Assembly (NCBI GenBank): GCA_021324295.1
Contig: JAJPJJ010000031.1
Coordinates: 1-64,000, forward strand
Direction: 5' to 3'
DNA: 64,000 bases
Origin: Bacillota bacterium
Lineage (GTDB): Bacteria > Sysuimicrobiota > Sysuimicrobiia > Sysuimicrobiales > Segetimicrobiaceae
Program-made: the position numbers and the translations under genes
The notes under the pieces: model-generated
The model's database searches: none
The model's input: only the letters and a program-made list of their open reading frames with translations
Told to the model about the DNA's origin: nothing
Shown here: in pieces, positions 1 through 64,000 of the stretch
Position numbering within the stretch: the first letter of the stretch is position 1
Layout of the letters: each line of letters opens with the position of its first letter

Positions 1-179
1 ACCTGCGCGGCCCGGTCGTAGGACGTGTAGCCCGCCGAGTCGTGCGTGATGCTGCAGATATAGATGCCGCCGACGGAGATGTCGCGCGCGTCGGCGAGCG
101 CGGGCCCCGCGAGGCCCAACGCCAGGACGCCCACGAGCAGAGCGATCGGCACAACCGCGTGTCCACGGCAGGCCGGCAT
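1..179 (-). CDS. Secreted hypothetical protein, N-terminal part only
   Basis: The gene starts at ATG 179 behind a good Shine-Dalgarno sequence (GGGAGGT, about 5 nt upstream) and runs off the left edge, so only 59 residues are visible. They begin with a signal peptide: positive residues (R5, H7), a hydrophobic core rich in L, V, A and G, and an AxA cleavage site (ALA-DA near residue 30). The mature part has the pattern VGGIYICSITHD followed by GYTSYDRA. I do not recognise a named family from so short a stretch. It lies 52 nt downstream of metG on the same strand and may share its transcript. Export is well supported; the function is unknown. Confidence 0.7.
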   Translation of the reverse strand, partial: MPACRGHAVVPIALLVGVLALGLAGPALADARDISVGGIYICSITHDSAGYTSYDRAAQ

Positions 180-231
180 AGGCACCTCCCCCTCATCGCG
201 ACATGCGTGCCCGTGCGTCTCGACCGACGGC

Positions 232-2187
232 TCACGAGACCGGCGCGCCGCTCGGCACATCCCCATCCACGCCGAGGAGCGCGATCCGGTCGTCGTGGCT
301 CGCAGCCAGGAGCATGCCCTGCGACTCCACGCCGCGCACCCGCCGCGGCTGCAGGTTCGCGACCACGATGATCTTCCGGCCGACGAGCTGCGCCGGGGCA
401 TACTGCTGGGCGATGCCCGCAACGAGCGTCCGCGTCTCGCCGCCGATCCGGACCCGCAGCTCGAGGAGCTTGTCCGCCCCGGCGACCGGCTTGGCTTCCA
501 GCACCTCGGCGACGCGGAGGTCGATCTTCTTGAATTCGTCGATGGTGATCTGATTCATTCCCGGCCCTCCTGCCTCAGAGACTCCGGCATCGCTCGTCCG
601 CGTCGCGGCACCGCCCGCGGCGGGCCGGCGCGCCTCGATCCGCGGGAAGATCGGGCGGCCGGGCCGGACGCGCGTGCCCGCGGCGAGCCCTCCCCACCGC
701 GCGTCGGCGAGCCGCTGCGATCCGAGCGGCGCCGCGATCCCGAGTTGCTCCCACGCGCGCGCGGTTGCCGTCGGCAGCCAGGGCGAGAGCAGGATCGTCG
801 CGATGCGGGCGGCCTCCAGCGTATTGTAGAGGACCGTGCCGGCGCGGTCCATCCGGCCGGCCTGCGCCGCGCGCCAGGGCGCCTCGGCATCGAAGTACTT
901 GTTCCCCGCGTTGAGGATCCGCCAGACCTCCTCGAGCGCGCCGCGGAAGTCGAGGCGGTCGATGAGCGGCGCGACCCCCTCGGCCGCGGACGCCGCGGTC
1001 TCCCGCAGCGCCGCGTCCCCGCCTTCCTCCGGGCCGGGCGCCGGGATCCGCCCCTGGAAGTGGCGCTCCACGAGGGGGAGGGACCGGTTCAGGAGGTTGC
1101 CGTAGTCGTTGGCGAGGTCCGCGTTGAACCGCTGGATCAGCGCCGGCTTGCTGAAGTCGCCGTCGGACCCGAAGGGGATCTCGCGCAGCAGGAAGTAGCG
1201 CAGCGCGTCGACGGCGACCGCCACCTCCGCGCCTGACTCCGCGGCGATCTCCCGGCTCAGGCCTGCGGGGTCGATGACGATGCCGAGCGACTTGCTGAAA
1301 CGCTGCCCGCCGAACGTCAGCCAGCCGTGGGCGAAGGTCTGCCTGGGGACCGCGATCCCGGCGGCGTGGAGGATGGCCGGCCAGATGACGGCGTGGAACC
1401 GCACGATCTCCTTCCCCATGAGGTGGACGTCGGCCGGCCAGTACCGGGCGAACTTCTCCGGGTCGTCCAGATACCCGGCCGCGGTGATGTAGTTGGTCAG
1501 CGCGTCGATCCAGACGTAGATGACGTGGCGGCGGTCGAACGGCACCGGCACGCCCCAGGAGAACGTGGTGCGGCTCACGGCGATGTCGCGGAGCCCGGAG
1601 CGCACGAGCGCCAGCACCTCGTTGCGGGGCCCCTCGGGTGCGACGGAGGAGGGGTGAGTCTCGATGTGGTCGAGCAGCCATCGCTGGTACTTGGAGAGCC
1701 GGAACAGATAGGACTCCTCCGCGGTCCACTCGACCGTCCGCCCGGTGTGCACTGGACAGGTGCGGCCGGGCCCGAGCTCGCTGTCCGGATAGAAGCTCTC
1801 GCACGAGGGACAGTACCACCCCTCGTAGCTGCCGAGGTAGACGTCCCCCTGCTCGTAGAGGCGCTGGAAGACCGCCTGGGCGACCCGCTGATGCCGCCCC
1901 TCCGTCGTGCGGATGAAGTCGTCGTTCGAAATGTTCAGGAACTTCCACAGGCGCTGGAACTCGGCGGCGATCCGGTCCGTCCAGGCCTGCGGGGAGACGC
2001 CGTGGCGCTCGGCGACGCGCGCGATGTTGATCCCGTGCTCGTCGGTACCGGTAAGAAAAAGCACGTCGTCGCCCGCCAGCCGCTTGAACCGGGCCGCGAC
2101 GTCGGCCGCGATCGTCGTGTACGCGTGCCCGATGTGCGGCACGTCGTTGACGTAGTAGATCGGGGTGGTGATGTAGTACTTCGCCAT
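232..2187 (-). CDS. metG: Methionyl-tRNA synthetase (with C-terminal tRNA-binding domain)
   Basis: This cytoplasmic class I synthetase charges tRNA-Met. The 651-residue protein has the HIGH motif at residues 18-21 (PHIGHAY), a Cys-containing zinc-knuckle region (CPSCESF and a later CPVH), and the KMSKS-type loop (RFSKSLG) near residue 300. A C-terminal EMAP/OB-fold tRNA-binding domain (IDLRVAEVLEAKPV onward) fills about the last 110 residues, as in bacterial MetG of 630-680 residues. The open frame extends 47 codons further upstream, but ATG 2187 has a strong GGAGGGA site and matches the family start (MAKYYITTPIYY), and the extra codons lie inside the T-box leader. Expression is probably controlled by uncharged tRNA-Met through that leader. 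Confidence 0.97.
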   Translation of the reverse strand: MAKYYITTPIYYVNDVPHIGHAYTTIAADVAARFKRLAGDDVLFLTGTDEHGINIARVAERHGVSPQAWTDRIAAEFQRLWKFLNISNDDFIRTTEGRHQRVAQAVFQRLYEQGDVYLGSYEGWYCPSCESFYPDSELGPGRTCPVHTGRTVEWTAEESYLFRLSKYQRWLLDHIETHPSSVAPEGPRNEVLALVRSGLRDIAVSRTTFSWGVPVPFDRRHVIYVWIDALTNYITAAGYLDDPEKFARYWPADVHLMGKEIVRFHAVIWPAILHAAGIAVPRQTFAHGWLTFGGQRFSKSLGIVIDPAGLSREIAAESGAEVAVAVDALRYFLLREIPFGSDGDFSKPALIQRFNADLANDYGNLLNRSLPLVERHFQGRIPAPGPEEGGDAALRETAASAAEGVAPLIDRLDFRGALEEVWRILNAGNKYFDAEAPWRAAQAGRMDRAGTVLYNTLEAARIATILLSPWLPTATARAWEQLGIAAPLGSQRLADARWGGLAAGTRVRPGRPIFPRIEARRPAAGGAATRTSDAGVSEAGGPGMNQITIDEFKKIDLRVAEVLEAKPVAGADKLLELRVRIGGETRTLVAGIAQQYAPAQLVGRKIIVVANLQPRRVRGVESQGMLLAASHDDRIALLGVDGDVPSGAPVS

Positions 2188-2265
2188 GGCTCCCTCCAGG
2201 GGCTCCCGCATGGCGGCGTCCCCGGGGCCCGGTCCCGGGCCCGGGGCCGGAGGCCCGAGCCGCCG

Positions 2266-2606
2266 CCCCCCAAGAAACGAACGGCCTCTCGTCCAGGGGA
2301 CGAGAGGCATGCGCCTTCGTGGTACCACCCGCTTTCGCCCGCGCCACGCGGGCCTCGCCGTTCCGGCCGGCGCGCCGCACGATCGCCCGGGCAGCGGCGT
2401 CGTCGCGTCCGAAACGTCCGCCGTCTCACGCCGGCGCCGCGGCGTCGCCTACTGCTCCCGGCCGCACGATCCGGCCGGCCGTTCAGCGAGCAGCTCCGGA
2501 GACATGTTCGGCCCGCCGCCCCCGCCGGCTCGCACCTCCCCCGGCTCTCTCAGCCCGTCGCTGCGGGTTCAGGTCGACGGTCGGGCGTACTCCCTCTCCG
2601 TCATCG
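2266..2606 (-). promoter_or_regulatory. T-box riboswitch with Met (AUG) specifier, upstream of metG
   Basis: Reading the minus strand there are the T-box landmarks in order. The base of stem I carries an AGTA-type bulge (GGGAGTACG near 2587-2595). The distal stem I part is AGAGAGCCGGGGG followed by GGTGCGAGCCGG. The specifier region reads GAAC-ATG-T, with ATG at 2505-2503. The conserved T-box sequence GCGGGTGGTACCACG lies at about 2318-2332, and a terminator hairpin follows at 2284-2308. The Met codon agrees with the downstream gene. By family knowledge, uncharged tRNA-Met would pair with the specifier and the T-box bulge to form the antiterminator and allow metG transcription. Exact helix boundaries were judged by eye. 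Confidence 0.9.
2284..2308 (-). terminator. Intrinsic terminator hairpin of the T-box leader
   Basis: The stem GCCTCTCGTC/GACGAGAGGC has a short loop (CCCTG) and is followed on the minus strand by a T-containing run (CGTTCGTTTCTT). It lies directly after the T-box motif, where the terminator that competes with the antiterminator is expected. Confidence 0.85.
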
Positions 2607-2616
2607 CTTTGGCTCC

Positions 2617-2645
2617 ATGCTACGGAGCGCCGGATGGGTTGTCAA
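2617..2645 (-). promoter_or_regulatory. Sigma-70-type promoter of the T-box/metG transcript
   Basis: A perfect -35 (TTGACA, 2645-2640) is separated by 17 nt from a -10 of TAGCAT (2622-2617). The implied start near 2610 falls just before the first T-box stem at about 2606, so promoter and riboswitch support each other. Confidence 0.8.
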
Positions 2646-2793
2646 GGCGCGATGCGCGGAGCGCCCGAAGCCACGTCCGGCGTGTCCAGCGACGGCATCC
2701 GGTTGCCGCATCGAAGGCCCGGAATCCGGGAGAGACGCCTCGCTCGCGGCGGGCGTCCTGCCCGGCGGGGCGCTGCCCCGTCGAGCCCACGGG

Positions 2794-4008
2794 CTATGCC
2801 TTGTCGAGCTCGAACTCCCGGTGCAGCGCCCGCACGGCCCGCTCGACCTCGCCGGCGCGGATGACGCAGGACACCTTGATCTCCGAGGTGGCGATCAGCT
2901 CGATGTTGATCCCCTCGCGGGCCAGCGCGCCGAACATCCGGGCGGCGACGCCGGGATTGCTGATCATCCCGGCACCGACGATGCTGACCATCGCGACCTG
3001 GTCGTCCGCGAGGATCTCCTCCGCCCCGATCTCGCGCGCGACGCCCCGGGCGGCGTCTGCGGCCGCGGCCATGTCGGACCGCGCGACCGTGAAGGAGATG
3101 TCGGCGCCCTGCGGCCTCGGCACGCTCTGGATGATCATGTTGACGTTCACGTGGCGGTCGGCGATCGCGCGGAACAGCGTGTGGGCGATGCCCGGGCGGT
3201 CCACGAGCCCGGTCGCCGTGATCTTGGCCACGTTGCGATCGTGCGTGACGCCGGTGACCACGCGCCGCCGTTCCATCGTGCCCTCGGCCACGATCGTTCC
3301 CTCCCGATCCACGAAGCTGCTGCGCACCTCCAGGGGCACGCGGTACTGCTTGGCGAGCTCGGCCGCCCGCGTCTGGACGACCAGCGCGCCCGAGCTGGCC
3401 ATCTCCAGCATCTCGTCGTACGAGATCTCCCGCAGCTTCCGCGCCTCGGGCACGAGCCGCGGGTCCGCCGTGAACACGCCCTCGACGTCCGTGTAGATCT
3501 GGCAGAGGTCGGCGCCGAGCGCCGAGGCGAGCGCCACCGCGGTCGTGTCCGATCCCCCGCGGCCCAGCGTCGTGATCTCTTCGTCGTCGGTGATCCCCTG
3601 GAACCCCGCCACGATCACGATCCGGCCGGCGGCGAGCTCGCGGTCGATTCGCCGGCGATCGACGCCGAGGATGCGGGCGCGGGTGTGGACCCGCTCGGTC
3701 CGGATGCGCGCCTGCCCGCCGGTCAGCGAGATCGCCTCGTGTCCTTCGGCATGGATCGCCATCGCGAGCAGCGCGATCGAGACCTGCTCGCCCGTGGCGA
3801 GCAGCATGTCGAGCTCCCGGGCCGGCGGGTGGCCCGTGATCTGGCGCGCCATCGCGATCAGATCGTCCGTCATATCCCCCGGTGCCGACACAACCGCGAC
3901 GACGTGATGGCCGGCCCCTCGCGTCGCGACGACCCGCCGGGCGACGTGCTTGATCCGCTCCGGCGTGGCCACCGATGTCCCCCCGAACTTCTGCACGATC
4001 AGGCTCAC
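2794..4008 (-). CDS. lysC: Aspartate kinase
   Basis: It phosphorylates aspartate in the first step of the lysine/threonine/methionine pathway. The 404-residue protein has the kinase signature KFGGTSV at residues 7-13, the substrate-site stretch GRGGSDTTA, and two C-terminal ACT repeats (about 265-404, including ITATGLVDRPG and VSIVGAGM), the usual site of feedback inhibition. The start is GTG 4008, which overlaps the thrB stop by 4 nt (GTGA); longer in-frame extensions run inside thrB and are rejected. It is the last gene of the operon that starts at rsmI, and about 150 nt separate it from the metG promoter. It is a typical single-domain monofunctional enzyme. Confidence 0.96.
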   Translation of the reverse strand: MSLIVQKFGGTSVATPERIKHVARRVVATRGAGHHVVAVVSAPGDMTDDLIAMARQITGHPPARELDMLLATGEQVSIALLAMAIHAEGHEAISLTGGQARIRTERVHTRARILGVDRRRIDRELAAGRIVIVAGFQGITDDEEITTLGRGGSDTTAVALASALGADLCQIYTDVEGVFTADPRLVPEARKLREISYDEMLEMASSGALVVQTRAAELAKQYRVPLEVRSSFVDREGTIVAEGTMERRRVVTGVTHDRNVAKITATGLVDRPGIAHTLFRAIADRHVNVNMIIQSVPRPQGADISFTVARSDMAAAADAARGVAREIGAEEILADDQVAMVSIVGAGMISNPGVAARMFGALAREGINIELIATSEIKVSCVIRAGEVERAVRALHREFELDKA

Positions 4009-4904
4009 GTCGCGCTCTCGACCACGGCGCCGTCGGTATCGATCTGGACCGCGAGCGTCCGGCACCCGTATCCGGCCGCGCGGAACGCCGCGGCCATCGC
4101 ATCCCCGATGCCGGGGGCGTCGCCGAACGCGAGCACCGACGGCCCGGACCCGCTGAGCGCCACGCCGTGCGCGCCCGCGCGCCGCGCCGCGTCGAAGACC
4201 TGCTCCAGGCCGGGGATCAGCCGCGCCCGGTACGGCTGGTGCAGTCGATCCCGCGTCGCCTCGTCCAGCACGTCGGTGCGGCCGGCGGCCAGCGCCGCCA
4301 CGAGGAGCGCGGTCCGGGTCACGTTGAACACCGCGTCCGCGAACGGGACCTGGGACGGCAGGAGGCGCCTCGCCTCCTCGGTCGAGACGGCGAGGTCCGG
4401 CACCGCGAGCACCACGGCGAGCGGCGGCGCCGCGATCCGCGTCCACCGCACGCCGTCGGGCGTCCGAGCGCAGGCGACGAGGCCGCCCAGGAGCGCCGGG
4501 GCGGCGTTGTCCGGGTGTCCCTCGATCTCGGACGCCAGGTCGAGCAGCGCCTGGGCATCGAGCGGCCGGCCGAGCAGCGCGTTGGCGGCGACCGCGCCGC
4601 CGAGGATCGCCGCGGCGCTGCTCCCGAGCCCGCGGGCGAGCGGGATGCGGTTGTGCTGCACGAGACGGAACGCCCGCGGCCGCCTGGCCCGCCGGCCCGC
4701 CCGCTCGACCACCGCGAGCGCCGCGCGGTAGGCGAGGTGAGAGGGGGCCCGCGGCAGCGTGCCCTCGCCCTCCCCCCGCACCTCGATCGCCGGGGCCTCC
4801 GCCTCCTCCAGCTCGAGCGTGTTGTAGAGGCGCAGGGCTACGCCCACCGCGTCGAACCCCGGCCCCAGGTTCGCCGAGCTCGCCGGCACGCGGACCCGGA
4901 TCAT
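4005..4904 (-). CDS. thrB: Homoserine kinase (GHMP family)
   Basis: It phosphorylates homoserine to O-phosphohomoserine for threonine synthesis. The 299-residue protein begins [18 protein letters not shown], the typical N-terminus of the GHMP kinase fold. The ATP-binding loop is [16 protein letters not shown] (about residues 85-100) and the C-terminal GHMP motif is [14 protein letters not shown]. Length is usual for ThrB. The ATG at 4904 overlaps the thrC stop (ATGA), and its own stop overlaps the lysC start (GTGA), so thrC-thrB-lysC are likely translationally coupled. Confidence 0.96.
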
Positions 4905-6001
4905 CGCGCCGCGAGCGGCTCGGCCACCAGCCGCTCGAGCGCCTCGAGCGTCGCCGGCACCGCGTCCGGCCGCCTCTCCGTCCGCAGCACGGCCTCCGGG
5001 TCCTTGAGGCCGTGGCCCGTGAGCACGCACGCCACGACCGCGCCCGCCGGGAGTCGCCCCTCGCGCGCGCGCTTGAGGAGGCCGGCGACGGGCGCCGCGG
5101 ACGAGGGCTCGACGAACACGCCTTCCTCGCGCGCGAGCAGCGCGCGCGCCGCGAGCAGCTCCTCGTCCGTCACCGCCTCGAACGCGCCGCCGGACTCCCG
5201 CACCGCCGCCCACGCGGCGTCCCACGAGGCCGGCCGGCCGATGCGGATCGCGGACGCCACCGTCTCGGGGCGCGCGACCGGATGGCCGACGACGAACGGG
5301 GCGGCGCCCGCGGCCTGGAACCCCCACATCCGCGGCCGCGCCCCGACGCGGCCCGCCCGGTGGTACTCGACGAAGCCGCGCCAGTACGCCGTGATGTTGC
5401 CCGCGTTGCCGACCGGGATCGCGAGCACGTCGGGCGCGCGCCCGAGCACGTCGCAGATCTCGAAGGCACCGGTCTTCTGGCCGTCGATCCGGTACGGGTT
5501 GACGGAGTTCACCAGGGTGAGGCGCAGGCGCGGCGCGCCCTCCCGCACGATCCGCAGCGCGTCGTCGAACGACCCCTCGATGGGGATGACGCGCGCGCCG
5601 TGGGCGAGGGCCTGCACGAGCTTCCCGAGCGCCACGCCGCCCGCCGGCACGACGACGAAGCACGGGAGGCCGGCCCGCGCGGCGTACGCGGCCGCCGACG
5701 CCGACGTGTTCCCGGTGCTGGCGCACACGACCGCCCGGCTGCCCTCCTCCAGCGCCTTCGTGATCGCGAGCGTCATGCCGCGGTCCTTGAACGAGCCCGT
5801 GGGGTTGGCGCCCTCGCACTTGAGGAAGACCTCGACGCCCGGGGTGTGACGCATCAGGCGCTCGGCGCGGACGAGCGGCGTGTTCCCTTCGCGCAGCGTG
5901 ACGACCGGCGTCCGGTCGGTGACAGGGAGGTAGCGGCGGTAGTGCTCGATCACGCCGCGCCACGCAGGCCGGCCGAGCGTCCCGGCCACGCCGTCGCCCA
6001 C
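4901..6001 (-). CDS. thrC: Threonine synthase
   Basis: This PLP enzyme turns O-phosphohomoserine into threonine. The 366-residue protein carries the PLP lysine in GSFKDRG (K72), the cofactor phosphate/asparagine loop [18 protein letters not shown], and a glycine-rich loop IPVGNAGNI. It belongs to the short (about 350-residue) bacterial type. The start is taken as GTG 6001, five nt after the hom stop; a weak GAGG lies about 10 nt upstream. In-frame GTG codons a few residues inside (VAGTL or VIEHYR) are possible alternatives, since many homologues begin near WRGVIEHYR. Confidence 0.95.
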
Positions 6002-6006
6002 GGCGC

Positions 6007-7305
6007 CTAGACCTCGCCGGCCACGCGGATCGCGTTGCGCACCGTGTGGAGGACGTCCAGCCCCTCGAGGCGCGCGAGGACCCGCCGCATCTGCGACTCG
6101 AGCGCGGTGTGCGTGACGATCACGATGTCCGCGGTCTGGCCCCGGCTCTTCTGCACGATGGAGGCGATGCTCACGCCCTCCTCGCCGAAGATCGCCGCGA
6201 TCCGCGCGAACACGCCCGGGCGGTCCGTCACCTGCATCAGCAGGTAGACGGGCGAGGCGGTGTCCTCGATCGGGCGCAGCGGGCGCGGCTCGCTCGCCTC
6301 CCAGCCGACGCGCCCGTGGGCGCCGGCACGGTGGTTACGCGCGACGTCGATCAGATCGGCCACGACCGCGCTGGCCGTCGGCTCGCCGCCCGCGCCGCGG
6401 CCGACGGTCATGACCTCGCCGGCGAAGTCGCCCCGCACGAACACCGCGTTCAGCTCGTTGCGGATCGATGCCAGCGGATGGTCGAGCGGCAGGAGCGCGG
6501 GGTGGACGCGCGCCTCGATGCGGCCCTGCTGCTCGCGCGCAAGCGCGAGCAGCTTGACGGCGAAGCCGAGCTCCCGCGCAAACGCGATGTCCTGCGCCGA
6601 GACGCGGCGGATCCCTTCCCGGTACACGTCGTCGGCGTGGACCGGCGTGTGGAAGGCGATCGTCGCCAGGATCGCGAGCTTGGCCGCGGCATCGTGCCCG
6701 TCGACGTCGTCGGTGGGGTCGGCCTCCGCGAACCCCCGTCGCTGGGCGTCCTGGAGGGCCTCCTCGAACTCCCACCCCTCGTCGGCCATCTTGGTGAGGA
6801 TGTAGTTGGTCGTCCCGTTGAGGATGCCGGCGACCTCGAGGACGCGGTTGGCGGCGAGGGACTCCTTCAGCGGCTGGATCACCGGGAGGCCGCCGCCCAC
6901 GCTCGCCTCCAGCCGCAGGTCCACGCCGGCCCGCGCGGCCGCGCCGAAGAGCTCCACGCCGTGGCGGGCGATGAGCTGCTTGTTCGCGGTGACGACGCTC
7001 TTGCCTCGCTCGATCGCGTCGAGCAGCAGCCGGCGCGCCGGCTCGACGCCGCCCATCACCTCCGCGATGACGTCCACCTGGGGATCGCCGACGACCTCGG
7101 CGGCGTCCCCCGTCAGCACGCCGGGGTCGAAGACCAGGCCGCGGGACTTCTCGGGGTGGGCGACCGCGACGCGGGCGAGGTGCAGCCCGACCCCGGTCCG
7201 GCGCCGGATCTCCGCGCCGTTGGTCCGCAGCAGGCGCACCACCGCGCCGCCGACGGTTCCGCAGCCCAGCAGGCCGATGCGGAGCTCCCCCTGCCCCCGC
7301 CTCAC
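6007..7305 (-). CDS. hom: Homoserine dehydrogenase (with ACT domain)
   Basis: It reduces aspartate semialdehyde to homoserine with NAD(P)H. The 432-residue protein has an N-terminal Rossmann motif ([13 protein letters not shown], residues 10-22), the substrate region with [17 protein letters not shown] and [13 protein letters not shown], the family signature [15 protein letters not shown], and a C-terminal ACT domain (about 355-432, starting at [13 protein letters not shown]) that is usually the threonine feedback site. The start GTG 7305 overlaps the dapA stop by 4 nt (GTGA). An upstream extension of the frame lies within dapA and is not used. Confidence 0.96.
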
Positions 7306-8441
7306 CGCAGCACCCCGAGCGCCTCGAGCCCGTGCCGCAGGTCCCGCCGCTCGTCCTCGGTGAGCGGCAGCGCCGGCGGCCGGGTCGTCGCGTGCGGGAT
7401 CAGGCCGGCCATCACCATGGCTTCCTTGATGACCACGAACGCCGGCGCGTCCGCGCGGAAGAGCTGCGGAAGCGACGCGAGCGCTCTCGCCTGCTCCGCC
7501 GCCTCGTCCGTCCGCCCGCCGGTGGCGGCCGCGTAGATGCGGACGAGCGGGTCGGGGAGGAAGTTGGCCGTGCCCGGCACGCCCCCGTCGCCGCCCAGGA
7601 GCAGCGTGTTGAGGAGGTGGTAATCCATGCCGCAGAGCACCGTGAAGTCCGGGCGGACCGCGCGCACGCAGGCCAGGGTCTCCTGGATGTGCGCGATGCT
7701 GTCCACGGTGTCCTTGAGCCCCGCGATCGTCGCGTGGTCGGCGGCGAGGCGGGCGACGAGCGCGGGCGGGATGCTCCGTCCGGTGAGCGCCGGGAAGTTG
7801 TAGATGTACACCGGGAGCCGCGTGCTCACCGCGAGGAGCCGGAAGTGCTCGTAGACCGACCGGTCGGGAGGGATCCAGTAGTAGGGGAGGACGGCGAGGA
7901 CGCCCGCCGCGCCGATCGCCTCGGCGTGCTCGGCGTAGCCCACCGCCTCGTCCGTCCACGGGCTGCTGCACCCGATCAGCACCGGGACGCGGCCTCGGAC
8001 CGTGCGGACCACGAGCTCCGCGAACGTCCGGCGCTCCTCCCGCGACAGCGAGGTGAACTCCCCCGTCGTCCCGAGCGCCACGAGGCCGTGGACGCCGTGC
8101 GCCAGCAGCCACTCGATGTGCCGGACGTTGGCCGCCTCGTCCAGGCGACCCTGCTCGTCGAACAGCGTCACGATCGGCACGACGATACCGGCGAGGCGGC
8201 CCGGCGGCTCGCGCCGCCCCGCGCGCGCGGAGGACAGGTATTCCGCCACGATGGCGCGGGCCTCCGCCGCGCGATCGTCGGGCACGAGCAGGTCGCCCCA
8301 GACGCCGGTGGCGCGCTCGAGCACTTCCCCGTAGCCGGGGATCTGCCGCGAGCGCAGGAGAACCGGGATCCCGGCCTCTTCGAGGACGCCCTGCAACATG
8401 ACGGCCTCGACCTCGTCGCCCGCGGTGTGAACGGCCTTCAT
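7302..8441 (-). CDS. dapA: DapA/DHDPS-family aldolase with fused N-terminal DUF2007 domain
   Basis: Residues 84-379 form a dihydrodipicolinate synthase/N-acetylneuraminate lyase barrel. It has the strand ending ALGTTGEFTSLS (122-133), the catalytic tyrosine in VYIYNFPALTG (Y214) and the Schiff-base lysine in IAGLKDTVDS (K243). Position in an aspartate-family operon favours 4-hydroxy-tetrahydrodipicolinate synthase. The first 70 residues (HTAGDEVEAVMLQGVLEEAG to VAEYL) match DUF2007, a small domain usually found alone and called a putative signal-transducing protein. The frame is open through the junction and ATG 8441 overlaps the rsmI stop (ATGA), so the fusion looks genuine. Ordinary DapA is about 295 residues. 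A related aldolase role remains possible, because this superfamily has several substrates. Confidence 0.88.
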   Translation of the reverse strand: MKAVHTAGDEVEAVMLQGVLEEAGIPVLLRSRQIPGYGEVLERATGVWGDLLVPDDRAAEARAIVAEYLSSARAGRREPPGRLAGIVVPIVTLFDEQGRLDEAANVRHIEWLLAHGVHGLVALGTTGEFTSLSREERRTFAELVVRTVRGRVPVLIGCSSPWTDEAVGYAEHAEAIGAAGVLAVLPYYWIPPDRSVYEHFRLLAVSTRLPVYIYNFPALTGRSIPPALVARLAADHATIAGLKDTVDSIAHIQETLACVRAVRPDFTVLCGMDYHLLNTLLLGGDGGVPGTANFLPDPLVRIYAAATGGRTDEAAEQARALASLPQLFRADAPAFVVIKEAMVMAGLIPHATTRPPALPLTEDERRDLRHGLEALGVLR

Positions 8442-9328
8442 CGCGCCGCCTCCTGCTTGAGCGCCAGCCAGAGCCGGTACACCTCGTTGCGCCGCAGCCC
8501 GCTGGCCTGCGCCGCCCGGCGCACCGCCTCGAACGGCGCCGCCTGCTCCGCGAGCGCTGCGCGTAGGACCGCGCGGGCATGCGCCCGGCGCGCCTGCGCC
8601 TCGTCGTCCGGCACGGAGGCCCCTCGTGGGGCCGCGGCGTGCTCGGGCGCGCCCTCGATGACGAGCGTGAACTCTCCGCGGGGCGGGCGGGCGGAAAAGC
8701 GCTGGAGAGCTTCGCGAAGGCGTCCGCGGAACACCTCCTCGTGGACCTTCGTCACCTCGCGGGCCACGGCGACGCGGCGGTCTCCGAGCGCCTGGAGCAT
8801 GTCGCGGAGCGCGGCCACGATCCGGTGGGGCGCCTCGTAGAGCACCAACGTGTGCGGGAGCGCTCGGACCGCCTCGAGCGCCCGGAGGCGCTCCCCGCGC
8901 CGCGCGGGCAGGAAACCGAGGAACGTGACCGGCGCGGTCGGCAGGCCCGAGGCGACGAGCGCGGCGACGAACGCGCTGGGGCCCGGCACGGGCACGACCG
9001 GGATCCCGGCGTCCACGGCCGCGCGCACCAGCCTCTCCCCCGGATCGCTGAGGGCCGGCGTGCCGGCGTCCGACACGAGCGCGATCGTCTGTCCCGCCTG
9101 CAGGCGGGCCACGAGCTCCGGGGCGCGCGCCTGCTCGTTGTGCTCGTGGAGGCTTGTCAGCTGAGCCGGGATGCCGTGGTGCGCGAGCAGCTTCCGGGTG
9201 TGCCGCGTGTCCTCGGCCGCGATGATCGTCACCTCGCGCAGGACGCGCAGCGCGCGCAGCGAGATGTCATCGAGGTTGCCGATCGGGGTGGCGACGAGGT
9301 AGAGCGTGCCCGGCCGGGTGGATTCCAC
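8438..9328 (-). CDS. rsmI: 16S rRNA (cytidine1402-2'-O)-methyltransferase
   Basis: RsmI methylates the ribose of C1402 in the decoding centre of 16S rRNA using SAM. The 296-residue protein shows the tetrapyrrole-methylase fold: GTLYLVATPIGNLDDIS at the N-terminus, AEDTRHTRKLL, LVSDAGTPALSDPGERLV (the SAM-binding loop) and VPGPSAFVAALVASGLP. Length is usual. It is the first gene of the run rsmI-dapA-hom-thrC-thrB-lysC and overlaps dapA by 4 nt. About 50 nt separate it from the upstream CGNR regulator gene on the same strand, so it may also be read from the promoter at 10175-10203. No separate promoter is obvious in the gap. Confidence 0.96.
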   Translation of the reverse strand: MESTRPGTLYLVATPIGNLDDISLRALRVLREVTIIAAEDTRHTRKLLAHHGIPAQLTSLHEHNEQARAPELVARLQAGQTIALVSDAGTPALSDPGERLVRAAVDAGIPVVPVPGPSAFVAALVASGLPTAPVTFLGFLPARRGERLRALEAVRALPHTLVLYEAPHRIVAALRDMLQALGDRRVAVAREVTKVHEEVFRGRLREALQRFSARPPRGEFTLVIEGAPEHAAAPRGASVPDDEAQARRAHARAVLRAALAEQAAPFEAVRRAAQASGLRRNEVYRLWLALKQEAAR

Positions 9329-9378
9329 GCCCCAACTATATCAGAGCCCCGCGCCGGCCGGGAACCCCCGCGGGAGCG

Positions 9379-10044
9379 TCAGACGAGGCCGCGGCGCGCG
9401 CGGCCCGCGGCCGCCCCCGTCGGCGCCTTGGCCCGGTGCCGCTCGTAGTATCGCCGCGCCTTCGCGCGGTTGCCGCATCCTTTCATGTCGCACCACCGGC
9501 GGCTGCGGTTGCGGCTCATGTCCATGAACAGCCAGTCGCAGTCGGCCCCCGCACACTGCCGGACGCGCTTCAGATCGGGCGAGACGAGCAGGTCCGCCGC
9601 CGAGCGCGCGACCGGCCACAGCACCCGCTCGAGCGCCTCCCCGTCCTCGATCCATCCCCACACGAAGCCGCCGGCCCGCCGTTCGATGCGCTGGCGGGCC
9701 AGCGCCCTGCCGAGCATCGCGTTCAGCGCGGCCATGTCGCCCTGATCCGGAGCGCGCAGGCTCGCCACCGCCGCGAAGAGCCTGAACAGCGCCTCGCGGA
9801 ACCGCACCGCCTCCGCGAGGGTCCGGGCCGCCTCCTCCGGACGGCGCTGCGCCGCCTGCGCGAGCTGCTGGGCCTCCCGGTCGCCGAGCGCTCCCGCCTG
9901 CCGGCCCCACGAGACGAGGTCCCGGTAGCTGTTGAGGCGCTCGGTCGGGTGGGCGCGCGATCCGCTGAGGGTGTTGACGTAGTCGAGGCACAATCGTCCG
10001 CCCGATAGCTCGAACACGTACTCGGTGCCGTCGCCCGATGCCAT
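9379..10044 (-). CDS. CGNR zinc-finger / ABATE-domain regulator
   Basis: The 221-residue protein opens with the ABATE-type segment (FELSGGRLCLDYVNTLSG) and ends with a CGNR zinc finger. The cysteines are in VRQCAGADC and WCDMKGCGNRAKARRYY, followed by basic residues. Proteins of this family are treated as DNA-binding, stress-linked transcriptional regulators, but target genes are mostly unknown. The ATG at 10044 has GAGGG four nt upstream; an in-frame GTG at 10068 is less well placed. A strong promoter (10175-10203) drives it, and a perfect palindrome sits in the leader between promoter and gene, as for an autoregulated repressor. The direct operon partner may be rsmI. Confidence 0.88.
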   Translation of the reverse strand: MASGDGTEYVFELSGGRLCLDYVNTLSGSRAHPTERLNSYRDLVSWGRQAGALGDREAQQLAQAAQRRPEEAARTLAEAVRFREALFRLFAAVASLRAPDQGDMAALNAMLGRALARQRIERRAGGFVWGWIEDGEALERVLWPVARSAADLLVSPDLKRVRQCAGADCDWLFMDMSRNRSRRWCDMKGCGNRAKARRYYERHRAKAPTGAAAGRARRGLV

Positions 10045-10128
10045 GCTGCCCTCGCGTATGGGTGGCACTACCGCGCCCGCGGCGCGTCGTGGCCGGGGCC
10101 TGCGCGCTTACACTAACCTCCAAAATTG

Positions 10129-10139
10129 ACTTGACAAGT
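10129..10139. promoter_or_regulatory. Palindrome ACTTGACAAGT in the CGNR leader (candidate operator)
   Basis: The 11-bp sequence ACTTG-A-CAAGT is a perfect inverted repeat around one base, about 35 bp downstream of the -10 of the CGNR promoter. This position would suit a repressor site, perhaps for the CGNR protein itself. The role is inferred from position only. Confidence 0.4.
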
Positions 10140-10174
10140 TACACCATCCGTGCTACCGTGTGACCATCAAAAAC

Positions 10175-10203
10175 ATTATAGCAGGTTAACCGAACGCGCG
10201 CAA
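10175..10203 (-). promoter_or_regulatory. Promoter for the CGNR regulator gene
   Basis: The -35 is TTGCGC (10203-10198) and the -10 a consensus TATAAT (10180-10175), with exactly 17 nt between. The rest of the 371-bp gap (10045-10415) holds the palindrome at 10129 and no other gene I can support. Confidence 0.75.
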
Positions 10204-10415
10204 CGGCGCCCGGCGGCGCTCCGCGGCCGACCGACGGTGCGGTCGTCGCCGCGAGCTGGGAGGCCCCGCGATCTGGGCCGGGCTCCGGCGCTCCGCACAC
10301 CGAGTTTGGACGTGCAAACCGGATAGACGCCGGTCACCGATTGCGCTATCGTCTGCACGCCGGACGGACGGGGTCGCACCCGCAGGCCGTCCCGCACGGA
10401 GAGGGGGAATTGCGT

Positions 10416-10859
10416 ATGAGCGTTGACCCGAGCCCGTCCTGCGTCCGCGCCTGGATGAGCGCGCCGCTCCCGGCGATCACCCCGCGGACCACGGTCGCGA
10501 CCGCCCTGCGCCTGCTGCGCGAGCACCAGGCGCCCGCCCTACCGGTGTGCGACCAGGACCGGTTCCTGGGGCTTGTCGACGAGAAGGCGCTCCTGCGGCT
10601 GACGCCGTCCGAGGTGACGACCCTCGACGTCTACGAGCTGCGCGACGTGCTGGAGCGGCTCACCGTCGCGCGCGCGGTCGCGCCGGCGCCGGTCGCGGTG
10701 ACGCCCGAGACGCCGCTCGCCGACGCAGCCGGCGCCATGTCCCGGGCAGCCGCCGCCGTGGTCCCCGTGCTCGACGGCGGGCGCCTCGTCGGCCTCTTGC
10801 ACTGGACCGCCGTGCTGGCGGCGACGGCGGGAGGCGGCCGGCCGGTGGCCTCGCGCTAG
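10416..10859 (+). CDS. CBS-domain pair protein
   Basis: The 147-residue protein consists of two CBS motifs and little else. The first spans about residues 8-65 (WMSAPLPAITPRTTVATAL, then LPVCDQDRFLGLVDEKAL) and the second about 80-140 (VAVTPETPLADAAGAM, then VPVLDGGRLVGLLHWTA). CBS pairs bind adenosyl compounds such as AMP, ATP or SAM and usually act as sensors; no catalytic domain is attached. ATG 10416 has a purine-rich site (GGAGAGGGGG) about 8 nt upstream and fits the domain start better than the in-frame start 75 nt earlier. Its partner is not visible. It is followed after 165 nt by a 69-residue protein gene with a structured leader. Confidence 0.85.
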   Translation: MSVDPSPSCVRAWMSAPLPAITPRTTVATALRLLREHQAPALPVCDQDRFLGLVDEKALLRLTPSEVTTLDVYELRDVLERLTVARAVAPAPVAVTPETPLADAAGAMSRAAAAVVPVLDGGRLVGLLHWTAVLAATAGGGRPVASR

Positions 10860-10980
10860 AATGCGCGGGGCCCGGGCCCCCCTCCGGAGGGTTTCCGGGA
10901 CATGCTCCGAGGGCGGGCGCCATCGTACCCGGCGCGATTCGAGACCGCGGAGGAGAAGGGAGGGAAACCTTGGCAACTGC

Positions 10981-11020
10981 CTCGGCTGTCCTCTCGTAAG
11001 CCGAGTCAGCATGCGAGGGG
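10981..11020 (+). promoter_or_regulatory. Candidate H-type pseudoknot closing a Shine-Dalgarno site
   Basis: A 7-bp hairpin is formed by CTCGGCT (10981-10987) and AGCCGAG (10999-11005). Its loop contains CCTCTCG (10990-10996), which can pair over 7 positions (one G-U) with CGAGGGG (11014-11020), the ribosome-binding site of the gene at 11025. The linkers are 2, 2 and 8 nt, which is normal H-type pseudoknot geometry. Upstream, GGGAGGGAAACCTTGGCAACTGCC (about 10957-10980) could add an aptamer part. The pairing is visible in the sequence; a regulatory role and any ligand are inference. Confidence 0.5.
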
Positions 11021-11024
11021 TCCG

Positions 11025-11234
11025 ATGAACTGGAGCCTGGAGGTGTACCGGCTGCTGGCCGAGGAGCACATGCGGGAGGCGCGCCGCGCGGCCGCGCGCG
11101 ATCGGCTGGTCCGACAGGCGGCCGCCCGCCGGGATGCCGGCGCGGCGCCGCCGCAGCGGTCCGCGGGCAGGGTGCTGCGGGTCGCGCTGCCGGGGCGCGT
11201 GCTGGTGCTCGCTGTATCCCTCGAGCGTCGCTGA
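11025..11234 (+). CDS. Small basic hypothetical protein (69 aa)
   Basis: The product is 69 residues and rich in Arg and Ala. An amphipathic helix-like N-terminus (MNWSLEVYRLLAEEHMREAR) is followed by a basic middle and a hydrophobic tail (VALPGRVLVLAVSLERR). Support for translation comes from GAGGGG four nt before the ATG, a structured leader that overlaps that site, and a strong hairpin immediately after the stop. No family is recognised. The frame opens 123 nt further upstream (10902), but that part would run through the leader structure. The gene may be expressed under control of the leader. Confidence 0.55.
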   Translation: MNWSLEVYRLLAEEHMREARRAAARDRLVRQAAARRDAGAAPPQRSAGRVLRVALPGRVLVLAVSLERR

Positions 11235-11262
11235 GGGCGATCCCGGGGCCCCGGGATCGCCC
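11235..11262 (+). terminator. Terminator-like perfect hairpin
   Basis: GGGCGATCCCGGGG and CCCCGGGATCGCCC form a perfect 14-bp inverted repeat starting right after the TGA of the 69-residue gene. There is no T-run, as is common in high-GC genomes, so termination is likely but may be factor-assisted. Confidence 0.65.
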
Positions 11263-11315
11263 CGCCCACCGGCACGCCCCCGCCCCGCGCGGCGGTCGGG
11301 TACAATAGGAGACAA

Positions 11316-13421
11316 ATGGCCAAGCGCGTGCACGTGATCCTGGCCTTTCATGCCCACGAGCCGCTGTGGGACCTGCCCGCGCACCTTCAGACCGGTGTGC
11401 CCGATATGCGCGTCGTCCAGGCGGTCCCGCCGGAGAACTACCTGCGGCGGCGGACCAAGGAAGGCCGCAACATCTATCGCGACCTACTGGTGTTCGCGCG
11501 GGCGATGGGCATCCGCGTCACCGTGGACATCTCCAACGACCTGTTGCACCAGATCAAGACGATCCTGCCGCGCACGTACGAGGAGTTGCAGCGCGCGTAC
11601 CGCGCGGGCACGATCTACCCGCTCTACACCACGGCGCACCATACGCACGCCGCGCTGCTCGAGCCGGCCGAGCTCGCCGAGGAGCTGCGCCTGAACGAGG
11701 AGGCGCTCCACGATCTCGTGGGCGCGCCCCGGCCGCGGCACCGGGTGTTCTTCTTCACGGAGTGCTCGGCGCACCCGCGGTTCTTCCCGGTGCTCGAGGA
11801 CGCGGGCATCGAGGCGATCGTCCACACGCACATCAACGACCGGAACGGGGTGGTCACGCTCTCGGATCCGTCCTTCGACTACGTCCACCGCCCGTTCCTG
11901 ATGGGGCGTCGGCTCGTCGCCCTCCCGCGCCACTTCCGCGTCTCGCAGGAGATCTGGCGCCCGATCACGCGGATGTATCCCCAGGAGGTCAAGTCCCAGG
12001 GGTACCTCATGGGCGCGTACTACGTCTTCGACACGGAGTACCGGGAGAAGCGGCTCTTGGAGTTTCCGATCGACCGCGCGCAGGGCGTCGACGAGTACGC
12101 CGGGATCCTCGAGGACGCGCTCGATGCGGCCCCGGACGATGGGCTGGTACTGTACATCCAGGACCTCGAGCTGATGGACTTCGGCGACGTGGCTCTCGAC
12201 GTGCTGCGCGCCGCCTGGACGCGGGTGCGCGAGTCGTCGCGCGTCGAGATCCGCTTCGAGACCCCGGACGAGTACCTCGACGGCCTGCCGGGGCCGCCGC
12301 CCGCGCGGGTGGAGCACCAGGGGATGGGGTGGGCGCCCGAGACGCGGGTCCTCCTGCGCAGCGACGGCCACTACCCGCCGCTTTACGCGGGCGAGTACGG
12401 CGGGCGGGACGTCGTCCCGCAGATCTTCCGCGCGCACCCGTTCATCTATTGGGAGCCGGGTAAGTACCTCGTGGGGCTGTTCGCGTGGCTGCTGCGGATG
12501 TTTGGCTATGGACCGATGATCGGCGTCCACGCCGGGGTCCTCTTGGATGAGGGGTACCAGCTCAACCGCTTCCCGCTCGAGAAGCGCCTCGCCGTCGGGT
12601 TGCGGTTGCTCAAGCAGGCCGACGACTGGGGCTGGCAGCCCAGCGAGGCGCTGAACAAGCGGCCCTACCTGTACGGGCTGATGATCGCCGATGCGCTCAT
12701 GGTGATGCTGCAGTTCTACCCGGACCGGTTCCCGATGGCCGAGGACCGCCTCGACCCCCGGCTGCTCGTGGGGCTCGGGCGGCTGCCCGAGGGGCTGCTC
12801 GATACCCGCATCGCGTACCTCCGGTTCGGGCTCGAGCGGCTGCGCGAGGAGCGGCCCGACTACGACCCGGGCGAAGCGCTGCGGCAGCTCGACTACGCGA
12901 TCGACTTTCGCGACAAGGCCGGGCGCGGCGTCGAGCACCTCATCGAGGCCTACCGCGCGCTCACCGGGGACTTCCGCCACCCGGGGCTCTGGCACCGGGT
13001 CCTGCTCGAGGTGCGGGAGCACTGCCGGAACGTCTTCCTCTGCCTGGACCACCTGCAGCGCACGTGGATCGCCGCGGGCGAGGCGGACTTCCTGCTGGAG
13101 GCGATGTACCGGTACCTGTACGACCTGTACCCGCCTCGCTTTCCGGAGATCCTCGACGAGGTGGACCGCGGGACGCCGGCGGAGCGCGTGTACCTCGGCA
13201 TCCGTCTGCTGCACGTGGCGATCCCGCAGGACTCGCCCGTCGTCGGGCGCTCGATCAACACGCTCGTGGTCGCGCCCGACACGCTCATCATCGCGCTGCG
13301 CCGGGGGCCGCGGATGCTCGTGCCTCGGGGCGATACGATCCTGCAGGCCGGCGACCGGATCACGATCGCGACGACGCGAGGCGGCGAGGTGCGCTTCGAG
13401 GACATCGTGGCAGCGCGCTGA
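11316..13421 (+). CDS. GH57 glycoside hydrolase fused to a C-terminal RCK_C (TrkA-C) domain
   Basis: The N-terminal part is a GH57 barrel that acts on alpha-glucans. The first motif is VILAFHAHEPLWDLP (residues 8-22), the likely nucleophile lies in FFFTECSAHP (E149), and the likely acid/base in YIQDLELMDF (D283). A helical region follows (about 430-620). Residues 630-701 (IPQDSPVVGRSINTLVVAPD, then LVPRGDTILQAGDRI) match RCK_C, the ligand-binding domain of potassium-channel regulators, which in several proteins binds c-di-AMP. I know no standard GH57 with this tail. ATG 11316 has AGGAGA upstream and a TACAAT box close by. It heads the glgE-treS/mak-treZ operon and could be a branching or transferase step under ligand control. 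Confidence 0.88.
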   Translation: MAKRVHVILAFHAHEPLWDLPAHLQTGVPDMRVVQAVPPENYLRRRTKEGRNIYRDLLVFARAMGIRVTVDISNDLLHQIKTILPRTYEELQRAYRAGTIYPLYTTAHHTHAALLEPAELAEELRLNEEALHDLVGAPRPRHRVFFFTECSAHPRFFPVLEDAGIEAIVHTHINDRNGVVTLSDPSFDYVHRPFLMGRRLVALPRHFRVSQEIWRPITRMYPQEVKSQGYLMGAYYVFDTEYREKRLLEFPIDRAQGVDEYAGILEDALDAAPDDGLVLYIQDLELMDFGDVALDVLRAAWTRVRESSRVEIRFETPDEYLDGLPGPPPARVEHQGMGWAPETRVLLRSDGHYPPLYAGEYGGRDVVPQIFRAHPFIYWEPGKYLVGLFAWLLRMFGYGPMIGVHAGVLLDEGYQLNRFPLEKRLAVGLRLLKQADDWGWQPSEALNKRPYLYGLMIADALMVMLQFYPDRFPMAEDRLDPRLLVGLGRLPEGLLDTRIAYLRFGLERLREERPDYDPGEALRQLDYAIDFRDKAGRGVEHLIEAYRALTGDFRHPGLWHRVLLEVREHCRNVFLCLDHLQRTWIAAGEADFLLEAMYRYLYDLYPPRFPEILDEVDRGTPAERVYLGIRLLHVAIPQDSPVVGRSINTLVVAPDTLIIALRRGPRMLVPRGDTILQAGDRITIATTRGGEVRFEDIVAAR

Positions 13422-13448
13422 CCCGAGGGATCCTCCGGCAGGCGTCGC

Positions 13449-15455
13449 ATGGAACACCGCACACGCGACACAGGCTCCCGCGTCGTCATCGAGGGGGTAA
13501 CCCCGGAGGTCGACGGCGGCCGCTTTCCGATCAAGCGGGCGGTCGGGGAGGCGGTCATCGTCGAGGCGGACATCTTCGCAGACGGGCACGACGAGCTGGC
13601 GGCCGTCCTGCTCTACCGCCGCGAGGGGACCGCGCGGTGGACGGAGGTGCCGCTCACCCCGCTCGGGGGCGACCGCTGGCGGGGCGAGTTCACGGTCACG
13701 GAGCTGGGATGCTACCGGTACACCCTCCTGGGCTGGGTCGACCGGTTCGCGACGTGGCGCCGCGACCTCGTCCGCCGCCTCGAGGCGGGGCAGGACGTCG
13801 CGGTGCACCTGGCGATCGGGGCGGCCCTGGTGCGCGCGGCGCTCCGGCGCGCGGTGGGCGCCGATGCCGCCCGCCTGGCGGATGCCGCGGACGCGCTCGC
13901 GGCGGGCGGGGAGGCCGGCCGGCGGACCGCGCTCTCCCCGGAGCTGCGGGACGCGATGGCCCGGCATCCGGATCGAGCGGGCGCCGCGATGTACGAGAAG
14001 GAGCTTGCGGTGATCGTCGACCGGGAGCGCGCGCGCCGGAGCGCCTGGTACGAGATGTTCCCGCGGTCCTGCGCGCGCGAGCCCGGGCGGCACGGGACGT
14101 TCGCGGACTGCGAGGCGCGGCTCCCGTACGTCGCCTCGATGGGGTTCGACGTGCTCTACCTGCCGCCGATCCATCCGATCGGCCGGACGCACCGGAAGGG
14201 ACGCAACAACGCCGAGGTCGCCGGCCCCGACGACCCTGGCAGCCCGTGGGCGATCGGGGGGCCGGAGGGGGGGCACACCGCCGTGCACCCCCAGCTCGGC
14301 ACGCTCGCGGACTTCCGGCGGCTGCTCGCGGCCGCCCGGCGCTACGGGCTGGAGGTCGCCCTCGACCTCGCGTTCCAGTGCTCGCCCGACCACCCGTACG
14401 TCACGGAGCATCCCGAGTGGTTCCGCTGGCGGCCCGACGGCACGATCCAGTACGCCGAGAACCCGCCGAAGAAGTACCAGGACATCTACCCGCTCGACTT
14501 CGAGACGCCGGCCTGGCGCGAGCTGTGGGACGAGGCGCTCGGCGTCGTGCGCTTCTGGATCGACGAGGGCGTGCGCATCTTCCGCGTGGACAACCCGCAC
14601 ACGAAGCCGTTCCGGTTCTGGGAGTGGCTGATCGGGCGGGTCCGGGAGGAGCACCCGGACGTGCTGTTCCTCGCCGAGGCCTTCACCCGTCCCAAGGTCA
14701 TGTACCGGCTGGCGAAGCTGGGCTTCAACCAGTCCTACACATACTTCGCGTGGCGCAATACGAAACAGGAGCTCACCGAGTACTTCACGGAGCTCGCGCA
14801 CTCGCCCGTGCGCGAGTTCTTCCGCCCGCACCTCTGGCCCAATACGCCCGATATCCTGACGGCGTACCTTCAGGATGGCGGCCGGGCCGCGTTCGCGGTG
14901 CGGCTCGTGCTCGCCGCCACCCTCGGCGCCGGGTACGGCATCTACGGCCCGGCGTTCGAGCTCTGCGAGCACCGCTCCGCCGCCCCGGGAAGCCCGCCGC
15001 CCGCCAGCGAGGAATATTTGAACTCCGAGAAGTACGAGATCAAGCACTGGGATCTCGACCGGCCGGACAGCCTGCGCGGGCTCATCGCGCAGGTGAACGG
15101 CATCCGGCGGGAGAACCCCGCGCTGTGGCACGACTGGGGCCTGCGGTTCCACGGGATCGACAACGAGCAGCTCCTCTGCTACAGCAAGCACACGCCGGAC
15201 CGGAGCAACGTCATCCTCGTGGTGGTCAACCTGGACCCGCATCATCCTCAGTCCGGCTGGACCGCCCTCTCCGTGGACGAGCTGGGCATCGCGCCCGAGG
15301 GGTCCTACGTGGCGCACGATCTGTTGAGCGGCGCCCGCTACGCCTGGACGGGCGCGCGGAACTACGTGCACCTCGACCCCCGCAGCGCGCCCGCGCACAT
15401 CCTGCGCGTGGAGCGCGCCCCGGCGCGGCCCGGGGGCGCCTCCCCGCAGGGGTAG
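13449..15455 (+). CDS. glgE: Alpha-1,4-glucan:maltose-1-phosphate maltosyltransferase
   Basis: GlgE (GH13) transfers maltosyl units from maltose-1-phosphate to the growing alpha-1,4-glucan. The 668-residue protein has the family N-terminal beta domain ([19 protein letters not shown]), the helical insert, the barrel with [17 protein letters not shown], the nucleophile in [11 protein letters not shown] (D381) and the acid/base in [10 protein letters not shown] (E410). The 29-residue spacing equals that of Streptomyces GlgE (D394/E423). The signature [12 protein letters not shown] is also present. One nt separates its stop from the treS-mak start. With TreS and maltokinase in the next gene, the complete route trehalose to maltose to maltose-1-phosphate to glucan is encoded in two consecutive genes. 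Confidence 0.96.
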
Positions 15456-15456
15456 C

Positions 15457-18400
15457 ATGGTCAAGGCGATGCGCCGCGCCGCCGCCCCCACGATCCCCGA
15501 CGAGCACCCGCTGTGGTACAAGGACGCGATCGTCTACGAGCTGCACGTCCGGGCCTTCTCCGACAGCGACGCAGACGGGATCGGCGACTTTCGCGGGCTG
15601 ACGGACAAGCTCGACTACCTCCGGGACCTCGGCGTCACGGCGCTGTGGCTGCTGCCGTTCTATCCTTCCCCGCTGAGGGACGACGGCTACGACATCGCGG
15701 ACAACACCGGCATCCACCCGTCCTACGGCACGATGCGGTCGTTCCAGACGTTCCTGCGGGAGGCGCACCGGCGCGGGCTGCGGGTGATCACCGAGCTCGT
15801 GCTCAACCACACGTCCGACCAGCACCCGTGGTTCCAGCGGGCACGGCGCGCGCCGCCGGGCAGCCGGGCGCGCGACTTCTACGTCTGGAGCGATACCCCC
15901 GACCGGTACCGCGACGCGCGCATCATCTTCAAGGACTTCGAGTCCTCGAACTGGGCGTTCGATCCGGTGGCCAAGGCGTACTACTGGCACCGGTTCTACG
16001 CGCACCAGCCGGACCTCAACTATGACTCGCCGGACGTGCGGCAGGCGATGCTCGAGGTCGTGGACTTCTGGCTCGAGCAGGGGGTCGACGGCCTGCGGCT
16101 GGACGCGGTGCCGTACCTGTACGAGCGGGAGGGCACGACCGGCGAAAACCTCCCGGAGACGCACGCGTTCCTCCGGGAGCTCCGGCGCCACATCGACGCG
16201 CGGTTCGCGCACCGCATGCTGCTCGCGGAGGCCAACCAGTGGCCCGAGGACGCGATCGCCTACTTTGGCGACGGCGACGAGTGCCACATGTCGTTTCACT
16301 TCCCGCTGATGCCGCGCCTCTTCATGTCGATCTACATGGAGGACCGGTTCCCGATCGTGGAGATCCTCCAGCAGACCCCGCCGATCCCGGACACCTGCCA
16401 GTGGGCGCTCTTCCTGCGCAACCACGACGAGCTGACGCTGGAGATGGTCACGGACGAGGACCGGGACTACATGTACCGGGTGTACGCGCGCGACCCGCAC
16501 GCCCGGGTGAACCTCGGCATCCGCCGGCGGCTCGCCCCGCTGCTGGGGAACAACCGCCGCCGGATCGAGCTGATGAACGGCCTGCTGTTCTCCATCCCCG
16601 GGACGCCGATCATCTACTACGGGGACGAGATCGGGATGGGCGACAACATCTACCTCGGCGACCGCAACAGCGTGCGCACGCCGATGCAGTGGAGCGCCGA
16701 CCGGAACGCCGGGTTCTCCCGCGCCAACCCGCAGCAGCTCTACCTGCCGGTCATCATCGACCCCGAGTACCACTACGAGACGGTCAACGTCGAGGCCCAG
16801 CAGAGCAACCCGCACTCGCTCCTGTGGTGGATGAAGCGCCTGGTCGCGCTGCGCCAGCGGTTTCGCGCCTTCGGGCGCGGGACCCTGGAGTTCCTGCAGC
16901 CGGAGAACCGGAAGGTGCTGGCGTTCCTCCGCCGGTACGAGGACGAGCTGATCCTCGTGGTGGCCAACCTCTCGCGCTTCGTGCAGTACGTCGAGCTCAA
17001 CCTCGCGCCGCTCAGGGGGATGGTGCCGGTGGAGCTCTTCGGGCGCACCGAGTTCCCGCCGGTCGGCGACCTGCCGTACTTCATCACGCTGGGGCCGCAC
17101 GCGTTCTACTGGTTTGCGCTCGAGCCTCCGCGGGTCGCGGAAGTCGCGGTCCCCTCGCGCGAGGCGACCGCGCGCCTGCCCGTCCTGTCGGTGGCGGGCG
17201 GCTGGGAGCGCGCGTTCGAGGCCCGCGCCCGGGCCCCGCTCGCGGACGCGCTCGCCACCTACCTGCGGGGCCGCCGCTGGTTCGGCGGGAAGGCGCGGCG
17301 GATCCGCGCGGTGCGGATCCTCGAGGCCCTCCGCATGGCCTACGGCGAGTCCGCGGCGTACGTGACGCTCGTCCACGTCGACTACACCGAAGGCGACGCG
17401 GAGACGTACGCGCTCCCGCTGGCCTTTGCCGCGGGGCCGCGGGCCATCCAGGTGCAGCAGGAGCTGCCGCAGGTCATCGTGGCGCGCGTGCGCGCCGGCG
17501 AGACGGAGGAGGGCCTCCTCTACGACGCCGTCGGCGACCGCGAGTGGTGCAGCGCCCTGCTGGACGCGATCGGCCGCCGGCGGCGGCTGCGGGGCGACGC
17601 GGGCGAGGTGGTCGCGCACCCGCTGCCGGAGTTCCGGCGCGCGCTCGCGGACCGTCCCCCCGGCATGGAGCCCTCCGTGCTCAAGGCGGAGCAGAGCAAC
17701 ACGTCGGTGCTCTACGGCGACCGTTTCATCCTCAAGCTCTTCCGGCGCCTCGAACAGGGCGAGAACCCCGAGCTGGAGATCGGGAGGTTCCTCACGGAGC
17801 GCGCGGCGTATCCGCACACGCCCGCGGTCGCCGGCACGGTCGAGTACCGGGTGGACCGCGCGGCGCCGATGACCCTCGCCATCCTCGAGACGTTCGTGCC
17901 CAACGAGGGAGACGCGTGGCGGTACACGCTCGACACGCTCGGCCACTACTACGACCGCATCGCCGCCTCGCCCGGCCGGCCCGAGCGGGACGGCGCCGCC
18001 CTGCTGCCGCCGGAGCCGCTCGTGGACCTGGCCGGCCGCGACGTCCCGGCGGATGCGTACGCGCTCGTCGGCGAGTACCTCCCGGCCGCGCAGTTGCTCG
18101 GGCAGCGCACCGCCGAGCTGCACGCGGCGCTCGCGGCCGCCCGCGACGATCCGGCGTTTGCGCCCGAGCCGTTCGGGGCGCTCGACCAGCGGTCGCTGTA
18201 CCAGTCCGTGCGCGGATTGGCCCGGCAGACCCTGCAGGTGCTCCGTCGAACCGCCCGGGACCTCCCCGAGGACGCGCGGGAGCCGGCGCAGCGGGTCCTC
18301 GACAGCGAAGACGAGATCCTGCGCCGCGCCAGGAGCATCCTCGACCGGAAGATCGGCGGGGTCAAGATCCGCTGCCACGGGGATTACCACCTGGGGCAGG

Positions 18401-18846
18401 TGCTGCACACGGGCAAGGACTTTGTGATCATCGACTTCGAGGGCGAGCCCGCCCGGCCGTTCGGCGAGCGGCGCATCAAGCGACCGCCGCTGCGCGACGC
18501 GGCCGGGATGCTGCGCTCGTTCCACTACGCCGCGCACGTTGCGCTGAGCCAGCAGGTCGCGCGCGGAGGCGCGGCGCGCCCCGAGGCGCAGGCCGCGCTC
18601 GAGTGGGGCGCGCGCGCGTGGACGCTGTGGGCGTCGGTCGCGTTCATGAAGGGGTACCTCGACGTGGCCGGCCCGGCGGGGATCCTCCCCGGACGCCCGG
18701 AGGAGATCCAGGCGCTGTTGGACATCCACGTGCTGGAGAAGGTGATCTACGAGCTCGGCTACGAGCTGGGCAATCGCCCGGAGTGGGCGCGGATCCCGCT
18801 GCGCGGGATCCTGCAGCTCATCGGGGCCGAGCCGCCCGCCGGCTGA
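15457..18846 (+). CDS. treS: Trehalose synthase-maltokinase fusion (TreS-Mak)
   Basis: This bifunctional 1129-residue protein isomerises trehalose to maltose and phosphorylates maltose with ATP. The N-terminal GH13 TreS domain (about 1-560) has LRLDAVPYL with nucleophile D216, [11 protein letters not shown] with E258, and FLRNHDEL with D324. The C-terminal maltokinase domain (about 590-1129) has the N-terminal [11 protein letters not shown] motif, the catalytic loop [11 protein letters not shown] (H974, D976) and the metal-binding [10 protein letters not shown] (D993). The fused form is known from other GlgE-pathway bacteria. The start at 15457 is 1 nt from the glgE stop and the stop overlaps the treZ start by one base, so the genes are likely coupled. 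Confidence 0.96.
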
Positions 18847-20705
18847 TGTCGGGCGGGCCGGGGCACGCGCCGTCGCTCGGCGCCGTCCCGCTGGGCGACG
18901 GGCGGTGCCGCTTCCGGGTCTGGGCGCCCGGGCACGCGGTCGCGGTGCGCCTGCTGTCCGCGCCCGAGCGCCTCGTGCCGCTCGCGCCGCAGGCCGCCGG
19001 GTATCACGAGGGCATCGTCCCCGCCGTCGCGCCGGGCGCACTGTACCTGTACCGGCTGGACGGCCGCCTCGAGCGGCCGGACCCCGCCTCGCGCGGCCAG
19101 CCTCGCGGCGTGCACGGCCCCTCGGAGGTCCCGCACGGGCCGCAGTTTCCGTGGACCGACGAGGGCTGGCGCGGCCGGCCGCTGTCCGAGTACGTCATCT
19201 ACGAGCTGCACGTCGGGACGTTCTCGCCCGAGGGCACCTTCGAGGGGGTCGTCCGCCGCCTCGATGACCTCGCGGACCTCGGCATCACCGCGCTGGAGCT
19301 GATGCCGGTGGCCCAGTACCCCGGCGACCGCAACTGGGGATACGACGGCGTCTACCTCTTCGCCGTCCACCCCGCGTACGGCGGCCCCCAGGGCTTGCGG
19401 CGCCTCGTGGACGCCTGCCACCGGCGCGGCATCGCCGTCGTGCTCGACGTCGTCTACAACCACCTCGGCCCGGAGGGCAACTACCTCGAGGCCTTCGGCC
19501 CCTACTTCACCGACCGGTACCGGACGCCGTGGGGGGCCGCCCTCAACTTCGACGGCCCGCACAGCGACGAGGTCCGCCGCTTCTTCATCGAGAACGCGCT
19601 GATGTGGATCACGGAGTTCCACATCGATGCGCTCCGGCTCGACGCGGTGCACGCGATCGTGGATCAGTCGGCCCGGCCCTTCCTGCAGGAGCTCGCCGAG
19701 GTCGTGCACGCGCACGCCGAGCGGCTGGGCCGGCGGGTGCACGTCATCGCCGAGAGCAACCTGAACGTCCCGCGTCTGCTCCGCCCGCCCGAGCGGGGTG
19801 GGTACGGGCTCGACGCGCAGTGGAGCGACGACTTCCACCATGCCCTGCACGTCCTGCTCACCGGCGAGCGGACCGGGTACTACCAGGACTTCGGCCGGCT
19901 CCGCGACCTCGAGACGGCGATGCGGGAGGGGTTCGTGCTCGCCGGCGGCTACTCCGCGTTCCGGCAGCGCCGCCACGGCGCCTCCTCGCGCGACGTGCCG
20001 GCGGAGCAGCTCATCGTGTGCGCCCAGAACCACGACCAGGTCGGCAACCGCGCGCTCGGCGAGCGCCTGAGCCGGCTCGTCTCGTTCGAGGCGCTCAAGC
20101 TGGCGGCCGGGGCCGTGCTGCTCTCCCCGTTCGTCCCGCTGCTCTTCATGGGCGAGGAGTACGGGGAGACCGCGCCGTTTCTCTACTTCACCAGCCACAC
20201 CGATCCCGGGCTCGCCGAGGCCGTGCGCCGGGGCCGGCGGGAGGAGTTCGCCGCGTTCGCCTGGGGGGAGGAGGTGCCGGATCCACAGGACGCGGAGACG
20301 TTTCGGCGGTCGCGGCTCGACCACGCGCTCCGCGGCGCCGGCCGGCACCGCGCCCTGCGGGCGCTGTATGCCGAGCTCCTCCGGCTGCGCAAAGGGATCC
20401 CGGCGCTCGCCCGCCTCAGCAAGGAGACGATGGAAGTGAGCGGATCGGAGCCGGAGCGCACGCTCCTCCTCCGCCGGTGGAGTGCCGGCAGCGAGATCCT
20501 CGCGGCGTTCAACTTCGGGGCGCACCCGGCGCGGCTCCGGCTCCCGGCCCGCGCGGGGCGCTGGCGCGCGGCGCTCGACTCGGCGGACGCGCGCTGGGCC
20601 GGGCCCGGGCGCTCGGCGCCCCCCGAGATCCGCTCGGACGGCGAGGTCGTCCTGACCGTTGCCCCGACCGCCTTCGTGCTCCTCTGCCGCGAGGGGGAGG
20701 GGTGA
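18846..20705 (+). CDS. treZ: Malto-oligosyltrehalose trehalohydrolase
   Basis: TreZ releases trehalose from the end of maltooligosyl-trehalose. The 619-residue GH13 protein begins with a carbohydrate-binding beta domain (FRVWAPGHAVAVRL), has the family marker IYELHVGTFSPEGTF, nucleophile in ALRLDAVHAI (D266), acid/base in HVIAESNLN (E303) and the third carboxylate in AQNHDQVGNR (D397). FNFDGPHSDEVRRF separates it from branching enzyme. Its usual partner TreY is not in the window, so either treY lies elsewhere or the chain end is made by another enzyme. It overlaps treS-mak by 1 nt and the downstream transporter gene by 4 nt. Confidence 0.94.
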   Translation: MSGGPGHAPSLGAVPLGDGRCRFRVWAPGHAVAVRLLSAPERLVPLAPQAAGYHEGIVPAVAPGALYLYRLDGRLERPDPASRGQPRGVHGPSEVPHGPQFPWTDEGWRGRPLSEYVIYELHVGTFSPEGTFEGVVRRLDDLADLGITALELMPVAQYPGDRNWGYDGVYLFAVHPAYGGPQGLRRLVDACHRRGIAVVLDVVYNHLGPEGNYLEAFGPYFTDRYRTPWGAALNFDGPHSDEVRRFFIENALMWITEFHIDALRLDAVHAIVDQSARPFLQELAEVVHAHAERLGRRVHVIAESNLNVPRLLRPPERGGYGLDAQWSDDFHHALHVLLTGERTGYYQDFGRLRDLETAMREGFVLAGGYSAFRQRRHGASSRDVPAEQLIVCAQNHDQVGNRALGERLSRLVSFEALKLAAGAVLLSPFVPLLFMGEEYGETAPFLYFTSHTDPGLAEAVRRGRREEFAAFAWGEEVPDPQDAETFRRSRLDHALRGAGRHRALRALYAELLRLRKGIPALARLSKETMEVSGSEPERTLLLRRWSAGSEILAAFNFGAHPARLRLPARAGRWRAALDSADARWAGPGRSAPPEIRSDGEVVLTVAPTAFVLLCREGEG

Positions 20706-22024
20706 GGGGCCCCCGCGACGCGATCCCCGGCGGGCGGCCCGCGAGCTCCGCCGTGCCGGCCGCCGCGGGATCCTCGGGCGCGAGCCTCGAGGCGGCCGCC
20801 GGCGCCGTCCCGCGGCCCGAGCATGGCTGGGTGGTCGTCGCGGCGCTGTGCGTCACGGAGACGATCTCGTGGGGCGTCCTCTACTACAGCTTCCCGGTCT
20901 TCCTCGGCGCGATGGAGCGCGACCTCAGGGCCTCGCGGGTGGCCGTCACCGGCGCCTTCTCCGTGGCCCTGGCCGTCGCGGCGCTCGCGGCGGTGCCGGT
21001 CGGGCGATGGCTGGACCGCTGCGGACCGCGCCCGTTGATGACGGCCGGTTCCTGCCTCGCCGCAGCGCTCCTGCTGGCGTGGGGGCGCGTGGGGAGCACC
21101 GGCGGGCTCTACGCGGTGTGGGGCGCGATGGGCGTCGCGATGTCGGCGACCCTCTACGAGCCCGCGTTCGCCGCGGTGGTCCAGTGGTTCACTCGACACC
21201 GCGACCGCGCGCTGCTCGTCGTGACGCTCGCGGCGGGCCTGGCCAGCACGATCTTCATGCCGCTCGCCGCGCGGCTGCTCGAGCGGCTCGGCTGGCGCGG
21301 CGCGGTCGAGGTCCTCACGCTGCTGCTGGCGCTGACGACGATCCCGCTCCACGCGCTCCTGCTGCGGCGGCCTCCTCGGGGGCGCCCCGACGGCCCGCAC
21401 GCCGCTGGGGCGGCGCGCGATGTCCCGCTGCGGGCGGCGCTCGCCGTCCCGGTGTTCTGGGTGCTCGCCGGCGCGTTTGCGATGAGCCAGTTCGTCGCGA
21501 TCGCGGTCACCGTGCACGCCATTCCGTATCTCGAGCGGCTCGGCTACCCCGCGGCGTCCGCGGCGGCGGCGATCGGCTGGATCGGGGCGATGCAGCTGCC
21601 GGGGCGGCTCCTCTTTGTCCCGATCGCCTCGTGGCTCGGGCCGCGCGCCGTCACCGCGGCGATCTTCGTCGCGCAGGCTGCGGGGATGGCCCTCCTCGCG
21701 GCCGCGTCCCACCTGCCGGGCCTGGTGCCGGTGATCGTGCTCCTCGGCGCCGCGAGCGGCATGTCGACGCTGGCGCGCGCGACCACCGTCGCCGAGATCT
21801 TCGGCCGGCGCCACTACGGCAGCATCAGCGGGGCGATCGGGCTCGGCGCCAACGGGGCGCGGGCCCTCGGGCCCGTCGGGGCCTCGCTCCTGACCGTCTG
21901 GCTCGGGGGCTACGAGCGGGTCTTCTGGGCCCTCGCCGGGGCCCTCGTCGTTGCGGCGGCCGCGGTGCTCCTCACCGAGTTCCGGGCCGGGAGCCGCGAG
22001 GAGGGAGAGCCATGGGGATCCTGA
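20702..22024 (+). CDS. MFS transporter (12 TM type)
   Basis: The 440-residue protein has an Ala/Gly-rich cytoplasmic N-terminus (to about residue 40) and then about twelve hydrophobic segments. The MFS loop between helices 2 and 3 is PVGRWLDRCGPRPL, and a repeat-like WLGPRAVTA occurs in the second half. The start GTG 20702 overlaps the treZ stop by 4 nt (GTGA) and has GAGGGGG just upstream; a later in-frame start is possible because the first 30 residues are poorly structured. The substrate is unknown. Position after treZ could suggest a sugar or disaccharide, but the sequence resembles general MFS proteins (monocarboxylate/OFA-like) rather than sugar porters. Confidence 0.85.
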   Translation: MRGPRDAIPGGRPASSAVPAAAGSSGASLEAAAGAVPRPEHGWVVVAALCVTETISWGVLYYSFPVFLGAMERDLRASRVAVTGAFSVALAVAALAAVPVGRWLDRCGPRPLMTAGSCLAAALLLAWGRVGSTGGLYAVWGAMGVAMSATLYEPAFAAVVQWFTRHRDRALLVVTLAAGLASTIFMPLAARLLERLGWRGAVEVLTLLLALTTIPLHALLLRRPPRGRPDGPHAAGAARDVPLRAALAVPVFWVLAGAFAMSQFVAIAVTVHAIPYLERLGYPAASAAAAIGWIGAMQLPGRLLFVPIASWLGPRAVTAAIFVAQAAGMALLAAASHLPGLVPVIVLLGAASGMSTLARATTVAEIFGRRHYGSISGAIGLGANGARALGPVGASLLTVWLGGYERVFWALAGALVVAAAAVLLTEFRAGSREEGEPWGS

Positions 22025-22497
22025 CCGAAGACATGAAGCGCGTGGTGCGCGAGCAGCGCCTCGGGTTCGTCGCGACCGTGTGCCCGGACGGCACACCGAA
22101 CCTCTCGCCCAAGGGGACGACCGCGGTCTGGGACGACGACCACCTCGTCTTTGCGGACATCTGCTCGCCTCGGACGGTCGCCAACCTCCGGCGCAACCCG
22201 GCGGTCGAGATCAACGTCGTGGACCCGGCCGTCCGCAAGGGGTACCGCTTCAAGGGCACAGGCCGCGTCCTGACCGAGGGGCCGGCGTACGAGGAGATCC
22301 GCGCGTTCTACCGGCGCGGGCCGCGCGCGGTCGGCGACGCCATCTACGAGCGCATCCACGCCGTCGTGCTGGTCACGGTGGAGCGCGCGCTGCCGCTGGT
22401 GTCGCCCGCCTACGACGGCGGCGCCACCGAAGCCGAGATCGCCGGTGCGTGGGAGCGGTACTGGCAGGCCCTCTGGGAGAGCCGGCGGCGCGGGTGA
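22012..22497 (+). CDS. Pyridoxamine 5'-phosphate oxidase-like flavin protein
   Basis: The 161-residue protein has the split-barrel PNPOx-like fold. It opens MGILTEDMKRVVREQRLGFV, continues ATVCPDGTPNLSPKG, and has a strand with LVFADICSPRTVANL typical of FMN-binding members of the general-stress/PNPOx-like group. It is not expected to be the vitamin B6 enzyme, which is longer and more basic; an FMN- or F420-dependent reductase or a heme-binding role is more likely. ATG 22012 has GAGGGAGAG upstream and lies 13 nt inside the end of the MFS gene. It ends the plus-strand glucan/trehalose run and faces the convergent GH57 gene. Confidence 0.85.
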   Translation: MGILTEDMKRVVREQRLGFVATVCPDGTPNLSPKGTTAVWDDDHLVFADICSPRTVANLRRNPAVEINVVDPAVRKGYRFKGTGRVLTEGPAYEEIRAFYRRGPRAVGDAIYERIHAVVLVTVERALPLVSPAYDGGATEAEIAGAWERYWQALWESRRRG

Positions 22498-22511
22498 GGC
22501 GACGCCGCGGA

Positions 22512-24656
22512 TCAACCCGCCCGCACCGCGCCGTCGAGCTCGATCGAGGTGGTCTGCTCCCACGTCTCGCCCGGCGCGAGGACGACCGGCCAGCGCAGCG
22601 TGACCATCGCGCCCTGGTAGTTCTTCTCGTATCCGCCCTCGGAGTTCGAGATCGTGAACAGGGGCAGGCCCCAGGCCCGGGCGGGGATCGACGGGGAGAA
22701 CGCCAGCACGAGGCCGGAGACCGTCTCGGCGACCGCGACCCGCGCGCTCTCCCCCAGCTCGCCCGGGTCGTGGAGCGCGCGGCGCTCGGTCCCCGCCTGC
22801 ATCCACACCGTACCGGGCGCCCCGAACACGCCGAGGTTCCACTCTTCCGCGACGAGGGCCCGCAGGGGTTCCTCGCCCGCCCAGGCGAGGCGCGTCGTGT
22901 GGTCGAGCCCGCGGCGGCCCGCGCGCACCTCGAGGCGGCGCTCGATCGCGGCGCGGCCTCCCCCGACCGCGGCCTCGCGCTTGAGCTCGACGCTCGCCGC
23001 CCCACCGGCGCGCTCGATCCGCCACGCGTACGCGCCGGTGGCGAAGCGGCCCAGGTCCTCCTGCTCGTCCCGCCAGAGCTGCTCCCGTGTCGTGCCCTCC
23101 GGCAGGAGATGCACGCGCAGCGTCGTGCGCCGCGCGCGGTCGTAGACGAGCAACCGCTCCAGCCCGGGCTCCTTGATGCGCACCGCGGTGTGGATCGATT
23201 CGGGACTCCCGTCGGCGCCGCGCGCGGCCGCCTGCTCCGCGGCCCGCTGCAGGTCGGCGTGGTACGCCTCCGGCCGTCTCGTCAGCACGTTCCCCAGGTG
23301 GCGGCGCGACGGCCGGTCGTCCCACTCGAGGAGGCTCCCGCCCCGGGCCGGATCGACCGTGCACACGGCGAGATCGCTGGAGAGGAGCACCTCGGTCCGG
23401 CCGTCGCCGTCCAGATCGGCGGCCTCGCCCCCGGCGTAGGGGCCGCGATGCCGCTCCCGGTCGGCGATCGCCTCCGCGGCGATCAGGTGGCTGAACGCCG
23501 CGCCGCGGATGTGGGGCAGGTACACGCCGCCGAATACCCCGTGCCAGTACGGGCAGTTGCACTCCCCGGCCCACAGCTCGTCGAGCGCCCGCTCCCGCTC
23601 CGGCCCGGGCGGCAGCGCGTGGACCTTCCGGCCCGCGCGCAGCGCCAGGTGGTGGAGCACGTTGACCTCCGGGTACCGGACGAGGAAGTGCCGCCAGAAG
23701 CCGCCCCGCACGAACGGGAGCACCTCGCGCCGCCCGCCGACCTCGAGGTCGTGCCTGATCCGCGCCAGGCGGCCGGCGCGGTCCGGCGCGAGCGCCCACG
23801 CGGCCATCTCCTCGTACGTGCCGGTCGGCAGGTAGATCCTCCCTGCCGGCTCGCGAGAGCGCCGGTAGTCGCCGGGCGGCATCACCTCGACCCACGGCGT
23901 CGCCTCGAGCGCCTCGAAGAACTGCTCCACCCACCCGCGCTCCCAGCAGTGGGCGTAGGTGGTCGGCCACATCCCAAACTTCTCGCCATCGTCGCCCATC
24001 AGCGCGAGGTCGAGCGGGGCCTCCCGCCCCTCCACGCGCACCTCGGTGTCGGCGAGGGTGCGGAGGTAGGCGAGCACGTCCGCGACCGTCGCCCACGGGA
24101 TGAGGTAGCGCAGCGATCGCAGGCTCGGGAAGATCGCGAGCGGCACGCCCTCCTCTTCGGTGATGTAGTACCCGAGGAGCTCCGCCTCGTCGAGGCCGAC
24201 CCCATGGAAGTGCGTGTCGTCGACGATGGTGTAGCGGACGCCGGCCTGGCCGAGCGGCCGCGCGAGGTGTGGCTCCCAGACGCGCTCCGCGAGCCAGAGG
24301 CCCTCCGCCGTGCACCCGAAGTCGTCGGCCACCGCGCGCGTGAGCTTCTCGATCTGCCCCCGCTTGTCCGCATCGGGGATGATCGAGAGGATCGGCTCGT
24401 AGTAGCCGCCCGTCAGGATCTCGACCTGGCCGCGGGCGACCAGCGCGCGGACGCGGCGCAGCAGGTCCGCGCGGTGGACGCGCAGCCAGTCGAGGAGCGG
24501 CCCGGAGTAGTGCAGGGCCAGGCGGATGCGGGGGTGCCGCTCGAGGGCGGCGACCATCGGGGCGTACGCCCGGTCGGTCGCCTCGGCCATCACGTGGTCG
24601 AAGTTGCCCACCGGCTGGTGGTTGTGGAGCGCGAGCGCGAGGACGATCCGGTGCAC
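22512..24656 (-). CDS. GH57 4-alpha-glucanotransferase/amylase-type enzyme
   Basis: The 714-residue protein matches the Thermococcus 4-alpha-glucanotransferase type of GH57. It has LALHNHQPVGNFDHV at the N-terminus, the nucleophile in GLWLAERVWEP (E124; E123 in the T. litoralis enzyme), the acid/base in LALMGDDGEKFGMWP (D222/D223), and long C-terminal beta domains of the DUF1925/1926 type ending near TISNSEGGYEKNY. It probably disproportionates malto-oligosaccharides or hydrolyses amylose in the cytoplasm; there is no signal peptide. The start is GTG 24656, six nt after the DHA2 transporter stop. It differs clearly from the GH57 at 11316, so the window holds two distinct GH57 types. It ends the glcDFE transcript. 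Confidence 0.92.
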   Translation of the reverse strand: MHRIVLALALHNHQPVGNFDHVMAEATDRAYAPMVAALERHPRIRLALHYSGPLLDWLRVHRADLLRRVRALVARGQVEILTGGYYEPILSIIPDADKRGQIEKLTRAVADDFGCTAEGLWLAERVWEPHLARPLGQAGVRYTIVDDTHFHGVGLDEAELLGYYITEEEGVPLAIFPSLRSLRYLIPWATVADVLAYLRTLADTEVRVEGREAPLDLALMGDDGEKFGMWPTTYAHCWERGWVEQFFEALEATPWVEVMPPGDYRRSREPAGRIYLPTGTYEEMAAWALAPDRAGRLARIRHDLEVGGRREVLPFVRGGFWRHFLVRYPEVNVLHHLALRAGRKVHALPPGPERERALDELWAGECNCPYWHGVFGGVYLPHIRGAAFSHLIAAEAIADRERHRGPYAGGEAADLDGDGRTEVLLSSDLAVCTVDPARGGSLLEWDDRPSRRHLGNVLTRRPEAYHADLQRAAEQAAARGADGSPESIHTAVRIKEPGLERLLVYDRARRTTLRVHLLPEGTTREQLWRDEQEDLGRFATGAYAWRIERAGGAASVELKREAAVGGGRAAIERRLEVRAGRRGLDHTTRLAWAGEEPLRALVAEEWNLGVFGAPGTVWMQAGTERRALHDPGELGESARVAVAETVSGLVLAFSPSIPARAWGLPLFTISNSEGGYEKNYQGAMVTLRWPVVLAPGETWEQTTSIELDGAVRAG

Positions 24657-24662
24657 CGGGGC

Positions 24663-26195
24663 TCAGCCGGCCTCGCCGCCGTCCGCCGCGGGCAGGTGCT
24701 CGGTCACGCGCCCGGCCGGCATGAACAGCACGACCGTGGCGAGGCCGATCGCGGCGAGCACGAGGCCGAGGACGAACGTGCCGTGGAGCGCGTCGGCGAG
24801 GGCCAGGCGGACCGCTTCGTGCGCGGCCCGCGTAAGGTGGGACCCCACCCCGGGGTCGAGCGCGACCTGCGGATCGGCGACCGGGGGGAGGCCCCGCCCG
24901 GTCTCGGCGGCCCGCGGCGCGAGCCGCGCCTCGAAGATGCCGACGAGGACCGCGCCTTGCGCGCTCACGCCGATCGCGCTGCCGACGTTCCGCGTGAAGA
25001 CGTTGATCGAGGTCACGATGCCCCGCAGGGGCCGCTCGACCGCGTTCTGCATGGCGATCACGAACATCGTCGCTGTGAGCCCCATCCCGCTGCCGAGCAC
25101 CACCATGTCCGCGACCACCGCGCGCTCGGTGGCGCCCGGCCCCAGGCGGGTGAGCAGCACGAACCCGGCCACGAGCAGCGCCATCCCGGCCACCGTGGTC
25201 GGCCGGTAGCCCCAGCGCAGCGTCAGCCGGCCCCCGGTGATGCTGGAGAGCGTCCACATCACCATGAACGGCGTCAGCGCCGCCCCGGCCGCCGTCGCGC
25301 TCGTCCCGATCACGCCCTGCACGAACAGCGGGATGTACGCGACCGCGCCGAACATGCTGACCCCGAGCAGGAACCCGCCGGCCGAGGCCACCGTCACGAT
25401 CCGGTTCTCGAAGAGGCTGAACGGCACGAACGGGTTCTCGGCGCGCATCTCGACGCGGACGAACAGCAGCACGAGCAGCGCGCTGAGCGCGACGAGGCCC
25501 GCGGTGGGAAGCGAGAGCCACGGGAACGCGTGTCCCCCCCAGAACAGCGTGAGCAGCAGCACAATCGCCGCGGCGGAGAGCAGGCCGATCCCGGGGTAGT
25601 CCACCGACCCCGCGCGGGCGGGCGCCGGCTCGTGGAACGCGAGGAGCAGGATCAGGGTCGCGACGAGGCCGGCCGGGACGTTCACGAAGAAGATCCACCG
25701 CCACGTCACGTGGTCGGTGAGGAACCCCCCGGCGAGCGGGCCGACGATCGCGGCGAGCCCCCACACGCCGCTGAAGATCCCCTGGATCCGGAGCCGCTGC
25801 TCGATCGGGAACAGGTCCGCGATGATCACGAGCGCGATCGGCAGCACCGCGCCGCCGCCGATCCCCTGCAGGAGCCGGAAGAACACGAGCTGCCCCATCG
25901 AGCGGGCCAGCCCGCACAGCGCCGAGGTGCCGACGAACCCGAGGATCCCGGCCAGGTAGACGCGCTTGCGACCGTAGAGGTCGGCCAGCCGTCCGAAGAT
26001 CGGCGTCGTGACGACGAACGCGATCTGGTAGGCGGCGAACACCCAGGAGTACAGCGCGAGCCCGCCCAGCGAGGCCACGATCGTCGGCATCGCGGTTCCC
26101 ACCGCCGTCTGGTCCATCGCCGCGAGGAACATCCCGAGCATCGCCGCCGCGGTGACGGCGGCGCGCCGCGTCCTCCGGTGTCGCTCTGCGGTCAC
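24663..26195 (-). CDS. DHA2-family MFS drug:H+ antiporter-type transporter
   Basis: The 510-residue protein has about 14 hydrophobic helices and the EmrB/QacA (DHA2) signatures: MFLAAMDQTAVGTAMPTI in helix 1, the loop GRLADLYGRKRVYL, and motif C-like FSGVWGLAAIVGPLAGGFLTD. Such proteins export organic compounds against protons. The start GTG 26195 overlaps the glcE stop by 4 nt (GTGA), and longer in-frame starts lie inside glcE. Coupling to a glycolate-oxidase operon suggests export of an organic acid or related compound, but that is inference; a multidrug exporter is the safer reading. Confidence 0.92.
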   Translation of the reverse strand: MTAERHRRTRRAAVTAAAMLGMFLAAMDQTAVGTAMPTIVASLGGLALYSWVFAAYQIAFVVTTPIFGRLADLYGRKRVYLAGILGFVGTSALCGLARSMGQLVFFRLLQGIGGGAVLPIALVIIADLFPIEQRLRIQGIFSGVWGLAAIVGPLAGGFLTDHVTWRWIFFVNVPAGLVATLILLLAFHEPAPARAGSVDYPGIGLLSAAAIVLLLTLFWGGHAFPWLSLPTAGLVALSALLVLLFVRVEMRAENPFVPFSLFENRIVTVASAGGFLLGVSMFGAVAYIPLFVQGVIGTSATAAGAALTPFMVMWTLSSITGGRLTLRWGYRPTTVAGMALLVAGFVLLTRLGPGATERAVVADMVVLGSGMGLTATMFVIAMQNAVERPLRGIVTSINVFTRNVGSAIGVSAQGAVLVGIFEARLAPRAAETGRGLPPVADPQVALDPGVGSHLTRAAHEAVRLALADALHGTFVLGLVLAAIGLATVVLFMPAGRVTEHLPAADGGEAG

Positions 26196-27547
26196 GACAG
26201 GCCCCACCCGAGCCGCCCCGGCACCATGATGCCGCGTGGATCGTACGCCTGGCGGAGCCGGCGCATCAGCGCGAGGCCCCCGGGAGGCGCCCCCCACACC
26301 GGGAGCCGCGCCTTGAGAGCCGCAGGCGCCGCCTCGAGCACGGCGTACCCGCCGACCTCCGCTGCGGCCCGCCCCAGCGCATCGAGCAGTACCGGCGCCC
26401 CGGCCTCGGAGCCCGCCGCGTAGAGCAGGCCGCTGCCGGCGTGCGCCAGGACCTCCACCGGGCCGCCGATGCCCGGCGCCGCCCCCTCCAGCGCGCGCAC
26501 GAACTCGATCCACCGCGCGATCGGCCCGCCGCACCGGCACACGACCCCGCCGGGATGCGTCGTCGGGGACGGAAACTCCGAGACCGCCTCCCACAGCGCC
26601 GCGTGGGCCGTCCCGTCGAGCACCTCGAGGCGGCCCCCGGCGAGCGTGCGCATCTCGTTCACGTGGCGGGCCCGGCTCTCCTCGAGCCCCTCGACGAGCA
26701 TGAGCACGCCCCAGGCCTCCGGGGCCGGGGCCTGGATCCCGGCCGCCGCGGCGAGGCGGCGCAGCGCCGGCGGGTTCGCCGCCTCCAGGGCGGATGGGAG
26801 GAGGTAGGATCGCAGCACCGCGGCGGCCAGCGCGTGCGCGGCCGCCGCATCGGGGACCGCGACGAGGACCGTCTGGCCCTCACCCGGATGCGGCGAGACT
26901 TTGAACGTGGCCTCCGTGACGATGCCCGCCGCGCCGAGGGATCCGATGAACAGCTTCGCAAGATCGTAGCCGGCGACGTTCTTCACGACCTTCCCGCCGG
27001 CCCGGATCACCTCGCCGGTCGGCAGCGCGACCCGGATCCCGATCAGCAGGTCCCGGATCGATCCCCACAGCAGGCGCCGCGGGCCGTTCCGGTTCGCCGC
27101 GACGAGGCCCCCGACGGTCGCCGAGCCCGCACCGGGAGGGTCGAGCGGGAGCCACTGGCGGTGTGCGCCGAGCGCGGCCTGGAGATCGCGGAAGGGCGTG
27201 CCGGCCCGGACGGCGACGACGTAGTCCGCGGGCGTGTAGTCGGTGATGCCGGTCTGCCGGGTGGTCTCGATCACCAGGTCCACGCGCGCCGGCGGGCCCC
27301 CGAGGTGCTGGTGCGCGCCCCCGCCCCACGGGAAGACGGCCGCCCGCACCTCGCCGGCCGCCTGGAGGAGCGCCGCGGTCTCCTCCGCGGTCTGCGGCCG
27401 GGCGACGGCCTGGGGCCGCGCGCCGTCGATCGCGTGCGCGGCGAGGGCGGCGCCGTCGGTCAGCAGGTGCGGGGCGCCGACGATCTCCTCCGCGCGCCGG
27501 GCGAGCGTGCCAGTCATGCCCCCGGGCGCATCGCGCTCCTGTGACAC
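26192..27547 (-). CDS. glcE: Glycolate oxidase, FAD-binding subunit GlcE
   Basis: GlcE is the smaller FAD-domain subunit of the glycolate oxidase complex (GlcDEF). The protein (451 residues from GTG 27547) has the FAD-binding PP-loop region (FPWGGGAHQHLGG), DYVVAVRAGTPFRDLQAAL, the SATVGGLVAANRNGPRR segment and KNVAGYDLAKLFIGSLG, and ends with the family tail YDPRGIMVPGRLG. Start choice is uncertain: GTG 27547 lies 16 nt after the glcF stop without a clear Shine-Dalgarno, and ATG 27517 (MTGTLARRAEE) is equally possible. Order glcD-glcF-glcE differs from the enterobacterial D-E-F order. Confidence 0.92.
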   Translation of the reverse strand: MSQERDAPGGMTGTLARRAEEIVGAPHLLTDGAALAAHAIDGARPQAVARPQTAEETAALLQAAGEVRAAVFPWGGGAHQHLGGPPARVDLVIETTRQTGITDYTPADYVVAVRAGTPFRDLQAALGAHRQWLPLDPPGAGSATVGGLVAANRNGPRRLLWGSIRDLLIGIRVALPTGEVIRAGGKVVKNVAGYDLAKLFIGSLGAAGIVTEATFKVSPHPGEGQTVLVAVPDAAAAHALAAAVLRSYLLPSALEAANPPALRRLAAAAGIQAPAPEAWGVLMLVEGLEESRARHVNEMRTLAGGRLEVLDGTAHAALWEAVSEFPSPTTHPGGVVCRCGGPIARWIEFVRALEGAAPGIGGPVEVLAHAGSGLLYAAGSEAGAPVLLDALGRAAAEVGGYAVLEAAPAALKARLPVWGAPPGGLALMRRLRQAYDPRGIMVPGRLGWGLS

Positions 27548-27563
27548 GGGCGCGGGTCGGCGC

Positions 27564-28868
27564 TCATGGCGCGGCGTGCGCCGCGTAGGCGCGGTCGAGG
27601 AGATCCACCAGATGGCACACCTCCATCCGGAGCCCGTGCGCGCGCACCCCGGCGGCGAGCTGCAGCATGCAGCCGGGGTTCGGCGCGACGAGCACGGCGG
27701 CCCCCGTGCGCGCGACGGCGGTCACCTTCTCCTCGAGGAGCTGGCGGGCGTAGTGCGGCTGCACGAGGTTGTAGATCCCGGCGCTGCCGCAGCAGCGATC
27801 CGCGCCTTCCATCTCGACGAGCTCGACCCCGGGGATCGCGCGCAGCAGCTCCCGGGGCTGCCGGCGGATGTGCTGGCCGTGGGCGAGGTGGCACGGATCC
27901 TGGTACGTCACGCGCGCGCGGACCTCCCCGAGCGGCCCGCGCAGGCCCAGCTCGTCCAGGAACTCGGTGACGTCCCGGCAGAGCGCGGCGTACCGCGCCG
28001 CCCGCTCGGCGTCCCGGGCGGCGCCGCCGCGGAAGAGGATCGGGTACTCCTTGCTCGCGGCTCCGCAGCCGGCCGCGTTGATGACGACCGCGTCCACGCC
28101 GGCGCCGAGGAACGCGTCGATGTTGCGCCGGGCCATCGCGCGCGCGGCCTCGCGCTCCCCGTTGTGGACGTTGAGGGCGCCGCAGCACGTCTGGCCCCGG
28201 GGGACCACGACCTCGCACCCGTTGCGCTGCAGCACCCGGATCGTCGCCTCGTGCACGCCGGCGAAGAGGATGCTCATCACGCAGCCGCTGAGCAGCCCCA
28301 CCCGCGCGCGCCGCGGGCCGATCGCCGGGAACACCTCCTGCGCGGGCGCGAAGAGCCGGTCCGGGATCGGCGGCAGCAGCGCGTCCATCGCCGCGAGCCG
28401 CCGGGGGAGCAGGTGCAGCGCGCGCGCCAGCCGGCCCGCTCCGCTGCGCTGGTAGAGGCGCAGGAGCCGGGCGCCCGCGCGCAGCCGGCCGGGATGCGGC
28501 AGGAGGTGGCGCAGCGCAAGCAGCGTCATCCGCCGCGCCGGCGCCGAGCCGGTGGGCCCGATCTCCGCCCGCGCGGCCTCGATGATCGTTCCGAACCGCA
28601 CGCCCGCCGGGCAGGCCGTCTCGCACGCCCGGCACCCGAGACACACGTACATGTGCTCCTCGAACCGCCGGTCGATCGGGATCCGGCCCTGCGCCGCGGC
28701 CTCGATCAGATGGATGCGGCCGCGCGGCGACTCCGTCTCGACGCCCAGCAGGCGGTACGTCGGGCAGTGCGGCAGGCAGAACCCGCACTGGATGCACTTG
28801 TCGAGCTCCGGGATCAAGAGGCGCGGGATCGGCGCAGCCGCCGGCACCGCGCCCGTCTGCGTGACCAT
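27564..28868 (-). CDS. glcF: Glycolate oxidase, iron-sulfur subunit GlcF
   Basis: GlcF carries electrons from the flavin subunits to the membrane chain. The 434-residue protein has two CxxCxxCxxxCP ferredoxin motifs (C25-C35 in CIQCGFCLPHCP, and C76-C86 in CLGCRACETACP). Two CCG domains follow, with GCVMSILFAGVHE, TCCGALNVHNGE and RCCGSAGIYNL as landmarks, as in LutA/GlcF/HdrD proteins. ATG 28868 (MVTQTGAV) has AGAGG upstream and is preferred over an in-frame start 42 nt earlier. The 211-nt gap to glcD contains a long nested stem (28935-29044) that may set the ratio of GlcD to GlcF. Confidence 0.95.
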   Translation of the reverse strand: MVTQTGAVPAAAPIPRLLIPELDKCIQCGFCLPHCPTYRLLGVETESPRGRIHLIEAAAQGRIPIDRRFEEHMYVCLGCRACETACPAGVRFGTIIEAARAEIGPTGSAPARRMTLLALRHLLPHPGRLRAGARLLRLYQRSGAGRLARALHLLPRRLAAMDALLPPIPDRLFAPAQEVFPAIGPRRARVGLLSGCVMSILFAGVHEATIRVLQRNGCEVVVPRGQTCCGALNVHNGEREAARAMARRNIDAFLGAGVDAVVINAAGCGAASKEYPILFRGGAARDAERAARYAALCRDVTEFLDELGLRGPLGEVRARVTYQDPCHLAHGQHIRRQPRELLRAIPGVELVEMEGADRCCGSAGIYNLVQPHYARQLLEEKVTAVARTGAAVLVAPNPGCMLQLAAGVRAHGLRMEVCHLVDLLDRAYAAHAAP

Positions 28869-28934
28869 GAGGCCTCTACTCCCTCGTGCCTGTCTCCTGC
28901 TGGGCGTCACAGGTTCGCATGACGTGTCCGGCGG

Positions 28935-29044
28935 GGAGGCGGGGCCTGCCCTCCGCTTCCGGGCGACGCAGTCCTCCAGTTTGGAGCGGCGGGCGGCCAG
29001 AAGTCGCTGCGTCGAAGGTCCGCGCCGGGCAGGTCCCCGCCTCC
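28935..29044. other. Long nested inverted repeat between glcD and glcF
   Basis: Outer arms GGAGGCGGGGCCTGCCC (28935-28951) and its near-perfect complement (29027-29044, one bulged base) enclose a second stem (GACGCAG 28965-28971 with CTGCGTC 29007-29013) and an inner hairpin (CTCCA 28974-28978 with TGGAG 28982-28986). In the glcDFE transcript this would form one extended hairpin of about 110 nt. It could act as an RNA-processing barrier, an attenuator or a structured sensor; the sequence does not decide between these. Confidence 0.6.
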
Positions 29045-29079
29045 CCCGGTCGCTGTCACCGGATTACGGCAACGCAACA

Positions 29080-30552
29080 CTAGATCCACAGCCCGGAGGC
29101 CGCGAGGCGCGGCGGCCGCCGCGTCAGGAGCTCGCCGCACGAGACCGGTGTCGGGAACACCTTGAACGGGTTCATGCGGTCCTCCGGGTCGAACGCGGTC
29201 TTCAGCCGCCGTTGCGCCTCCAGGTCGGCCTCGGAGAAGATCCACGGCATGTAGTTGTTCTTCTCGAAGCCGATCCCGTGCTCTCCGCTCAGCGTGCCGC
29301 CCACCGCGACGCAGGCGGCGAGCATCTCCTCGCTGGCCCGCATCACGCGCTCCGTCTCGCCCGGCGTCGCGGCGTCGTAGGGGATGAGCGGGTGGAGGTT
29401 CCCGTCGCCGGCGTGGAAGACGTTCGCGACGCGGATGCCGTACCGGTCCGCGATCTCCATCACCTGGCGCATGATCTGCGGGAGCCGGCTGCGCGGCACC
29501 ACGGCATCGTGCAGGTAGTAGTTCGGCGCGAGCCGTCCCATCGCGCCGAACGCGCCCTTGCGCGCCGCCCAGTAGAGGGCGCGCTCCTCCTCCGTCCGGG
29601 CGACGCGGATCTCCCGCGCGCGGTTGCGCCGGCACAGGTCCTCGACGATCTGCGCGGACCGGTCCAGCATCTCCCGGACGCCCTCGACCTCGATCAGCAG
29701 CACCGCGCCGGCGTCCGGGGGCAACCCGGCGTGCACCGCCGGCTCCACGGCCTCCACCGTGAGCTGGTCGAGCATCTCGAGCGACGTCGGGCCGATGCCG
29801 GACGCGATGATGTCGGCGACGGCCTGGCTCGCGTCCTCGATCGACGGGAAGATGCCGAGCATCGTCCGCACCGCCTCGCGGCGCCTCATGAGGCGGACCG
29901 TGACTTTGGTCACGATCCCGAGCGTCCCCTCGGAACCGACGACCAGCCCGACGAGGTCCAGCGCGGGGTCGTCCGGGCCGCGGCCGCCCAGCTGCACCAC
30001 CGTGCCGTCGGGGAGGACCATCTCCAGGCCGAGCACGTGGTTCGTCGTGACGCCGTAGGCCAGCGTGTGCACGCCGCCGCTGTTGTTCGCGACGTTGCCG
30101 CCGATGCTGCACGCCGACTGGCTGCTGGGGTCGGGTGCGTAGAAGTACCCGTCCCGCTCGACGGCCCGGGTGACGTCCAGGTTGACCACGCCGGGCTCCA
30201 CCACAGCGCAGCGGTTCTCCAGATCGATCGAGAGGATCCGGCGCATCTGGCTCATCGACACCACGATCCCCCCGACCGGCGCGATCGCGCCGCCGGACAG
30301 CCCCGTCCCCGACCCGCGCGGTACGAGCGGCGCCCCGAACCGGCTCGCCACGCGCACGATCGCCACGACGTCCTCCGTCGATTGGGGGAACACCACCAGG
30401 TCGGGCACGGCCTGCAGCACCGAGCCGTCGTACTCGTAGGCGAGCAGGTCCGCAGGATGCGCGAAGACGCGGCCGGGCCCCAGCACGTCCCGGAGCGCCC
30501 GGGCGAGCGCGTCGCGATCCCGAATGTGGCGGCGGACGTCGGCCAGCTCCAC
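29080..30552 (-). CDS. glcD: Glycolate oxidase, FAD-linked catalytic subunit GlcD
   Basis: GlcD oxidises glycolate (or D-lactate-like 2-hydroxy acids) to the keto acid with FAD. The protein has the PCMH FAD domain (VVFPQSTEDVVAIVRVA, VPRGSGTGLSGGAI, CSIGGNVANNSGGVH) and the C-terminal FAD-linked oxidase domain with FHAGDGNLHPLI (metal/substrate histidines) and GGTLSGEHGIGFEK, ending with FDPEDRMNPFKVFP. I chose GTG 30552 (VELADVRR, 490 residues) because GAGG lies 5 nt upstream; an in-frame GTG at 30600 would add 16 residues. With GlcF and GlcE downstream the three-subunit complex is complete. Confidence 0.95.
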   Translation of the reverse strand: MELADVRRHIRDRDALARALRDVLGPGRVFAHPADLLAYEYDGSVLQAVPDLVVFPQSTEDVVAIVRVASRFGAPLVPRGSGTGLSGGAIAPVGGIVVSMSQMRRILSIDLENRCAVVEPGVVNLDVTRAVERDGYFYAPDPSSQSACSIGGNVANNSGGVHTLAYGVTTNHVLGLEMVLPDGTVVQLGGRGPDDPALDLVGLVVGSEGTLGIVTKVTVRLMRRREAVRTMLGIFPSIEDASQAVADIIASGIGPTSLEMLDQLTVEAVEPAVHAGLPPDAGAVLLIEVEGVREMLDRSAQIVEDLCRRNRAREIRVARTEEERALYWAARKGAFGAMGRLAPNYYLHDAVVPRSRLPQIMRQVMEIADRYGIRVANVFHAGDGNLHPLIPYDAATPGETERVMRASEEMLAACVAVGGTLSGEHGIGFEKNNYMPWIFSEADLEAQRRLKTAFDPEDRMNPFKVFPTPVSCGELLTRRPPRLAASGLWI

Positions 30553-30665
30553 GGAGGCCTCGTATCTTACACCGTTGGCGCCTCGTTCATCTTCTGCCAC
30601 ACGGAGCGCAGCCCGGAGCCGGGCCCGCGGAACGCGCTTCTGCGGCGCTGCGCCGGCGCGATCCT

Positions 30666-30674
30666 AGTATAGCA
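30666..30674 (-). promoter_or_regulatory. Extended -10 promoter element before glcD
   Basis: On the minus strand TG-C-TATACT forms an extended -10. No good -35 is visible, which fits this promoter class. It lies about 115 nt before GTG 30552 and just after the lutC stop, so glcDFE can be transcribed separately from lutBA-lutC. Confidence 0.55.
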
Positions 30675-30730
30675 AAGCGCGCGGCCGAGCTGGCGCGCCG
30701 CGGCGCCCCGCAGGAGGCGCTCCGGCCGCT

Positions 30731-31540
30731 TCAGGGGAGCACCCAGGCCCGCAGCGTTGCCTCGTCCGAGCCCTCCGCCCTGGGGCGATCCCAGATCAGC
30801 ACGTGGACCGCCTTCGGCCCGTGCATGCCCCGCACGAGGTGCAGGCCGATGTCCGCGGTCTTGCTGGGCCCGCTGATCAGCGAGAGGTAGCGGGGAAGGG
30901 GCTTGCGGAGGTGGAGGACGGCGTAGGCGCGCGCGACCTCCGCGGCGTCCAGCAGCGTCTCGACGACGCTGTCGGCTGCCACGAGCGCGATGTGCACCGG
31001 CGGGACGTTGCTGGCAGCCCGGCCAAACCCGAGGTCCTCGGCGAGCACGAGCGTGCCGGTGTCGGCGACCACCGCGTTCGCGCCGGTGATCCCGAACTGC
31101 GCAGCCAGGAGGCGGTCGCGCCAGTCCCCGTTCTGGCGCGACGGATCGGCGTCGTCCGGCAGCACGACGAGGTGCCGCCCGCCCCGCCGCAGCGCCTCCT
31201 CGAGGCCGATCGCCCGGCCCACCGCGCACGGGTGGTACACCACGTCCGCGCCGGCGGGGACGATCGCGAGGACCCGCGCCACCACGGCTTCCGGAGCCCC
31301 CAGGCGGGCGACCTCGAAGCCGCCTCCGGCCATCCGCTCTATCGCCTCGTCGAGGAGGCCGGCGTGCGCCCGCGCCCGGGCCCGCAGCGTCCGCAGCACG
31401 CCGATGATCTCCGGTCCGGCATCGTCCGGCGCCGCGGTGCCGCGAGCCCCCGGCTCCTCCGGGCCGCGGTCCGTCCTCCCGCCGTCGCGTCCGGCGGTGG
31501 CGGGCGGGCTCCCGCGCCCTGTGGGCGGCAGGCCGCTCAC
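30731..31540 (-). CDS. lutC: LutC-type LUD domain protein (lactate utilisation)
   Basis: The protein is 269 residues from GTG 31540, which overlaps the lutBA stop by 4 nt (GTGA). After a low-complexity N-terminus (to about residue 35) comes a LUD domain: GITGANAVVADTGTLVL, RAASNVPPVHIALV and the C-terminal LISGPSKTADIGLHLVRG with GPKAVHVLIWD. These are typical of LutC/LldG, the third component of the L-lactate oxidation complex. Together with the LutB-LutA fusion next to it, all three Lut activities are encoded by two genes. The function follows from family and neighbourhood. Confidence 0.9.
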   Translation of the reverse strand: MSGLPPTGRGSPPATAGRDGGRTDRGPEEPGARGTAAPDDAGPEIIGVLRTLRARARAHAGLLDEAIERMAGGGFEVARLGAPEAVVARVLAIVPAGADVVYHPCAVGRAIGLEEALRRGGRHLVVLPDDADPSRQNGDWRDRLLAAQFGITGANAVVADTGTLVLAEDLGFGRAASNVPPVHIALVAADSVVETLLDAAEVARAYAVLHLRKPLPRYLSLISGPSKTADIGLHLVRGMHGPKAVHVLIWDRPRAEGSDEATLRAWVLP

Positions 31541-33696
31541 CGCCGCGCGCCGGTCGCGCGGTCGAGGAGCTCCATCACGTGGGCCGCCTGCACGCGATCG
31601 GCCACCCCGGCCCGCGCGAGGCCCCACCGCGCCTGCAGCAGGCATCCCGGATTGCTCGTCACGATCAGGTCGGGGCGCACCGCGAGCAGGTCCTGGATCA
31701 GCAGATCGGCGAGCCGGCCGCTGACATCCGGATGCACGAGGTTGTAGATGCCGGCGCTGCCGCAGCACGCCTCCCGGCGTGGCGCCTCGACGAGCTCCAG
31801 GGCCGGGATCCGCCGCAGCAGCTCGCGCGGCTCCGCCCGCACGCCCTGGGCGATCCCCAGGTGGCACGGGTCGAAGTACACAGCGCGCCCCGGCAGGGGC
31901 GCGAGCGTCAGGTCTGCGACGGCGCGCGCCAGGAACTCGCCGGCGTCTCGCACGCGGGCGGAGAATCGCCGCGCCCGGTCCCGGTAGGCGGGATCCTCGT
32001 GGAGGAGCTGCGCGTACTCCTTCATCGCGGCGCCGCACCCGGCCGAGCTCGTGAGGATCGCCTCGCAGTCGTCCGTGTCCTCGAAGGCGTCGATCACGCG
32101 CCGGGCGAGGTGGCGCGCGGTCGCGCCCTCGCCCACGTGATGGTGGAGGGCGCCGCAGCATCCCTGCCCGCGCGGGACGCGGAGCCGGCACCCCGCACGG
32201 GCGAGCACCCGCAGCGTCGCCCAGGTGACCGGGGCGAGCCACGTGCTCATCACGCACCCGGTCAGCACCGCCACCGTGTGCCGGTGGGGCCCGATGGGCG
32301 AGATATCCTCGGGGGGCGGCGCCATCTCTCGCGGCGAGGGCATCGGCGGCAGGAGCGGCGCGAGATCCCGCAGCCGCCGGGGGAGGAGGGCGGTCGCGAC
32401 GCCCCGGAGGCCCGCCCGCTCCGCGGCGTGGAGCGCCACGCCGGCCGCCCGCATGAGCGGGATGCTGGCGGTGAGCGCCAGGATCGCCCGCGCCAGCGCC
32501 GGGAGGCGGGCGGATATCGGGACGCGCTCCCGCAGCCGGGCGTGCATCCCGGGCGTGTCGATGTTGACCGGGCAGGGATCGACGCAGGCGCGGCAGTTCA
32601 GGCACAGCGACAGGCCCTGGCGGGCCGCAAGCTCGAGGCCGGCGGTAAAGCTCGCCTGCAGCAGTCCGATCCCTCCGAAGTGCGTGGTGACCCCGTACTT
32701 GTCGCCGATCACCGCGTACACCGGACAGTGGTTCAGGCAGCTTCCGCAGTTGATGCACGCGAACGCCTCGCCGAACCCCTCCGCCGCGGCGCGGCGGCGG
32801 CCGTTGTCCACCAGCACGACGTGCACCTCCCGCGGGCCGATCCCCCCTTCCGGGGCGGGGCCGGAGATGCACGAAGCATACGTCCCCAGGCGCTGGCCGG
32901 TCCCGAAGAGGCTGGCGCCTTGGATGACCGCCAGCGCGTCCTCGAGCGTCCGGACGATCTTGGAGATCGGCACGATCGCGATGTGCACCCGCGGCAGCGT
33001 CGAGAGCATCCGGATGTTCCCCTCGTTCTCGACCACGCATACCGTGCCGGTCTCCGCCGCGAGCGCGTTGCACCCGGACAGCCCGTACCCGGCCGCGGCG
33101 AACGCCGAGCGCAGGTCGGAGCGCGCGACCGCGACCATCTCCTCGGGGTCGTCCGGGAGCAGCTCGCCGGCCAGGCGGCTCATCAGCTCGCGCACCCGCG
33201 CCCGGCTGATCTGGATCGCCGGCGCGATGATGTGACCGCCGTAGGTCCCGTTGAGCTGGTTGATGCGGTCGCCGAGGTCGGTCTCCACGACGCGGATGCC
33301 CCGGGCCTCGAGCGCCTCGGCGATGCCGATCTCCTTCGCGGCGTTGCTCTTCGATTTGACGAGGAGGCCCTGGCGCACCACGGCCAGCACGTGGTCCCGC
33401 GCCGCCGGCGCGTCGCGCGCCACGACCACCGTGCACCCGTTCCGGCGGAGCCGCTCGGTCGCCAGCGCCACCAGCTCGTCGAGGTGCTCGATCGTGTTCG
33501 ACCTGATCCGGCGGAGGCGGGCCTGGATATCGGGGTAGTGCGGGCGTGATGCCGCGAGGCGCGGCCGGAACTCGGTGAACGCGCGCCGCCGCTCCCGGTC
33601 CGCGGCCTCGTCCGCGAGGCCTGCGGCGATACGCTGGGGGAGCGGTGGAAGGTCCACGCTGTGCACCTGCCCGCGGAGAGGATCCACGGAGGACAT
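31537..33696 (-). CDS. lutB: LutB-LutA fusion: LUD/ferredoxin/CCG lactate-oxidation protein
   Basis: This 719-residue protein joins two normally separate Lut subunits. Residues 1-300 form a LutB-type LUD domain (VKSKSNAAKEIGIAEAL, LSGCNALAAETGTV). Two 4Fe-4S motifs follow at C314-C324 (CINCGSCLNHCP) and C365-C375 (CLNCRACVDPCP). The C-terminal half (about 450-719) is a LutA/GlcF-type region with two CCG domains (GCVMSTW, GCCGALHHHVG, FDPCHLGIAQG, CCGSAGIYNLV). LutABC oxidises L-lactate to pyruvate and feeds electrons to the membrane. ATG 33696 is chosen, although its AGGA lies very close. It is divergent from the DUF488 gene, with only 28 bp between the starts. Confidence 0.92.
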   Translation of the reverse strand: MSSVDPLRGQVHSVDLPPLPQRIAAGLADEAADRERRRAFTEFRPRLAASRPHYPDIQARLRRIRSNTIEHLDELVALATERLRRNGCTVVVARDAPAARDHVLAVVRQGLLVKSKSNAAKEIGIAEALEARGIRVVETDLGDRINQLNGTYGGHIIAPAIQISRARVRELMSRLAGELLPDDPEEMVAVARSDLRSAFAAAGYGLSGCNALAAETGTVCVVENEGNIRMLSTLPRVHIAIVPISKIVRTLEDALAVIQGASLFGTGQRLGTYASCISGPAPEGGIGPREVHVVLVDNGRRRAAAEGFGEAFACINCGSCLNHCPVYAVIGDKYGVTTHFGGIGLLQASFTAGLELAARQGLSLCLNCRACVDPCPVNIDTPGMHARLRERVPISARLPALARAILALTASIPLMRAAGVALHAAERAGLRGVATALLPRRLRDLAPLLPPMPSPREMAPPPEDISPIGPHRHTVAVLTGCVMSTWLAPVTWATLRVLARAGCRLRVPRGQGCCGALHHHVGEGATARHLARRVIDAFEDTDDCEAILTSSAGCGAAMKEYAQLLHEDPAYRDRARRFSARVRDAGEFLARAVADLTLAPLPGRAVYFDPCHLGIAQGVRAEPRELLRRIPALELVEAPRREACCGSAGIYNLVHPDVSGRLADLLIQDLLAVRPDLIVTSNPGCLLQARWGLARAGVADRVQAAHVMELLDRATGARR

Positions 33697-33724
33697 TCCT
33701 GCCCGCGGCGAAGAAACCCTCCGC

Positions 33725-34450
33725 GTGCGGAGTGCGGCGTTGCGGCCCGGGCCGGCCGCGCGGGAGCGGCTGCGGATCTACACGATCGGCCACTCGACAC
33801 GCGCGCTCGACGACCTGGTCGAGGCCCTGCGGAGCTTCGGGGTGCGGACGCTCGTCGATATCCGGACCGTCCCGCGATCGCGGCACGTGCCGCAGTTCAA
33901 CCGGGGCTCGCTCGCCCGGCGTCTGCCGCGGCGGGGCATCCGCTACCGGCATCTCGGGGCGCTCGGCGGCCTGCGCAGGCCGCGCCCCGACTCGCCCAAC
34001 ACGGCGTGGCGCAACGCGGGCTTCCGTGGCTTCGCCGACTACATGGGGACCCCGGAATTCGCCGGTGCGCTCGAGGAGCTGCGGGCGCTGGCTCGCGCGG
34101 GCGGGCCGGCCGCGATCATGTGCGCGGAGGCGGTGCCGTGGCGCTGCCACCGCTCGCTCGTGGCCGACGCGCTCACCGCGCGCGGCGATGAGGTGGTTCA
34201 CATCATGGGGCCGGGCAGGGGCCAGCCGCACGCGCTCACTCCCTGGGCGCGCCTGGACGGGTCTCGGCTGACCTATCCGGGGCCGCCCCCCGCGGCTCCC
34301 CCCCGCCGCTCGACCGCCCGGCGGGCGGCTGCGCCTCGACCGGACGCGGCGGACCGCACCGTCGCCGGCGTCCGTCCCGCAGGATCGGCGCGGCTCGGGC
34401 CGCGGCGCCGCGGGACGGCCGGGCGGACGGAGCAGGGGAAGCTGCTGTGA
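33725..34450 (+). CDS. DUF488 family protein
   Basis: The core (about residues 15-160) has the DUF488 motifs IYTIGHSTRALDDLVEAL, LVDIRTVPRSRHVPQFN, YRHLGALGG and the C-terminal CAEAVPWRCHRSLVAD, which contains conserved Cys and His residues. The family is widespread and lacks an agreed function. After about residue 185 a long Arg/Pro/Ala-rich tail runs to the stop at 34450; the family is usually 150-190 residues, so the tail may be disordered or a chance extension. The start is uncertain: GTG 33725 clears the divergent lutBA start, and the open frame continues upstream across it. Confidence 0.8.
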   Translation: MRSAALRPGPAARERLRIYTIGHSTRALDDLVEALRSFGVRTLVDIRTVPRSRHVPQFNRGSLARRLPRRGIRYRHLGALGGLRRPRPDSPNTAWRNAGFRGFADYMGTPEFAGALEELRALARAGGPAAIMCAEAVPWRCHRSLVADALTARGDEVVHIMGPGRGQPHALTPWARLDGSRLTYPGPPPAAPPRRSTARRAAAPRPDAADRTVAGVRPAGSARLGPRRRGTAGRTEQGKLL

Positions 34451-34534
34451 CCGGCCCGTGCCCGTACTCGACCGGCCGGCGGAGCGACTGCCGCCACTCC
34501 CGCCCGCGCCCCGGCCGGGGCGTCCGTCGCGGAT

Positions 34535-35359
34535 ATGTCTGAGACGGCGCTCGAGCGGTTCCGCTCGCTGTTCGGCCGGAAGAAGCCCCTCATCGGCATG
34601 GTCCACCTCGCTCCCCTGCCGGGGGCGCCCCGGTTCTCCGGCCGGCTCGAGGAGGTGATCGAGCGGGCCGTGGCCGACGCCGACGCGCTGTGCCGCGGGC
34701 CGGTGGACGGCCTCATGATCGAGAACTTCAACGATGCCCCGTTCTACCCCGACGCCGTCGAGCCCGAGACCGTCGCCGCCATCACCCGTGTCGCCGCCGA
34801 GGTGGTCCGGCGGGCATCCGGCCGCCCGATCGGGATCAATATCCTGCGGAACGCGTGGAAGGCATCGCTCGCCGTCGCCTACGTCGTGGGCGCGTCGTTT
34901 GTCAGGATGAACGTGTTCACCGACCCGCTGGTGACGGACCAGGGGATCCTGGCCGGCGCCGCCCACCTCGCGGTGCGATACCGGCGCGCGCTCGGGGCCG
35001 AGCGCGTCCTGATCTTCGCCGACCTGTACGCGAAGCACGGGGCGCCGCTCGCCCCGCGTCCCCTCGCGGTCGTCGCCCGGGACATGGCCTCCCGCGGCTT
35101 GGCCGACGCGGTTATCGTCTCCGGCGACGAGACCGGAACGCCGCCTCGGGAAGCGGAGATCCGCGTGGTGAAGGACGCGGTCCCGGGCTGCCCGGTGGTG
35201 GTGGGGAGCGGCGTCGCGGAAGACACCATGGACCTGCTGCGGCACGCGGACGGCGCGATCTGCGGGTCGGGTCTCAAGAAGGACGGGATCGTGACAGCCC
35301 CGGTGGATCCGGAGCGCGTGCGGCGGCTCGTCGCCGCCTTCCGGACGATCGAGCGGTAG
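34535..35359 (+). CDS. BtpA/SgcQ family protein
   Basis: The 274-residue protein is a TIM-barrel of the BtpA family: KKPLIGMVHLAPLPGAPRF at residues 16-34, DGLMIENFNDAPF, GINILRNAWKASLAVA, and the phosphate-binding-like C-terminal VVVGSGVAEDT with DGAICGSGLKKDG. BtpA is needed for photosystem I stability in cyanobacteria, and SgcQ is an uncharacterised enterobacterial sugar-operon protein; in non-phototrophs the substrate is unknown, but the fold suggests an enzyme acting on a phosphorylated small molecule. ATG 34535 lacks a strong ribosome-binding site. It lies 84 nt after DUF488 and about 120 nt before the SDR gene. Confidence 0.88.
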   Translation: MSETALERFRSLFGRKKPLIGMVHLAPLPGAPRFSGRLEEVIERAVADADALCRGPVDGLMIENFNDAPFYPDAVEPETVAAITRVAAEVVRRASGRPIGINILRNAWKASLAVAYVVGASFVRMNVFTDPLVTDQGILAGAAHLAVRYRRALGAERVLIFADLYAKHGAPLAPRPLAVVARDMASRGLADAVIVSGDETGTPPREAEIRVVKDAVPGCPVVVGSGVAEDTMDLLRHADGAICGSGLKKDGIVTAPVDPERVRRLVAAFRTIER

Positions 35360-35368
35360 GCGGCGCGC

Positions 35369-35448
35369 GCCGTGCCGTGGCTCACGCCGGGCGGGCGGGA
35401 GGCGCCCTGCCCGGGACGGCGGGATCGCCGCGGGGCGGGCGGCACGGC
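35369..35448 (+). other. Imperfect long hairpin between the BtpA-family and SDR genes
   Basis: GCCGTGCCG (35369-35377) and CGGCACGGC (35440-35448) are perfect 9-bp complements, and inside them CGGCG-GGAT-CGCCG forms a smaller hairpin. A transcription terminator for the BtpA-family gene, or a leader structure for the SDR gene, would both fit; there is no T-run. Confidence 0.4.
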
Positions 35449-35481
35449 AGCGCCCGGGATCCGAACCAGGGGGGGTGCGCG

Positions 35482-36279
35482 ATGAGCGGTAGCGGGCCGG
35501 TCGACCTGCGAGGGAGGGCCGCGATCGTGACGGGCGCCGGGAGCGGGATCGGCCGCGCGATCGCCGAGGCACTGGCGCGATCGGGCGCCGCGGTGTGCGC
35601 GGGCGATCTCAACGACAGCGCAGCGCGCGAGACAGCGGAACGGATCGAGCACGGGGGCGGCCACGCGATCGCAACCCACACCGACGTGCGTGACCGCGAT
35701 CAGGTCCGGCAGATGGTCGAGGGAGCCGTGCGGGCGTTCGGCCGTCTCGACATCCTGGTCAACAACGCCGGGTTGCAGCACATCGCGCCGGTCCACGAGT
35801 TCCCCGAGGAGAAGTGGGACCTGCTCATCGGCGTCATGCTGACCGGGACGTTTCTCTGCACCAAGTACAGCCTGCCCCACATGATCGCCGGCCGGTGGGG
35901 TCGAGTCCTCAACATATCGTCGATCCACGGGTTGGTGGCTGCCCCGTTCAAGAGCGCCTATATCGCCGCCAAGCACGGCATCGTTGGATTCACCCGGGCG
36001 GTAGCCCTGGAGGTCGCGGACTACGGTGTGACAGCGAACGCGATCTGCCCGGCCTACGTGCGGACGCCGCTCGTCGAGGGCCAGATCGCCGAACAGGCGA
36101 GGGTTCACGGCATCTCGAAGCAGCAGGTGGTGGAGAAAGTGATGCTCGCGTCCGCTGCCATCAAGCGGCTGCTCGAGCCAGACGAAGTGGCGATGCTCGT
36201 GCTCTACCTCTGCAGCGACGTTGCCTCCGGGATCACCGGCACCGCCTATCCTATTGACGTCGGGTGGACAGCTCGATGA
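35482..36279 (+). CDS. SDR oxidoreductase, 3-hydroxybutyrate dehydrogenase-like
   Basis: The 265-residue protein is a classical short-chain dehydrogenase. The NAD(P) motif is TGAGSGIGRA (residues 18-27), the NNAG motif is VNNAGLQHIAPV, the catalytic Ser is in NISSIHG, and the YxxxK pair is YIAAKHG. It ends with the usual GTAYPIDVGWTAR. NNAGLQHIAPVHEFP and the IAEQARVHGIS insert resemble D-3-hydroxybutyrate dehydrogenases, which reduce acetoacetate reversibly, but substrate assignment within SDRs is uncertain. ATG 35482 has a strong AGGGGGGG site. It is followed after 79 nt by a zinc alcohol dehydrogenase on the same strand. Confidence 0.88.
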   Translation: MSGSGPVDLRGRAAIVTGAGSGIGRAIAEALARSGAAVCAGDLNDSAARETAERIEHGGGHAIATHTDVRDRDQVRQMVEGAVRAFGRLDILVNNAGLQHIAPVHEFPEEKWDLLIGVMLTGTFLCTKYSLPHMIAGRWGRVLNISSIHGLVAAPFKSAYIAAKHGIVGFTRAVALEVADYGVTANAICPAYVRTPLVEGQIAEQARVHGISKQQVVEKVMLASAAIKRLLEPDEVAMLVLYLCSDVASGITGTAYPIDVGWTAR

Positions 36280-36358
36280 GGGCAGCCGCGCGAGCGGCGA
36301 CGGGGCTCGGGGCGCCGCGGCGAGGCGTCGATCTGAGGCCGGGCCGATGGGAGGGGGC

Positions 36359-37408
36359 ATGCGAGAGACGATGCAGGCGCTCCTGAAGCCCGCGGCCGGA
36401 CCGGGCTTCGACCTCCGCACGGTGCCGGTACCGCGTCCCGGGCCCCAGGAGGTGCTCGTCCGGGTCCACGCCGTCGGCATCTGCGGCACCGACCTTCACA
36501 TCGACGAGTGGGACGCGTGGGCGGCTGCCCACGTGCAGCCCCCGAGGGTGATCGGGCACGAGTTCTGCGGGACGATCGTCGAGGTGGGGCCGGAGGCGCA
36601 CGGGATAGCGACCGGGGACTTCATCGCGGGCGAGTGCCATGTCAACTGTGGGCGGTGCCACGTGTGCCGGCGCGGGAACGGCCACCTCTGCACGCGGCTG
36701 CAGATCATCGGCGTGGACCGCGATGGAGCGTTTGCGGAGTACGTCGTGCTGCCGGCCCGCAACGCGTGGCCGCTGTCGCCCGCGATCCCACGGGAAGTCG
36801 CCGCGATCATGGATCCGTTCGGCAACGCGGTCCACACGGCGCTGGCGACCGAGCTGACGAGCCGTTCCGTCGTGGTGATGGGCTGCGGTCCGATCGGGCT
36901 GTGCGCGATCCTGATTGCACAGCGCGCCGGGGCCTCGCCGATCGTTGCCGTGGACGTGAACCCGTACCGGCTCGGCCTCGCCGCGCGACTCGGCGCCGAC
37001 CGGGTGGTGGACGCGGGGACAGAGGATGTCGCCGGCGTCGTGTGGGCGCTGACGGACGGGGAAGGAGCGGATGTGCTCCTCGAGTTCTCCGGCAGCCCCG
37101 AGGGGTTCCACGCAGGGCTTGCAGCCCTCCACAACGGCGGCTTCGCGGCGCTGCTAGGCCTGCCGCACCGGCCGTTCGAGGTGGACCTGGCGAACGATAT
37201 CGTCTTCAAGGGCCTCCACCTCCAGGGCATCTTCGGGCGACGCTTGTGGGAGACGTGGTACCAGGCGACCGCGCTGCTCGCGGCCGGGCTCGATCTGCGT
37301 CCCGTCGTCACGCACCGGCTGCCCTTGGCTAGGTTCCGCGAGGCGTTCGACCTGATGCGCACCGGTGCGTGCGGTAAGGTGATCCTCGCCATCGACGAGA
37401 CGGGGTGA
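36359..37408 (+). CDS. Zinc-dependent alcohol dehydrogenase, threonine 3-dehydrogenase-like
   Basis: The 349-residue MDR-family enzyme has the catalytic zinc ligands in GICGTDLHI and VIGHEFCG, the structural zinc cysteines in CHVNCGRCHVCRRGNGHLC, and the Rossmann motif VVMGCGPIGLCA. Overall length and the segments DEWDAWAAAHVQPP and MDPFGNAVHTAL resemble L-threonine 3-dehydrogenase, which gives 2-amino-3-ketobutyrate; a polyol dehydrogenase is an alternative. ATG 36359 has GGGAGGGGG just upstream and is preferred over the earlier in-frame starts. It follows the SDR gene and precedes the lower-GC GntR/ABC block, whose substrate it might help to oxidise. Confidence 0.87.
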   Translation: MRETMQALLKPAAGPGFDLRTVPVPRPGPQEVLVRVHAVGICGTDLHIDEWDAWAAAHVQPPRVIGHEFCGTIVEVGPEAHGIATGDFIAGECHVNCGRCHVCRRGNGHLCTRLQIIGVDRDGAFAEYVVLPARNAWPLSPAIPREVAAIMDPFGNAVHTALATELTSRSVVVMGCGPIGLCAILIAQRAGASPIVAVDVNPYRLGLAARLGADRVVDAGTEDVAGVVWALTDGEGADVLLEFSGSPEGFHAGLAALHNGGFAALLGLPHRPFEVDLANDIVFKGLHLQGIFGRRLWETWYQATALLAAGLDLRPVVTHRLPLARFREAFDLMRTGACGKVILAIDETG

Positions 37409-37676
37409 CCGCGCCGACAGCCGGCTCATCCCCACGGTCTGCTCTGTGTCACGAGCACGAAGAGGCACAAGAGGGCCACGCTCCTCGGACACGCCCGGCG
37501 TGTGTCCGACGGCGATTGGCCTTTGGGCGCCGCCCGGGGCCCTGCGGCGCCACCGCTTCCTACCCGGATGTGCGGCACAATACGTTCGGTACTTGTCTGA
37601 ACGCTCTCGGGCGCCCATGAGAGCTGGTACGTGTGCGATACTAGCGATTCGTGGTATCCACAACCAACGACTAAGG

Positions 37677-37701
37677 AATACCGAAATTGCGCTTCGGTAT
37701 T
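37677..37701. promoter_or_regulatory. Operator-like inverted repeat overlapping the gntR promoter
   Basis: AATACCGAA (37677-37685) and TTCGGTATT (37693-37701) are perfect 9-bp inverted repeats 7 bp apart. The right arm overlaps the first two bases of the -35 (37700-37705), so a bound protein would block or assist RNA polymerase. The GntR protein encoded just downstream is the natural candidate. The rest of the 395-bp gap (37409-37803) holds the promoter and a leader hairpin, and no gene I can support. Confidence 0.6.
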
Positions 37702-37728
37702 GACAATGAGTACCAAGTACGCTATATA
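37700..37728 (+). promoter_or_regulatory. Sigma-70-type promoter of the gntR/ABC transporter block
   Basis: A consensus TTGACA (37700-37705) is followed at exactly 17 nt by TATATA (37723-37728) in a locally AT-rich stretch. The transcript would start near 37735, about 70 nt before the gntR ATG, and could continue through the transport genes. Confidence 0.8.
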
Positions 37729-37758
37729 TTGGAACTAAATGTACATAGTTTGTATGCA

Positions 37759-37779
37759 GTAGCTCCAAACTTGGGCTAC
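37759..37779 (+). other. Stem-loop in the gntR leader
   Basis: GTAGC/GCTAC outside and CCAA/TTGG inside form a 9-bp stem with one bulged T and an AC loop, within the 5' leader implied by the promoter at 37700-37728. Its function is unknown. It may compensate for the lack of an obvious ribosome-binding site at the gntR start. Confidence 0.4.
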
Positions 37780-37803
37780 AGGCAATGGTTCTCGTGCTCT
37801 AAG

Positions 37804-38475
37804 ATGCCGGACGAGAGGTCGCGATTGGGATCCAGGGCTGAAATCATATATCAACAGCTCAGAGAGGCCATCCTGCTGAACCAGCTCCCGACCGGATCGC
37901 GTCTCTCGGAGGCTGAGGTTGCATCGCGCTACGATGTCAGCCGCACGCCCGTCCGCGAGGCGCTACGGATGCTCGAACTGGACGGGCTGATTCGCCGGGA
38001 AGGGCGCCGGGTGACGATCATCTCCATCAGCCGCGATGAGGTGCTGGACATCTACCCCATTGTTGAAGCCCTGGAGGGGATGGCGGGGCGGCTGGCCTGT
38101 GCTCACATGGGCGCTGAACAGCTAGAGCGCATGCGGCGGCTGAACGCGGCGCTGCTGGAGGGCGTGGAGAGACAGGCTGCTGTGGATCTCGCCCGCACAA
38201 ACGAGGAGTTCCACGCCGTGTACATCGAGCAATGCCACAACCTGCGTCTGATCGATGAGATCGCGAAGTTCCACTTGCTCATGAGGCGGTTTCGCATGTT
38301 TGGCCTACAGATTCCTGGCCGACGGCAGTTGTCCGTGAAGGAGCACGAGGCCATCATCAATGCCTTCGCGTCCAGCAACGAGGACGACGTCGAGCGTGCG
38401 ATTCGGTATCACATTGCAACTGCTCGCGAAACATTGCTGAAGACCATTCAAGCACTGGCCTATCTTCCAGGGTGA
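37804..38475 (+). CDS. GntR-family transcriptional regulator (FCD type)
   Basis: The 223-residue protein has an N-terminal winged helix (IYQQLREAILLNQLPTGSRL, then SEAEVASRYDVSRTPVREAL and LIRREGRRVTII) and a C-terminal all-helical FCD domain (about 85-215) with the metal/ligand-site residues expected near the E-H-x-H pattern (VKEHEAIINAF and IRYHIATARETL). FCD regulators usually sense organic acids or sugar acids and repress neighbouring catabolic genes. ATG 37804 is used; a 39-codon upstream extension runs through the promoter and is rejected. An inverted repeat over the -35 fits autoregulation and control of the transporter genes downstream. Confidence 0.92.
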   Translation: MPDERSRLGSRAEIIYQQLREAILLNQLPTGSRLSEAEVASRYDVSRTPVREALRMLELDGLIRREGRRVTIISISRDEVLDIYPIVEALEGMAGRLACAHMGAEQLERMRRLNAALLEGVERQAAVDLARTNEEFHAVYIEQCHNLRLIDEIAKFHLLMRRFRMFGLQIPGRRQLSVKEHEAIINAFASSNEDDVERAIRYHIATARETLLKTIQALAYLPG

Positions 38476-38511
38476 GCAGGCACGGCATATTTGGGATGGA
38501 GGGGGCGGCGC

Positions 38512-40053
38512 ATGCGTAAGGAATCGAAGCGATCTACAGTGGTCCCGGAACACACTGTGAGCCGGGGCGACATGCTCGATCGGCGAACGTTCATCAAGCG
38601 CACCACAAAGGGAGCAGCCGCCGTCGCCGCGAGCACGGCCGTTGGGGGGATGCCGTGGGTCACGTCCGCCATGGCGGCTGTTTCGCAGGATACGCCGGAC
38701 GCCAGGGCAATCGCCGGCGCTAAGGCGCTCCTCGGTCGACGGCAGGTCAGGCAGTTAACGATCCTTGAGCCGTCGGGATCCCTGGGCGATATCGTGCCGG
38801 TGGCCAAGGAATGGACTCGGCTCACCGGAGTCGAGATCAAGTACATCGAGGTTCCCCTGCTCGAGATCGCCCAACGCGTTCTTCAGGAAGCTGTCGCACG
38901 GACCGGCGCATGGGACCTCGCACTGCCTGCCTCGTTCGCCCTCCCTGACATCGCCGAGTCGGGTGTCGTTGTGGACCTGACTGACCTCGCGCAAAAGTAC
39001 AGGCCTGACGATGGTGTCGCGGGCTGCCAGATGCTCTACCCTATCGCAAATTACTATAAGGGGCGACTCTACGGATTCGGAACGGACGGCGATACGTATA
39101 TGATGTTCTACCGCAAGGACCTCTTGGAAGACGCGCAGGAACAGACGAGATTCCAACAGGAGCATGGCTACAAACTTGCGATACCGGAGACGTGGGAGGA
39201 GCTCGACGCCCAAGTCAAATACTTCCACCGCCCCGACAAGAACCTCTACGGAGGCGCGTTGTTCCGCTCTCGCGGGTTCATCGCCTGGGAGTGGAATATC
39301 CGGTTCCATGGAAAGGGTCGCTGGTTGTTCGACGATAACATGAAGCCGCAGATTAACAGCGAGGCAGGCGTTAAGGCTGCTGAGGAGATGCTCGCAATCA
39401 CGAAATATCTTGACCCCGGCGCGCGCTCGAATGGTCTGTTTGAGAACTTCGAGGCCTACGGGTCGGGCCGATCGTACTGTAATATCGGTTGGGGAGGGAG
39501 CCAAAAGTATTTCTGGGATCCGAAGAAATCGAAGGTGTATGGGAAGCTGGCCTGGGGCATGGCGCCAGGGGGTAAGGTAAACGGCAAGAAGTTCTATGCG
39601 CCATACTTCAATTGGGGATGGAACTACGTGGTCAATCGATACTCCCGAGCCCCGGAGCTTGCGTACCTCTTTGCCCAGTTTGCTTACAGCCCCAAAATGA
39701 GCACACAAGCCGTCCGGTTCCGCGGGGGCTATTTCGATCCGTTCCGGACGTGCCACTACACAGATCCAGTCATCCGCGAAATCTACGGGGACGGTTTCCT
39801 GGCAGTTCATCGGCAGAGCATGACGCACAATTTTCCAGACCTGTACCTGAAGGGCCACGGCGAGTACTGGGACGTCCTCGACGCAAACCTGCAGAGCGCT
39901 GATGTGGGTAAGAAGACGCCCAAGCAGGCCCTGGATGAGACGGCGGCAGCCTGGGAGAAGATCACAAATCGAGTCGGCCGCGAGAAGCAGATCGCGCAAT
40001 GGAGGTTCGTGAAAGCACACTATCCGCCTGAGCTAGCGAAGATCCTGGCGTAG
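38512..40053 (+). CDS. ABC transporter substrate-binding protein, Tat-exported (sugar/polyol type)
   Basis: The 513-residue protein has a twin-arginine signal peptide (DRRTFIKRTTKGAAA, arginines 24-25) followed by a hydrophobic stretch and AMA cleavage motif near residue 57. The mature part resembles family 1 (sugar, glycerol-phosphate) extracellular binding proteins: WTRLTGVEIKYIEVP, AWDLALPASFALPDIAESG, YMMFYRKDLLED and PETWEELDAQVKYF. Two MalF/MalG-type permeases and two ATPases follow. Tat export implies that the protein folds before secretion. The ligand cannot be read from sequence; a polyol or glycerol-like compound is possible given the two-ATPase layout. ATG 38512 has GGAGGGGG upstream. 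Confidence 0.9.
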   Translation: MRKESKRSTVVPEHTVSRGDMLDRRTFIKRTTKGAAAVAASTAVGGMPWVTSAMAAVSQDTPDARAIAGAKALLGRRQVRQLTILEPSGSLGDIVPVAKEWTRLTGVEIKYIEVPLLEIAQRVLQEAVARTGAWDLALPASFALPDIAESGVVVDLTDLAQKYRPDDGVAGCQMLYPIANYYKGRLYGFGTDGDTYMMFYRKDLLEDAQEQTRFQQEHGYKLAIPETWEELDAQVKYFHRPDKNLYGGALFRSRGFIAWEWNIRFHGKGRWLFDDNMKPQINSEAGVKAAEEMLAITKYLDPGARSNGLFENFEAYGSGRSYCNIGWGGSQKYFWDPKKSKVYGKLAWGMAPGGKVNGKKFYAPYFNWGWNYVVNRYSRAPELAYLFAQFAYSPKMSTQAVRFRGGYFDPFRTCHYTDPVIREIYGDGFLAVHRQSMTHNFPDLYLKGHGEYWDVLDANLQSADVGKKTPKQALDETAAAWEKITNRVGREKQIAQWRFVKAHYPPELAKILA

Positions 40054-40130
40054 CATGAGGGGGTCACGGCAGCGTGCTGACTGCGCTGCAGTCCCCTCGC
40101 GGTCAATCTCCCAGTTGATGTGGTGTCGCA

Positions 40131-41090
40131 ATGAAGGCGACGGTGGCTGCGAACTCAACCCGGAACGTTGAAGCCCAGGCGGAGGGTATTCGGCCGACAC
40201 TCGTCCAACACATTCCGTTCGCTGTCTGGCTGATCGTGCCCGCGGAGATCGTCCTGCTTTCCGTCGTGGTGTTTCCGACGCTCATGAGCCTGTGGCTCAG
40301 CTTGACGTCATGGACTCCGACGTCCGGCGTCAACTGGTGGCAGGCGGAGTTCCAATGGCTCGCCAACTACGTGCAGTTGCTCTTCGGCGACGAGCGTTTT
40401 CGAGCGGCACTTCTGCGAACACTCCTCATTGTCGTCGTCGGAGTGGCCGCGGAGATCAGCATCGGCCTGAGCCTCGCGCTTCTCTTCTTCGATGATTTCC
40501 CCTGGAAGAAGATTGCAATTTCCGCGATCATCCTGCCCATGATGATCGTGCCCGTCGATGCCGCTAACGCCTTCTTTATGCTGTTTCGCGACGTCGGTCC
40601 GGTAAACCAACTTGTTAGAATCCTGGTGGGCCACCCCGTCCGCTTCGCGTGGCTCAGCGACAGCAATCTCGCAATCGTCCCGATTCTGCTTGTGGAGATC
40701 TGGCAGTGGACGCCGCTTATGTTCTTGATGCTTCTGACCGGTCTGATGGCCCTGCCCCAAAATCAACTCCGGGCGGCGGTGGCACTCGGCGCGTCGCGGT
40801 GGCAGCTGTTTCGTCGAATTATACTTCCTTTGATCGCCCCGGTCGTCGTCCTGTCATTGGTGATCCGAAGCGTCGAAATCTTCAAGATCTTCGATCCGGT
40901 CTACATCCTGACCCGAGGTGGGCCGGGTACCTCTACAGAGACGCTCTCGATGTGGATGTACGATAATGGGTTTGTTTACTTCCGGATCGCCTATGTGGCT
41001 GCGGCGGGCTTCTTGGTCCTTCTTGTCGTTCTGGCGTATGTCTTGCTGATTCTGAGGCCGCTGAGCAGGCGCACCGCCGCCGAGCGATAG
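40131..41090 (+). CDS. ABC transporter permease, MalF/UgpA type
   Basis: The 319-residue inner-membrane protein has six predicted hydrophobic helices, the first at about residues 30-58 (FAVWLIVPAEIVLLSVVVF). The EAA loop that contacts the ATPase is AVALGASRWQLFRRIILPLI near residue 222. VRSVEIFKIFDPVYILTRGGPG is typical of the UgpA/MalF side of sugar importers. It pairs with the MalG-type permease encoded 24 nt downstream and with the binding protein encoded 77 nt upstream. The ribosome-binding site is weak. Confidence 0.93.
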   Translation: MKATVAANSTRNVEAQAEGIRPTLVQHIPFAVWLIVPAEIVLLSVVVFPTLMSLWLSLTSWTPTSGVNWWQAEFQWLANYVQLLFGDERFRAALLRTLLIVVVGVAAEISIGLSLALLFFDDFPWKKIAISAIILPMMIVPVDAANAFFMLFRDVGPVNQLVRILVGHPVRFAWLSDSNLAIVPILLVEIWQWTPLMFLMLLTGLMALPQNQLRAAVALGASRWQLFRRIILPLIAPVVVLSLVIRSVEIFKIFDPVYILTRGGPGTSTETLSMWMYDNGFVYFRIAYVAAAGFLVLLVVLAYVLLILRPLSRRTAAER

Positions 41091-41114
41091 TGCGGGTGCG
41101 GCGGAGGAGAGAGA

Positions 41115-41987
41115 ATGTATCAATCGAGCACGTTGCTCCGGATGCTGAAGTGGCTTGCAGTGATCGCCGCGATGTGTTTCGCGCTCTTTCCGATCTTCTG
41201 GATGGTATCGACGTCGTTCAAGCCCATTCAGGAATGGTCAACCTATCCGCCGGTGTGGATTCCCCGGCAGCCGACACTTGAGAACTATCTGGCCTTGCTG
41301 AACCCCGCGGCACTCGCGGGCAGCCACAGCATCGACTACAAGGTGGCTGAGACAGCGTGGCGTCCGCTCCTGAACAGCCTGATCATCAGTACGTCGGCGA
41401 CATTTTTCTCGGTGTGCTTTGGCACGTTGGCGGCATACGGGGTCTCCCGTTACAAGTCCGGCGGGGAATCCTATCCAATGTTCGTGTTGACAGTCCGCAT
41501 GTTTCCACCGATTGCGGTCGCGGTTCCCATGCTCGTCATGTACTCGTTCCTGCACTTGACGGGCACGTATGTTGGACTCGTCCTTGCGTATACCGCATTC
41601 ACGTTGCCCCTAAGCATATGGATGATACGTAGCTTTATCGACGAGATCCCGCGGGAGATCGAGGAGGCGGCGGTCGTGTATGGCCTGTCCTCGATCCGAG
41701 CGTTCTGGCGGGTTACGTTCCCTTTGATTCGCGGAGCGCTTGTAGCGACCGCCCTGTTCATTTACATCCTGAACTGGAGCGAATTTCTATTTGCACTGTC
41801 GCTTACGAACGGGGCGCTCACTACCGTCACGGTGCAGGTGTCGAATTACTTTTCAGCGTCTTCCGGGCAGTTGTACGGCCCGCAAGCCGCGCTGGGGACA
41901 CTGTCGACGATTCCCGTTATTTTCTTCGGATATCTCATCCAACGCCATCTTGTGCGCGGGCTCACCTTTGGCGCTATCAAGCGGTGA
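41115..41987 (+). CDS. ABC transporter permease, MalG/UgpE type
   Basis: The 290-residue protein has six helices, starting with LAVIAAMCFALFPIFWMV (residues 14-31), then STSFKPIQEW, which is typical of MalG-type permeases. The EAA loop is EEAAVVYGLSSIRAFWRVT near residue 192, and the C-terminus ends LVRGLTFGAIKR, the usual end of this family. It completes the membrane channel with the MalF-type partner. GAGGAGAGAG lies just before the ATG, and the first ATPase gene starts 15 nt after its stop. Confidence 0.94.
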   Translation: MYQSSTLLRMLKWLAVIAAMCFALFPIFWMVSTSFKPIQEWSTYPPVWIPRQPTLENYLALLNPAALAGSHSIDYKVAETAWRPLLNSLIISTSATFFSVCFGTLAAYGVSRYKSGGESYPMFVLTVRMFPPIAVAVPMLVMYSFLHLTGTYVGLVLAYTAFTLPLSIWMIRSFIDEIPREIEEAAVVYGLSSIRAFWRVTFPLIRGALVATALFIYILNWSEFLFALSLTNGALTTVTVQVSNYFSASSGQLYGPQAALGTLSTIPVIFFGYLIQRHLVRGLTFGAIKR

Positions 41988-42002
41988 TCCGAGGCCTGGT
42001 TC

Positions 42003-43088
42003 ATGGCGACGAAGCTGGTGCTGCGTGGTATCCGGAAGGAGTTCGGCTCCACCGTTGCAGTGGACGACCTTACGCTGAGCGTCGAGGAGGGCGAGTTTCT
42101 CTCGCTTCTGGGACCCTCAGGGTGCGGAAAGTCAACGACGCTTGCGATCATTGCCGGCTTCGAGGCTCCTACCCGGGGTGACGTTATCGTCGACGGCCGC
42201 CGGATCAACGACGTGCCAGCCCAGGAACGGGGCATCGGGTTGGTGTTTCAAGACTACGCGATTTTCACGCGGATGTCGGTCTTCGAGAACCTGTCTTTCG
42301 GCCTCCGCGTTCGTGGGCTTGGCCGCGTCGCTATCGAGGAGCGAGTCGGCCGCGTCGCATCGTTGCTGCACTTGACGGAGGCCCTGCAGCGTCCGAGTGT
42401 CAGCCTCAACATGAGCGAACTTCAGCGCGTCGCGCTCGGCCGAGTCCTGGTGCTTGAACCGCCCCTTCTGCTGCTTGACGAGCCGTTGAGCAATCTTGAC
42501 GCTGCGATACGCCTGACCCTTCGTACGGAGTTGCGACGTTTGCAGCAGGAGCTTCGCCAGACCGTCGTCTACGTGACGCACGATCAAATCGAGGCCATGA
42601 GCATGTCGGATCGGATCGCGGTAATGGACGCGGGTCGGATCCTGCAGATCGGGTCGCCGATGGAGATCTTCGATTGCCCGCAGTCTCGGTTTGTCGCAAC
42701 ATTCATCGGGGATCCACCGATCAATATCTTACCCGCAAGCCTCACGACCGTGGGCGGTCACGTGGTGGTTCGACATGGCGGCCTAGCCGTTGCATTCAAT
42801 GGGGCACAAGCGCAGGCTGCGCTGACGGGGCAGGTCGAGATGGCCTTTCGGCCTACGGACGTGGTAGTCCGCCGGGATTCTTCGTCCCGGGCGGCCTTTG
42901 AGATGGTCGTGGACCTTGTGGAGCCACTTGGCAGCGAAACGGTTGTCCATCTTCGGGCCATGGATACGGCGATCCGCGCCGTGGTGCCGCCGGCGTTCGC
43001 CCCGCGGGTCGGCGAGCGGGTCGGGGTCTCGATACCTGCCGAAAGAGTCCACTTGATCGATGCCGCATCCGGCATCGTCGTGAGGTGA
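42003..43088 (+). CDS. ABC transporter ATPase 1, with degenerate signature motif
   Basis: The 361-residue protein is a UgpC/MalK-type ATPase with C-terminal TOBE-like regulatory domain. Walker A is canonical (GPSGCGKSTT), as are the Q-loop (LVFQDYAIF), Walker B with catalytic Glu (LLLLDEPLSNLD) and the H-loop (YVTHDQ). The ABC signature, normally LSGGQ, reads LNMSE (L135-E139, followed by LQR), so the Ser and Gly residues that contact the ATP gamma-phosphate are missing. The next gene encodes a second ATPase with an intact signature. The two probably form a heterodimer with one normal and one weak ATP site, an arrangement common in exporters and less usual in sugar importers. Confidence 0.93.
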   Translation: MATKLVLRGIRKEFGSTVAVDDLTLSVEEGEFLSLLGPSGCGKSTTLAIIAGFEAPTRGDVIVDGRRINDVPAQERGIGLVFQDYAIFTRMSVFENLSFGLRVRGLGRVAIEERVGRVASLLHLTEALQRPSVSLNMSELQRVALGRVLVLEPPLLLLDEPLSNLDAAIRLTLRTELRRLQQELRQTVVYVTHDQIEAMSMSDRIAVMDAGRILQIGSPMEIFDCPQSRFVATFIGDPPINILPASLTTVGGHVVVRHGGLAVAFNGAQAQAALTGQVEMAFRPTDVVVRRDSSSRAAFEMVVDLVEPLGSETVVHLRAMDTAIRAVVPPAFAPRVGERVGVSIPAERVHLIDAASGIVVR

Positions 43089-44230
43089 GCTCTACGGGGA
43101 CGCTTCGGGTGGAAGGACTGACCAAACGCTTCGGGCGTACGGTGGCTATCGCCGACGTTTCCTTTCAGGTTGGGGACGGGGAACTGTTTACCGTCGTCGG
43201 TCCGACGAACGCCGGAAAGACAACGACCTTGCGGACGATCGCGGGCCTCGAGACGCCGGATGGTGGGACGGTGTTCATCAACGACCGTCCGATGAACGCA
43301 GTCCACTCCAGCCGCCGCAAGGTCAGTCTGATGTTTCAAAACCTGGCGCTGTTTCCGCACCTCTCGGGCTTTGAGAATATCGCTTTCCCGCTTCGCAACG
43401 CACGGATGCGCCGCGAAGAGATACAGCGACGGGTGGAGGAGATCGCCGATCTGCTGAGGATCGGCCATTTGCTGGACCGGCTGCCTCGGACGTATAGTGG
43501 TGGAGAGCAACAGCGAGTTGCGCTTGCCCGCGCTCTTGCGCCCACGAGCGAGGTGTTGCTCCTCGACGAGCCTTTGAGCAATCTGGACGCCCATATCCGA
43601 ACTAGCCTCAGAGCGGAACTCAAGCGGCTACATCGGGAGTTTGGCCGAACGATCGTGTACGTGACACACGATCAAGTTGAGGCCATGAGCCTCTCGGATC
43701 GCATCGCCGTCCTGCGTGAGGGACGGATGCAGCAAATCGGCACCCCGGAAGAGATCTACGAGCGACCAGCCAATCGATTTGTCGCCACATTCATCGGCAG
43801 CCCGCCGATCAATTTTGTGCCCGCAGCCGTTGTGGAAGACGCGGGCGGTGTATGGCTGACGAATGCGTGGCTGAAACTTCGCGCGCCGGCGCACTTGGCG
43901 CCCGCACTCCGGCAGCACCCCCGCGACTCGGTTCTCGTTGCGGTTAGACCAGAGGACATCACGGTCACACCTCTCGCGACCGGGGACAGAGTCGGCGACC
44001 TGACAGTGTACGCCGTCGAGCCTCTCGGGGCAAAGACGATCGTCGACGTTAAGACCCCTGACGGGAACATCAAGGCGATCGTCAGGCGGTCGTGGGAAGG
44101 CCGACCAAACATGCCCGTGACGGTTGGCGTCGATGAACGGCGCATTCACGTGTTGCGGGAAGGAGACGAAGAGTTCTTGCCGAGCGGCCCGGATCGCGCC
44201 GCGCCTGTACAGACGACCAGTGCTGGGTGA
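43085..44230 (+). CDS. ABC transporter ATPase 2, with intact signature motif
   Basis: The 381-residue protein has a P-loop GPTNAGKTTTL (Asn-Ala before GKT is a variant of the usual SGxGKS/T but keeps the lysine), the Q-loop LMFQNLALF, a canonical signature YSGGEQQR (Y137-R144), Walker B VLLLDEPLSNLD and H-loop YVTHDQ, then a TOBE-type C-terminal domain (about 240-365). The start GTG 43085 overlaps the stop of ATPase 1 by 4 nt, so the two are made in a coupled way. Its signature would complete the ATP site held by the Walker A of ATPase 1. Two ATPases with two permeases also occur in the GlpSTPQV glycerol importer of rhizobia. Confidence 0.93.
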   Translation: MSSTGTLRVEGLTKRFGRTVAIADVSFQVGDGELFTVVGPTNAGKTTTLRTIAGLETPDGGTVFINDRPMNAVHSSRRKVSLMFQNLALFPHLSGFENIAFPLRNARMRREEIQRRVEEIADLLRIGHLLDRLPRTYSGGEQQRVALARALAPTSEVLLLDEPLSNLDAHIRTSLRAELKRLHREFGRTIVYVTHDQVEAMSLSDRIAVLREGRMQQIGTPEEIYERPANRFVATFIGSPPINFVPAAVVEDAGGVWLTNAWLKLRAPAHLAPALRQHPRDSVLVAVRPEDITVTPLATGDRVGDLTVYAVEPLGAKTIVDVKTPDGNIKAIVRRSWEGRPNMPVTVGVDERRIHVLREGDEEFLPSGPDRAAPVQTTSAG

Positions 44231-44242
44231 GGAGGCGAGCAG

Positions 44243-45349
44243 ATGGCCACACGTACAAAGATGTCGCAACGCATTCTTCCGCCCGCTGTCAGCTTTGAGG
44301 AAATGATGGGAATGACTCCCCTGGATATGGCGCAACGGTCATACCTCGTCATGAGTAACTTCCAAGAGCTGCTGAATCAGGCAAACTCGCTGCGAAACAC
44401 GACGTATCGCGACATGATGCTGGAGTGCCTCCTCGAGCCAAAGATGACGTTCATGGAGAAATACCGGACCCAGCGACAGCAAGAAGAGGCGAAAGCCAAG
44501 CTGGTGGAGGCCGGATACGCCGAGGCGAGCACTCCGATCGAGAACCTATTCCCTCCGGACCCGGATCGTCCACAGCCCTATCTGACGACGCCTTCGAGCC
44601 ACATGGACTTCTACAACGCACACCCGGGGGGGCTTTGCGTTACGGTTGCGCTCAACTGCCGAATCTCGGAGTATTACACGCACATGTATCAAGATCACTT
44701 CGGTGTCCCGGTCGATCGGGAGCTGTCCGTTGCGTGCTTGTGCATTCACGAATACCCGAAGGCATGGCTGTACTATTGGCGCCCGGATTTTAGCTGGCCG
44801 GATGATCCGATTCTCATCGGGGCCGCGACCTGGGATGCCCACGATGTATACGTCACGGCGGAGCTCATGCATCGGAACTTCGATCCGTTCATGGTAATGG
44901 CCGTCGCCGCTGCACACGACATGGGACAGCTGAGCGCGTGGATGGAAGGGCCGCAGGCGGTCGTGCAGTGGACCGGGTACGATGAGGTGGTGAAATTTGT
45001 CCATGCGGCTGCTCTGCTGGCCGACAAGGATCCTCGGGACTACGGGCTTGAGCGCAAGAACGGAAAGTACCGGCTGCCTCCACAGCCCGTCGAGATCTGG
45101 ATCAGCCATCTGGCGGACATGAATTGGCCGTACACAATGGGGGCCGCGCATCTGTGGACGCATGAACTCCTGCGGGAGGTGGCGCGCAACGCGTATAACT
45201 TAACCGATAAGGACCTCGCCGGTCTCCCATTTAACAAGTTCAAGGCGTTCGTCTGGTCCCAGGTGGGGCAAATCCCGCTCTACGAGACGCTCGTCCGGGA
45301 GGGGAAGGACGCGGCGACGTCGCTCGTGCACGCCGTCGTGCGCCGCTAG
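44243..45349 (+). CDS. Uncharacterised HD-domain-like protein with HE in place of HD
   Basis: I do not recognise a named family for this 368-residue protein. The order of motifs recalls metal-dependent HD phosphohydrolases: H127 in YNAHPGGLCVTVALN, then CIHEYPK (H169, E170) where HDxxK is usual, AAAHDMGQ (H225, D226), and ISHLADMNW (H289, D292). The sequence is mostly helical as expected, with a 100-residue N-terminal extension and no signal peptide. Replacement of the key Asp by Glu could change metal binding. The ATG is preceded by GAGGAGG and lies 12 nt after ATPase 2. It is followed by a reductase, so it may process the imported compound or act as a sensor. Confidence 0.75.
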   Translation: MATRTKMSQRILPPAVSFEEMMGMTPLDMAQRSYLVMSNFQELLNQANSLRNTTYRDMMLECLLEPKMTFMEKYRTQRQQEEAKAKLVEAGYAEASTPIENLFPPDPDRPQPYLTTPSSHMDFYNAHPGGLCVTVALNCRISEYYTHMYQDHFGVPVDRELSVACLCIHEYPKAWLYYWRPDFSWPDDPILIGAATWDAHDVYVTAELMHRNFDPFMVMAVAAAHDMGQLSAWMEGPQAVVQWTGYDEVVKFVHAAALLADKDPRDYGLERKNGKYRLPPQPVEIWISHLADMNWPYTMGAAHLWTHELLREVARNAYNLTDKDLAGLPFNKFKAFVWSQVGQIPLYETLVREGKDAATSLVHAVVRR

Positions 45350-45362
45350 CGGGGGCACAGAG

Positions 45363-46256
45363 ATGAAGACTGACCACAGCTTCCAACCCACGGACGGGGA
45401 GGTTGGCTTCATCGGTCTTGGGAGAATGGGCAGCGGGATGGCGCGCCGTCTGCTCGGCGCGGGGTATCGACTGCGCGTCTACGATCTGCGCGAGCAGGCC
45501 GTCCGGAGCCTTGTCGAGGTCGGTGCCGTCGGTGCGGCCAGCGTTCCACAGGTCGCGTCAGCCTCCCGTTTCATCTTCACAAGCCTGCCGTTGCCGGAGG
45601 ACGTACAGCACGTCTATCTGGGGGATGCTGGCATCGTTCCAACGATGGCGAGGGGAACGGTGTGCGTGGACGTGAGCACCGTTGATCCCTTCACAGCCCG
45701 CCGGGTAGCGGACGGCGTGGCAGCGGCTGGCGGGCGCTTTGTGGCCTGTCCAGTTGGGAAGGGACCGGCTCAGGCTGCGGAGGGCGCGGTGCCGCTGTTT
45801 GCTGGGGGACCCGCAGAAGCCATCGAGCTAGCGCGGCCTCTGCTGGACGTGATCGGTCGTCCACTCCACATACTTGGCGACGTCGAGCAAGCAACGGCAT
45901 TCAAGCTGCTCAGCAATCTCGTTGGCATGGGGAACGTGGCACTGCTCGCCGAGGGCTTCGCGCTGGGCCTCAAGGCTGGGATTGAGCCAAAGCTGCTGGC
46001 CGCTGCCCTGCGGGACACGGGCGCCAGCTCGTACCAGCTTGAGGTGCGTCTCCCGTGGATGGTTGTACGCGACTTTGCCCCTCGCTTCAGCGTCGACCTC
46101 GCCCTCAAGGATCTCAGGCTGGCTGTCGATATGGCCGCGCGCATGCACGCGCCGGTCCCGCTCGGCGCGGCGGGTCTCCAAACGTTTGTTGCTGCCTCGG
46201 CTGAAGGCCTTGGCGACGAAGACGCAGCCTCCGTCCTCAAGTTGTCCGATCGCTAA
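45363..46256 (+). CDS. 3-hydroxyisobutyrate dehydrogenase-family reductase
   Basis: The 297-residue protein has the N-terminal Rossmann motif VGFIGLGRMGSGMARRLL, the VYDLREQAV segment, a substrate loop CPVGKGPAQAAEG (DAPVSGG in the usual family, so the substrate may differ), and the catalytic lysine in AFKLLSNLVGMG. The family reduces or oxidises 3-hydroxy acids such as 3-hydroxyisobutyrate or tartronate semialdehyde. It is 13 nt from the HE-type protein gene, so it is probably the last gene of the GntR/ABC block and acts on the imported compound. Its stop overlaps the convergent amidohydrolase stop by 3 nt. Confidence 0.9.
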   Translation: MKTDHSFQPTDGEVGFIGLGRMGSGMARRLLGAGYRLRVYDLREQAVRSLVEVGAVGAASVPQVASASRFIFTSLPLPEDVQHVYLGDAGIVPTMARGTVCVDVSTVDPFTARRVADGVAAAGGRFVACPVGKGPAQAAEGAVPLFAGGPAEAIELARPLLDVIGRPLHILGDVEQATAFKLLSNLVGMGNVALLAEGFALGLKAGIEPKLLAAALRDTGASSYQLEVRLPWMVVRDFAPRFSVDLALKDLRLAVDMAARMHAPVPLGAAGLQTFVAASAEGLGDEDAASVLKLSDR

Positions 46257-47542
46257 TCGCATCTGAGACTCTTGGGGGCCGTTCCGGCGCTCGCGGGTGT
46301 CGCGCGGGCCATGACGGCACCCTCGTGCATCACCATCGTCACCTGCCGCAACACGCCCAGGTCCGCGAGCGGGTCGCCCGGGACGGCGATCAGGTCTGCC
46401 GCCATCCCCTCGCGGAGGGTGCCGGTCTCGTCTCCGATGCCGATCGCCGCCGCCGCCCCGGAGGTCGCGGCGACGATCGCCTCCGTCGCGCTGGCCCCGG
46501 CCTCGCGGAGCAGCTCCATCTCGGTGACCAGGGCGTCGAACGGCGTGTGCCGCCACCCGGCGTCCGTGCCGGCAACGAGCCGCACCCCGGCCGCCCGCAG
46601 CCGGCGGACGTTGTCGAGGTTGCCGTCGCGCATGCGGCGCCACCGGTCCAGCGCCGACTGTGCCTCAGGGGTGCGCGGGGCGGGCTGCGCGAGGGCGTCG
46701 ACGACGTAGTGGGCGACGGCCAGCGTCGTCGTGACGGGGATCCCGGCCCGCGCGATCGCATCGGCCACGCGCGGGTCCCACTCCTGGCGTCCGGTTGCGT
46801 CGACGAGGAAGCTGGCGTGCTCGATCTGATCGGCGCCTGCCGCAACCGCGTTGCTCGTGGCCTCAGCGCACAGCGAGTGGATCCCGGCGCGGCGGCCGAG
46901 GCGGTGCGCTTCGTCCACGGCCGCCCGCAGCTCGTCGGCCGAGTAGGAGGCCCGCCACGGGATCGTTCCGAGGGTGCCGCCGCCGCTGGCCATGATCTTG
47001 ATGTAGTCGGCGCCCGCCTTGAGGAGACCGCGCACCTGGCGGCGCAGCGCGTCCGGCCCGTCCGCCTCGCCCCCGAAGTACCAGCAGTGCCCTCCGGTGA
47101 TCGTAAGGGGCCGGCCGCAGAGGTGGAGGCGCGGGCACTCGGCGTATCCCAGGCGCCGGGCGCGCCGCAGATCGAGCGTGGTGTCCCGCATGCCGCCGCA
47201 GTCGCGCAGCGTTGTGATCCCGGATCTCAGGGCGGCCTGCGCATTGCGGCACGCGATCGCGACCAGCACGCCATCGGGCTCCCGCACGATCGTCTCGAAC
47301 GGCGTTCCGTCGCCCGGAAGCACGAGGTGGACGTGGGCATCGATCAGCCCTGGGAGCAGCGTGTGGCCCGGCAGGTCGAGGACGGCGGCGTCGGGCGGCC
47401 AGAGCCCCTCGGGCCCAGCGCCCGCGTAGACGCCGTGAATCCTCTCGCCGCGCACGACCACCACCGGGCTGTCGACGGGCGGCGCGCCGGTCCCGTCGAG
47501 CAGACGCGCCGCGCGCACGACCTGCCACGTCGACGAAGGCAT
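46253..47542 (-). CDS. Metal-dependent amidohydrolase (imidazolonepropionase/prolidase-like)
   Basis: The 429-residue protein belongs to the amidohydrolase superfamily. The first metal motif is LPGLIDAHVHLVLPG, the lysine is in ADYIKIMASGGG, later histidines are in AGIHSLCAEAT and QIEHASFL, and the final Asp is in LVAGTDAGWRHT. The C-terminal TSGAAAAIGI and GMAADLIAVPGDPLADL complete the composite domain. Such proteins cleave cyclic amides, peptides or related bonds; the substrate is not predictable. ATG 47542 has GAGGGAG 8 nt upstream and is preferred to GTG 47551. The 173-bp gap to hxlR (47543-47715) shows nothing else. Confidence 0.9.
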   Translation of the reverse strand: MPSSTWQVVRAARLLDGTGAPPVDSPVVVVRGERIHGVYAGAGPEGLWPPDAAVLDLPGHTLLPGLIDAHVHLVLPGDGTPFETIVREPDGVLVAIACRNAQAALRSGITTLRDCGGMRDTTLDLRRARRLGYAECPRLHLCGRPLTITGGHCWYFGGEADGPDALRRQVRGLLKAGADYIKIMASGGGTLGTIPWRASYSADELRAAVDEAHRLGRRAGIHSLCAEATSNAVAAGADQIEHASFLVDATGRQEWDPRVADAIARAGIPVTTTLAVAHYVVDALAQPAPRTPEAQSALDRWRRMRDGNLDNVRRLRAAGVRLVAGTDAGWRHTPFDALVTEMELLREAGASATEAIVAATSGAAAAIGIGDETGTLREGMAADLIAVPGDPLADLGVLRQVTMVMHEGAVMARATPASAGTAPKSLRCD

Positions 47543-47715
47543 CCGGTTCACTCCCTCGCGTAGTCAGCGCGGCGGCCGGTGGCACGCTGACCTCCGGCCG
47601 GGGCTCGATCACCCGGGCGAGGCGCTGGAGCGCCGCGCCGAGGCCACTCCTGCGCCGGCGCGGAAGCGCGCCGCCCCTTTCGGGTCAGGATCCAGGTGAA
47701 CGGTGGGGGCCGGTC

Positions 47716-48045
47716 CTAGTCTCCGGCACGCGCGGGCGCCCATCGATGCGCCCACCGCTCGACCTCGGAGACCACCTTGTCCAGGTCGCGGCCCTTCGGC
47801 GTCAGCTCGTACTCGATGCGCACAGGCGTTTCGGGATATACGTGGCGACGCACGATCCCTTCGGCCTCGAGCTCCCGGAGCCGCTCGGAGAGCAGGCGAT
47901 CGTGCAGGCCGGGCACGGCCTCGAGCAGCTCGGAGAACCGGCGGGGGCCGTCCATCAGGACACGGATGATGGCGCCGGTCCAACGCTTGCCGACGAGCTC
48001 GACCGCTCGGTGAAACACCGGACAGATTTGCTGGATCTCGTGCAT
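47716..48045 (-). CDS. HxlR-family transcriptional regulator
   Basis: The 109-residue protein is a winged-helix HxlR regulator: ICPVFHRAVELVGKRWTG at the N-terminus, then RRFSELLEAVPGLHDRLLS, RLRELEAEGIVRRHVYPE, and a C-terminal YELTPKGRDL. The cysteine at residue 8 is conserved in the family and is the redox switch in some members (HypR-like), so thiol or aldehyde sensing is possible. ATG 48045 has GAGGAGGGG upstream. The gene is divergent from yceI, and the two promoters share a core with repeated sequences, so it probably controls itself and yceI. Confidence 0.93.
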   Translation of the reverse strand: MHEIQQICPVFHRAVELVGKRWTGAIIRVLMDGPRRFSELLEAVPGLHDRLLSERLRELEAEGIVRRHVYPETPVRIEYELTPKGRDLDKVVSEVERWAHRWAPARAGD

Positions 48046-48062
48046 CGCTCGCCCCTCCTCGA

Positions 48063-48113
48063 ATGCTAACAAAATATGAGCCGCTTGACAATAAGAAGTA
48101 ATTGTGCCATACT
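48063..48113. promoter_or_regulatory. Overlapping divergent promoters of hxlR and yceI
   Basis: Rightward: TTGACA (48085-48090), 17-nt spacer, CATACT (48108-48113), towards yceI. Leftward: TTGTCA (48091-48086), 17-nt spacer, TAGCAT (48068-48063), towards hxlR. The two -35 elements overlap, so only one polymerase can bind at a time and one regulator can set both genes. Confidence 0.75.
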
Positions 48114-48131
48114 GCGTACTGATAAGAAGTA
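48091..48131. repeat. Direct repeat ATAAGAAGTA in the hxlR-yceI region (candidate operator)
   Basis: ATAAGAAGTA occurs at 48091-48100 and again at 48122-48131. The spacing is 31 bp, about three helical turns, so both copies face the same side of the DNA. The second copy also contributes to an inverted repeat GTACT-AGTAC. Both copies flank the yceI -10, as expected for HxlR binding sites. Confidence 0.6.
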
Positions 48132-48187
48132 CCGACTCTATTACAAGCGACTGCTCTAATATAAGGTCGCGGGGAGAGCGAATAACC

Positions 48188-48718
48188 ATGACGTGGAGGA
48201 TCGACCCGAGCCATACCAGCGTTGAGTTCGCGGTGCGCCACATGGCCATCGCCACCGTTCGCGGCCGCTTCCGGTCGGTGAGCGGCACGGTCGAGACCGC
48301 CGAGGACGGGGCGCTCCGGCAGGTCGAGGCGACGATCGAGGCGGCCAGCGTCGACACGGGAGAACCGCAGCGCGACGCGCACCTGCGCTCCGCAGACTTC
48401 TTCGATGCCGACAGGCACCCATACCTGACGTTTCGCAGCACCTCGATCCGGCCGCGGCAGGGTGGGAGGTACGAGGTGACGGGCGATCTGACGATCCGGG
48501 GACAGACCCGTCCGGTGACGCTCGAGGTCGAGACCGTTGGTCCTATCTCCGACCCGTGGGGAAACCGCCGGGCCGCGGCGACGATCTCCGGCACGATCAA
48601 CCGTAAGGACTTCGGCCTGACCTACAACCAGGCGCTGGAGTTTGGCGGCGTGGCGGTCGGCGAAGAGGTGCGCTTCACGATCGACGTCGAGGCCGTGGCG
48701 CAGCAGCAGGCCGCGTAA
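48188..48718 (+). CDS. YceI-family lipid/isoprenoid-binding protein
   Basis: The 176-residue protein has the YceI lipocalin-like pattern: [17 protein letters not shown] at the start, [13 protein letters not shown], the pair [18 protein letters not shown], and [10 protein letters not shown] near the end. Family members bind isoprenoid or fatty-acyl chains and are often induced by stress or pH. There is no signal peptide from ATG 48188, so this copy is probably cytoplasmic. GGGGAGAG lies about 9 nt upstream; an earlier in-frame ATG at 48104 would lie upstream of the promoter start and is rejected. It is probably controlled by the divergent HxlR regulator. Confidence 0.93.
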
Positions 48719-48765
48719 GGCCCGCGGGCGCGCGTCACCCGAGCGCATTCCGGGGACCGCGGGCC
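48719..48765 (+). terminator. Terminator-like hairpin after yceI
   Basis: GGCCCGCGG (48719-48727) begins right after the yceI stop and is the exact complement of CCGCGGGCC (48757-48765). The 29-nt loop is long and there is no T-run, so the terminator role is only probable. It lies between convergent yceI and dppC. Confidence 0.45.
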
Positions 48766-48835
48766 CTTGCGGGCGGCGGGACGTCGAGGATCCACAGGCC
48801 CCGGCGGTCGTCTCGAGCGCGTCCGGGACGTGCGC

Positions 48836-49729
48836 CTAGACTCGAAGCCGCGGGTCGAGCACGTCCCGGAGCCCGTCGCCCAGCATGTTGACGCCGAGCA
48901 CGGTCAGCATGATCGCGAGCCCAGGGAACGTCGAGATCCACCACGCGTCGCGGAGGTAGTCGCGTCCCTCGCTCAGCATCCGGCCCCACTCCGGCGTGGG
49001 CGGCTGGCTGCCGAGCCCGATGAAGGAGAGGGCGGCGGCGGAAAGGATCGCGGTGCCCATCCCGAGGGTCGCCGCGACGATGATCGGGGCGACGACGTTG
49101 GGCAGGATGTGGCGGGCGAGGATCACCCGCACCGGCACCCCGATGACCCGCGCCGCGTCCACGTACAGTTGCTGCTTGGCCACGAGCACCGAGCCGCGCA
49201 CCAGCCGGGCGTAGAACGGGATCGCAGCGATGCCCACCGCGATCATCAGGTTGCGGAGGCTCGGCCCCAGCACGCTCACGATGCCGAGCGCCAGCAGGAT
49301 GCCGGGGAACGCGAGCATGACATCGATGACGCGCATCAGCACGCCGTCGACGAGGCCCCCGGCGTAGCCGGCCACCAGGCCGACGGCAGTCCCCACCGTC
49401 GCCGCGATCCCCACGGAGATCGCGCCCACGGAGAGCGAGATGCCCGAGCCGTGGACGACGCGGCTGTACACGTCCCGGCCGTACTGGTCTGTGCCCATCG
49501 GATGGGCCCGGCTCGGGCCTTCCAGCGCCGCCGTGACGTCGATCCTGGTCGGGCTGTGCGGCGCGAGAAGGTTCTGGAAGGCCGCGACCGCGGCGAGGGC
49601 AGTCACGATCCCCAGGCCCACGAGGGCGCCCCTGTGGCGGCGGAGGCGGGGCGCCAGCATCTGCCAGCGCGTGCGGGGCGCGCGCGCAGGGTGCGCCGTC
49701 CCGGCGAGCGCAGACGGCGCGTCAGCCAT
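48836..49729 (-). CDS. dppC: Dipeptide/oligopeptide ABC permease, DppC type
   Basis: The 297-residue membrane protein has an N-terminal OppC-N-like helix (LVGLGIVTALAAVAAFQNL), the family signature HPMGTDQYGRDVYSRVVHG near residue 75, and the ATPase-contact loop YVDAARVIGVPVRVILARHIL. It ends with the usual MLGDGLRDVLDPRLRV. DppC-type permeases pair with DppB in importers of peptides, nickel or sugars. ATG 49729 overlaps dppB by 8 nt. No ATPases (DppD/DppF) follow; the next gene on the left is convergent, so ATP-binding subunits must be supplied from elsewhere. Confidence 0.93.
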   Translation of the reverse strand: MADAPSALAGTAHPARAPRTRWQMLAPRLRRHRGALVGLGIVTALAAVAAFQNLLAPHSPTRIDVTAALEGPSRAHPMGTDQYGRDVYSRVVHGSGISLSVGAISVGIAATVGTAVGLVAGYAGGLVDGVLMRVIDVMLAFPGILLALGIVSVLGPSLRNLMIAVGIAAIPFYARLVRGSVLVAKQQLYVDAARVIGVPVRVILARHILPNVVAPIIVAATLGMGTAILSAAALSFIGLGSQPPTPEWGRMLSEGRDYLRDAWWISTFPGLAIMLTVLGVNMLGDGLRDVLDPRLRV

Positions 49730-50645
49730 ATCGTATGCGGGGGTCCACCGCGGCATAGACCACGTCCACGGCGAGGTTGACGAGCACGTACCCCACCGCG
49801 ACGAACAGCACGACCCCCTGCACGAGCGGGAAGTCCTTGTTGAGGATCGCGTTCACGAGGAGCCGGCCGATGCCGGGCCGGCCGAACACCGTCTCGATGA
49901 TCACGGTCCCGGCGAGCAGGTTGCCAAACTGCAGCCCGAAGATCGTGATGGTCGGGATGAGGGCGTTGAGCAGCCCGTGGCGGAGCACCACCGCCGGCGC
50001 CGCCAGGCCCTTCGCCCGGGCGGTGGTGATGTACTCCATGCGCAGGACGTCGAGCATGCTGGAGCGGGTCAGGCGCGCGATGATCGCGGACGCGCCCAGC
50101 CCGAGCGCTAGCGCCGGCATCACCAGGTGCGAGACGCCCCCGCCGCCCGTGGCCGGGAGCCATCCGAGGCGCAGCGAGAACACGAAGATCAGGATCAGCC
50201 CCAGCCAGAACGAGGGCACGGAGACCCCGGCGAGGGCCACGGCCATCGAGCTGAGATCCCACCACGAATTCTGGCGCACCGCGGCGACGACCCCGAGCGA
50301 GATCCCGAGCGCGGCGGCAAACGCGAGGGCCGCGACGGCGAGCTGCACGGTGTCCGGGAGGAGCTCGAGGATCTCGGCCGCTACGGGCCGGCGGTCGCGG
50401 ATCGACCGGCCGAGATCGCCGTGCGCGGCGCTCCAGATGAAGCGGCCGTACTGCCGGGCAAACGGCTCGTCGAGGTGGAGCTGCGCGCGCATCCGGGCGA
50501 CCTGGTCGGGGCTGGTGATGAACTCGCTCAGCATCATCTTGACGGGGTCGCCGGGGACGAGGTACAGCATCGAGAACACGGCCAGCGTCACGCCGAAGAC
50601 GACCGGCAGCGTGGCCAGCAGCCGTGCGGCGATGTAGCGGACCAT
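49722..50645 (-). CDS. dppB: Dipeptide/oligopeptide ABC permease, DppB type
   Basis: The 307-residue protein has the DppB N-terminus (MVRYIAARLLATLPVVFGVT), the loop VPGDPVKMML, FGDLG-like GDLGRSIRDRRPV, six helices, the EAA-like loop YITTARAKGLAAPAVVLRHG, and the C-terminal family end DVVYAAVDPRIRYG. It forms the translocation channel with DppC. It follows dppA by about 120 nt and overlaps dppC by 8 nt, so all three are likely one transcript. Confidence 0.94.
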   Translation of the reverse strand: MVRYIAARLLATLPVVFGVTLAVFSMLYLVPGDPVKMMLSEFITSPDQVARMRAQLHLDEPFARQYGRFIWSAAHGDLGRSIRDRRPVAAEILELLPDTVQLAVAALAFAAALGISLGVVAAVRQNSWWDLSSMAVALAGVSVPSFWLGLILIFVFSLRLGWLPATGGGGVSHLVMPALALGLGASAIIARLTRSSMLDVLRMEYITTARAKGLAAPAVVLRHGLLNALIPTITIFGLQFGNLLAGTVIIETVFGRPGIGRLLVNAILNKDFPLVQGVVLFVAVGYVLVNLAVDVVYAAVDPRIRYG

Positions 50646-50768
50646 CGGCGGTTCAGGGCGACGTGGCGCGCGCGACGGCGCCGGAGTCGCTAGGACGCCA
50701 TCCCACCCCGGCCCATTGCCGGGACGACGCGCCCGCCGTGCCTGCCGCGGAATCCCTGCCCTGTTGCA

Positions 50769-52379
50769 CTACCGGGCAAGCGACACGTCCCCCAGGACCG
50801 GGTACGCCGAGTAGTTGTACTTGGTGTTCCGGACGGTGTTGCGCATCACCCACACCGACAGCTCGTCGACGAGCGGCACCGAGACGGCCTCCTGCACGAG
50901 GGTGCGCTCGATCCGATCGTAGATCGCGCGGCGCTTCGCCGGGTCGAGGGCGGCTTTCCCCTCCGCGAGGAGCTTGTCGATCTCCGGGTTGGCGTAGCAC
51001 GACCAGTTGAAGTTTCCCCCGACGTTCTTGCTGCCGAAGAGCGCAAAGAGGCCGTCCCAGTCCGTGCTCCGCAGGAACATGACCGGGCCGTTGGTGGCGC
51101 AGTGGTAGTTGTCCTCGTACCACGGCGGCCGCGCCTGGCTCTTGATCCGGGCGTCGATCCCCAGGGACAGGAGCTGGCCCTGCAGCAGCTCCACCTCGGG
51201 CAGGTTGCCGCCGCCGTAGTTGATCGAGTTGATCACGAGGGCGAGCGGTTTTCCGTCCTTCTGCCGGATGTTGTTCGGCCCCATCTTCCACCCGGCCTCG
51301 TCCAGCAGCTCGCCCGCCTTGCGCGGGTTGTACGGGTACATCGCGCACAGGGCCGGATCGTCCAGCATGTGCCTCGTGAGCGGCGCGCACGCCGCCAGGC
51401 CGGTGCCCTTGTAGATGGAATCCACGAACGCGGCCCGGTTGACGCCGTAGTTGAGCGCCTGCCGCACCCTGAGGTCGTTCGTCGGCGGCAGCTTCACGTT
51501 GAGCAGCCAGATGCGCGGCGCGCCGGGGTACGGGGTCTTCTCCACCCGCAGGTTCTTGTCGGCCACGAGCCGCGGCAGGACCGCGGCCGGGGTGGACAGG
51601 AAGCTGATCATCTGCGTCTCGCCCGACTGCAGCGTGGCCACGCGCGTGCCGGACTCCGGGATGATCTTCCAGACGATCCGGTCGACGTACGCCGGCCCCT
51701 GGTGGTCGCTGTACGGCGGACGGCGGTTGTAGGCGGGGGCGCGGGTGAGCGTGATGTGGTCCTTGGCGACGTACTCGGAGACGGTGAACCGCCCGCTGCC
51801 CACCGGCTTCTGGTTGACCGCGTCGCCCTGCCCGGGGGTGGTCTTGGGCGAGAGCAGGGAGAGCGTGCCGCCGGCGACGTAGGTCAGGAACGGGGCGTAC
51901 GGCTCCTTGAAGTTGACCCGCACGGTGTGCGCGTCGATCACATCGGATCCCGCGTACCCCTGCAGGGCCAGCAGCGCGCCGCCGGCCTTGAAGCTTGGGC
52001 TCGTGATGCGGTCGAAGTTCCACTTGACCGCCTCGGCGGTGAGCGGCGCGCCGTCCGAGAACACGACGTCTGGCCGCAGCGTGAACGTGAACGACTTGCC
52101 GTCCGGCGAGACCTTGTAGGCGGTCGCGAGCCAGGGGGACAGCTTGCCGCGCGTATCTTCGTACAGCAGGTTCTCCGTGACGTCGGTGATGATCTGGAAC
52201 GTCACCGCCGACGGCGACGCGTGCGGGTCCAGAGTCGGCGGTTCTTGATCGAGCCCGACGGTGAGGGTCCCGCCCGGCGGGGGAGCGGCCCCCGCCCCGC
52301 CTCCCAGGCTCGCACCGAGCAGCGCAAGCGCCGCGGCAAGCACGCCGGCTCCCCACCGGGTGGCCCGTCCCCGCTTCAT
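50769..52379 (-). CDS. dppA: Peptide-type ABC transporter substrate-binding protein (family 5)
   Basis: The 536-residue protein starts with a signal peptide (MKRGRATRWGAGVLAAALAL, cleavage after about residue 32) and then the SBP family 5 pattern: GGTLTVGLDQEPPTLDPHAS, YKVSPDGKSFTFTLRPDV, FSDGAPLTAEAVKWNFDRI and ALNYGVNRAAFVDSIYKG. There is no lipobox cysteine at the cleavage site, so it may be released or held by other means. Family 5 proteins bind di/oligopeptides, but also nickel, heme or oligosaccharides; with glgA and galT upstream, a sugar ligand cannot be excluded. ATG 52379 has GGGAGG upstream. Confidence 0.9.
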   Translation of the reverse strand: MKRGRATRWGAGVLAAALALLGASLGGGAGAAPPPGGTLTVGLDQEPPTLDPHASPSAVTFQIITDVTENLLYEDTRGKLSPWLATAYKVSPDGKSFTFTLRPDVVFSDGAPLTAEAVKWNFDRITSPSFKAGGALLALQGYAGSDVIDAHTVRVNFKEPYAPFLTYVAGGTLSLLSPKTTPGQGDAVNQKPVGSGRFTVSEYVAKDHITLTRAPAYNRRPPYSDHQGPAYVDRIVWKIIPESGTRVATLQSGETQMISFLSTPAAVLPRLVADKNLRVEKTPYPGAPRIWLLNVKLPPTNDLRVRQALNYGVNRAAFVDSIYKGTGLAACAPLTRHMLDDPALCAMYPYNPRKAGELLDEAGWKMGPNNIRQKDGKPLALVINSINYGGGNLPEVELLQGQLLSLGIDARIKSQARPPWYEDNYHCATNGPVMFLRSTDWDGLFALFGSKNVGGNFNWSCYANPEIDKLLAEGKAALDPAKRRAIYDRIERTLVQEAVSVPLVDELSVWVMRNTVRNTKYNYSAYPVLGDVSLAR

Positions 52380-52486
52380 CCCACACCTCCCGTGGCCGCT
52401 GCGGCGGCCGGTCGCTCGCTGTACGTTTCCTGACGCGGGGGGCGCTTTCCTCGGCCGGGCGCAGGCGGCGGGCGGCTGCCTACGGG

Positions 52487-53521
52487 TCACCCGGCGGGCG
52501 CTTCCTGGGCCACGGGCGCGGGCAGCGCCGCCTCGCGCAGATACCGGGCCGCGTCCTCCGGCGGCACGGTGTTGATGTAGAAGCCGGACCCCCACTCGAA
52601 GCCCGCGACCTGGGACAGCCGGGGGATGACTTCGATGTGCCAGTGGTAGAAGTGCCCGGTCTTCCCCTCGTAGGGGGCCGTGTGGATGATGTAGTTGTAG
52701 GGCGGGTTGCCGAGGCAGGTGTGGAGCCGCCCCAGGACCTGGTGGAGGGCCCCGGCGAGCGGCAGCAGGTGGCCGTCACCGAGATCCCCGAAGCTCGCGA
52801 GGTGGCGCCGGGGGAGGATCCACAGCTCGAACGGGCACCAGGCCGCGTACGGGGCGAACGCGACGAAGTCCTCGTTCTGCCACACGAGCCGGGTCCGCTG
52901 TGCCTCCTCCTGGTGCAGGATGTCGCAGTAGATGCAGCGGCCCTCCCGGGCGAAGTACTGCTGCGCGCCCTCCAGTTCTTCCATCGCGCGCTTCGGGACG
53001 ATCGGCAGCGCGATGAGCTGCGAGTGCGGATGGGAGAGCGAGGCGCCGGCCGACCTGCCGTGGTTGCGGAAGAGCAGCAGGTACTTGAAGCGCTCGTCGC
53101 GGTCGAGGTCCCGGTACCGCTCCCGGTACATCCACAGGACCGAGGCGAGCTGCGCCGGCGGCATCACCGCCGGATGGTCCGTGTGCCGCGGGGTCTCGAT
53201 GATCACCTCGTGGGCGCCGACGCCCCCCATGCCCTCGAAGACGCCGTCCGCCGTCACGTCCGTCGATCCCTCGATGCGGAGGGCGGGGTACTTGTTCGCC
53301 ACGACCCGGACCTGCCAGCCGGGCTCATCCGGGTTCGTGCCGGGCCGGCGGATCGCCGCGATCTCCGGCGGGGTCCGCGCTTCCCGTCCCTCGCAGAACG
53401 GGCACGTCTCGGAGGCGTTGGCCTGCACCTCTCCCCGGGGGAAGTCCGTGGGCCGCGCCGCTCGCTCCGTCGCGATGATCACCCACCGGCGCGTCACTGG
53501 GTCCTTGCGTAGCTCGGGCAC
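52487..53521 (-). CDS. galT: Galactose-1-phosphate uridylyltransferase-type enzyme
   Basis: The 344-residue HIT-superfamily protein transfers nucleotidyl groups between hexose-1-phosphates. It shows zinc cysteines CPFCEG (about 41-46), the active-site HPH histidines in SLSHPHSQLIAL, CIYCDIL, and the C-terminal HFYHWHIEVIPRL zinc/histidine region. Start is GTG 53521 with GGAGGCAGG upstream. It lies 76 nt after glgA on the same strand. This pairing may indicate a role in nucleotide-sugar supply for glucan synthesis, with ADP- or UDP-glucose, rather than only galactose use; that is inference. DppA follows after about 107 nt. Confidence 0.92.
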   Translation of the reverse strand: MPELRKDPVTRRWVIIATERAARPTDFPRGEVQANASETCPFCEGREARTPPEIAAIRRPGTNPDEPGWQVRVVANKYPALRIEGSTDVTADGVFEGMGGVGAHEVIIETPRHTDHPAVMPPAQLASVLWMYRERYRDLDRDERFKYLLLFRNHGRSAGASLSHPHSQLIALPIVPKRAMEELEGAQQYFAREGRCIYCDILHQEEAQRTRLVWQNEDFVAFAPYAAWCPFELWILPRRHLASFGDLGDGHLLPLAGALHQVLGRLHTCLGNPPYNYIIHTAPYEGKTGHFYHWHIEVIPRLSQVAGFEWGSGFYINTVPPEDAARYLREAALPAPVAQEAPAG

Positions 53522-53597
53522 GAACCTGCCTCCACGCGGCGCCCGACGTCGATCGCGTCTACGAGCGCACCGCGTCTGTTGTGTTCAACGCTGCGTG

Positions 53598-55082
53598 CTA
53601 GCCCCGCGTTCCCACCCGGGCGCGCGCGGCCAAACGGTACGCGTCCAGATAGCGGCGCGCCGAGCGGCCCCACGAGAAATCCTGGCGCATCCCCGTCTGC
53701 TGAAGTTGCCTCCACGCGCGCGGGTCCCGAAACATCGCGATCGCTCGCCGCACCGCGTCGAGGCACGCGTCGGGCGAGTACTGCTCGAACACGAAGCCGT
53801 TGGCGTCGCCGCGCGCGAGCGCCTCCGGGGTGGCGTCCACGATCGTGTCGGCCAGCCCCCCGGTCCGGCGCACGACGGGAACCGTGCCGTACCGGAGGCT
53901 GTAGAGCTGGTTGAGGCCGGAGGGCTCATACCGGGAGGGCATGAGGAAGATGTCCGCCCCGGCCTCGATACGGTGGGCGAGCGCGTCGTCGAACCCCAGG
54001 GTGACCGCCACGTGCTGCGGGAAGCGGCGGTGCAGGCGCTCGAACAACGCGTGGTACCGCGGCTCGCCCGTCCCGAGCAGCACGAACTGGGCGCCCGCGG
54101 CGAGGATCGCGTCCAGGATCGCGGCGACGAGATCGAGGCCCTTCTGGTCCACCAGCCGCGTGATCATGCCGATGAGCGGCGCGGCGCCGTCCTCGGCGAG
54201 CCCCTGCGTGCGCTGCAGGTCGGCCTTGCAGGTCCGCTTGCCGGACAGATCGTCGGCCGTGTACCGGGCGGCGATGTGGCGGTCGACCGCGGGGTCCCAC
54301 GCCGAGTAGTCCACGCCGTTCAGGATCCCGAGGAGGTCGCCGGCGCGCTCCCGCAGCACGCCCTCGAGGCCGCACCCGAACTCCGGGGTCTGGATCTCCC
54401 GCGCGTACTGCTCGCTCACCGTGCTAAGGAGATCCGCGAAGACGAGCCCGCCCTTGAGAAGGTTGACCCGACCGTAGAACTCGAGCCCGCGCGGTGTGAA
54501 GAGGTCCCAGCCCAGCCCGGTGACCGGGAACTGCTCGGCGGGGAACAGCCCCTGGTACGCGAGGTTGTGCACGGTGAGCAGCGTGGCCGTGTTGGCGAGG
54601 AGGTCCTCCCGCGGCTCGACCCGCAGCCAGACCGGGAGGAGTGCGGTCTGCCAGTCCTGACAGTGCAGCACATGCGGCGGCCAGCGAAGATGGCGGAGGA
54701 GAGCGAGGACGCCCCGGCAGAACACGGTGAACCGCTCGAGGTTGTCCGGGTAGTCGGATCCACCCTCGCCGTACAGGCCGGGCCGGTCGAAGAACCGATC
54801 GCACGCGACGAGGTAGACCGGCACCTGGCTTGCGGGAAGGCGGCTCTCGAGGAACTGGACCGGGACGGCCCCGAAGGCGGTCGGCACCTCGGCGCCACCC
54901 ACCGGCCGGAACCCATACCGCTCCCGCTCGATGGCGCGGTAGCCGGGGAGCACCACTCGGACGTCGCAGCCGGCCTCCGCGAGCGGCCTGGGCAGGGCCC
55001 CCGCCACATCGGCCAGCCCGCCGGTCTTGGCGAACGGCACCGCCTCCGGCGTGCAGATGCAGACGCGCACCGCGTCGCTCAT
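53598..55082 (-). CDS. glgA: Glycogen synthase (GT5)
   Basis: The 494-residue enzyme extends alpha-1,4-glucan from ADP-glucose. It has the ADP-glucose-binding KTGGLAD motif (residues 19-25), HVLHCQDWQTALLP, TVHNLAYQGLFP, GILNGVDYSAWDP, ITRLVDQKGLDL and the C-terminal PSRYEPSGLNQLYSLRYG with TGGLADTI. Length and order are normal for bacterial GlgA. It offers a second route to glucan besides GlgE at 13449. ATG 55082 lies about 65 nt from the next upstream gene's stop on the same strand; galT follows. Confidence 0.96.
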   Translation of the reverse strand: MSDAVRVCICTPEAVPFAKTGGLADVAGALPRPLAEAGCDVRVVLPGYRAIERERYGFRPVGGAEVPTAFGAVPVQFLESRLPASQVPVYLVACDRFFDRPGLYGEGGSDYPDNLERFTVFCRGVLALLRHLRWPPHVLHCQDWQTALLPVWLRVEPREDLLANTATLLTVHNLAYQGLFPAEQFPVTGLGWDLFTPRGLEFYGRVNLLKGGLVFADLLSTVSEQYAREIQTPEFGCGLEGVLRERAGDLLGILNGVDYSAWDPAVDRHIAARYTADDLSGKRTCKADLQRTQGLAEDGAAPLIGMITRLVDQKGLDLVAAILDAILAAGAQFVLLGTGEPRYHALFERLHRRFPQHVAVTLGFDDALAHRIEAGADIFLMPSRYEPSGLNQLYSLRYGTVPVVRRTGGLADTIVDATPEALARGDANGFVFEQYSPDACLDAVRRAIAMFRDPRAWRQLQQTGMRQDFSWGRSARRYLDAYRLAARARVGTRG

Positions 55083-55148
55083 GGCCGGATCATGGGGCTG
55101 GCGCGGGCCCCCGCAGGACGCCGGTTCTACGGCGACATGCGGCCCGGC

Positions 55149-55604
55149 TCATCGCCTGACCGTCAGGGTGCCGGTGGCGCGCCCCTCGGCGCCCGGTCGC
55201 GCCGCGCTGAGCGTGTACGTCCCGGGCCTCGTGAACGTCACGTCGAGCTGCGCCCGCGCGCCGGGCGGGAGATCAGGGGTCTGCGCCGCGCTGTGTGCGC
55301 CGCGCACGCTGAACCGCAGCGTGGTCGGGCCCGTGTTGCGCACGGCAAATCGGGCGGGGCCGGGCCGCAGGACGACGACCGCGGGGTCGAGCGTCGTATC
55401 GGTGAGGATCACGGGGATGACCTGCGGCTGGCCCGCCGTCACGAGCTGCCGGAGGAGCCCCCGCGACTCCCCCACGCCGAGGCCCACGGCGACCGCGAGC
55501 ATGGCGGCGACCCCGAGGCGCGCGCCCCAGACCGCCGCCTGCGCCCGCCGCCGCGGCCGGCGGGCGCGGACCCGGAGCGCAGTGGAGGGGGTGTACGGGT
55601 CCAC
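55149..55604 (-). CDS. Membrane-anchored cupredoxin-like protein
   Basis: From GTG 55604 the product is 151 residues: a basic N-terminus (RARRPRRRAQAA), one transmembrane helix (LGVAAMLAVAVGLGVG, about 28-43), and an extracytoplasmic beta domain of about 95 residues. That domain (VIPVILTDTTLDPAVVVLRP, ARFAVRNTGPTTLRFSV, PPGARAQLDVTFTRPGTYTL) follows the cupredoxin pattern. The usual copper ligands (Cys and Met in the C-terminal loop) are absent, so it is likely a structural or non-copper relative. The start is uncertain, as the frame is open further upstream without a good ribosome-binding site. It sits 66 nt before glgA and is divergent from the liv operon. The 202-bp gap 55605-55806 shows nothing convincing. 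Confidence 0.65.
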   Translation of the reverse strand: MDPYTPSTALRVRARRPRRRAQAAVWGARLGVAAMLAVAVGLGVGESRGLLRQLVTAGQPQVIPVILTDTTLDPAVVVLRPGPARFAVRNTGPTTLRFSVRGAHSAAQTPDLPPGARAQLDVTFTRPGTYTLSAARPGAEGRATGTLTVRR

Positions 55605-55806
55605 GAGCGCACGATGTTCGCCGCCCGCGCGGGATGGTCCTGCCCGCCCGGCAGGAGGTGGCCGGGAGGGTCCGGAAGATACGGCGCGGGCGGATGCCCC
55701 GCCGGCCCGCGTCGTCACGGAACGCCGGCGCGCACCGGTCCGTACAACGGGAGAGGGCGCGGCCGGGGGAGGTGCGCCCGCCGCACACACACGAGGGGGG
55801 ATGGGC

Positions 55807-57042
55807 ATGCAGCGGTGGCTCCTGCGAGGCGCGGCGCTTGCGATTCCCGCGCTGTTGCTCACGCTCGCGACGGCCGGGCAGCCGGCCACGATGCCGGAGA
55901 TCAAGATCGGCACGGTGCTGCCGCTGACCGGCGCCTTCGGCGCGTCGGGCAACTACTTCAAGCAGGGCTACACGATGGCGATCGACGACGTGAACAAGGC
56001 CGGGGGGCTTGCCGTCGGCGGGCAGAAGTACCAGGTCAGCCTCACGGTGCTGGACGACGGCAGCGACGGGACGCGGTCCCGCAGCCTCGTGGAGAAGCTC
56101 GTCACCGACCAGCACGTCAACTTCCTGCTGGGCGGTTACGATACGTCGCTCGTCGAGGCGCAGGAGGTCGTGCCGGATCAGTACAAGATCCCGTACGTCG
56201 AGGGCGGCGGGGCGGCCTCGGAGATCTTCAAGCGCGGCTACAAGTACGTCTTCGGCACGCTCGCGACCGTCTACGACATGGGAAAGATCACGATGGATTT
56301 CATCGCCTACGAGATCTCCCAGGGCAAGCTGCCGAAGCCGGTCTCGCTCGCGGTCGTGTGGGAGAACACCGACCACGGCAAGGACTACATCAACGCGGTC
56401 CTCGACCAGGCCAAGGCTCACCCGGATCTCTTCAAGGTCGTGCTCAACCAGTCGTTTCAGCTCAACGGGAGCGACTTCTCCCCGCTCCTCCAGCAGGTGA
56501 AGGCTTCGAACGCGACCGTGTTCCTCTCGGACGCCCACCTGCCGGACTTCATCACGATGCATCGTCAGTATCTCCAGGCCGGGATGCACCACGAGCTGGT
56601 GTCCTACGGGGCGCGCGGCCCGGACCAGAAGGGGCGGCAGGCCCTCGGCCCGGGCGCCGACTACCTCATCGCCGCGCTGTGGTGGACGCCGGCGCTGAAG
56701 GATCCGGCCTCGCAGCTGTTCACGGACCGGTACACGAAGGAGTACCACGCCGTGCCGGACTGGTTCCAGGCGCTGTCGTACGACACGGCGCGCGTGCTGC
56801 TGCAGGCGATCCGGAACGCGGGCACCCTGCAGGGGCCGGCGGTGCGGGACGCCCTGGCGCGCGGTGTGTTCCGTAACGCGCTGGTCCCGGGCGGCGTGAT
56901 CCGCTTCGGCCCGAACGGCCAGATCGCGGGATCGCCGTACGTCATGGTGCAGAATATGCCGGGCAACACGGTGCGGATCGTCTGGCCGCGCAAGCTCCCG
57001 GAGACGCGCGACGCGATCCTGCCGATGCCACGCATGCAGTAG
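55807..57042 (+). CDS. livK: Branched-chain amino acid-type ABC substrate-binding protein
   Basis: The 411-residue protein has a signal peptide (LLRGAALAIPALLLTLATAG) and a Leu/Ile/Val-binding type fold: IKIGTVLPLTGAFGASGNYF, AIDDVNKAGGL, LTVLDDGSDGTRS, VNFLLGGYDTSLVEAQ, and a late QALSYDTARVLLQAI. The family binds branched amino acids, but also amides, urea or aromatic acids. I use ATG 55807; ATG 55801 is in the same frame but touches the GAGGGGGG site. The livH gene starts on the last base of its stop codon. With livH, livM, livG and livF following, the importer is complete. Confidence 0.93.
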   Translation: MQRWLLRGAALAIPALLLTLATAGQPATMPEIKIGTVLPLTGAFGASGNYFKQGYTMAIDDVNKAGGLAVGGQKYQVSLTVLDDGSDGTRSRSLVEKLVTDQHVNFLLGGYDTSLVEAQEVVPDQYKIPYVEGGGAASEIFKRGYKYVFGTLATVYDMGKITMDFIAYEISQGKLPKPVSLAVVWENTDHGKDYINAVLDQAKAHPDLFKVVLNQSFQLNGSDFSPLLQQVKASNATVFLSDAHLPDFITMHRQYLQAGMHHELVSYGARGPDQKGRQALGPGADYLIAALWWTPALKDPASQLFTDRYTKEYHAVPDWFQALSYDTARVLLQAIRNAGTLQGPAVRDALARGVFRNALVPGGVIRFGPNGQIAGSPYVMVQNMPGNTVRIVWPRKLPETRDAILPMPRMQ

Positions 57043-57926
57043 TGCTGACGGCGCCAAACCTCATCTCGGTCGGCATCGCGGCGCTGCTGACGGCGGGGCT
57101 GTACGCGGTGATGTCGTACGGCCTCGCCATCATTTACGGCGTCATGAAGGTGATCAACCTCAGCCACGCCGGGTTCCTGATGCTGGGGGCGTTCATGACG
57201 CTGGTGTACTTCCAGCGGTGGCACCTCGACCCGCTCCTCGGCGCCCTCCTGAACCTCCCGGTGTTCTTTGCCGCGGGGTGGGTGCTCTACGCCGTGCTGG
57301 TCCGTCGCGTCATGACCTCGCTCCCGATCGCCTCGCTGCTGCTGTTGTTTGCGCTCTGGCTCGTCCTCCAGAACGTCGCGCTGGCGATCTGGGGCAGCGA
57401 GGATCAGTCGATCATCACCGCGTACACCTACAAGGCGCTGCCCGTGCTGGGCTTCCGCATCCCGCTCACCCGGCTGCTCGTGTTCGGGGTGGCGCTCGCA
57501 ACCCTCGGCGTGCTCCACTTCGTCCTGGGCCACACGTACGTGGGCAAGGCGCTGCGGGCGACCGTGCAGGACCCGCAGGCCGGGGTGCTGGTCGGGATCG
57601 ATACGGAGCGCATCAGCGCCGTGGCCTTCGGGCTGGGCACCGCGTTTGCCGCGTTCGCCGGGAGCTTGCTCACGCTGCTGTTCAGCTTCACCCCGGACTT
57701 CGGCGGGCCGTTCCAGCTGAAGAGCTTCACGATCATCGTGCTGGGCGGGCTGGAGAACTTCGCCGGGGTGACCGTAGGGGCGGCGATCCTGTCGTTCGTG
57801 GAGTCGTACGCGGTGCTGTTCATGAAGGCGAGCCTGCAGAACGTCATCGCCTACGCGCTGCTCGTCGTGGCGCTGATCGTGATGCCGGGCGGGGTCGCGC
57901 AGCTCTGGACTCGCAGCCGGTCGTGA
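57042..57926 (+). CDS. livH: Branched-chain amino acid-type ABC permease LivH
   Basis: The 294-residue inner-membrane protein has LivH motifs: LYAVMSYGLAIIYGVMKVINL near the N-terminus, NLSHAGFLMLGAF, LRATVQDPQAGVLVGIDTERI (the ATPase-contact loop) and FTIIVLGGLENFAGVTVGA. It has about eight hydrophobic segments. The start is GTG 57042, overlapping the livK stop by one base. It forms the channel with LivM. Confidence 0.94.
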   Translation: MLTAPNLISVGIAALLTAGLYAVMSYGLAIIYGVMKVINLSHAGFLMLGAFMTLVYFQRWHLDPLLGALLNLPVFFAAGWVLYAVLVRRVMTSLPIASLLLLFALWLVLQNVALAIWGSEDQSIITAYTYKALPVLGFRIPLTRLLVFGVALATLGVLHFVLGHTYVGKALRATVQDPQAGVLVGIDTERISAVAFGLGTAFAAFAGSLLTLLFSFTPDFGGPFQLKSFTIIVLGGLENFAGVTVGAAILSFVESYAVLFMKASLQNVIAYALLVVALIVMPGGVAQLWTRSRS

Positions 57927-58966
57927 GGGCCCTCTCCGCGCGGCTGCCCTGGGCCCGCGGGGCTCCGTGGGCGCCGCGCGCGTCGGCCCTGGCCGCCCTC
58001 GCGCTCGGGATCCTGCTGGCGCTCGTGCCCGCGGTCGCCCCGCGCGACATCACGCTCCTCAACCTGGGGTTCTTCACGTTCCTCTACGTCGCGCAGGGGC
58101 TCGCCTGGAACGTGCTCGGCGGATACGCCGGGTACGTGTCGTTCGGGTACGCGGCGTTCTTCGGATTGGGCGCGTACACGACCGCGCTGCTCTGGTTGGC
58201 CGGCTGGCCGCCGCTGGCGACCTATCCTGTCGCCGGTATCGTCGCGGCGGCGTTCTCCCTGATCGTGGGCGTGCCCACGCTGCGGCTCGTGGGCCCGTAT
58301 TTTTCGATCGCGACGATCGGCGTCGGGGAGGCGATGCGGGTCCTCATGCTCAACCTCGACCGGATCACCGGCGGGGCCTCCGGGCTCAACCTCCCGACCG
58401 CCGTGCCCTCCAAGACGTGGTTCTACACGACCTCCCTCCTCTTCGCCGCGGTGGCGTTCGCGGTGGCCGCCTGGGTGCGCGGCTCTCGGGTCGGGCTCGG
58501 GCTCATGGCGCTGCGGATGGACCTCGAGGCGGCGGAGAGCCTCGGGGTGCGGACGGCCCTGTTCAAGAACGTCGCGCACAGCCTGGGCGCGTTCCTCGTC
58601 GGCGCGTGCGGGGGCCTGTACGCCACGTTCCTCCAGTACGTGCACCCCGACACGGTGTTCAGCTTCACCGAGAGCATCAGCCTGGTGCTGATCGCGCTCA
58701 TCGGCGGCCTCGGCACCGTGTGGGGCCCGGTGCTCGGCGCGGTCGTGTTCTACGCGGTGCAGGACTACCTGCAGACCAGCTACCCGACGTTCCACCTGCT
58801 GGTGTACGGCGTGCTCCTGATCCTCATCCTCCTGTTCGAGCCGAAGGGGCTGGCCGGCCTGGCCGAGCGGGCATGGCGCCGGATGCGCGGCGCGCCCGCT
58901 CGTCTCGCGCCCGCGGGGCCGAGCGGGGCCGAGCCGGCCGCGCCCGGGCGGGGCGGGGCGGGATGA
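57923..58966 (+). CDS. livM: Branched-chain amino acid-type ABC permease LivM
   Basis: The 347-residue protein has LivM motifs: YVAQGLAWNVLGGYAGYVSFG, AAFFGLGAYTTALL, GPYFSIATIGVGEAMR, the ATPase-contact loop MALRMDLEAAESLGVRTALFK, and ALIGGLGTVWGPVLGA. The start is GTG 57923 overlapping the livH stop by 4 nt (GTGA). A charged C-terminal tail of about 35 residues (from ERAWRRMRG) overlaps livG by 4 nt at its end. Start and stop overlaps indicate coupled translation with both neighbours. Confidence 0.94.
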   Translation: MRALSARLPWARGAPWAPRASALAALALGILLALVPAVAPRDITLLNLGFFTFLYVAQGLAWNVLGGYAGYVSFGYAAFFGLGAYTTALLWLAGWPPLATYPVAGIVAAAFSLIVGVPTLRLVGPYFSIATIGVGEAMRVLMLNLDRITGGASGLNLPTAVPSKTWFYTTSLLFAAVAFAVAAWVRGSRVGLGLMALRMDLEAAESLGVRTALFKNVAHSLGAFLVGACGGLYATFLQYVHPDTVFSFTESISLVLIALIGGLGTVWGPVLGAVVFYAVQDYLQTSYPTFHLLVYGVLLILILLFEPKGLAGLAERAWRRMRGAPARLAPAGPSGAEPAAPGRGGAG

Positions 58967-59700
58967 CCGCCGCGCTCGCGCTCGAGCACGTGACGAAGCG
59001 CTTCGGCGGCCTGCTCGCCGTGTCCGATGTGTCGATCGAGGTCGCCCCGGGGCAGATCACCGGCCTCATCGGCCCGAACGGCGCCGGCAAGACGACCCTG
59101 TTCCGCGTCATCAGCGGCGGCCTCCGCCCCTCCGCCGGGCGCGTGTTCTTCGAGGGACGGGAGATCACGGGGTGGAGCCCCCACGCGGTGTGCCGCCTCG
59201 GCGTGTGCGCGACGCACCAGATCGTGCGCCCGTTTCCGGACCTTACGGTGCTCGAGAACGTCCTGGTCGCCGCCGCGTTCGGGAGCGGCGGCCGGCTCGC
59301 CCCCCGCTCCCCCCGCGCGGAGGCCGAGGAGGTGCTGGAGTTTACGGGGCTCGCCTCTCGGGGCGACGCGCCGGCCGCGGCCCTCACGCTCGCCCAGCGC
59401 AAGCGCCTCGAGATCGCCCGCGCGCTCGCGACCCGGCCGTCGGTGCTCCTCCTCGACGAGGCGCTGGCCGGGCTGACGCCGACCGAATCGCAGCAGGCGG
59501 TCGCGCTGATCCGCCGGATCCGCGACCGCGGCGTGACGATCGTGATGATCGAGCACGTGATGCGGGCCGTGATGGACCTGTCCGACCGGGTGCTGGTCCT
59601 CAACTACGGCCGGCTGATCGCCGATGGGCCGCCTCGCGCGGTGACGAGCGACCCGCAGGTGATCGAAGCGTACCTCGGCCGGGCGCTGGAGGAGGCCTGA
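58963..59700 (+). CDS. livG: Branched-chain amino acid-type ABC ATPase LivG
   Basis: The 245-residue ATPase has Walker A GLIGPNGAGKTTLF, the long LivG insert between Q-loop and signature (THQIVRPFPDLTVLENVLVA), Walker B VLLLDEALAGLTP and H-loop VMIEHVMRAVMDLSDRV. The signature region is LTLAQRKRLEIARAL, so LSxGQ is altered to LTLAQ; LivG proteins often have such a variant. The second residue after Walker B is Ala (DEALAG), as is common in the family. The ATG overlaps the livM stop by 4 nt. Confidence 0.94.
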   Translation: MTAALALEHVTKRFGGLLAVSDVSIEVAPGQITGLIGPNGAGKTTLFRVISGGLRPSAGRVFFEGREITGWSPHAVCRLGVCATHQIVRPFPDLTVLENVLVAAAFGSGGRLAPRSPRAEAEEVLEFTGLASRGDAPAAALTLAQRKRLEIARALATRPSVLLLDEALAGLTPTESQQAVALIRRIRDRGVTIVMIEHVMRAVMDLSDRVLVLNYGRLIADGPPRAVTSDPQVIEAYLGRALEEA

Positions 59701-59714
59701 GGGCCTGGGAGCGC

Positions 59715-60431
59715 GTGGTGGCCCCCCTGCTCGAGGTCGAGAAGATCGCGGCGGCGTACGGCGAGGTCCGCGCGCTGTGGGACGTCTCGTTCTCCGTGCA
59801 GACGGGCGAGATCGTGACGCTGCTCGGCGCGAACGGCGCGGGCAAGACCACGACGATGCGGGTCATCTCCGGCCTGCTGCGCCCGCTCGGCGGCGAGGTC
59901 CGGCTCGGCGGCCGGCCGATCCACCGCCTCCCCGCCCCCCGCATCGTGGCATCGGGCATCGTCCAGATCCCCGAGGGGCGGCGCCTGTGGCCGCGGATGA
60001 GCGTGCTCGAAAACCTGGAGCTGGGCGCGTATCTCCCGGAGAGCCGTGCGCGCCGCGCGCAGACCCTCGATTGGGTGTTCTCGCTGTTCCCGCGGCTCGC
60101 CGAGCGCCGCGCCCAGCTCGCGGGGACCCTCTCCGGCGGGGAGCAGCAGATGCTGGCGATCGGCCGGGGGCTAATGAGTCGGCCGCGCCTCCTGATGCTC
60201 GACGAGCCGTCGCTCGGGCTGGCCCCGATCCTGGTGCGCGAGGTCTTCGAGATCGTCCGGAAGATCAACGCCGAGGGCGTGACCGTGCTGCTCGTCGAGC
60301 AGAACGTGCGCCAGGCGCTCGAGCTCGCGACGCGCGGGTACGTACTGGAGACCGGCCGGATCACCCGGTCCGGCACCGCCGCCGAGCTGCTCCAGGACCC
60401 CGAGATCAAGCGGGCGTACCTCGGGATGTAG
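59715..60431 (+). CDS. livF: Branched-chain amino acid-type ABC ATPase LivF
   Basis: The 238-residue ATPase has Walker A LLGANGAGKTTTM, the LivF motif GIVQIPEGRRLWPRMSVLENL, signature TLSGGEQQMLAIGRGLM, Walker B LLMLDEPSLGLAP and H-loop VLLVEQNVRQALEL. The start is GTG 59715 (or GTG 59718), 14 nt after livG, with GGGAG upstream. It completes the five-gene importer, and the following 218-bp gap has repeats and a hairpin that may end transcription. Confidence 0.95.
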   Translation: MVAPLLEVEKIAAAYGEVRALWDVSFSVQTGEIVTLLGANGAGKTTTMRVISGLLRPLGGEVRLGGRPIHRLPAPRIVASGIVQIPEGRRLWPRMSVLENLELGAYLPESRARRAQTLDWVFSLFPRLAERRAQLAGTLSGGEQQMLAIGRGLMSRPRLLMLDEPSLGLAPILVREVFEIVRKINAEGVTVLLVEQNVRQALELATRGYVLETGRITRSGTAAELLQDPEIKRAYLGM

Positions 60432-60504
60432 TGCCGCGGGGCAGAAGGTCCGTGGCGGGGACGGTAGGGCGGGGGCGCCGGCCTGGGCGCCCTTAGGTCT
60501 CGGT

Positions 60505-60601
60505 CTCGACCATACAGAATCAGAGGAAGGCCTCGACCCTCGGCCCCGCGGTGGCCTCGCTCGACCATCGGAGTCGTTGTGGAAGGTCTCGACCCCTCCG
60601 G
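60505..60601. repeat. Imperfect tandem repeat downstream of livF
   Basis: Unit A (60505-60543) and unit B (60560-60601) both start CTCGACCAT and end GGAAGG(C/T)CTCGACC with C and G residues after it; the middle differs. The period is 55 bp. Short palindromes of the form GGTC-TC-GACC occur in both. It lies in the 218-bp gap between livF and the convergent glycerate kinase gene. No function is assigned. Confidence 0.45.
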
Positions 60602-60606
60602 TCGAC

Positions 60607-60627
60607 CCCGTGCCTCGAAGGCACGGG
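60607..60627. terminator. Hairpin between convergent livF and glycerate kinase genes
   Basis: CCCGTGCC and GGCACGGG form a perfect 8-bp stem around TCGAA. The position between two convergent genes suits a bidirectional terminator, although neither side has a T-run. Confidence 0.55.
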
Positions 60628-60649
60628 AAGGCAGGCCCCGCACCCCCTC

Positions 60650-62065
60650 TCACCGGCCACGCTGGTGCGATGGTGTAGTAGGCGCGCCGCAGAGGATGAG
60701 CGCGAGGTCCGCGACGTTCGTGTTGGTCGGCCCGGTGCGGATCAGATCGCCCACCGCATCGAGCAGGGGGTAGGCGTCGTTGTCCCGCAGATGCCGGGCC
60801 GGATCCAGGCCCCGGGCGCGGGCTCGCGCGGCGGTCGTGCCGTCCGCCACCGCCCCTGCCGCATCGGTCGGGCCGTCGGTGCCGTCGGTCGCGAAGCTCA
60901 CGAGCAGGACATCCGGGATCCCCTCGAGGGCCAGGGCCGCGGCGAGCGCGAGCTCCTGGTTTCGCCCGCCCCTGCCCGGGCCCGTCACCGTGACGGTCGT
61001 CTCGCCGCCGGCCACCACGCACGCCGGCCGCCTGACCGGATCGCCGGTCGCCGCGATCTGCCGGGCGATCCCGGCGAGGACGCGGCCGACCTCGCGCGCC
61101 TCGCCTTCCATAAAGGTGGACAGCAGCAGCGGGTGAAACCCGATCCGCTCCGCTTCCTCCGCTGCCGCGCGGGCGGCCGTCGCGTTGTCGGCGACGATCG
61201 CCGCATGAGCCTTCTCGAACACCGGATCCCCCGGCTTGGGCGTCTCGGGCAGCCTCCCCTGCTCGCCGTGCCGGAGCACCTCGCGCGCGGCGGCCGGTAC
61301 CCGGTCGGCGATGCCGTACCTGCCGAGGATGCCGAGCGCATCCGCGTAGGTCGTCGGATCGGGGGCGGTGGGGCCGGATGCGATCGCGTCGAGCGGCGAG
61401 CCTACGATGTCCGAGACGACGAGCGTGATCACGCGAGCCGGGGCCGCCGCGCGCGCGAGCTGTCCGCCGCCGATCTGCGACAGGTGCTTGCGAACGGCGT
61501 TCACCTCGGTGATCGTGGCGCCCGATCGGAGCAGCAGCTGCGTGGTCGCGGCGATGTCGTCGAACGTGACGCCGGCGCGCGGGAGGGGGAGCAGCGCCGA
61601 GCCGCCGCCGGAGACGAGCGCGATCACGAGGTCGTCCGGCCCCAGCCCGCTCAGGAGCCCCAGCATCTCGCGCGCGGCCGAGCAGCCAGCAGCGTCCGGG
61701 ATCGGATGGCCCGCCTCGCGCAGCGCGACGCGCCGCAGCGGCGCGGCGTAGCCGCGCCGCACGACCACGAGCCCCGCCGCGAGACGGTCGCCCAGGACCT
61801 CCTCGGTGGCGCGCGCCATCGGCGCGGCGGCCTTGCCGGCCCCGACCACCACCACGCGTGCGGTAGGCGCGAGGCGGAAGGCGCGGCCTCCCGCGACGAG
61901 CGCATCGGGCCGGAGCGCCAGCGCGCGCAAGGTCGCGGCGTACGGGTCCGCCGCTCCAAGCGCCCGGACGAGGATCTGCGCGGCGGCCCGGCGGAGCGAG
62001 GCCGTCGCGGCAACCCCGAACAGGCGCTCCTCGAACCGTACGGCCGCCTGCCCCTCCCCGTCCAT
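60650..62065 (-). CDS. Glycerate kinase, MOFRL family
   Basis: The 471-residue protein matches the two-domain MOFRL/GckA glycerate kinases. The N-terminal DUF4147 part has VVVVGAGKAAAPMARATEEV, ALVSGGGSALLPLPRAGV and NAVRKHLSQIGGGQLA; the C-terminal MOFRL part has VVAGGETTVTVTGPGRGGRNQELALAAA and LVSFATDGTDGPTDAAGA. It phosphorylates D-glycerate (usually to 2-phosphoglycerate), the outlet of the glyoxylate/tartronate semialdehyde route, which suits the glycolate oxidase genes at 26-30 kb. ATG 62065 is used; GTG 62071 has a slightly better ribosome-binding site. It follows the cyclophilin-like gene closely. Confidence 0.93.
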   Translation of the reverse strand: MDGEGQAAVRFEERLFGVAATASLRRAAAQILVRALGAADPYAATLRALALRPDALVAGGRAFRLAPTARVVVVGAGKAAAPMARATEEVLGDRLAAGLVVVRRGYAAPLRRVALREAGHPIPDAAGCSAAREMLGLLSGLGPDDLVIALVSGGGSALLPLPRAGVTFDDIAATTQLLLRSGATITEVNAVRKHLSQIGGGQLARAAAPARVITLVVSDIVGSPLDAIASGPTAPDPTTYADALGILGRYGIADRVPAAAREVLRHGEQGRLPETPKPGDPVFEKAHAAIVADNATAARAAAEEAERIGFHPLLLSTFMEGEAREVGRVLAGIARQIAATGDPVRRPACVVAGGETTVTVTGPGRGGRNQELALAAALALEGIPDVLLVSFATDGTDGPTDAAGAVADGTTAARARARGLDPARHLRDNDAYPLLDAVGDLIRTGPTNTNVADLALILCGAPTTPSHQRGR

Positions 62066-62096
62066 CCGCACGAAGGTGCCGCCCTGCCGCGGCAGC

Positions 62097-62468
62097 CTAC
62101 TCCTTCCGCTCGATCCGCACGATCGTCCCCGCCCGCACCGCTGCGAAGACCGCGGCGTCTCCATCGACCCGGCCGAATACGTTGACCGGGCTGGCGGGCC
62201 GGATCTCGGAGCCGCGGCTCGCGGGCGTGGGCCCGAAGAAGATGCAGAACGCGCGTCCCGGCGGCCAGTAGCCGAGGTCGCCCTTGGCCACGACCTCCCG
62301 GGGAGACTCCGGCTCGCAGCTCACCGGGATCGAGAAGTAGATCTCGTCGCCCCAGGTGCTCGCGCGGGCCTCGATCGGGAGCGCGCGCCAGATCTCCCCG
62401 GCGGTCCGGCTGTCGTTGAGGGTCGCGGTCGCAGAGACGCGCCCGGCCGTGATCGTGATCGCCCGCAC
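62097..62468 (-). CDS. Cyclophilin-like fold protein (TM1367-like)
   Basis: The 123-residue protein has a cyclophilin-like beta-barrel pattern: ITITAGRVSATATLNDSRTA at the start, WGDEIYFSIPV, then LGYWPPGRAFCIFFGPTP and SPVNVFGRVDGD. Members are about 120 residues, lack the proline-isomerase active site and have unknown function. The start GTG 62468 has GGGAGGAGG upstream. It lies 31 nt before the glycerate kinase ATG, so the two may be co-transcribed. Confidence 0.85.
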   Translation of the reverse strand: MRAITITAGRVSATATLNDSRTAGEIWRALPIEARASTWGDEIYFSIPVSCEPESPREVVAKGDLGYWPPGRAFCIFFGPTPASRGSEIRPASPVNVFGRVDGDAAVFAAVRAGTIVRIERKE

Positions 62469-62508
62469 GGTGCCTCCTCCCGGCGTCGCCCGAAGCCTTC
62501 CGCCCTCC

Positions 62509-63300
62509 TCAGCCGACCGCGATCGGGCCCCGGCGACCGTTCGGCGGCACAGCGAGGACCGCGTCCGCTGCGCCGCCGGCGCGGTCCAGCGCCGCGCGCA
62601 CCGTGTCGCGCGCGAGCGACGTCAGGTTGTTGGCCTCGCTGAGGTGGGCCAGGCATACCGCCCGGCGCCGGCCGGCGGTGCGCGCGAGCGCCCGCGCGGC
62701 GTCGTCGTTGCTGAGGTGGCCGCGCCCGCTCATGATCCGGTTCTTCAGGAACCAGGGGTAGCGGCTCACGCAGAGCAGCCCGAGGTCGTAGTTGCTCTCC
62801 AGCACGACGAGATCGGCGGCGGCGAGGTGCGCGTCCAGGCTCGCGTCCGTGCTGCCCAAGTCCGTCGCGATCGTGATCCTGCGGCCGGCGGTCTCGATCG
62901 TGAACCCCACCGGCTCCGCGGCGTCGTGCGGCACCGGAAACGCGGCGATGTGCGTGCGGCCGATCTCGAACGGCCGGCGCGTCTCGAATGCCCGGACCAC
63001 CGCGCCGGCCAGCGCCGCGCCGGCCGCCTCGAGCGTCGCGGGGTTGCCGTACACCGGGACCGCGGCGGCCCTGCTGATCGCGCCGGCGCCGCGGGCATGG
63101 TCCTCGTGCTCGTGCGTGAGCAGGATCGCGCTGAGGTCCACGAGGCGCACGCCAGCCGGCGCAAGCGCGCGCTCCACCGCGTCCGGGGAGAGCCCGGCGT
63201 CGACGAGCAGGCGATCGCCGTTCGACTCGACCAGGATGGCGTTCCCCGCGCTGCCGCTCGCGAGCACGGTGACGCGGCACGCCGCGAGCGTGCCGGTCAT
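62509..63300 (-). CDS. Metallo-beta-lactamase-fold hydrolase, WalJ/YycJ-like
   Basis: The 263-residue protein has the MBL metal motif LTHEHEDHARG (HxHxDH), upstream LASGSAGNAILVES, a later IATDLGSTD and VLESNYD with further ligands, and LSNDDAARAL with a C-terminal AHLSEANNLTSLA. This combination is typical of the YycJ/WalJ group, which is linked to cell-wall signalling and double-strand exonuclease activity in Bacillota. ATG 63300 overlaps the sppA stop by 4 nt (ATGA). A GTG-type extension of 6 codons lies inside sppA and is rejected. Confidence 0.92.
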   Translation of the reverse strand: MTGTLAACRVTVLASGSAGNAILVESNGDRLLVDAGLSPDAVERALAPAGVRLVDLSAILLTHEHEDHARGAGAISRAAAVPVYGNPATLEAAGAALAGAVVRAFETRRPFEIGRTHIAAFPVPHDAAEPVGFTIETAGRRITIATDLGSTDASLDAHLAAADLVVLESNYDLGLLCVSRYPWFLKNRIMSGRGHLSNDDAARALARTAGRRRAVCLAHLSEANNLTSLARDTVRAALDRAGGAADAVLAVPPNGRRGPIAVG

Positions 63301-64000
63301 CGGAGCCCGACCTCCCACGGCAACAGCGCGAGCACCCTCTCCTCCAGCAGCGTGCCGAGCCCCGCCGGCGCCTCCCAGGCGCCGGCCAGGGGGGCGAACG
63401 GGCCCCGAACGCCCACGGGGACCCCCGGCGGCGGCTTGATCTGGACCACCGGCACCAGCCAGGACGGCGAGACCCCCATCAGCTCCTTCGCCGCGTCCAG
63501 CGCCGCCTGAAAGTCGCCGAGCGCGTCCACGAGCCGGCGCTGCTGTGCCTGCCGCCCGGTCCAGACACGGCCGCGGGCGACCGCGAGGACCTCCTCCCGG
63601 GACAGCCCGCGCCCGGATGCGACCCGGTCCACGAACCGGTCGTACATCTCCGCCATCTGCGCCCGGATTCGGCGACGCTCCTCGTCCGAAAACGGCGCAA
63701 ACGGTGATGCCATCGCGGCGGCGTCCCCGCGTCCGAGGATCTCCCGGTGGACGCCGAGGCGCTCCGTGAGCCCGTGCACGTTGAACTTGCCGGCAATGAC
63801 GCCGATCGAGCCGGTGAGGGTCGCCGGCTGGCTGACGATCCTCCTGGCGGCGGTGGCGACGTAGTAGCCGCCGGACGCTGCGACGTTGCTGAGGAACGCG
63901 ACGACCGGCTTCCTGCGGCCGGCGCGGTCGAGCTCGCGCCAGATGAGGTCGGAGGCGATCGCGGACCCACCTGGGGAGTCCACGGACAGGACGATCGCGC
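63297..64000 (-). CDS. sppA: SppA-type signal peptide peptidase, partial at right edge
   Basis: About 234 C-terminal residues are visible; the start lies beyond the window. The motifs are those of the S49 family: VDSPGGSAIASDLIW, the nucleophile Ser in NVAASGGYYVAT, QPATLTGSIGVIAG, and GRVWTGRQAQQRRLVDALG. In Bacillus SppA the general base is a lysine 52 residues after the Ser (S147/K199). Counting the same distance here gives Ala within GRGDAAAMASP, and no lysine lies nearby except in AGKFNVHG. The protein may use another residue or be inactive. SppA normally cleaves leftover signal peptides in the membrane. It overlaps the MBL gene by 4 nt. Confidence 0.9.
   Translation of the reverse strand, partial: AIVLSVDSPGGSAIASDLIWRELDRAGRRKPVVAFLSNVAASGGYYVATAARRIVSQPATLTGSIGVIAGKFNVHGLTERLGVHREILGRGDAAAMASPFAPFSDEERRRIRAQMAEMYDRFVDRVASGRGLSREEVLAVARGRVWTGRQAQQRRLVDALGDFQAALDAAKELMGVSPSWLVPVVQIKPPPGVPVGVRGPFAPLAGAWEAPAGLGTLLEERVLALLPWEVGLR

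Follow-up and report, generated by a model that had tools for sequence, protein, structure and literature searches.

RCK_C domains are known chiefly from ion transporters and channels, with a few regulators besides. In the window, the 64,000-nucleotide stretch of DNA analyzed here (GenBank assembly GCA_021324295.1, contig JAJPJJ010000031.1), such a domain appears to end a GH57-type alpha-glucan enzyme, which raises the question of whether this tail is a true RCK_C domain and, if so, what it might do on an enzyme of carbohydrate metabolism.

Domain architecture and fold of the fusion protein

The fusion protein is encoded by an intact open reading frame of 701 amino acids on the plus strand (11316-13421), with an ATG start and a stop codon at 13419-13421. 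It is divided as follows:

11316..13163, plus strand: GH57-type catalytic core and helical bundle, residues 1-616 (PF03065, 29.5 bits; top Foldseek matches all GH57; 19-sequence alignment)
13164..13418, plus strand: C-terminal extension, residues 617-701, with no counterpart in homologues outside the family whose C-terminus was read
13215..13388, plus strand: RCK_C/TrkA_C domain, residues 634-691 (PF02080, 50.3 bits; fold match to RCK_C structures)

The first-pass annotation had recognized an RCK_C pattern at residues 630-701, and this was borne out by the Pfam search, in which TrkA_C (PF02080) matched residues 634-691 well above its cut-off (50.3 versus 27 bits, E 2.3e-13) and Glyco_hydro_57 (PF03065) matched residues 9-172 (29.5 bits, cut-off 21.2). 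When the whole protein was searched by sequence against solved structures, the best match was the RCK_C domain of TM1088B (residues 627-693, E 3e-9), and no significant match besides RCK_C domains was obtained; the tail alone matched the same domain with an E value of 1e-10. All four tails known from this and three further genomes retain VPRGDT and GD, residues characteristic of the TM1088B/TrkA class.

When the tail (residues 617-701) was modeled separately in AlphaFold, as a single chain from 13 RCK_C sequences, the model reached a mean pLDDT of 85 and a pTM of 0.71. Its best Foldseek matches were all RCK domains, led by 3jxo/3l4b (E 5e-6, TM about 0.69, rmsd 1.3 Å) and followed by TrkA and then by CpaA, KhtT, MthK and BusR. 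The predicted structure confirms an RCK_C fold for the tail, and the alternative of an ordinary GH57 beta domain was not seen. The full-length AlphaFold model, for which the alignment held only four tailed rows, gave a tail pLDDT of about 35 and was unusable as a guide to domain packing. Sequence and fold together confirm that this is a GH57 enzyme with a true RCK_C tail domain.

Our literature search found no paper naming GH57 together with TrkA-C and no precedent for an RCK_C-controlled carbohydrate enzyme; by the literature searched, the conserved GH57-RCK_C architecture is new.

Catalytic residues and likely activity of the GH57 part

GH57 catalysis employs Glu as the nucleophile and Asp as the proton donor (PMC6037648). 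The corresponding codons in the fusion gene are predicted to be:

11760..11762, plus strand: E149, predicted catalytic nucleophile (FFTECS), invariant and aligned by hhalign to the invariant E123 of ordinary GH57
12162..12164, plus strand: D283, predicted acid/base (YIQDLELMDFG), in an invariant D-x-E whose exact hhalign column is approximate

Because E149 and D283 are invariant in the 19-sequence alignment, the GH57 part of the fusion is probably active. Alignment with ordinary GH57 proteins by hhalign (probability 96%) pairs E149 with the invariant Glu of these proteins and puts D283 at the site of D-x-E. The (beta/alpha)7-barrel fold expected of GH57 is supported by the top 11 Foldseek matches of the full-length model, which are GH57 structures, though with TM-scores of only 0.35-0.42 by query length. 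No solved GH57 relative of this clade was detected by sequence profile at E 0.1, and no solved or characterized close homologue was found; this GH57 part is divergent from ordinary GH57.

Branching enzymes of GH57 carry the fingerprints HxHLP and ELF(Y)GHW (PMC11206854). In the fusion sequence, HAHEP (residues 12-16) replaces HxHLP and ELF(Y)GHW is absent, and judged by these published fingerprints the protein is most likely not a branching enzyme. For a DUF3536-type GH57 from another GlgE locus, 4-alpha-glucanotransferase action has been reported (PMC11206854). Our guess within the family for the fusion enzyme would be a 4-alpha-glucanotransferase or amylase-type activity, with moderate confidence at best.

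Operon context and metabolic pathway

The fusion gene lies between a CBS-pair gene and genes of glucan and trehalose metabolism, all on the same strand:

10416..10859, plus strand: CBS-pair protein, possible adenine-nucleotide sensor (PF00571, 67 bits; syntenic upstream of the fusion gene in 4/4 genomes)
13449..15455, plus strand: GlgE maltosyltransferase (PF11896 and PF21702)
15457..18846, plus strand: TreS-maltokinase fusion (TIGR02456 and TIGR02457, both above cut-off)
18846..20705, plus strand: TreZ-type GH13 (TIGR02402, 749 bits, cut-off 539)

That GH57-RCK_C heads a glgE-treS/mak-treZ operon, as first proposed from the open reading frames, agrees with the models for GlgE, TreS-maltokinase and TreZ, all of which match. 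The fusion gene and glgE are separated by 27 bp, glgE and treS-mak by 1 bp, and the stop of treS-mak and the start of treZ overlap (ATGA). The gene order of CBS protein, fusion gene, GlgE and TreS/Mak-type gene is common to all four tailed genomes. A putative stress regulator with an ABATE/CGNR zinc finger is encoded on the minus strand at 9379-10068 and has a counterpart ahead of the fusion gene in 4/4 genomes. Another GH57, an ordinary one of 4-alpha-glucanotransferase/amylase type, is located on the minus strand at 22512-24656, about 1.8 kb past the end of treZ.

The operon had also been read as an osmolyte (trehalose) pathway. Its enzymes were named correctly, but the route itself is looser than this reading implies. 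Despite the strong TreZ match (749 bits), no TreY model scored above cut-off in any of the four tailed genomes, and GT20 (OtsA type) occurs among these four only in the genome of the window. To the extent seen, then, the glucan-to-trehalose route is incomplete; better supported is the conversion of trehalose or maltose to glucan via TreS-Mak-GlgE.

Closest on the tree among the tail-less relatives is that of L003 (Elusimicrobia; support 90/74), from a cluster (L003:409-12144) in which a pair of Na+/H+ exchangers is encoded together with a CBS protein, three GH57 proteins, of which one has DUF3536, and an OtsA-OtsB fusion. The neighborhood of this single locus fits an ion/osmolyte setting.

Distribution, origin and selection

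The identical full-length architecture is present in three further genomes of the same family, which belong to another genus and share 78-79% identity with the window's protein over residues 1-701. Tail-less relatives with 32-50% identity occur in Elusimicrobia, Myxococcota/Deltaproteobacteria, Chloroflexi, Bacillota, Wallbacteria and Methanophagales; those readable to the C-terminus in their own loci, all but three contig-end fragments, end at about residue 616-640 without RCK_C. Tails past residue 640 reported by tblastn in two relatives (L008 and L017) are read-through beyond the stop and not a domain. Samples of 379, 400 and 341 genomes from three other phyla, taken as those of the Deltaproteobacteria/Myxococcota, Chloroflexi and Elusimicrobia loci, contained no further GH57-RCK_C fusion.

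The existence of tail-less homologues indicates that RCK_C is dispensable for the core fold, as would be expected of a functionless chance fusion or an assembly artefact. Such an origin is nevertheless very improbable, given that the junction is identical in four separate genome assemblies from two genera and that dN/dS is low. In the maximum-likelihood tree all tailed proteins fall into a single group (support 100/100), which a single gain is enough to explain, and the tail appears to have been acquired once, in the ancestor of the two genera, and kept since.

Purifying selection acts on the tail, whose dN/dS within the sister genus is 0.05-0.09. Between genera the value rises to 0.33-0.50 for the tail compared with 0.16-0.21 for the core, and identity is 62-68% for the tail versus 79-82% for the core. 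This faster divergence of the tail might be that of a loosely constrained module.

Among the RCK_C domains recovered from the phylum, close ones are carried by ClC-CBS-TrkA_C chloride channels, with 32-39% identity to the tail; such a channel is at most a candidate donor. The idea that the upstream CBS gene and the tail both derive from one ClC-CBS-TrkA_C gene was rejected, as the CBS protein is only weakly similar to the channels. An untailed GH57 relative from Dehalococcoidia (L009) has a TrkA_C protein encoded about 0.5 kb downstream, an association that we attribute to chance because it was seen at this locus only and not near its close relatives L011 and L012, within the sequence available around them, or in other genomes.

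Proposed role of the tail

RCK_C domains elsewhere are usually part of regulated proteins. The presence of one here suggests that an internal signal tunes the activity of the glucan enzyme, and we consider it somewhat probable, by analogy with other RCK_C proteins, that a dimerizing tail senses a small signal and tunes GH57 glucan processing alongside GlgE and TreS/maltokinase. An intracellular GH57 alpha-glucan enzyme would work with GlgE and TreS/maltokinase on storage glucan, and in the ancestor of the two genera it acquired its C-terminal RCK_C domain. The tail would pair two enzyme subunits and bind the small signal at the dimer interface, both as in other RCK_C domains, and glucan processing would then respond to the cell's ionic, nucleotide or osmotic state. 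Dimerization, ligand binding and allosteric control of the fusion enzyme are what we infer from these analogies.

Alternatively, the tail could be an oligomerization or stability module only, which makes the enzyme a dimer and senses no ligand. The faster divergence of the tail and its lack of a recognized ligand signature are in line with this, but the residues of the TM1088B/TrkA class (VPRGDT and GD) are kept in 4/4 tails and RCK_C domains are usually found on regulated proteins. Although ligand-free RCK_C can be dimeric, as in BusR (PMC8517857), we regard a purely structural tail as rather unlikely. A sensing RCK_C on a glucan enzyme, kept in two genera, would offer a direct and testable link from ion/osmotic signaling to carbon storage and trehalose metabolism, and GH57-RCK_C is a soluble, assayable RCK_C target.

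Is c-di-AMP the ligand?

The first-pass annotation went further and proposed c-di-AMP as the ligand, which is not supported as stated. Scored with the profile of the tail group, TM1088B reaches 66 bits and TrkA 52, CpaA follows with 33, and the c-di-AMP receptors BusR, KtrC, KhtT and KtrA come far below, ranging from 19 to 15. To our knowledge, neither TM1088B nor TrkA, the closest relatives, is an established c-di-AMP receptor. The c-di-AMP signature reported for RCK_C, (I/L)(I/L)X2DX1RX5N(I/L)(I/L) (PMC10117811), is present in KtrA (4xtt) and was found in 0/4 tails. In Streptomyces, c-di-AMP is bound by only two of six RCK_C proteins (PMC10117811). The genome of the window does encode a CdaA-type diadenylate cyclase with CdaA_N and DAC domains, but co-occurrence with a cyclase, a check suggested at the outset, does not discriminate and was rejected as evidence, because 39 out of 43 genomes from the phylum encode one.

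Several observations favor c-di-AMP nonetheless. CpaA is a c-di-AMP receptor (PMC5575661) whose RCK_C gives a gapless alignment with the tail profile (E 3.6e-7); the aligned part of this RCK_C likewise lacks the KtrA-type signature, so that this signature is not universal among receptors; on this account c-di-AMP keeps its place among the candidate ligands. The Foldseek matches of the tail model include the c-di-AMP complexes 5f29, 7agv and 7b5u, and a CBS protein is conserved upstream of the fusion gene. Weighing both sides, we judge it unlikely that c-di-AMP at the RCK_C dimer interface controls GH57 and ties glucan/trehalose turnover to the potassium/osmotic second messenger. That the tail binds c-di-AMP in the manner of CpaA, which would put a storage-glucan enzyme directly under this messenger through a covalently fused RCK_C, is quite doubtful.

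Comparison with known systems

The closest solved RCK_C domains to the tail, in both sequence and fold, are those of TM1088B/TrkA (3jxo, 3l4b and 4g65), and TM1088B has in common with it the pattern ending in VPRGDT. These proteins form potassium-channel gating rings in which RCK_C follows RCK_N, whereas in the fusion it follows a glycoside hydrolase and RCK_N is absent. The ClC-CBS-TrkA_C chloride channels (L027, L030, L031 and L035, from a related genus of the same family) have RCK_C domains that are among the phylum's closest to the tail. Unlike the fusion enzyme, they are membrane channels with two TrkA_C copies; our literature search found no paper in which ClC, chloride channel and TrkA-C domain are all named.

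On the enzyme side, the 4-alpha-glucanotransferase of T. litoralis (1k1x) and the GH57 branching enzymes share the fold and the catalytic Glu/Asp with the fusion enzyme, which differs from known GH57 in having no sequence-profile match at E 0.1, no branching fingerprints and another C-terminal domain. Streptomyces GlgX is likewise a glucan enzyme, described as being under allosteric control by c-di-GMP (PMC9530166), and offers a parallel in its control by a cyclic dinucleotide; it is a glycogen-debranching enzyme that responds to another nucleotide, and the accessible part of that source does not mention RCK_C. BusR, a GntR regulator, is a transcription factor and its RCK_C is distant from the tail (18.9 bits), but as a c-di-AMP-controlled module at the C-terminus of a non-transport protein (PMC8517857) it provides a precedent for a fused RCK_C sensor like that proposed for the GH57 enzyme.
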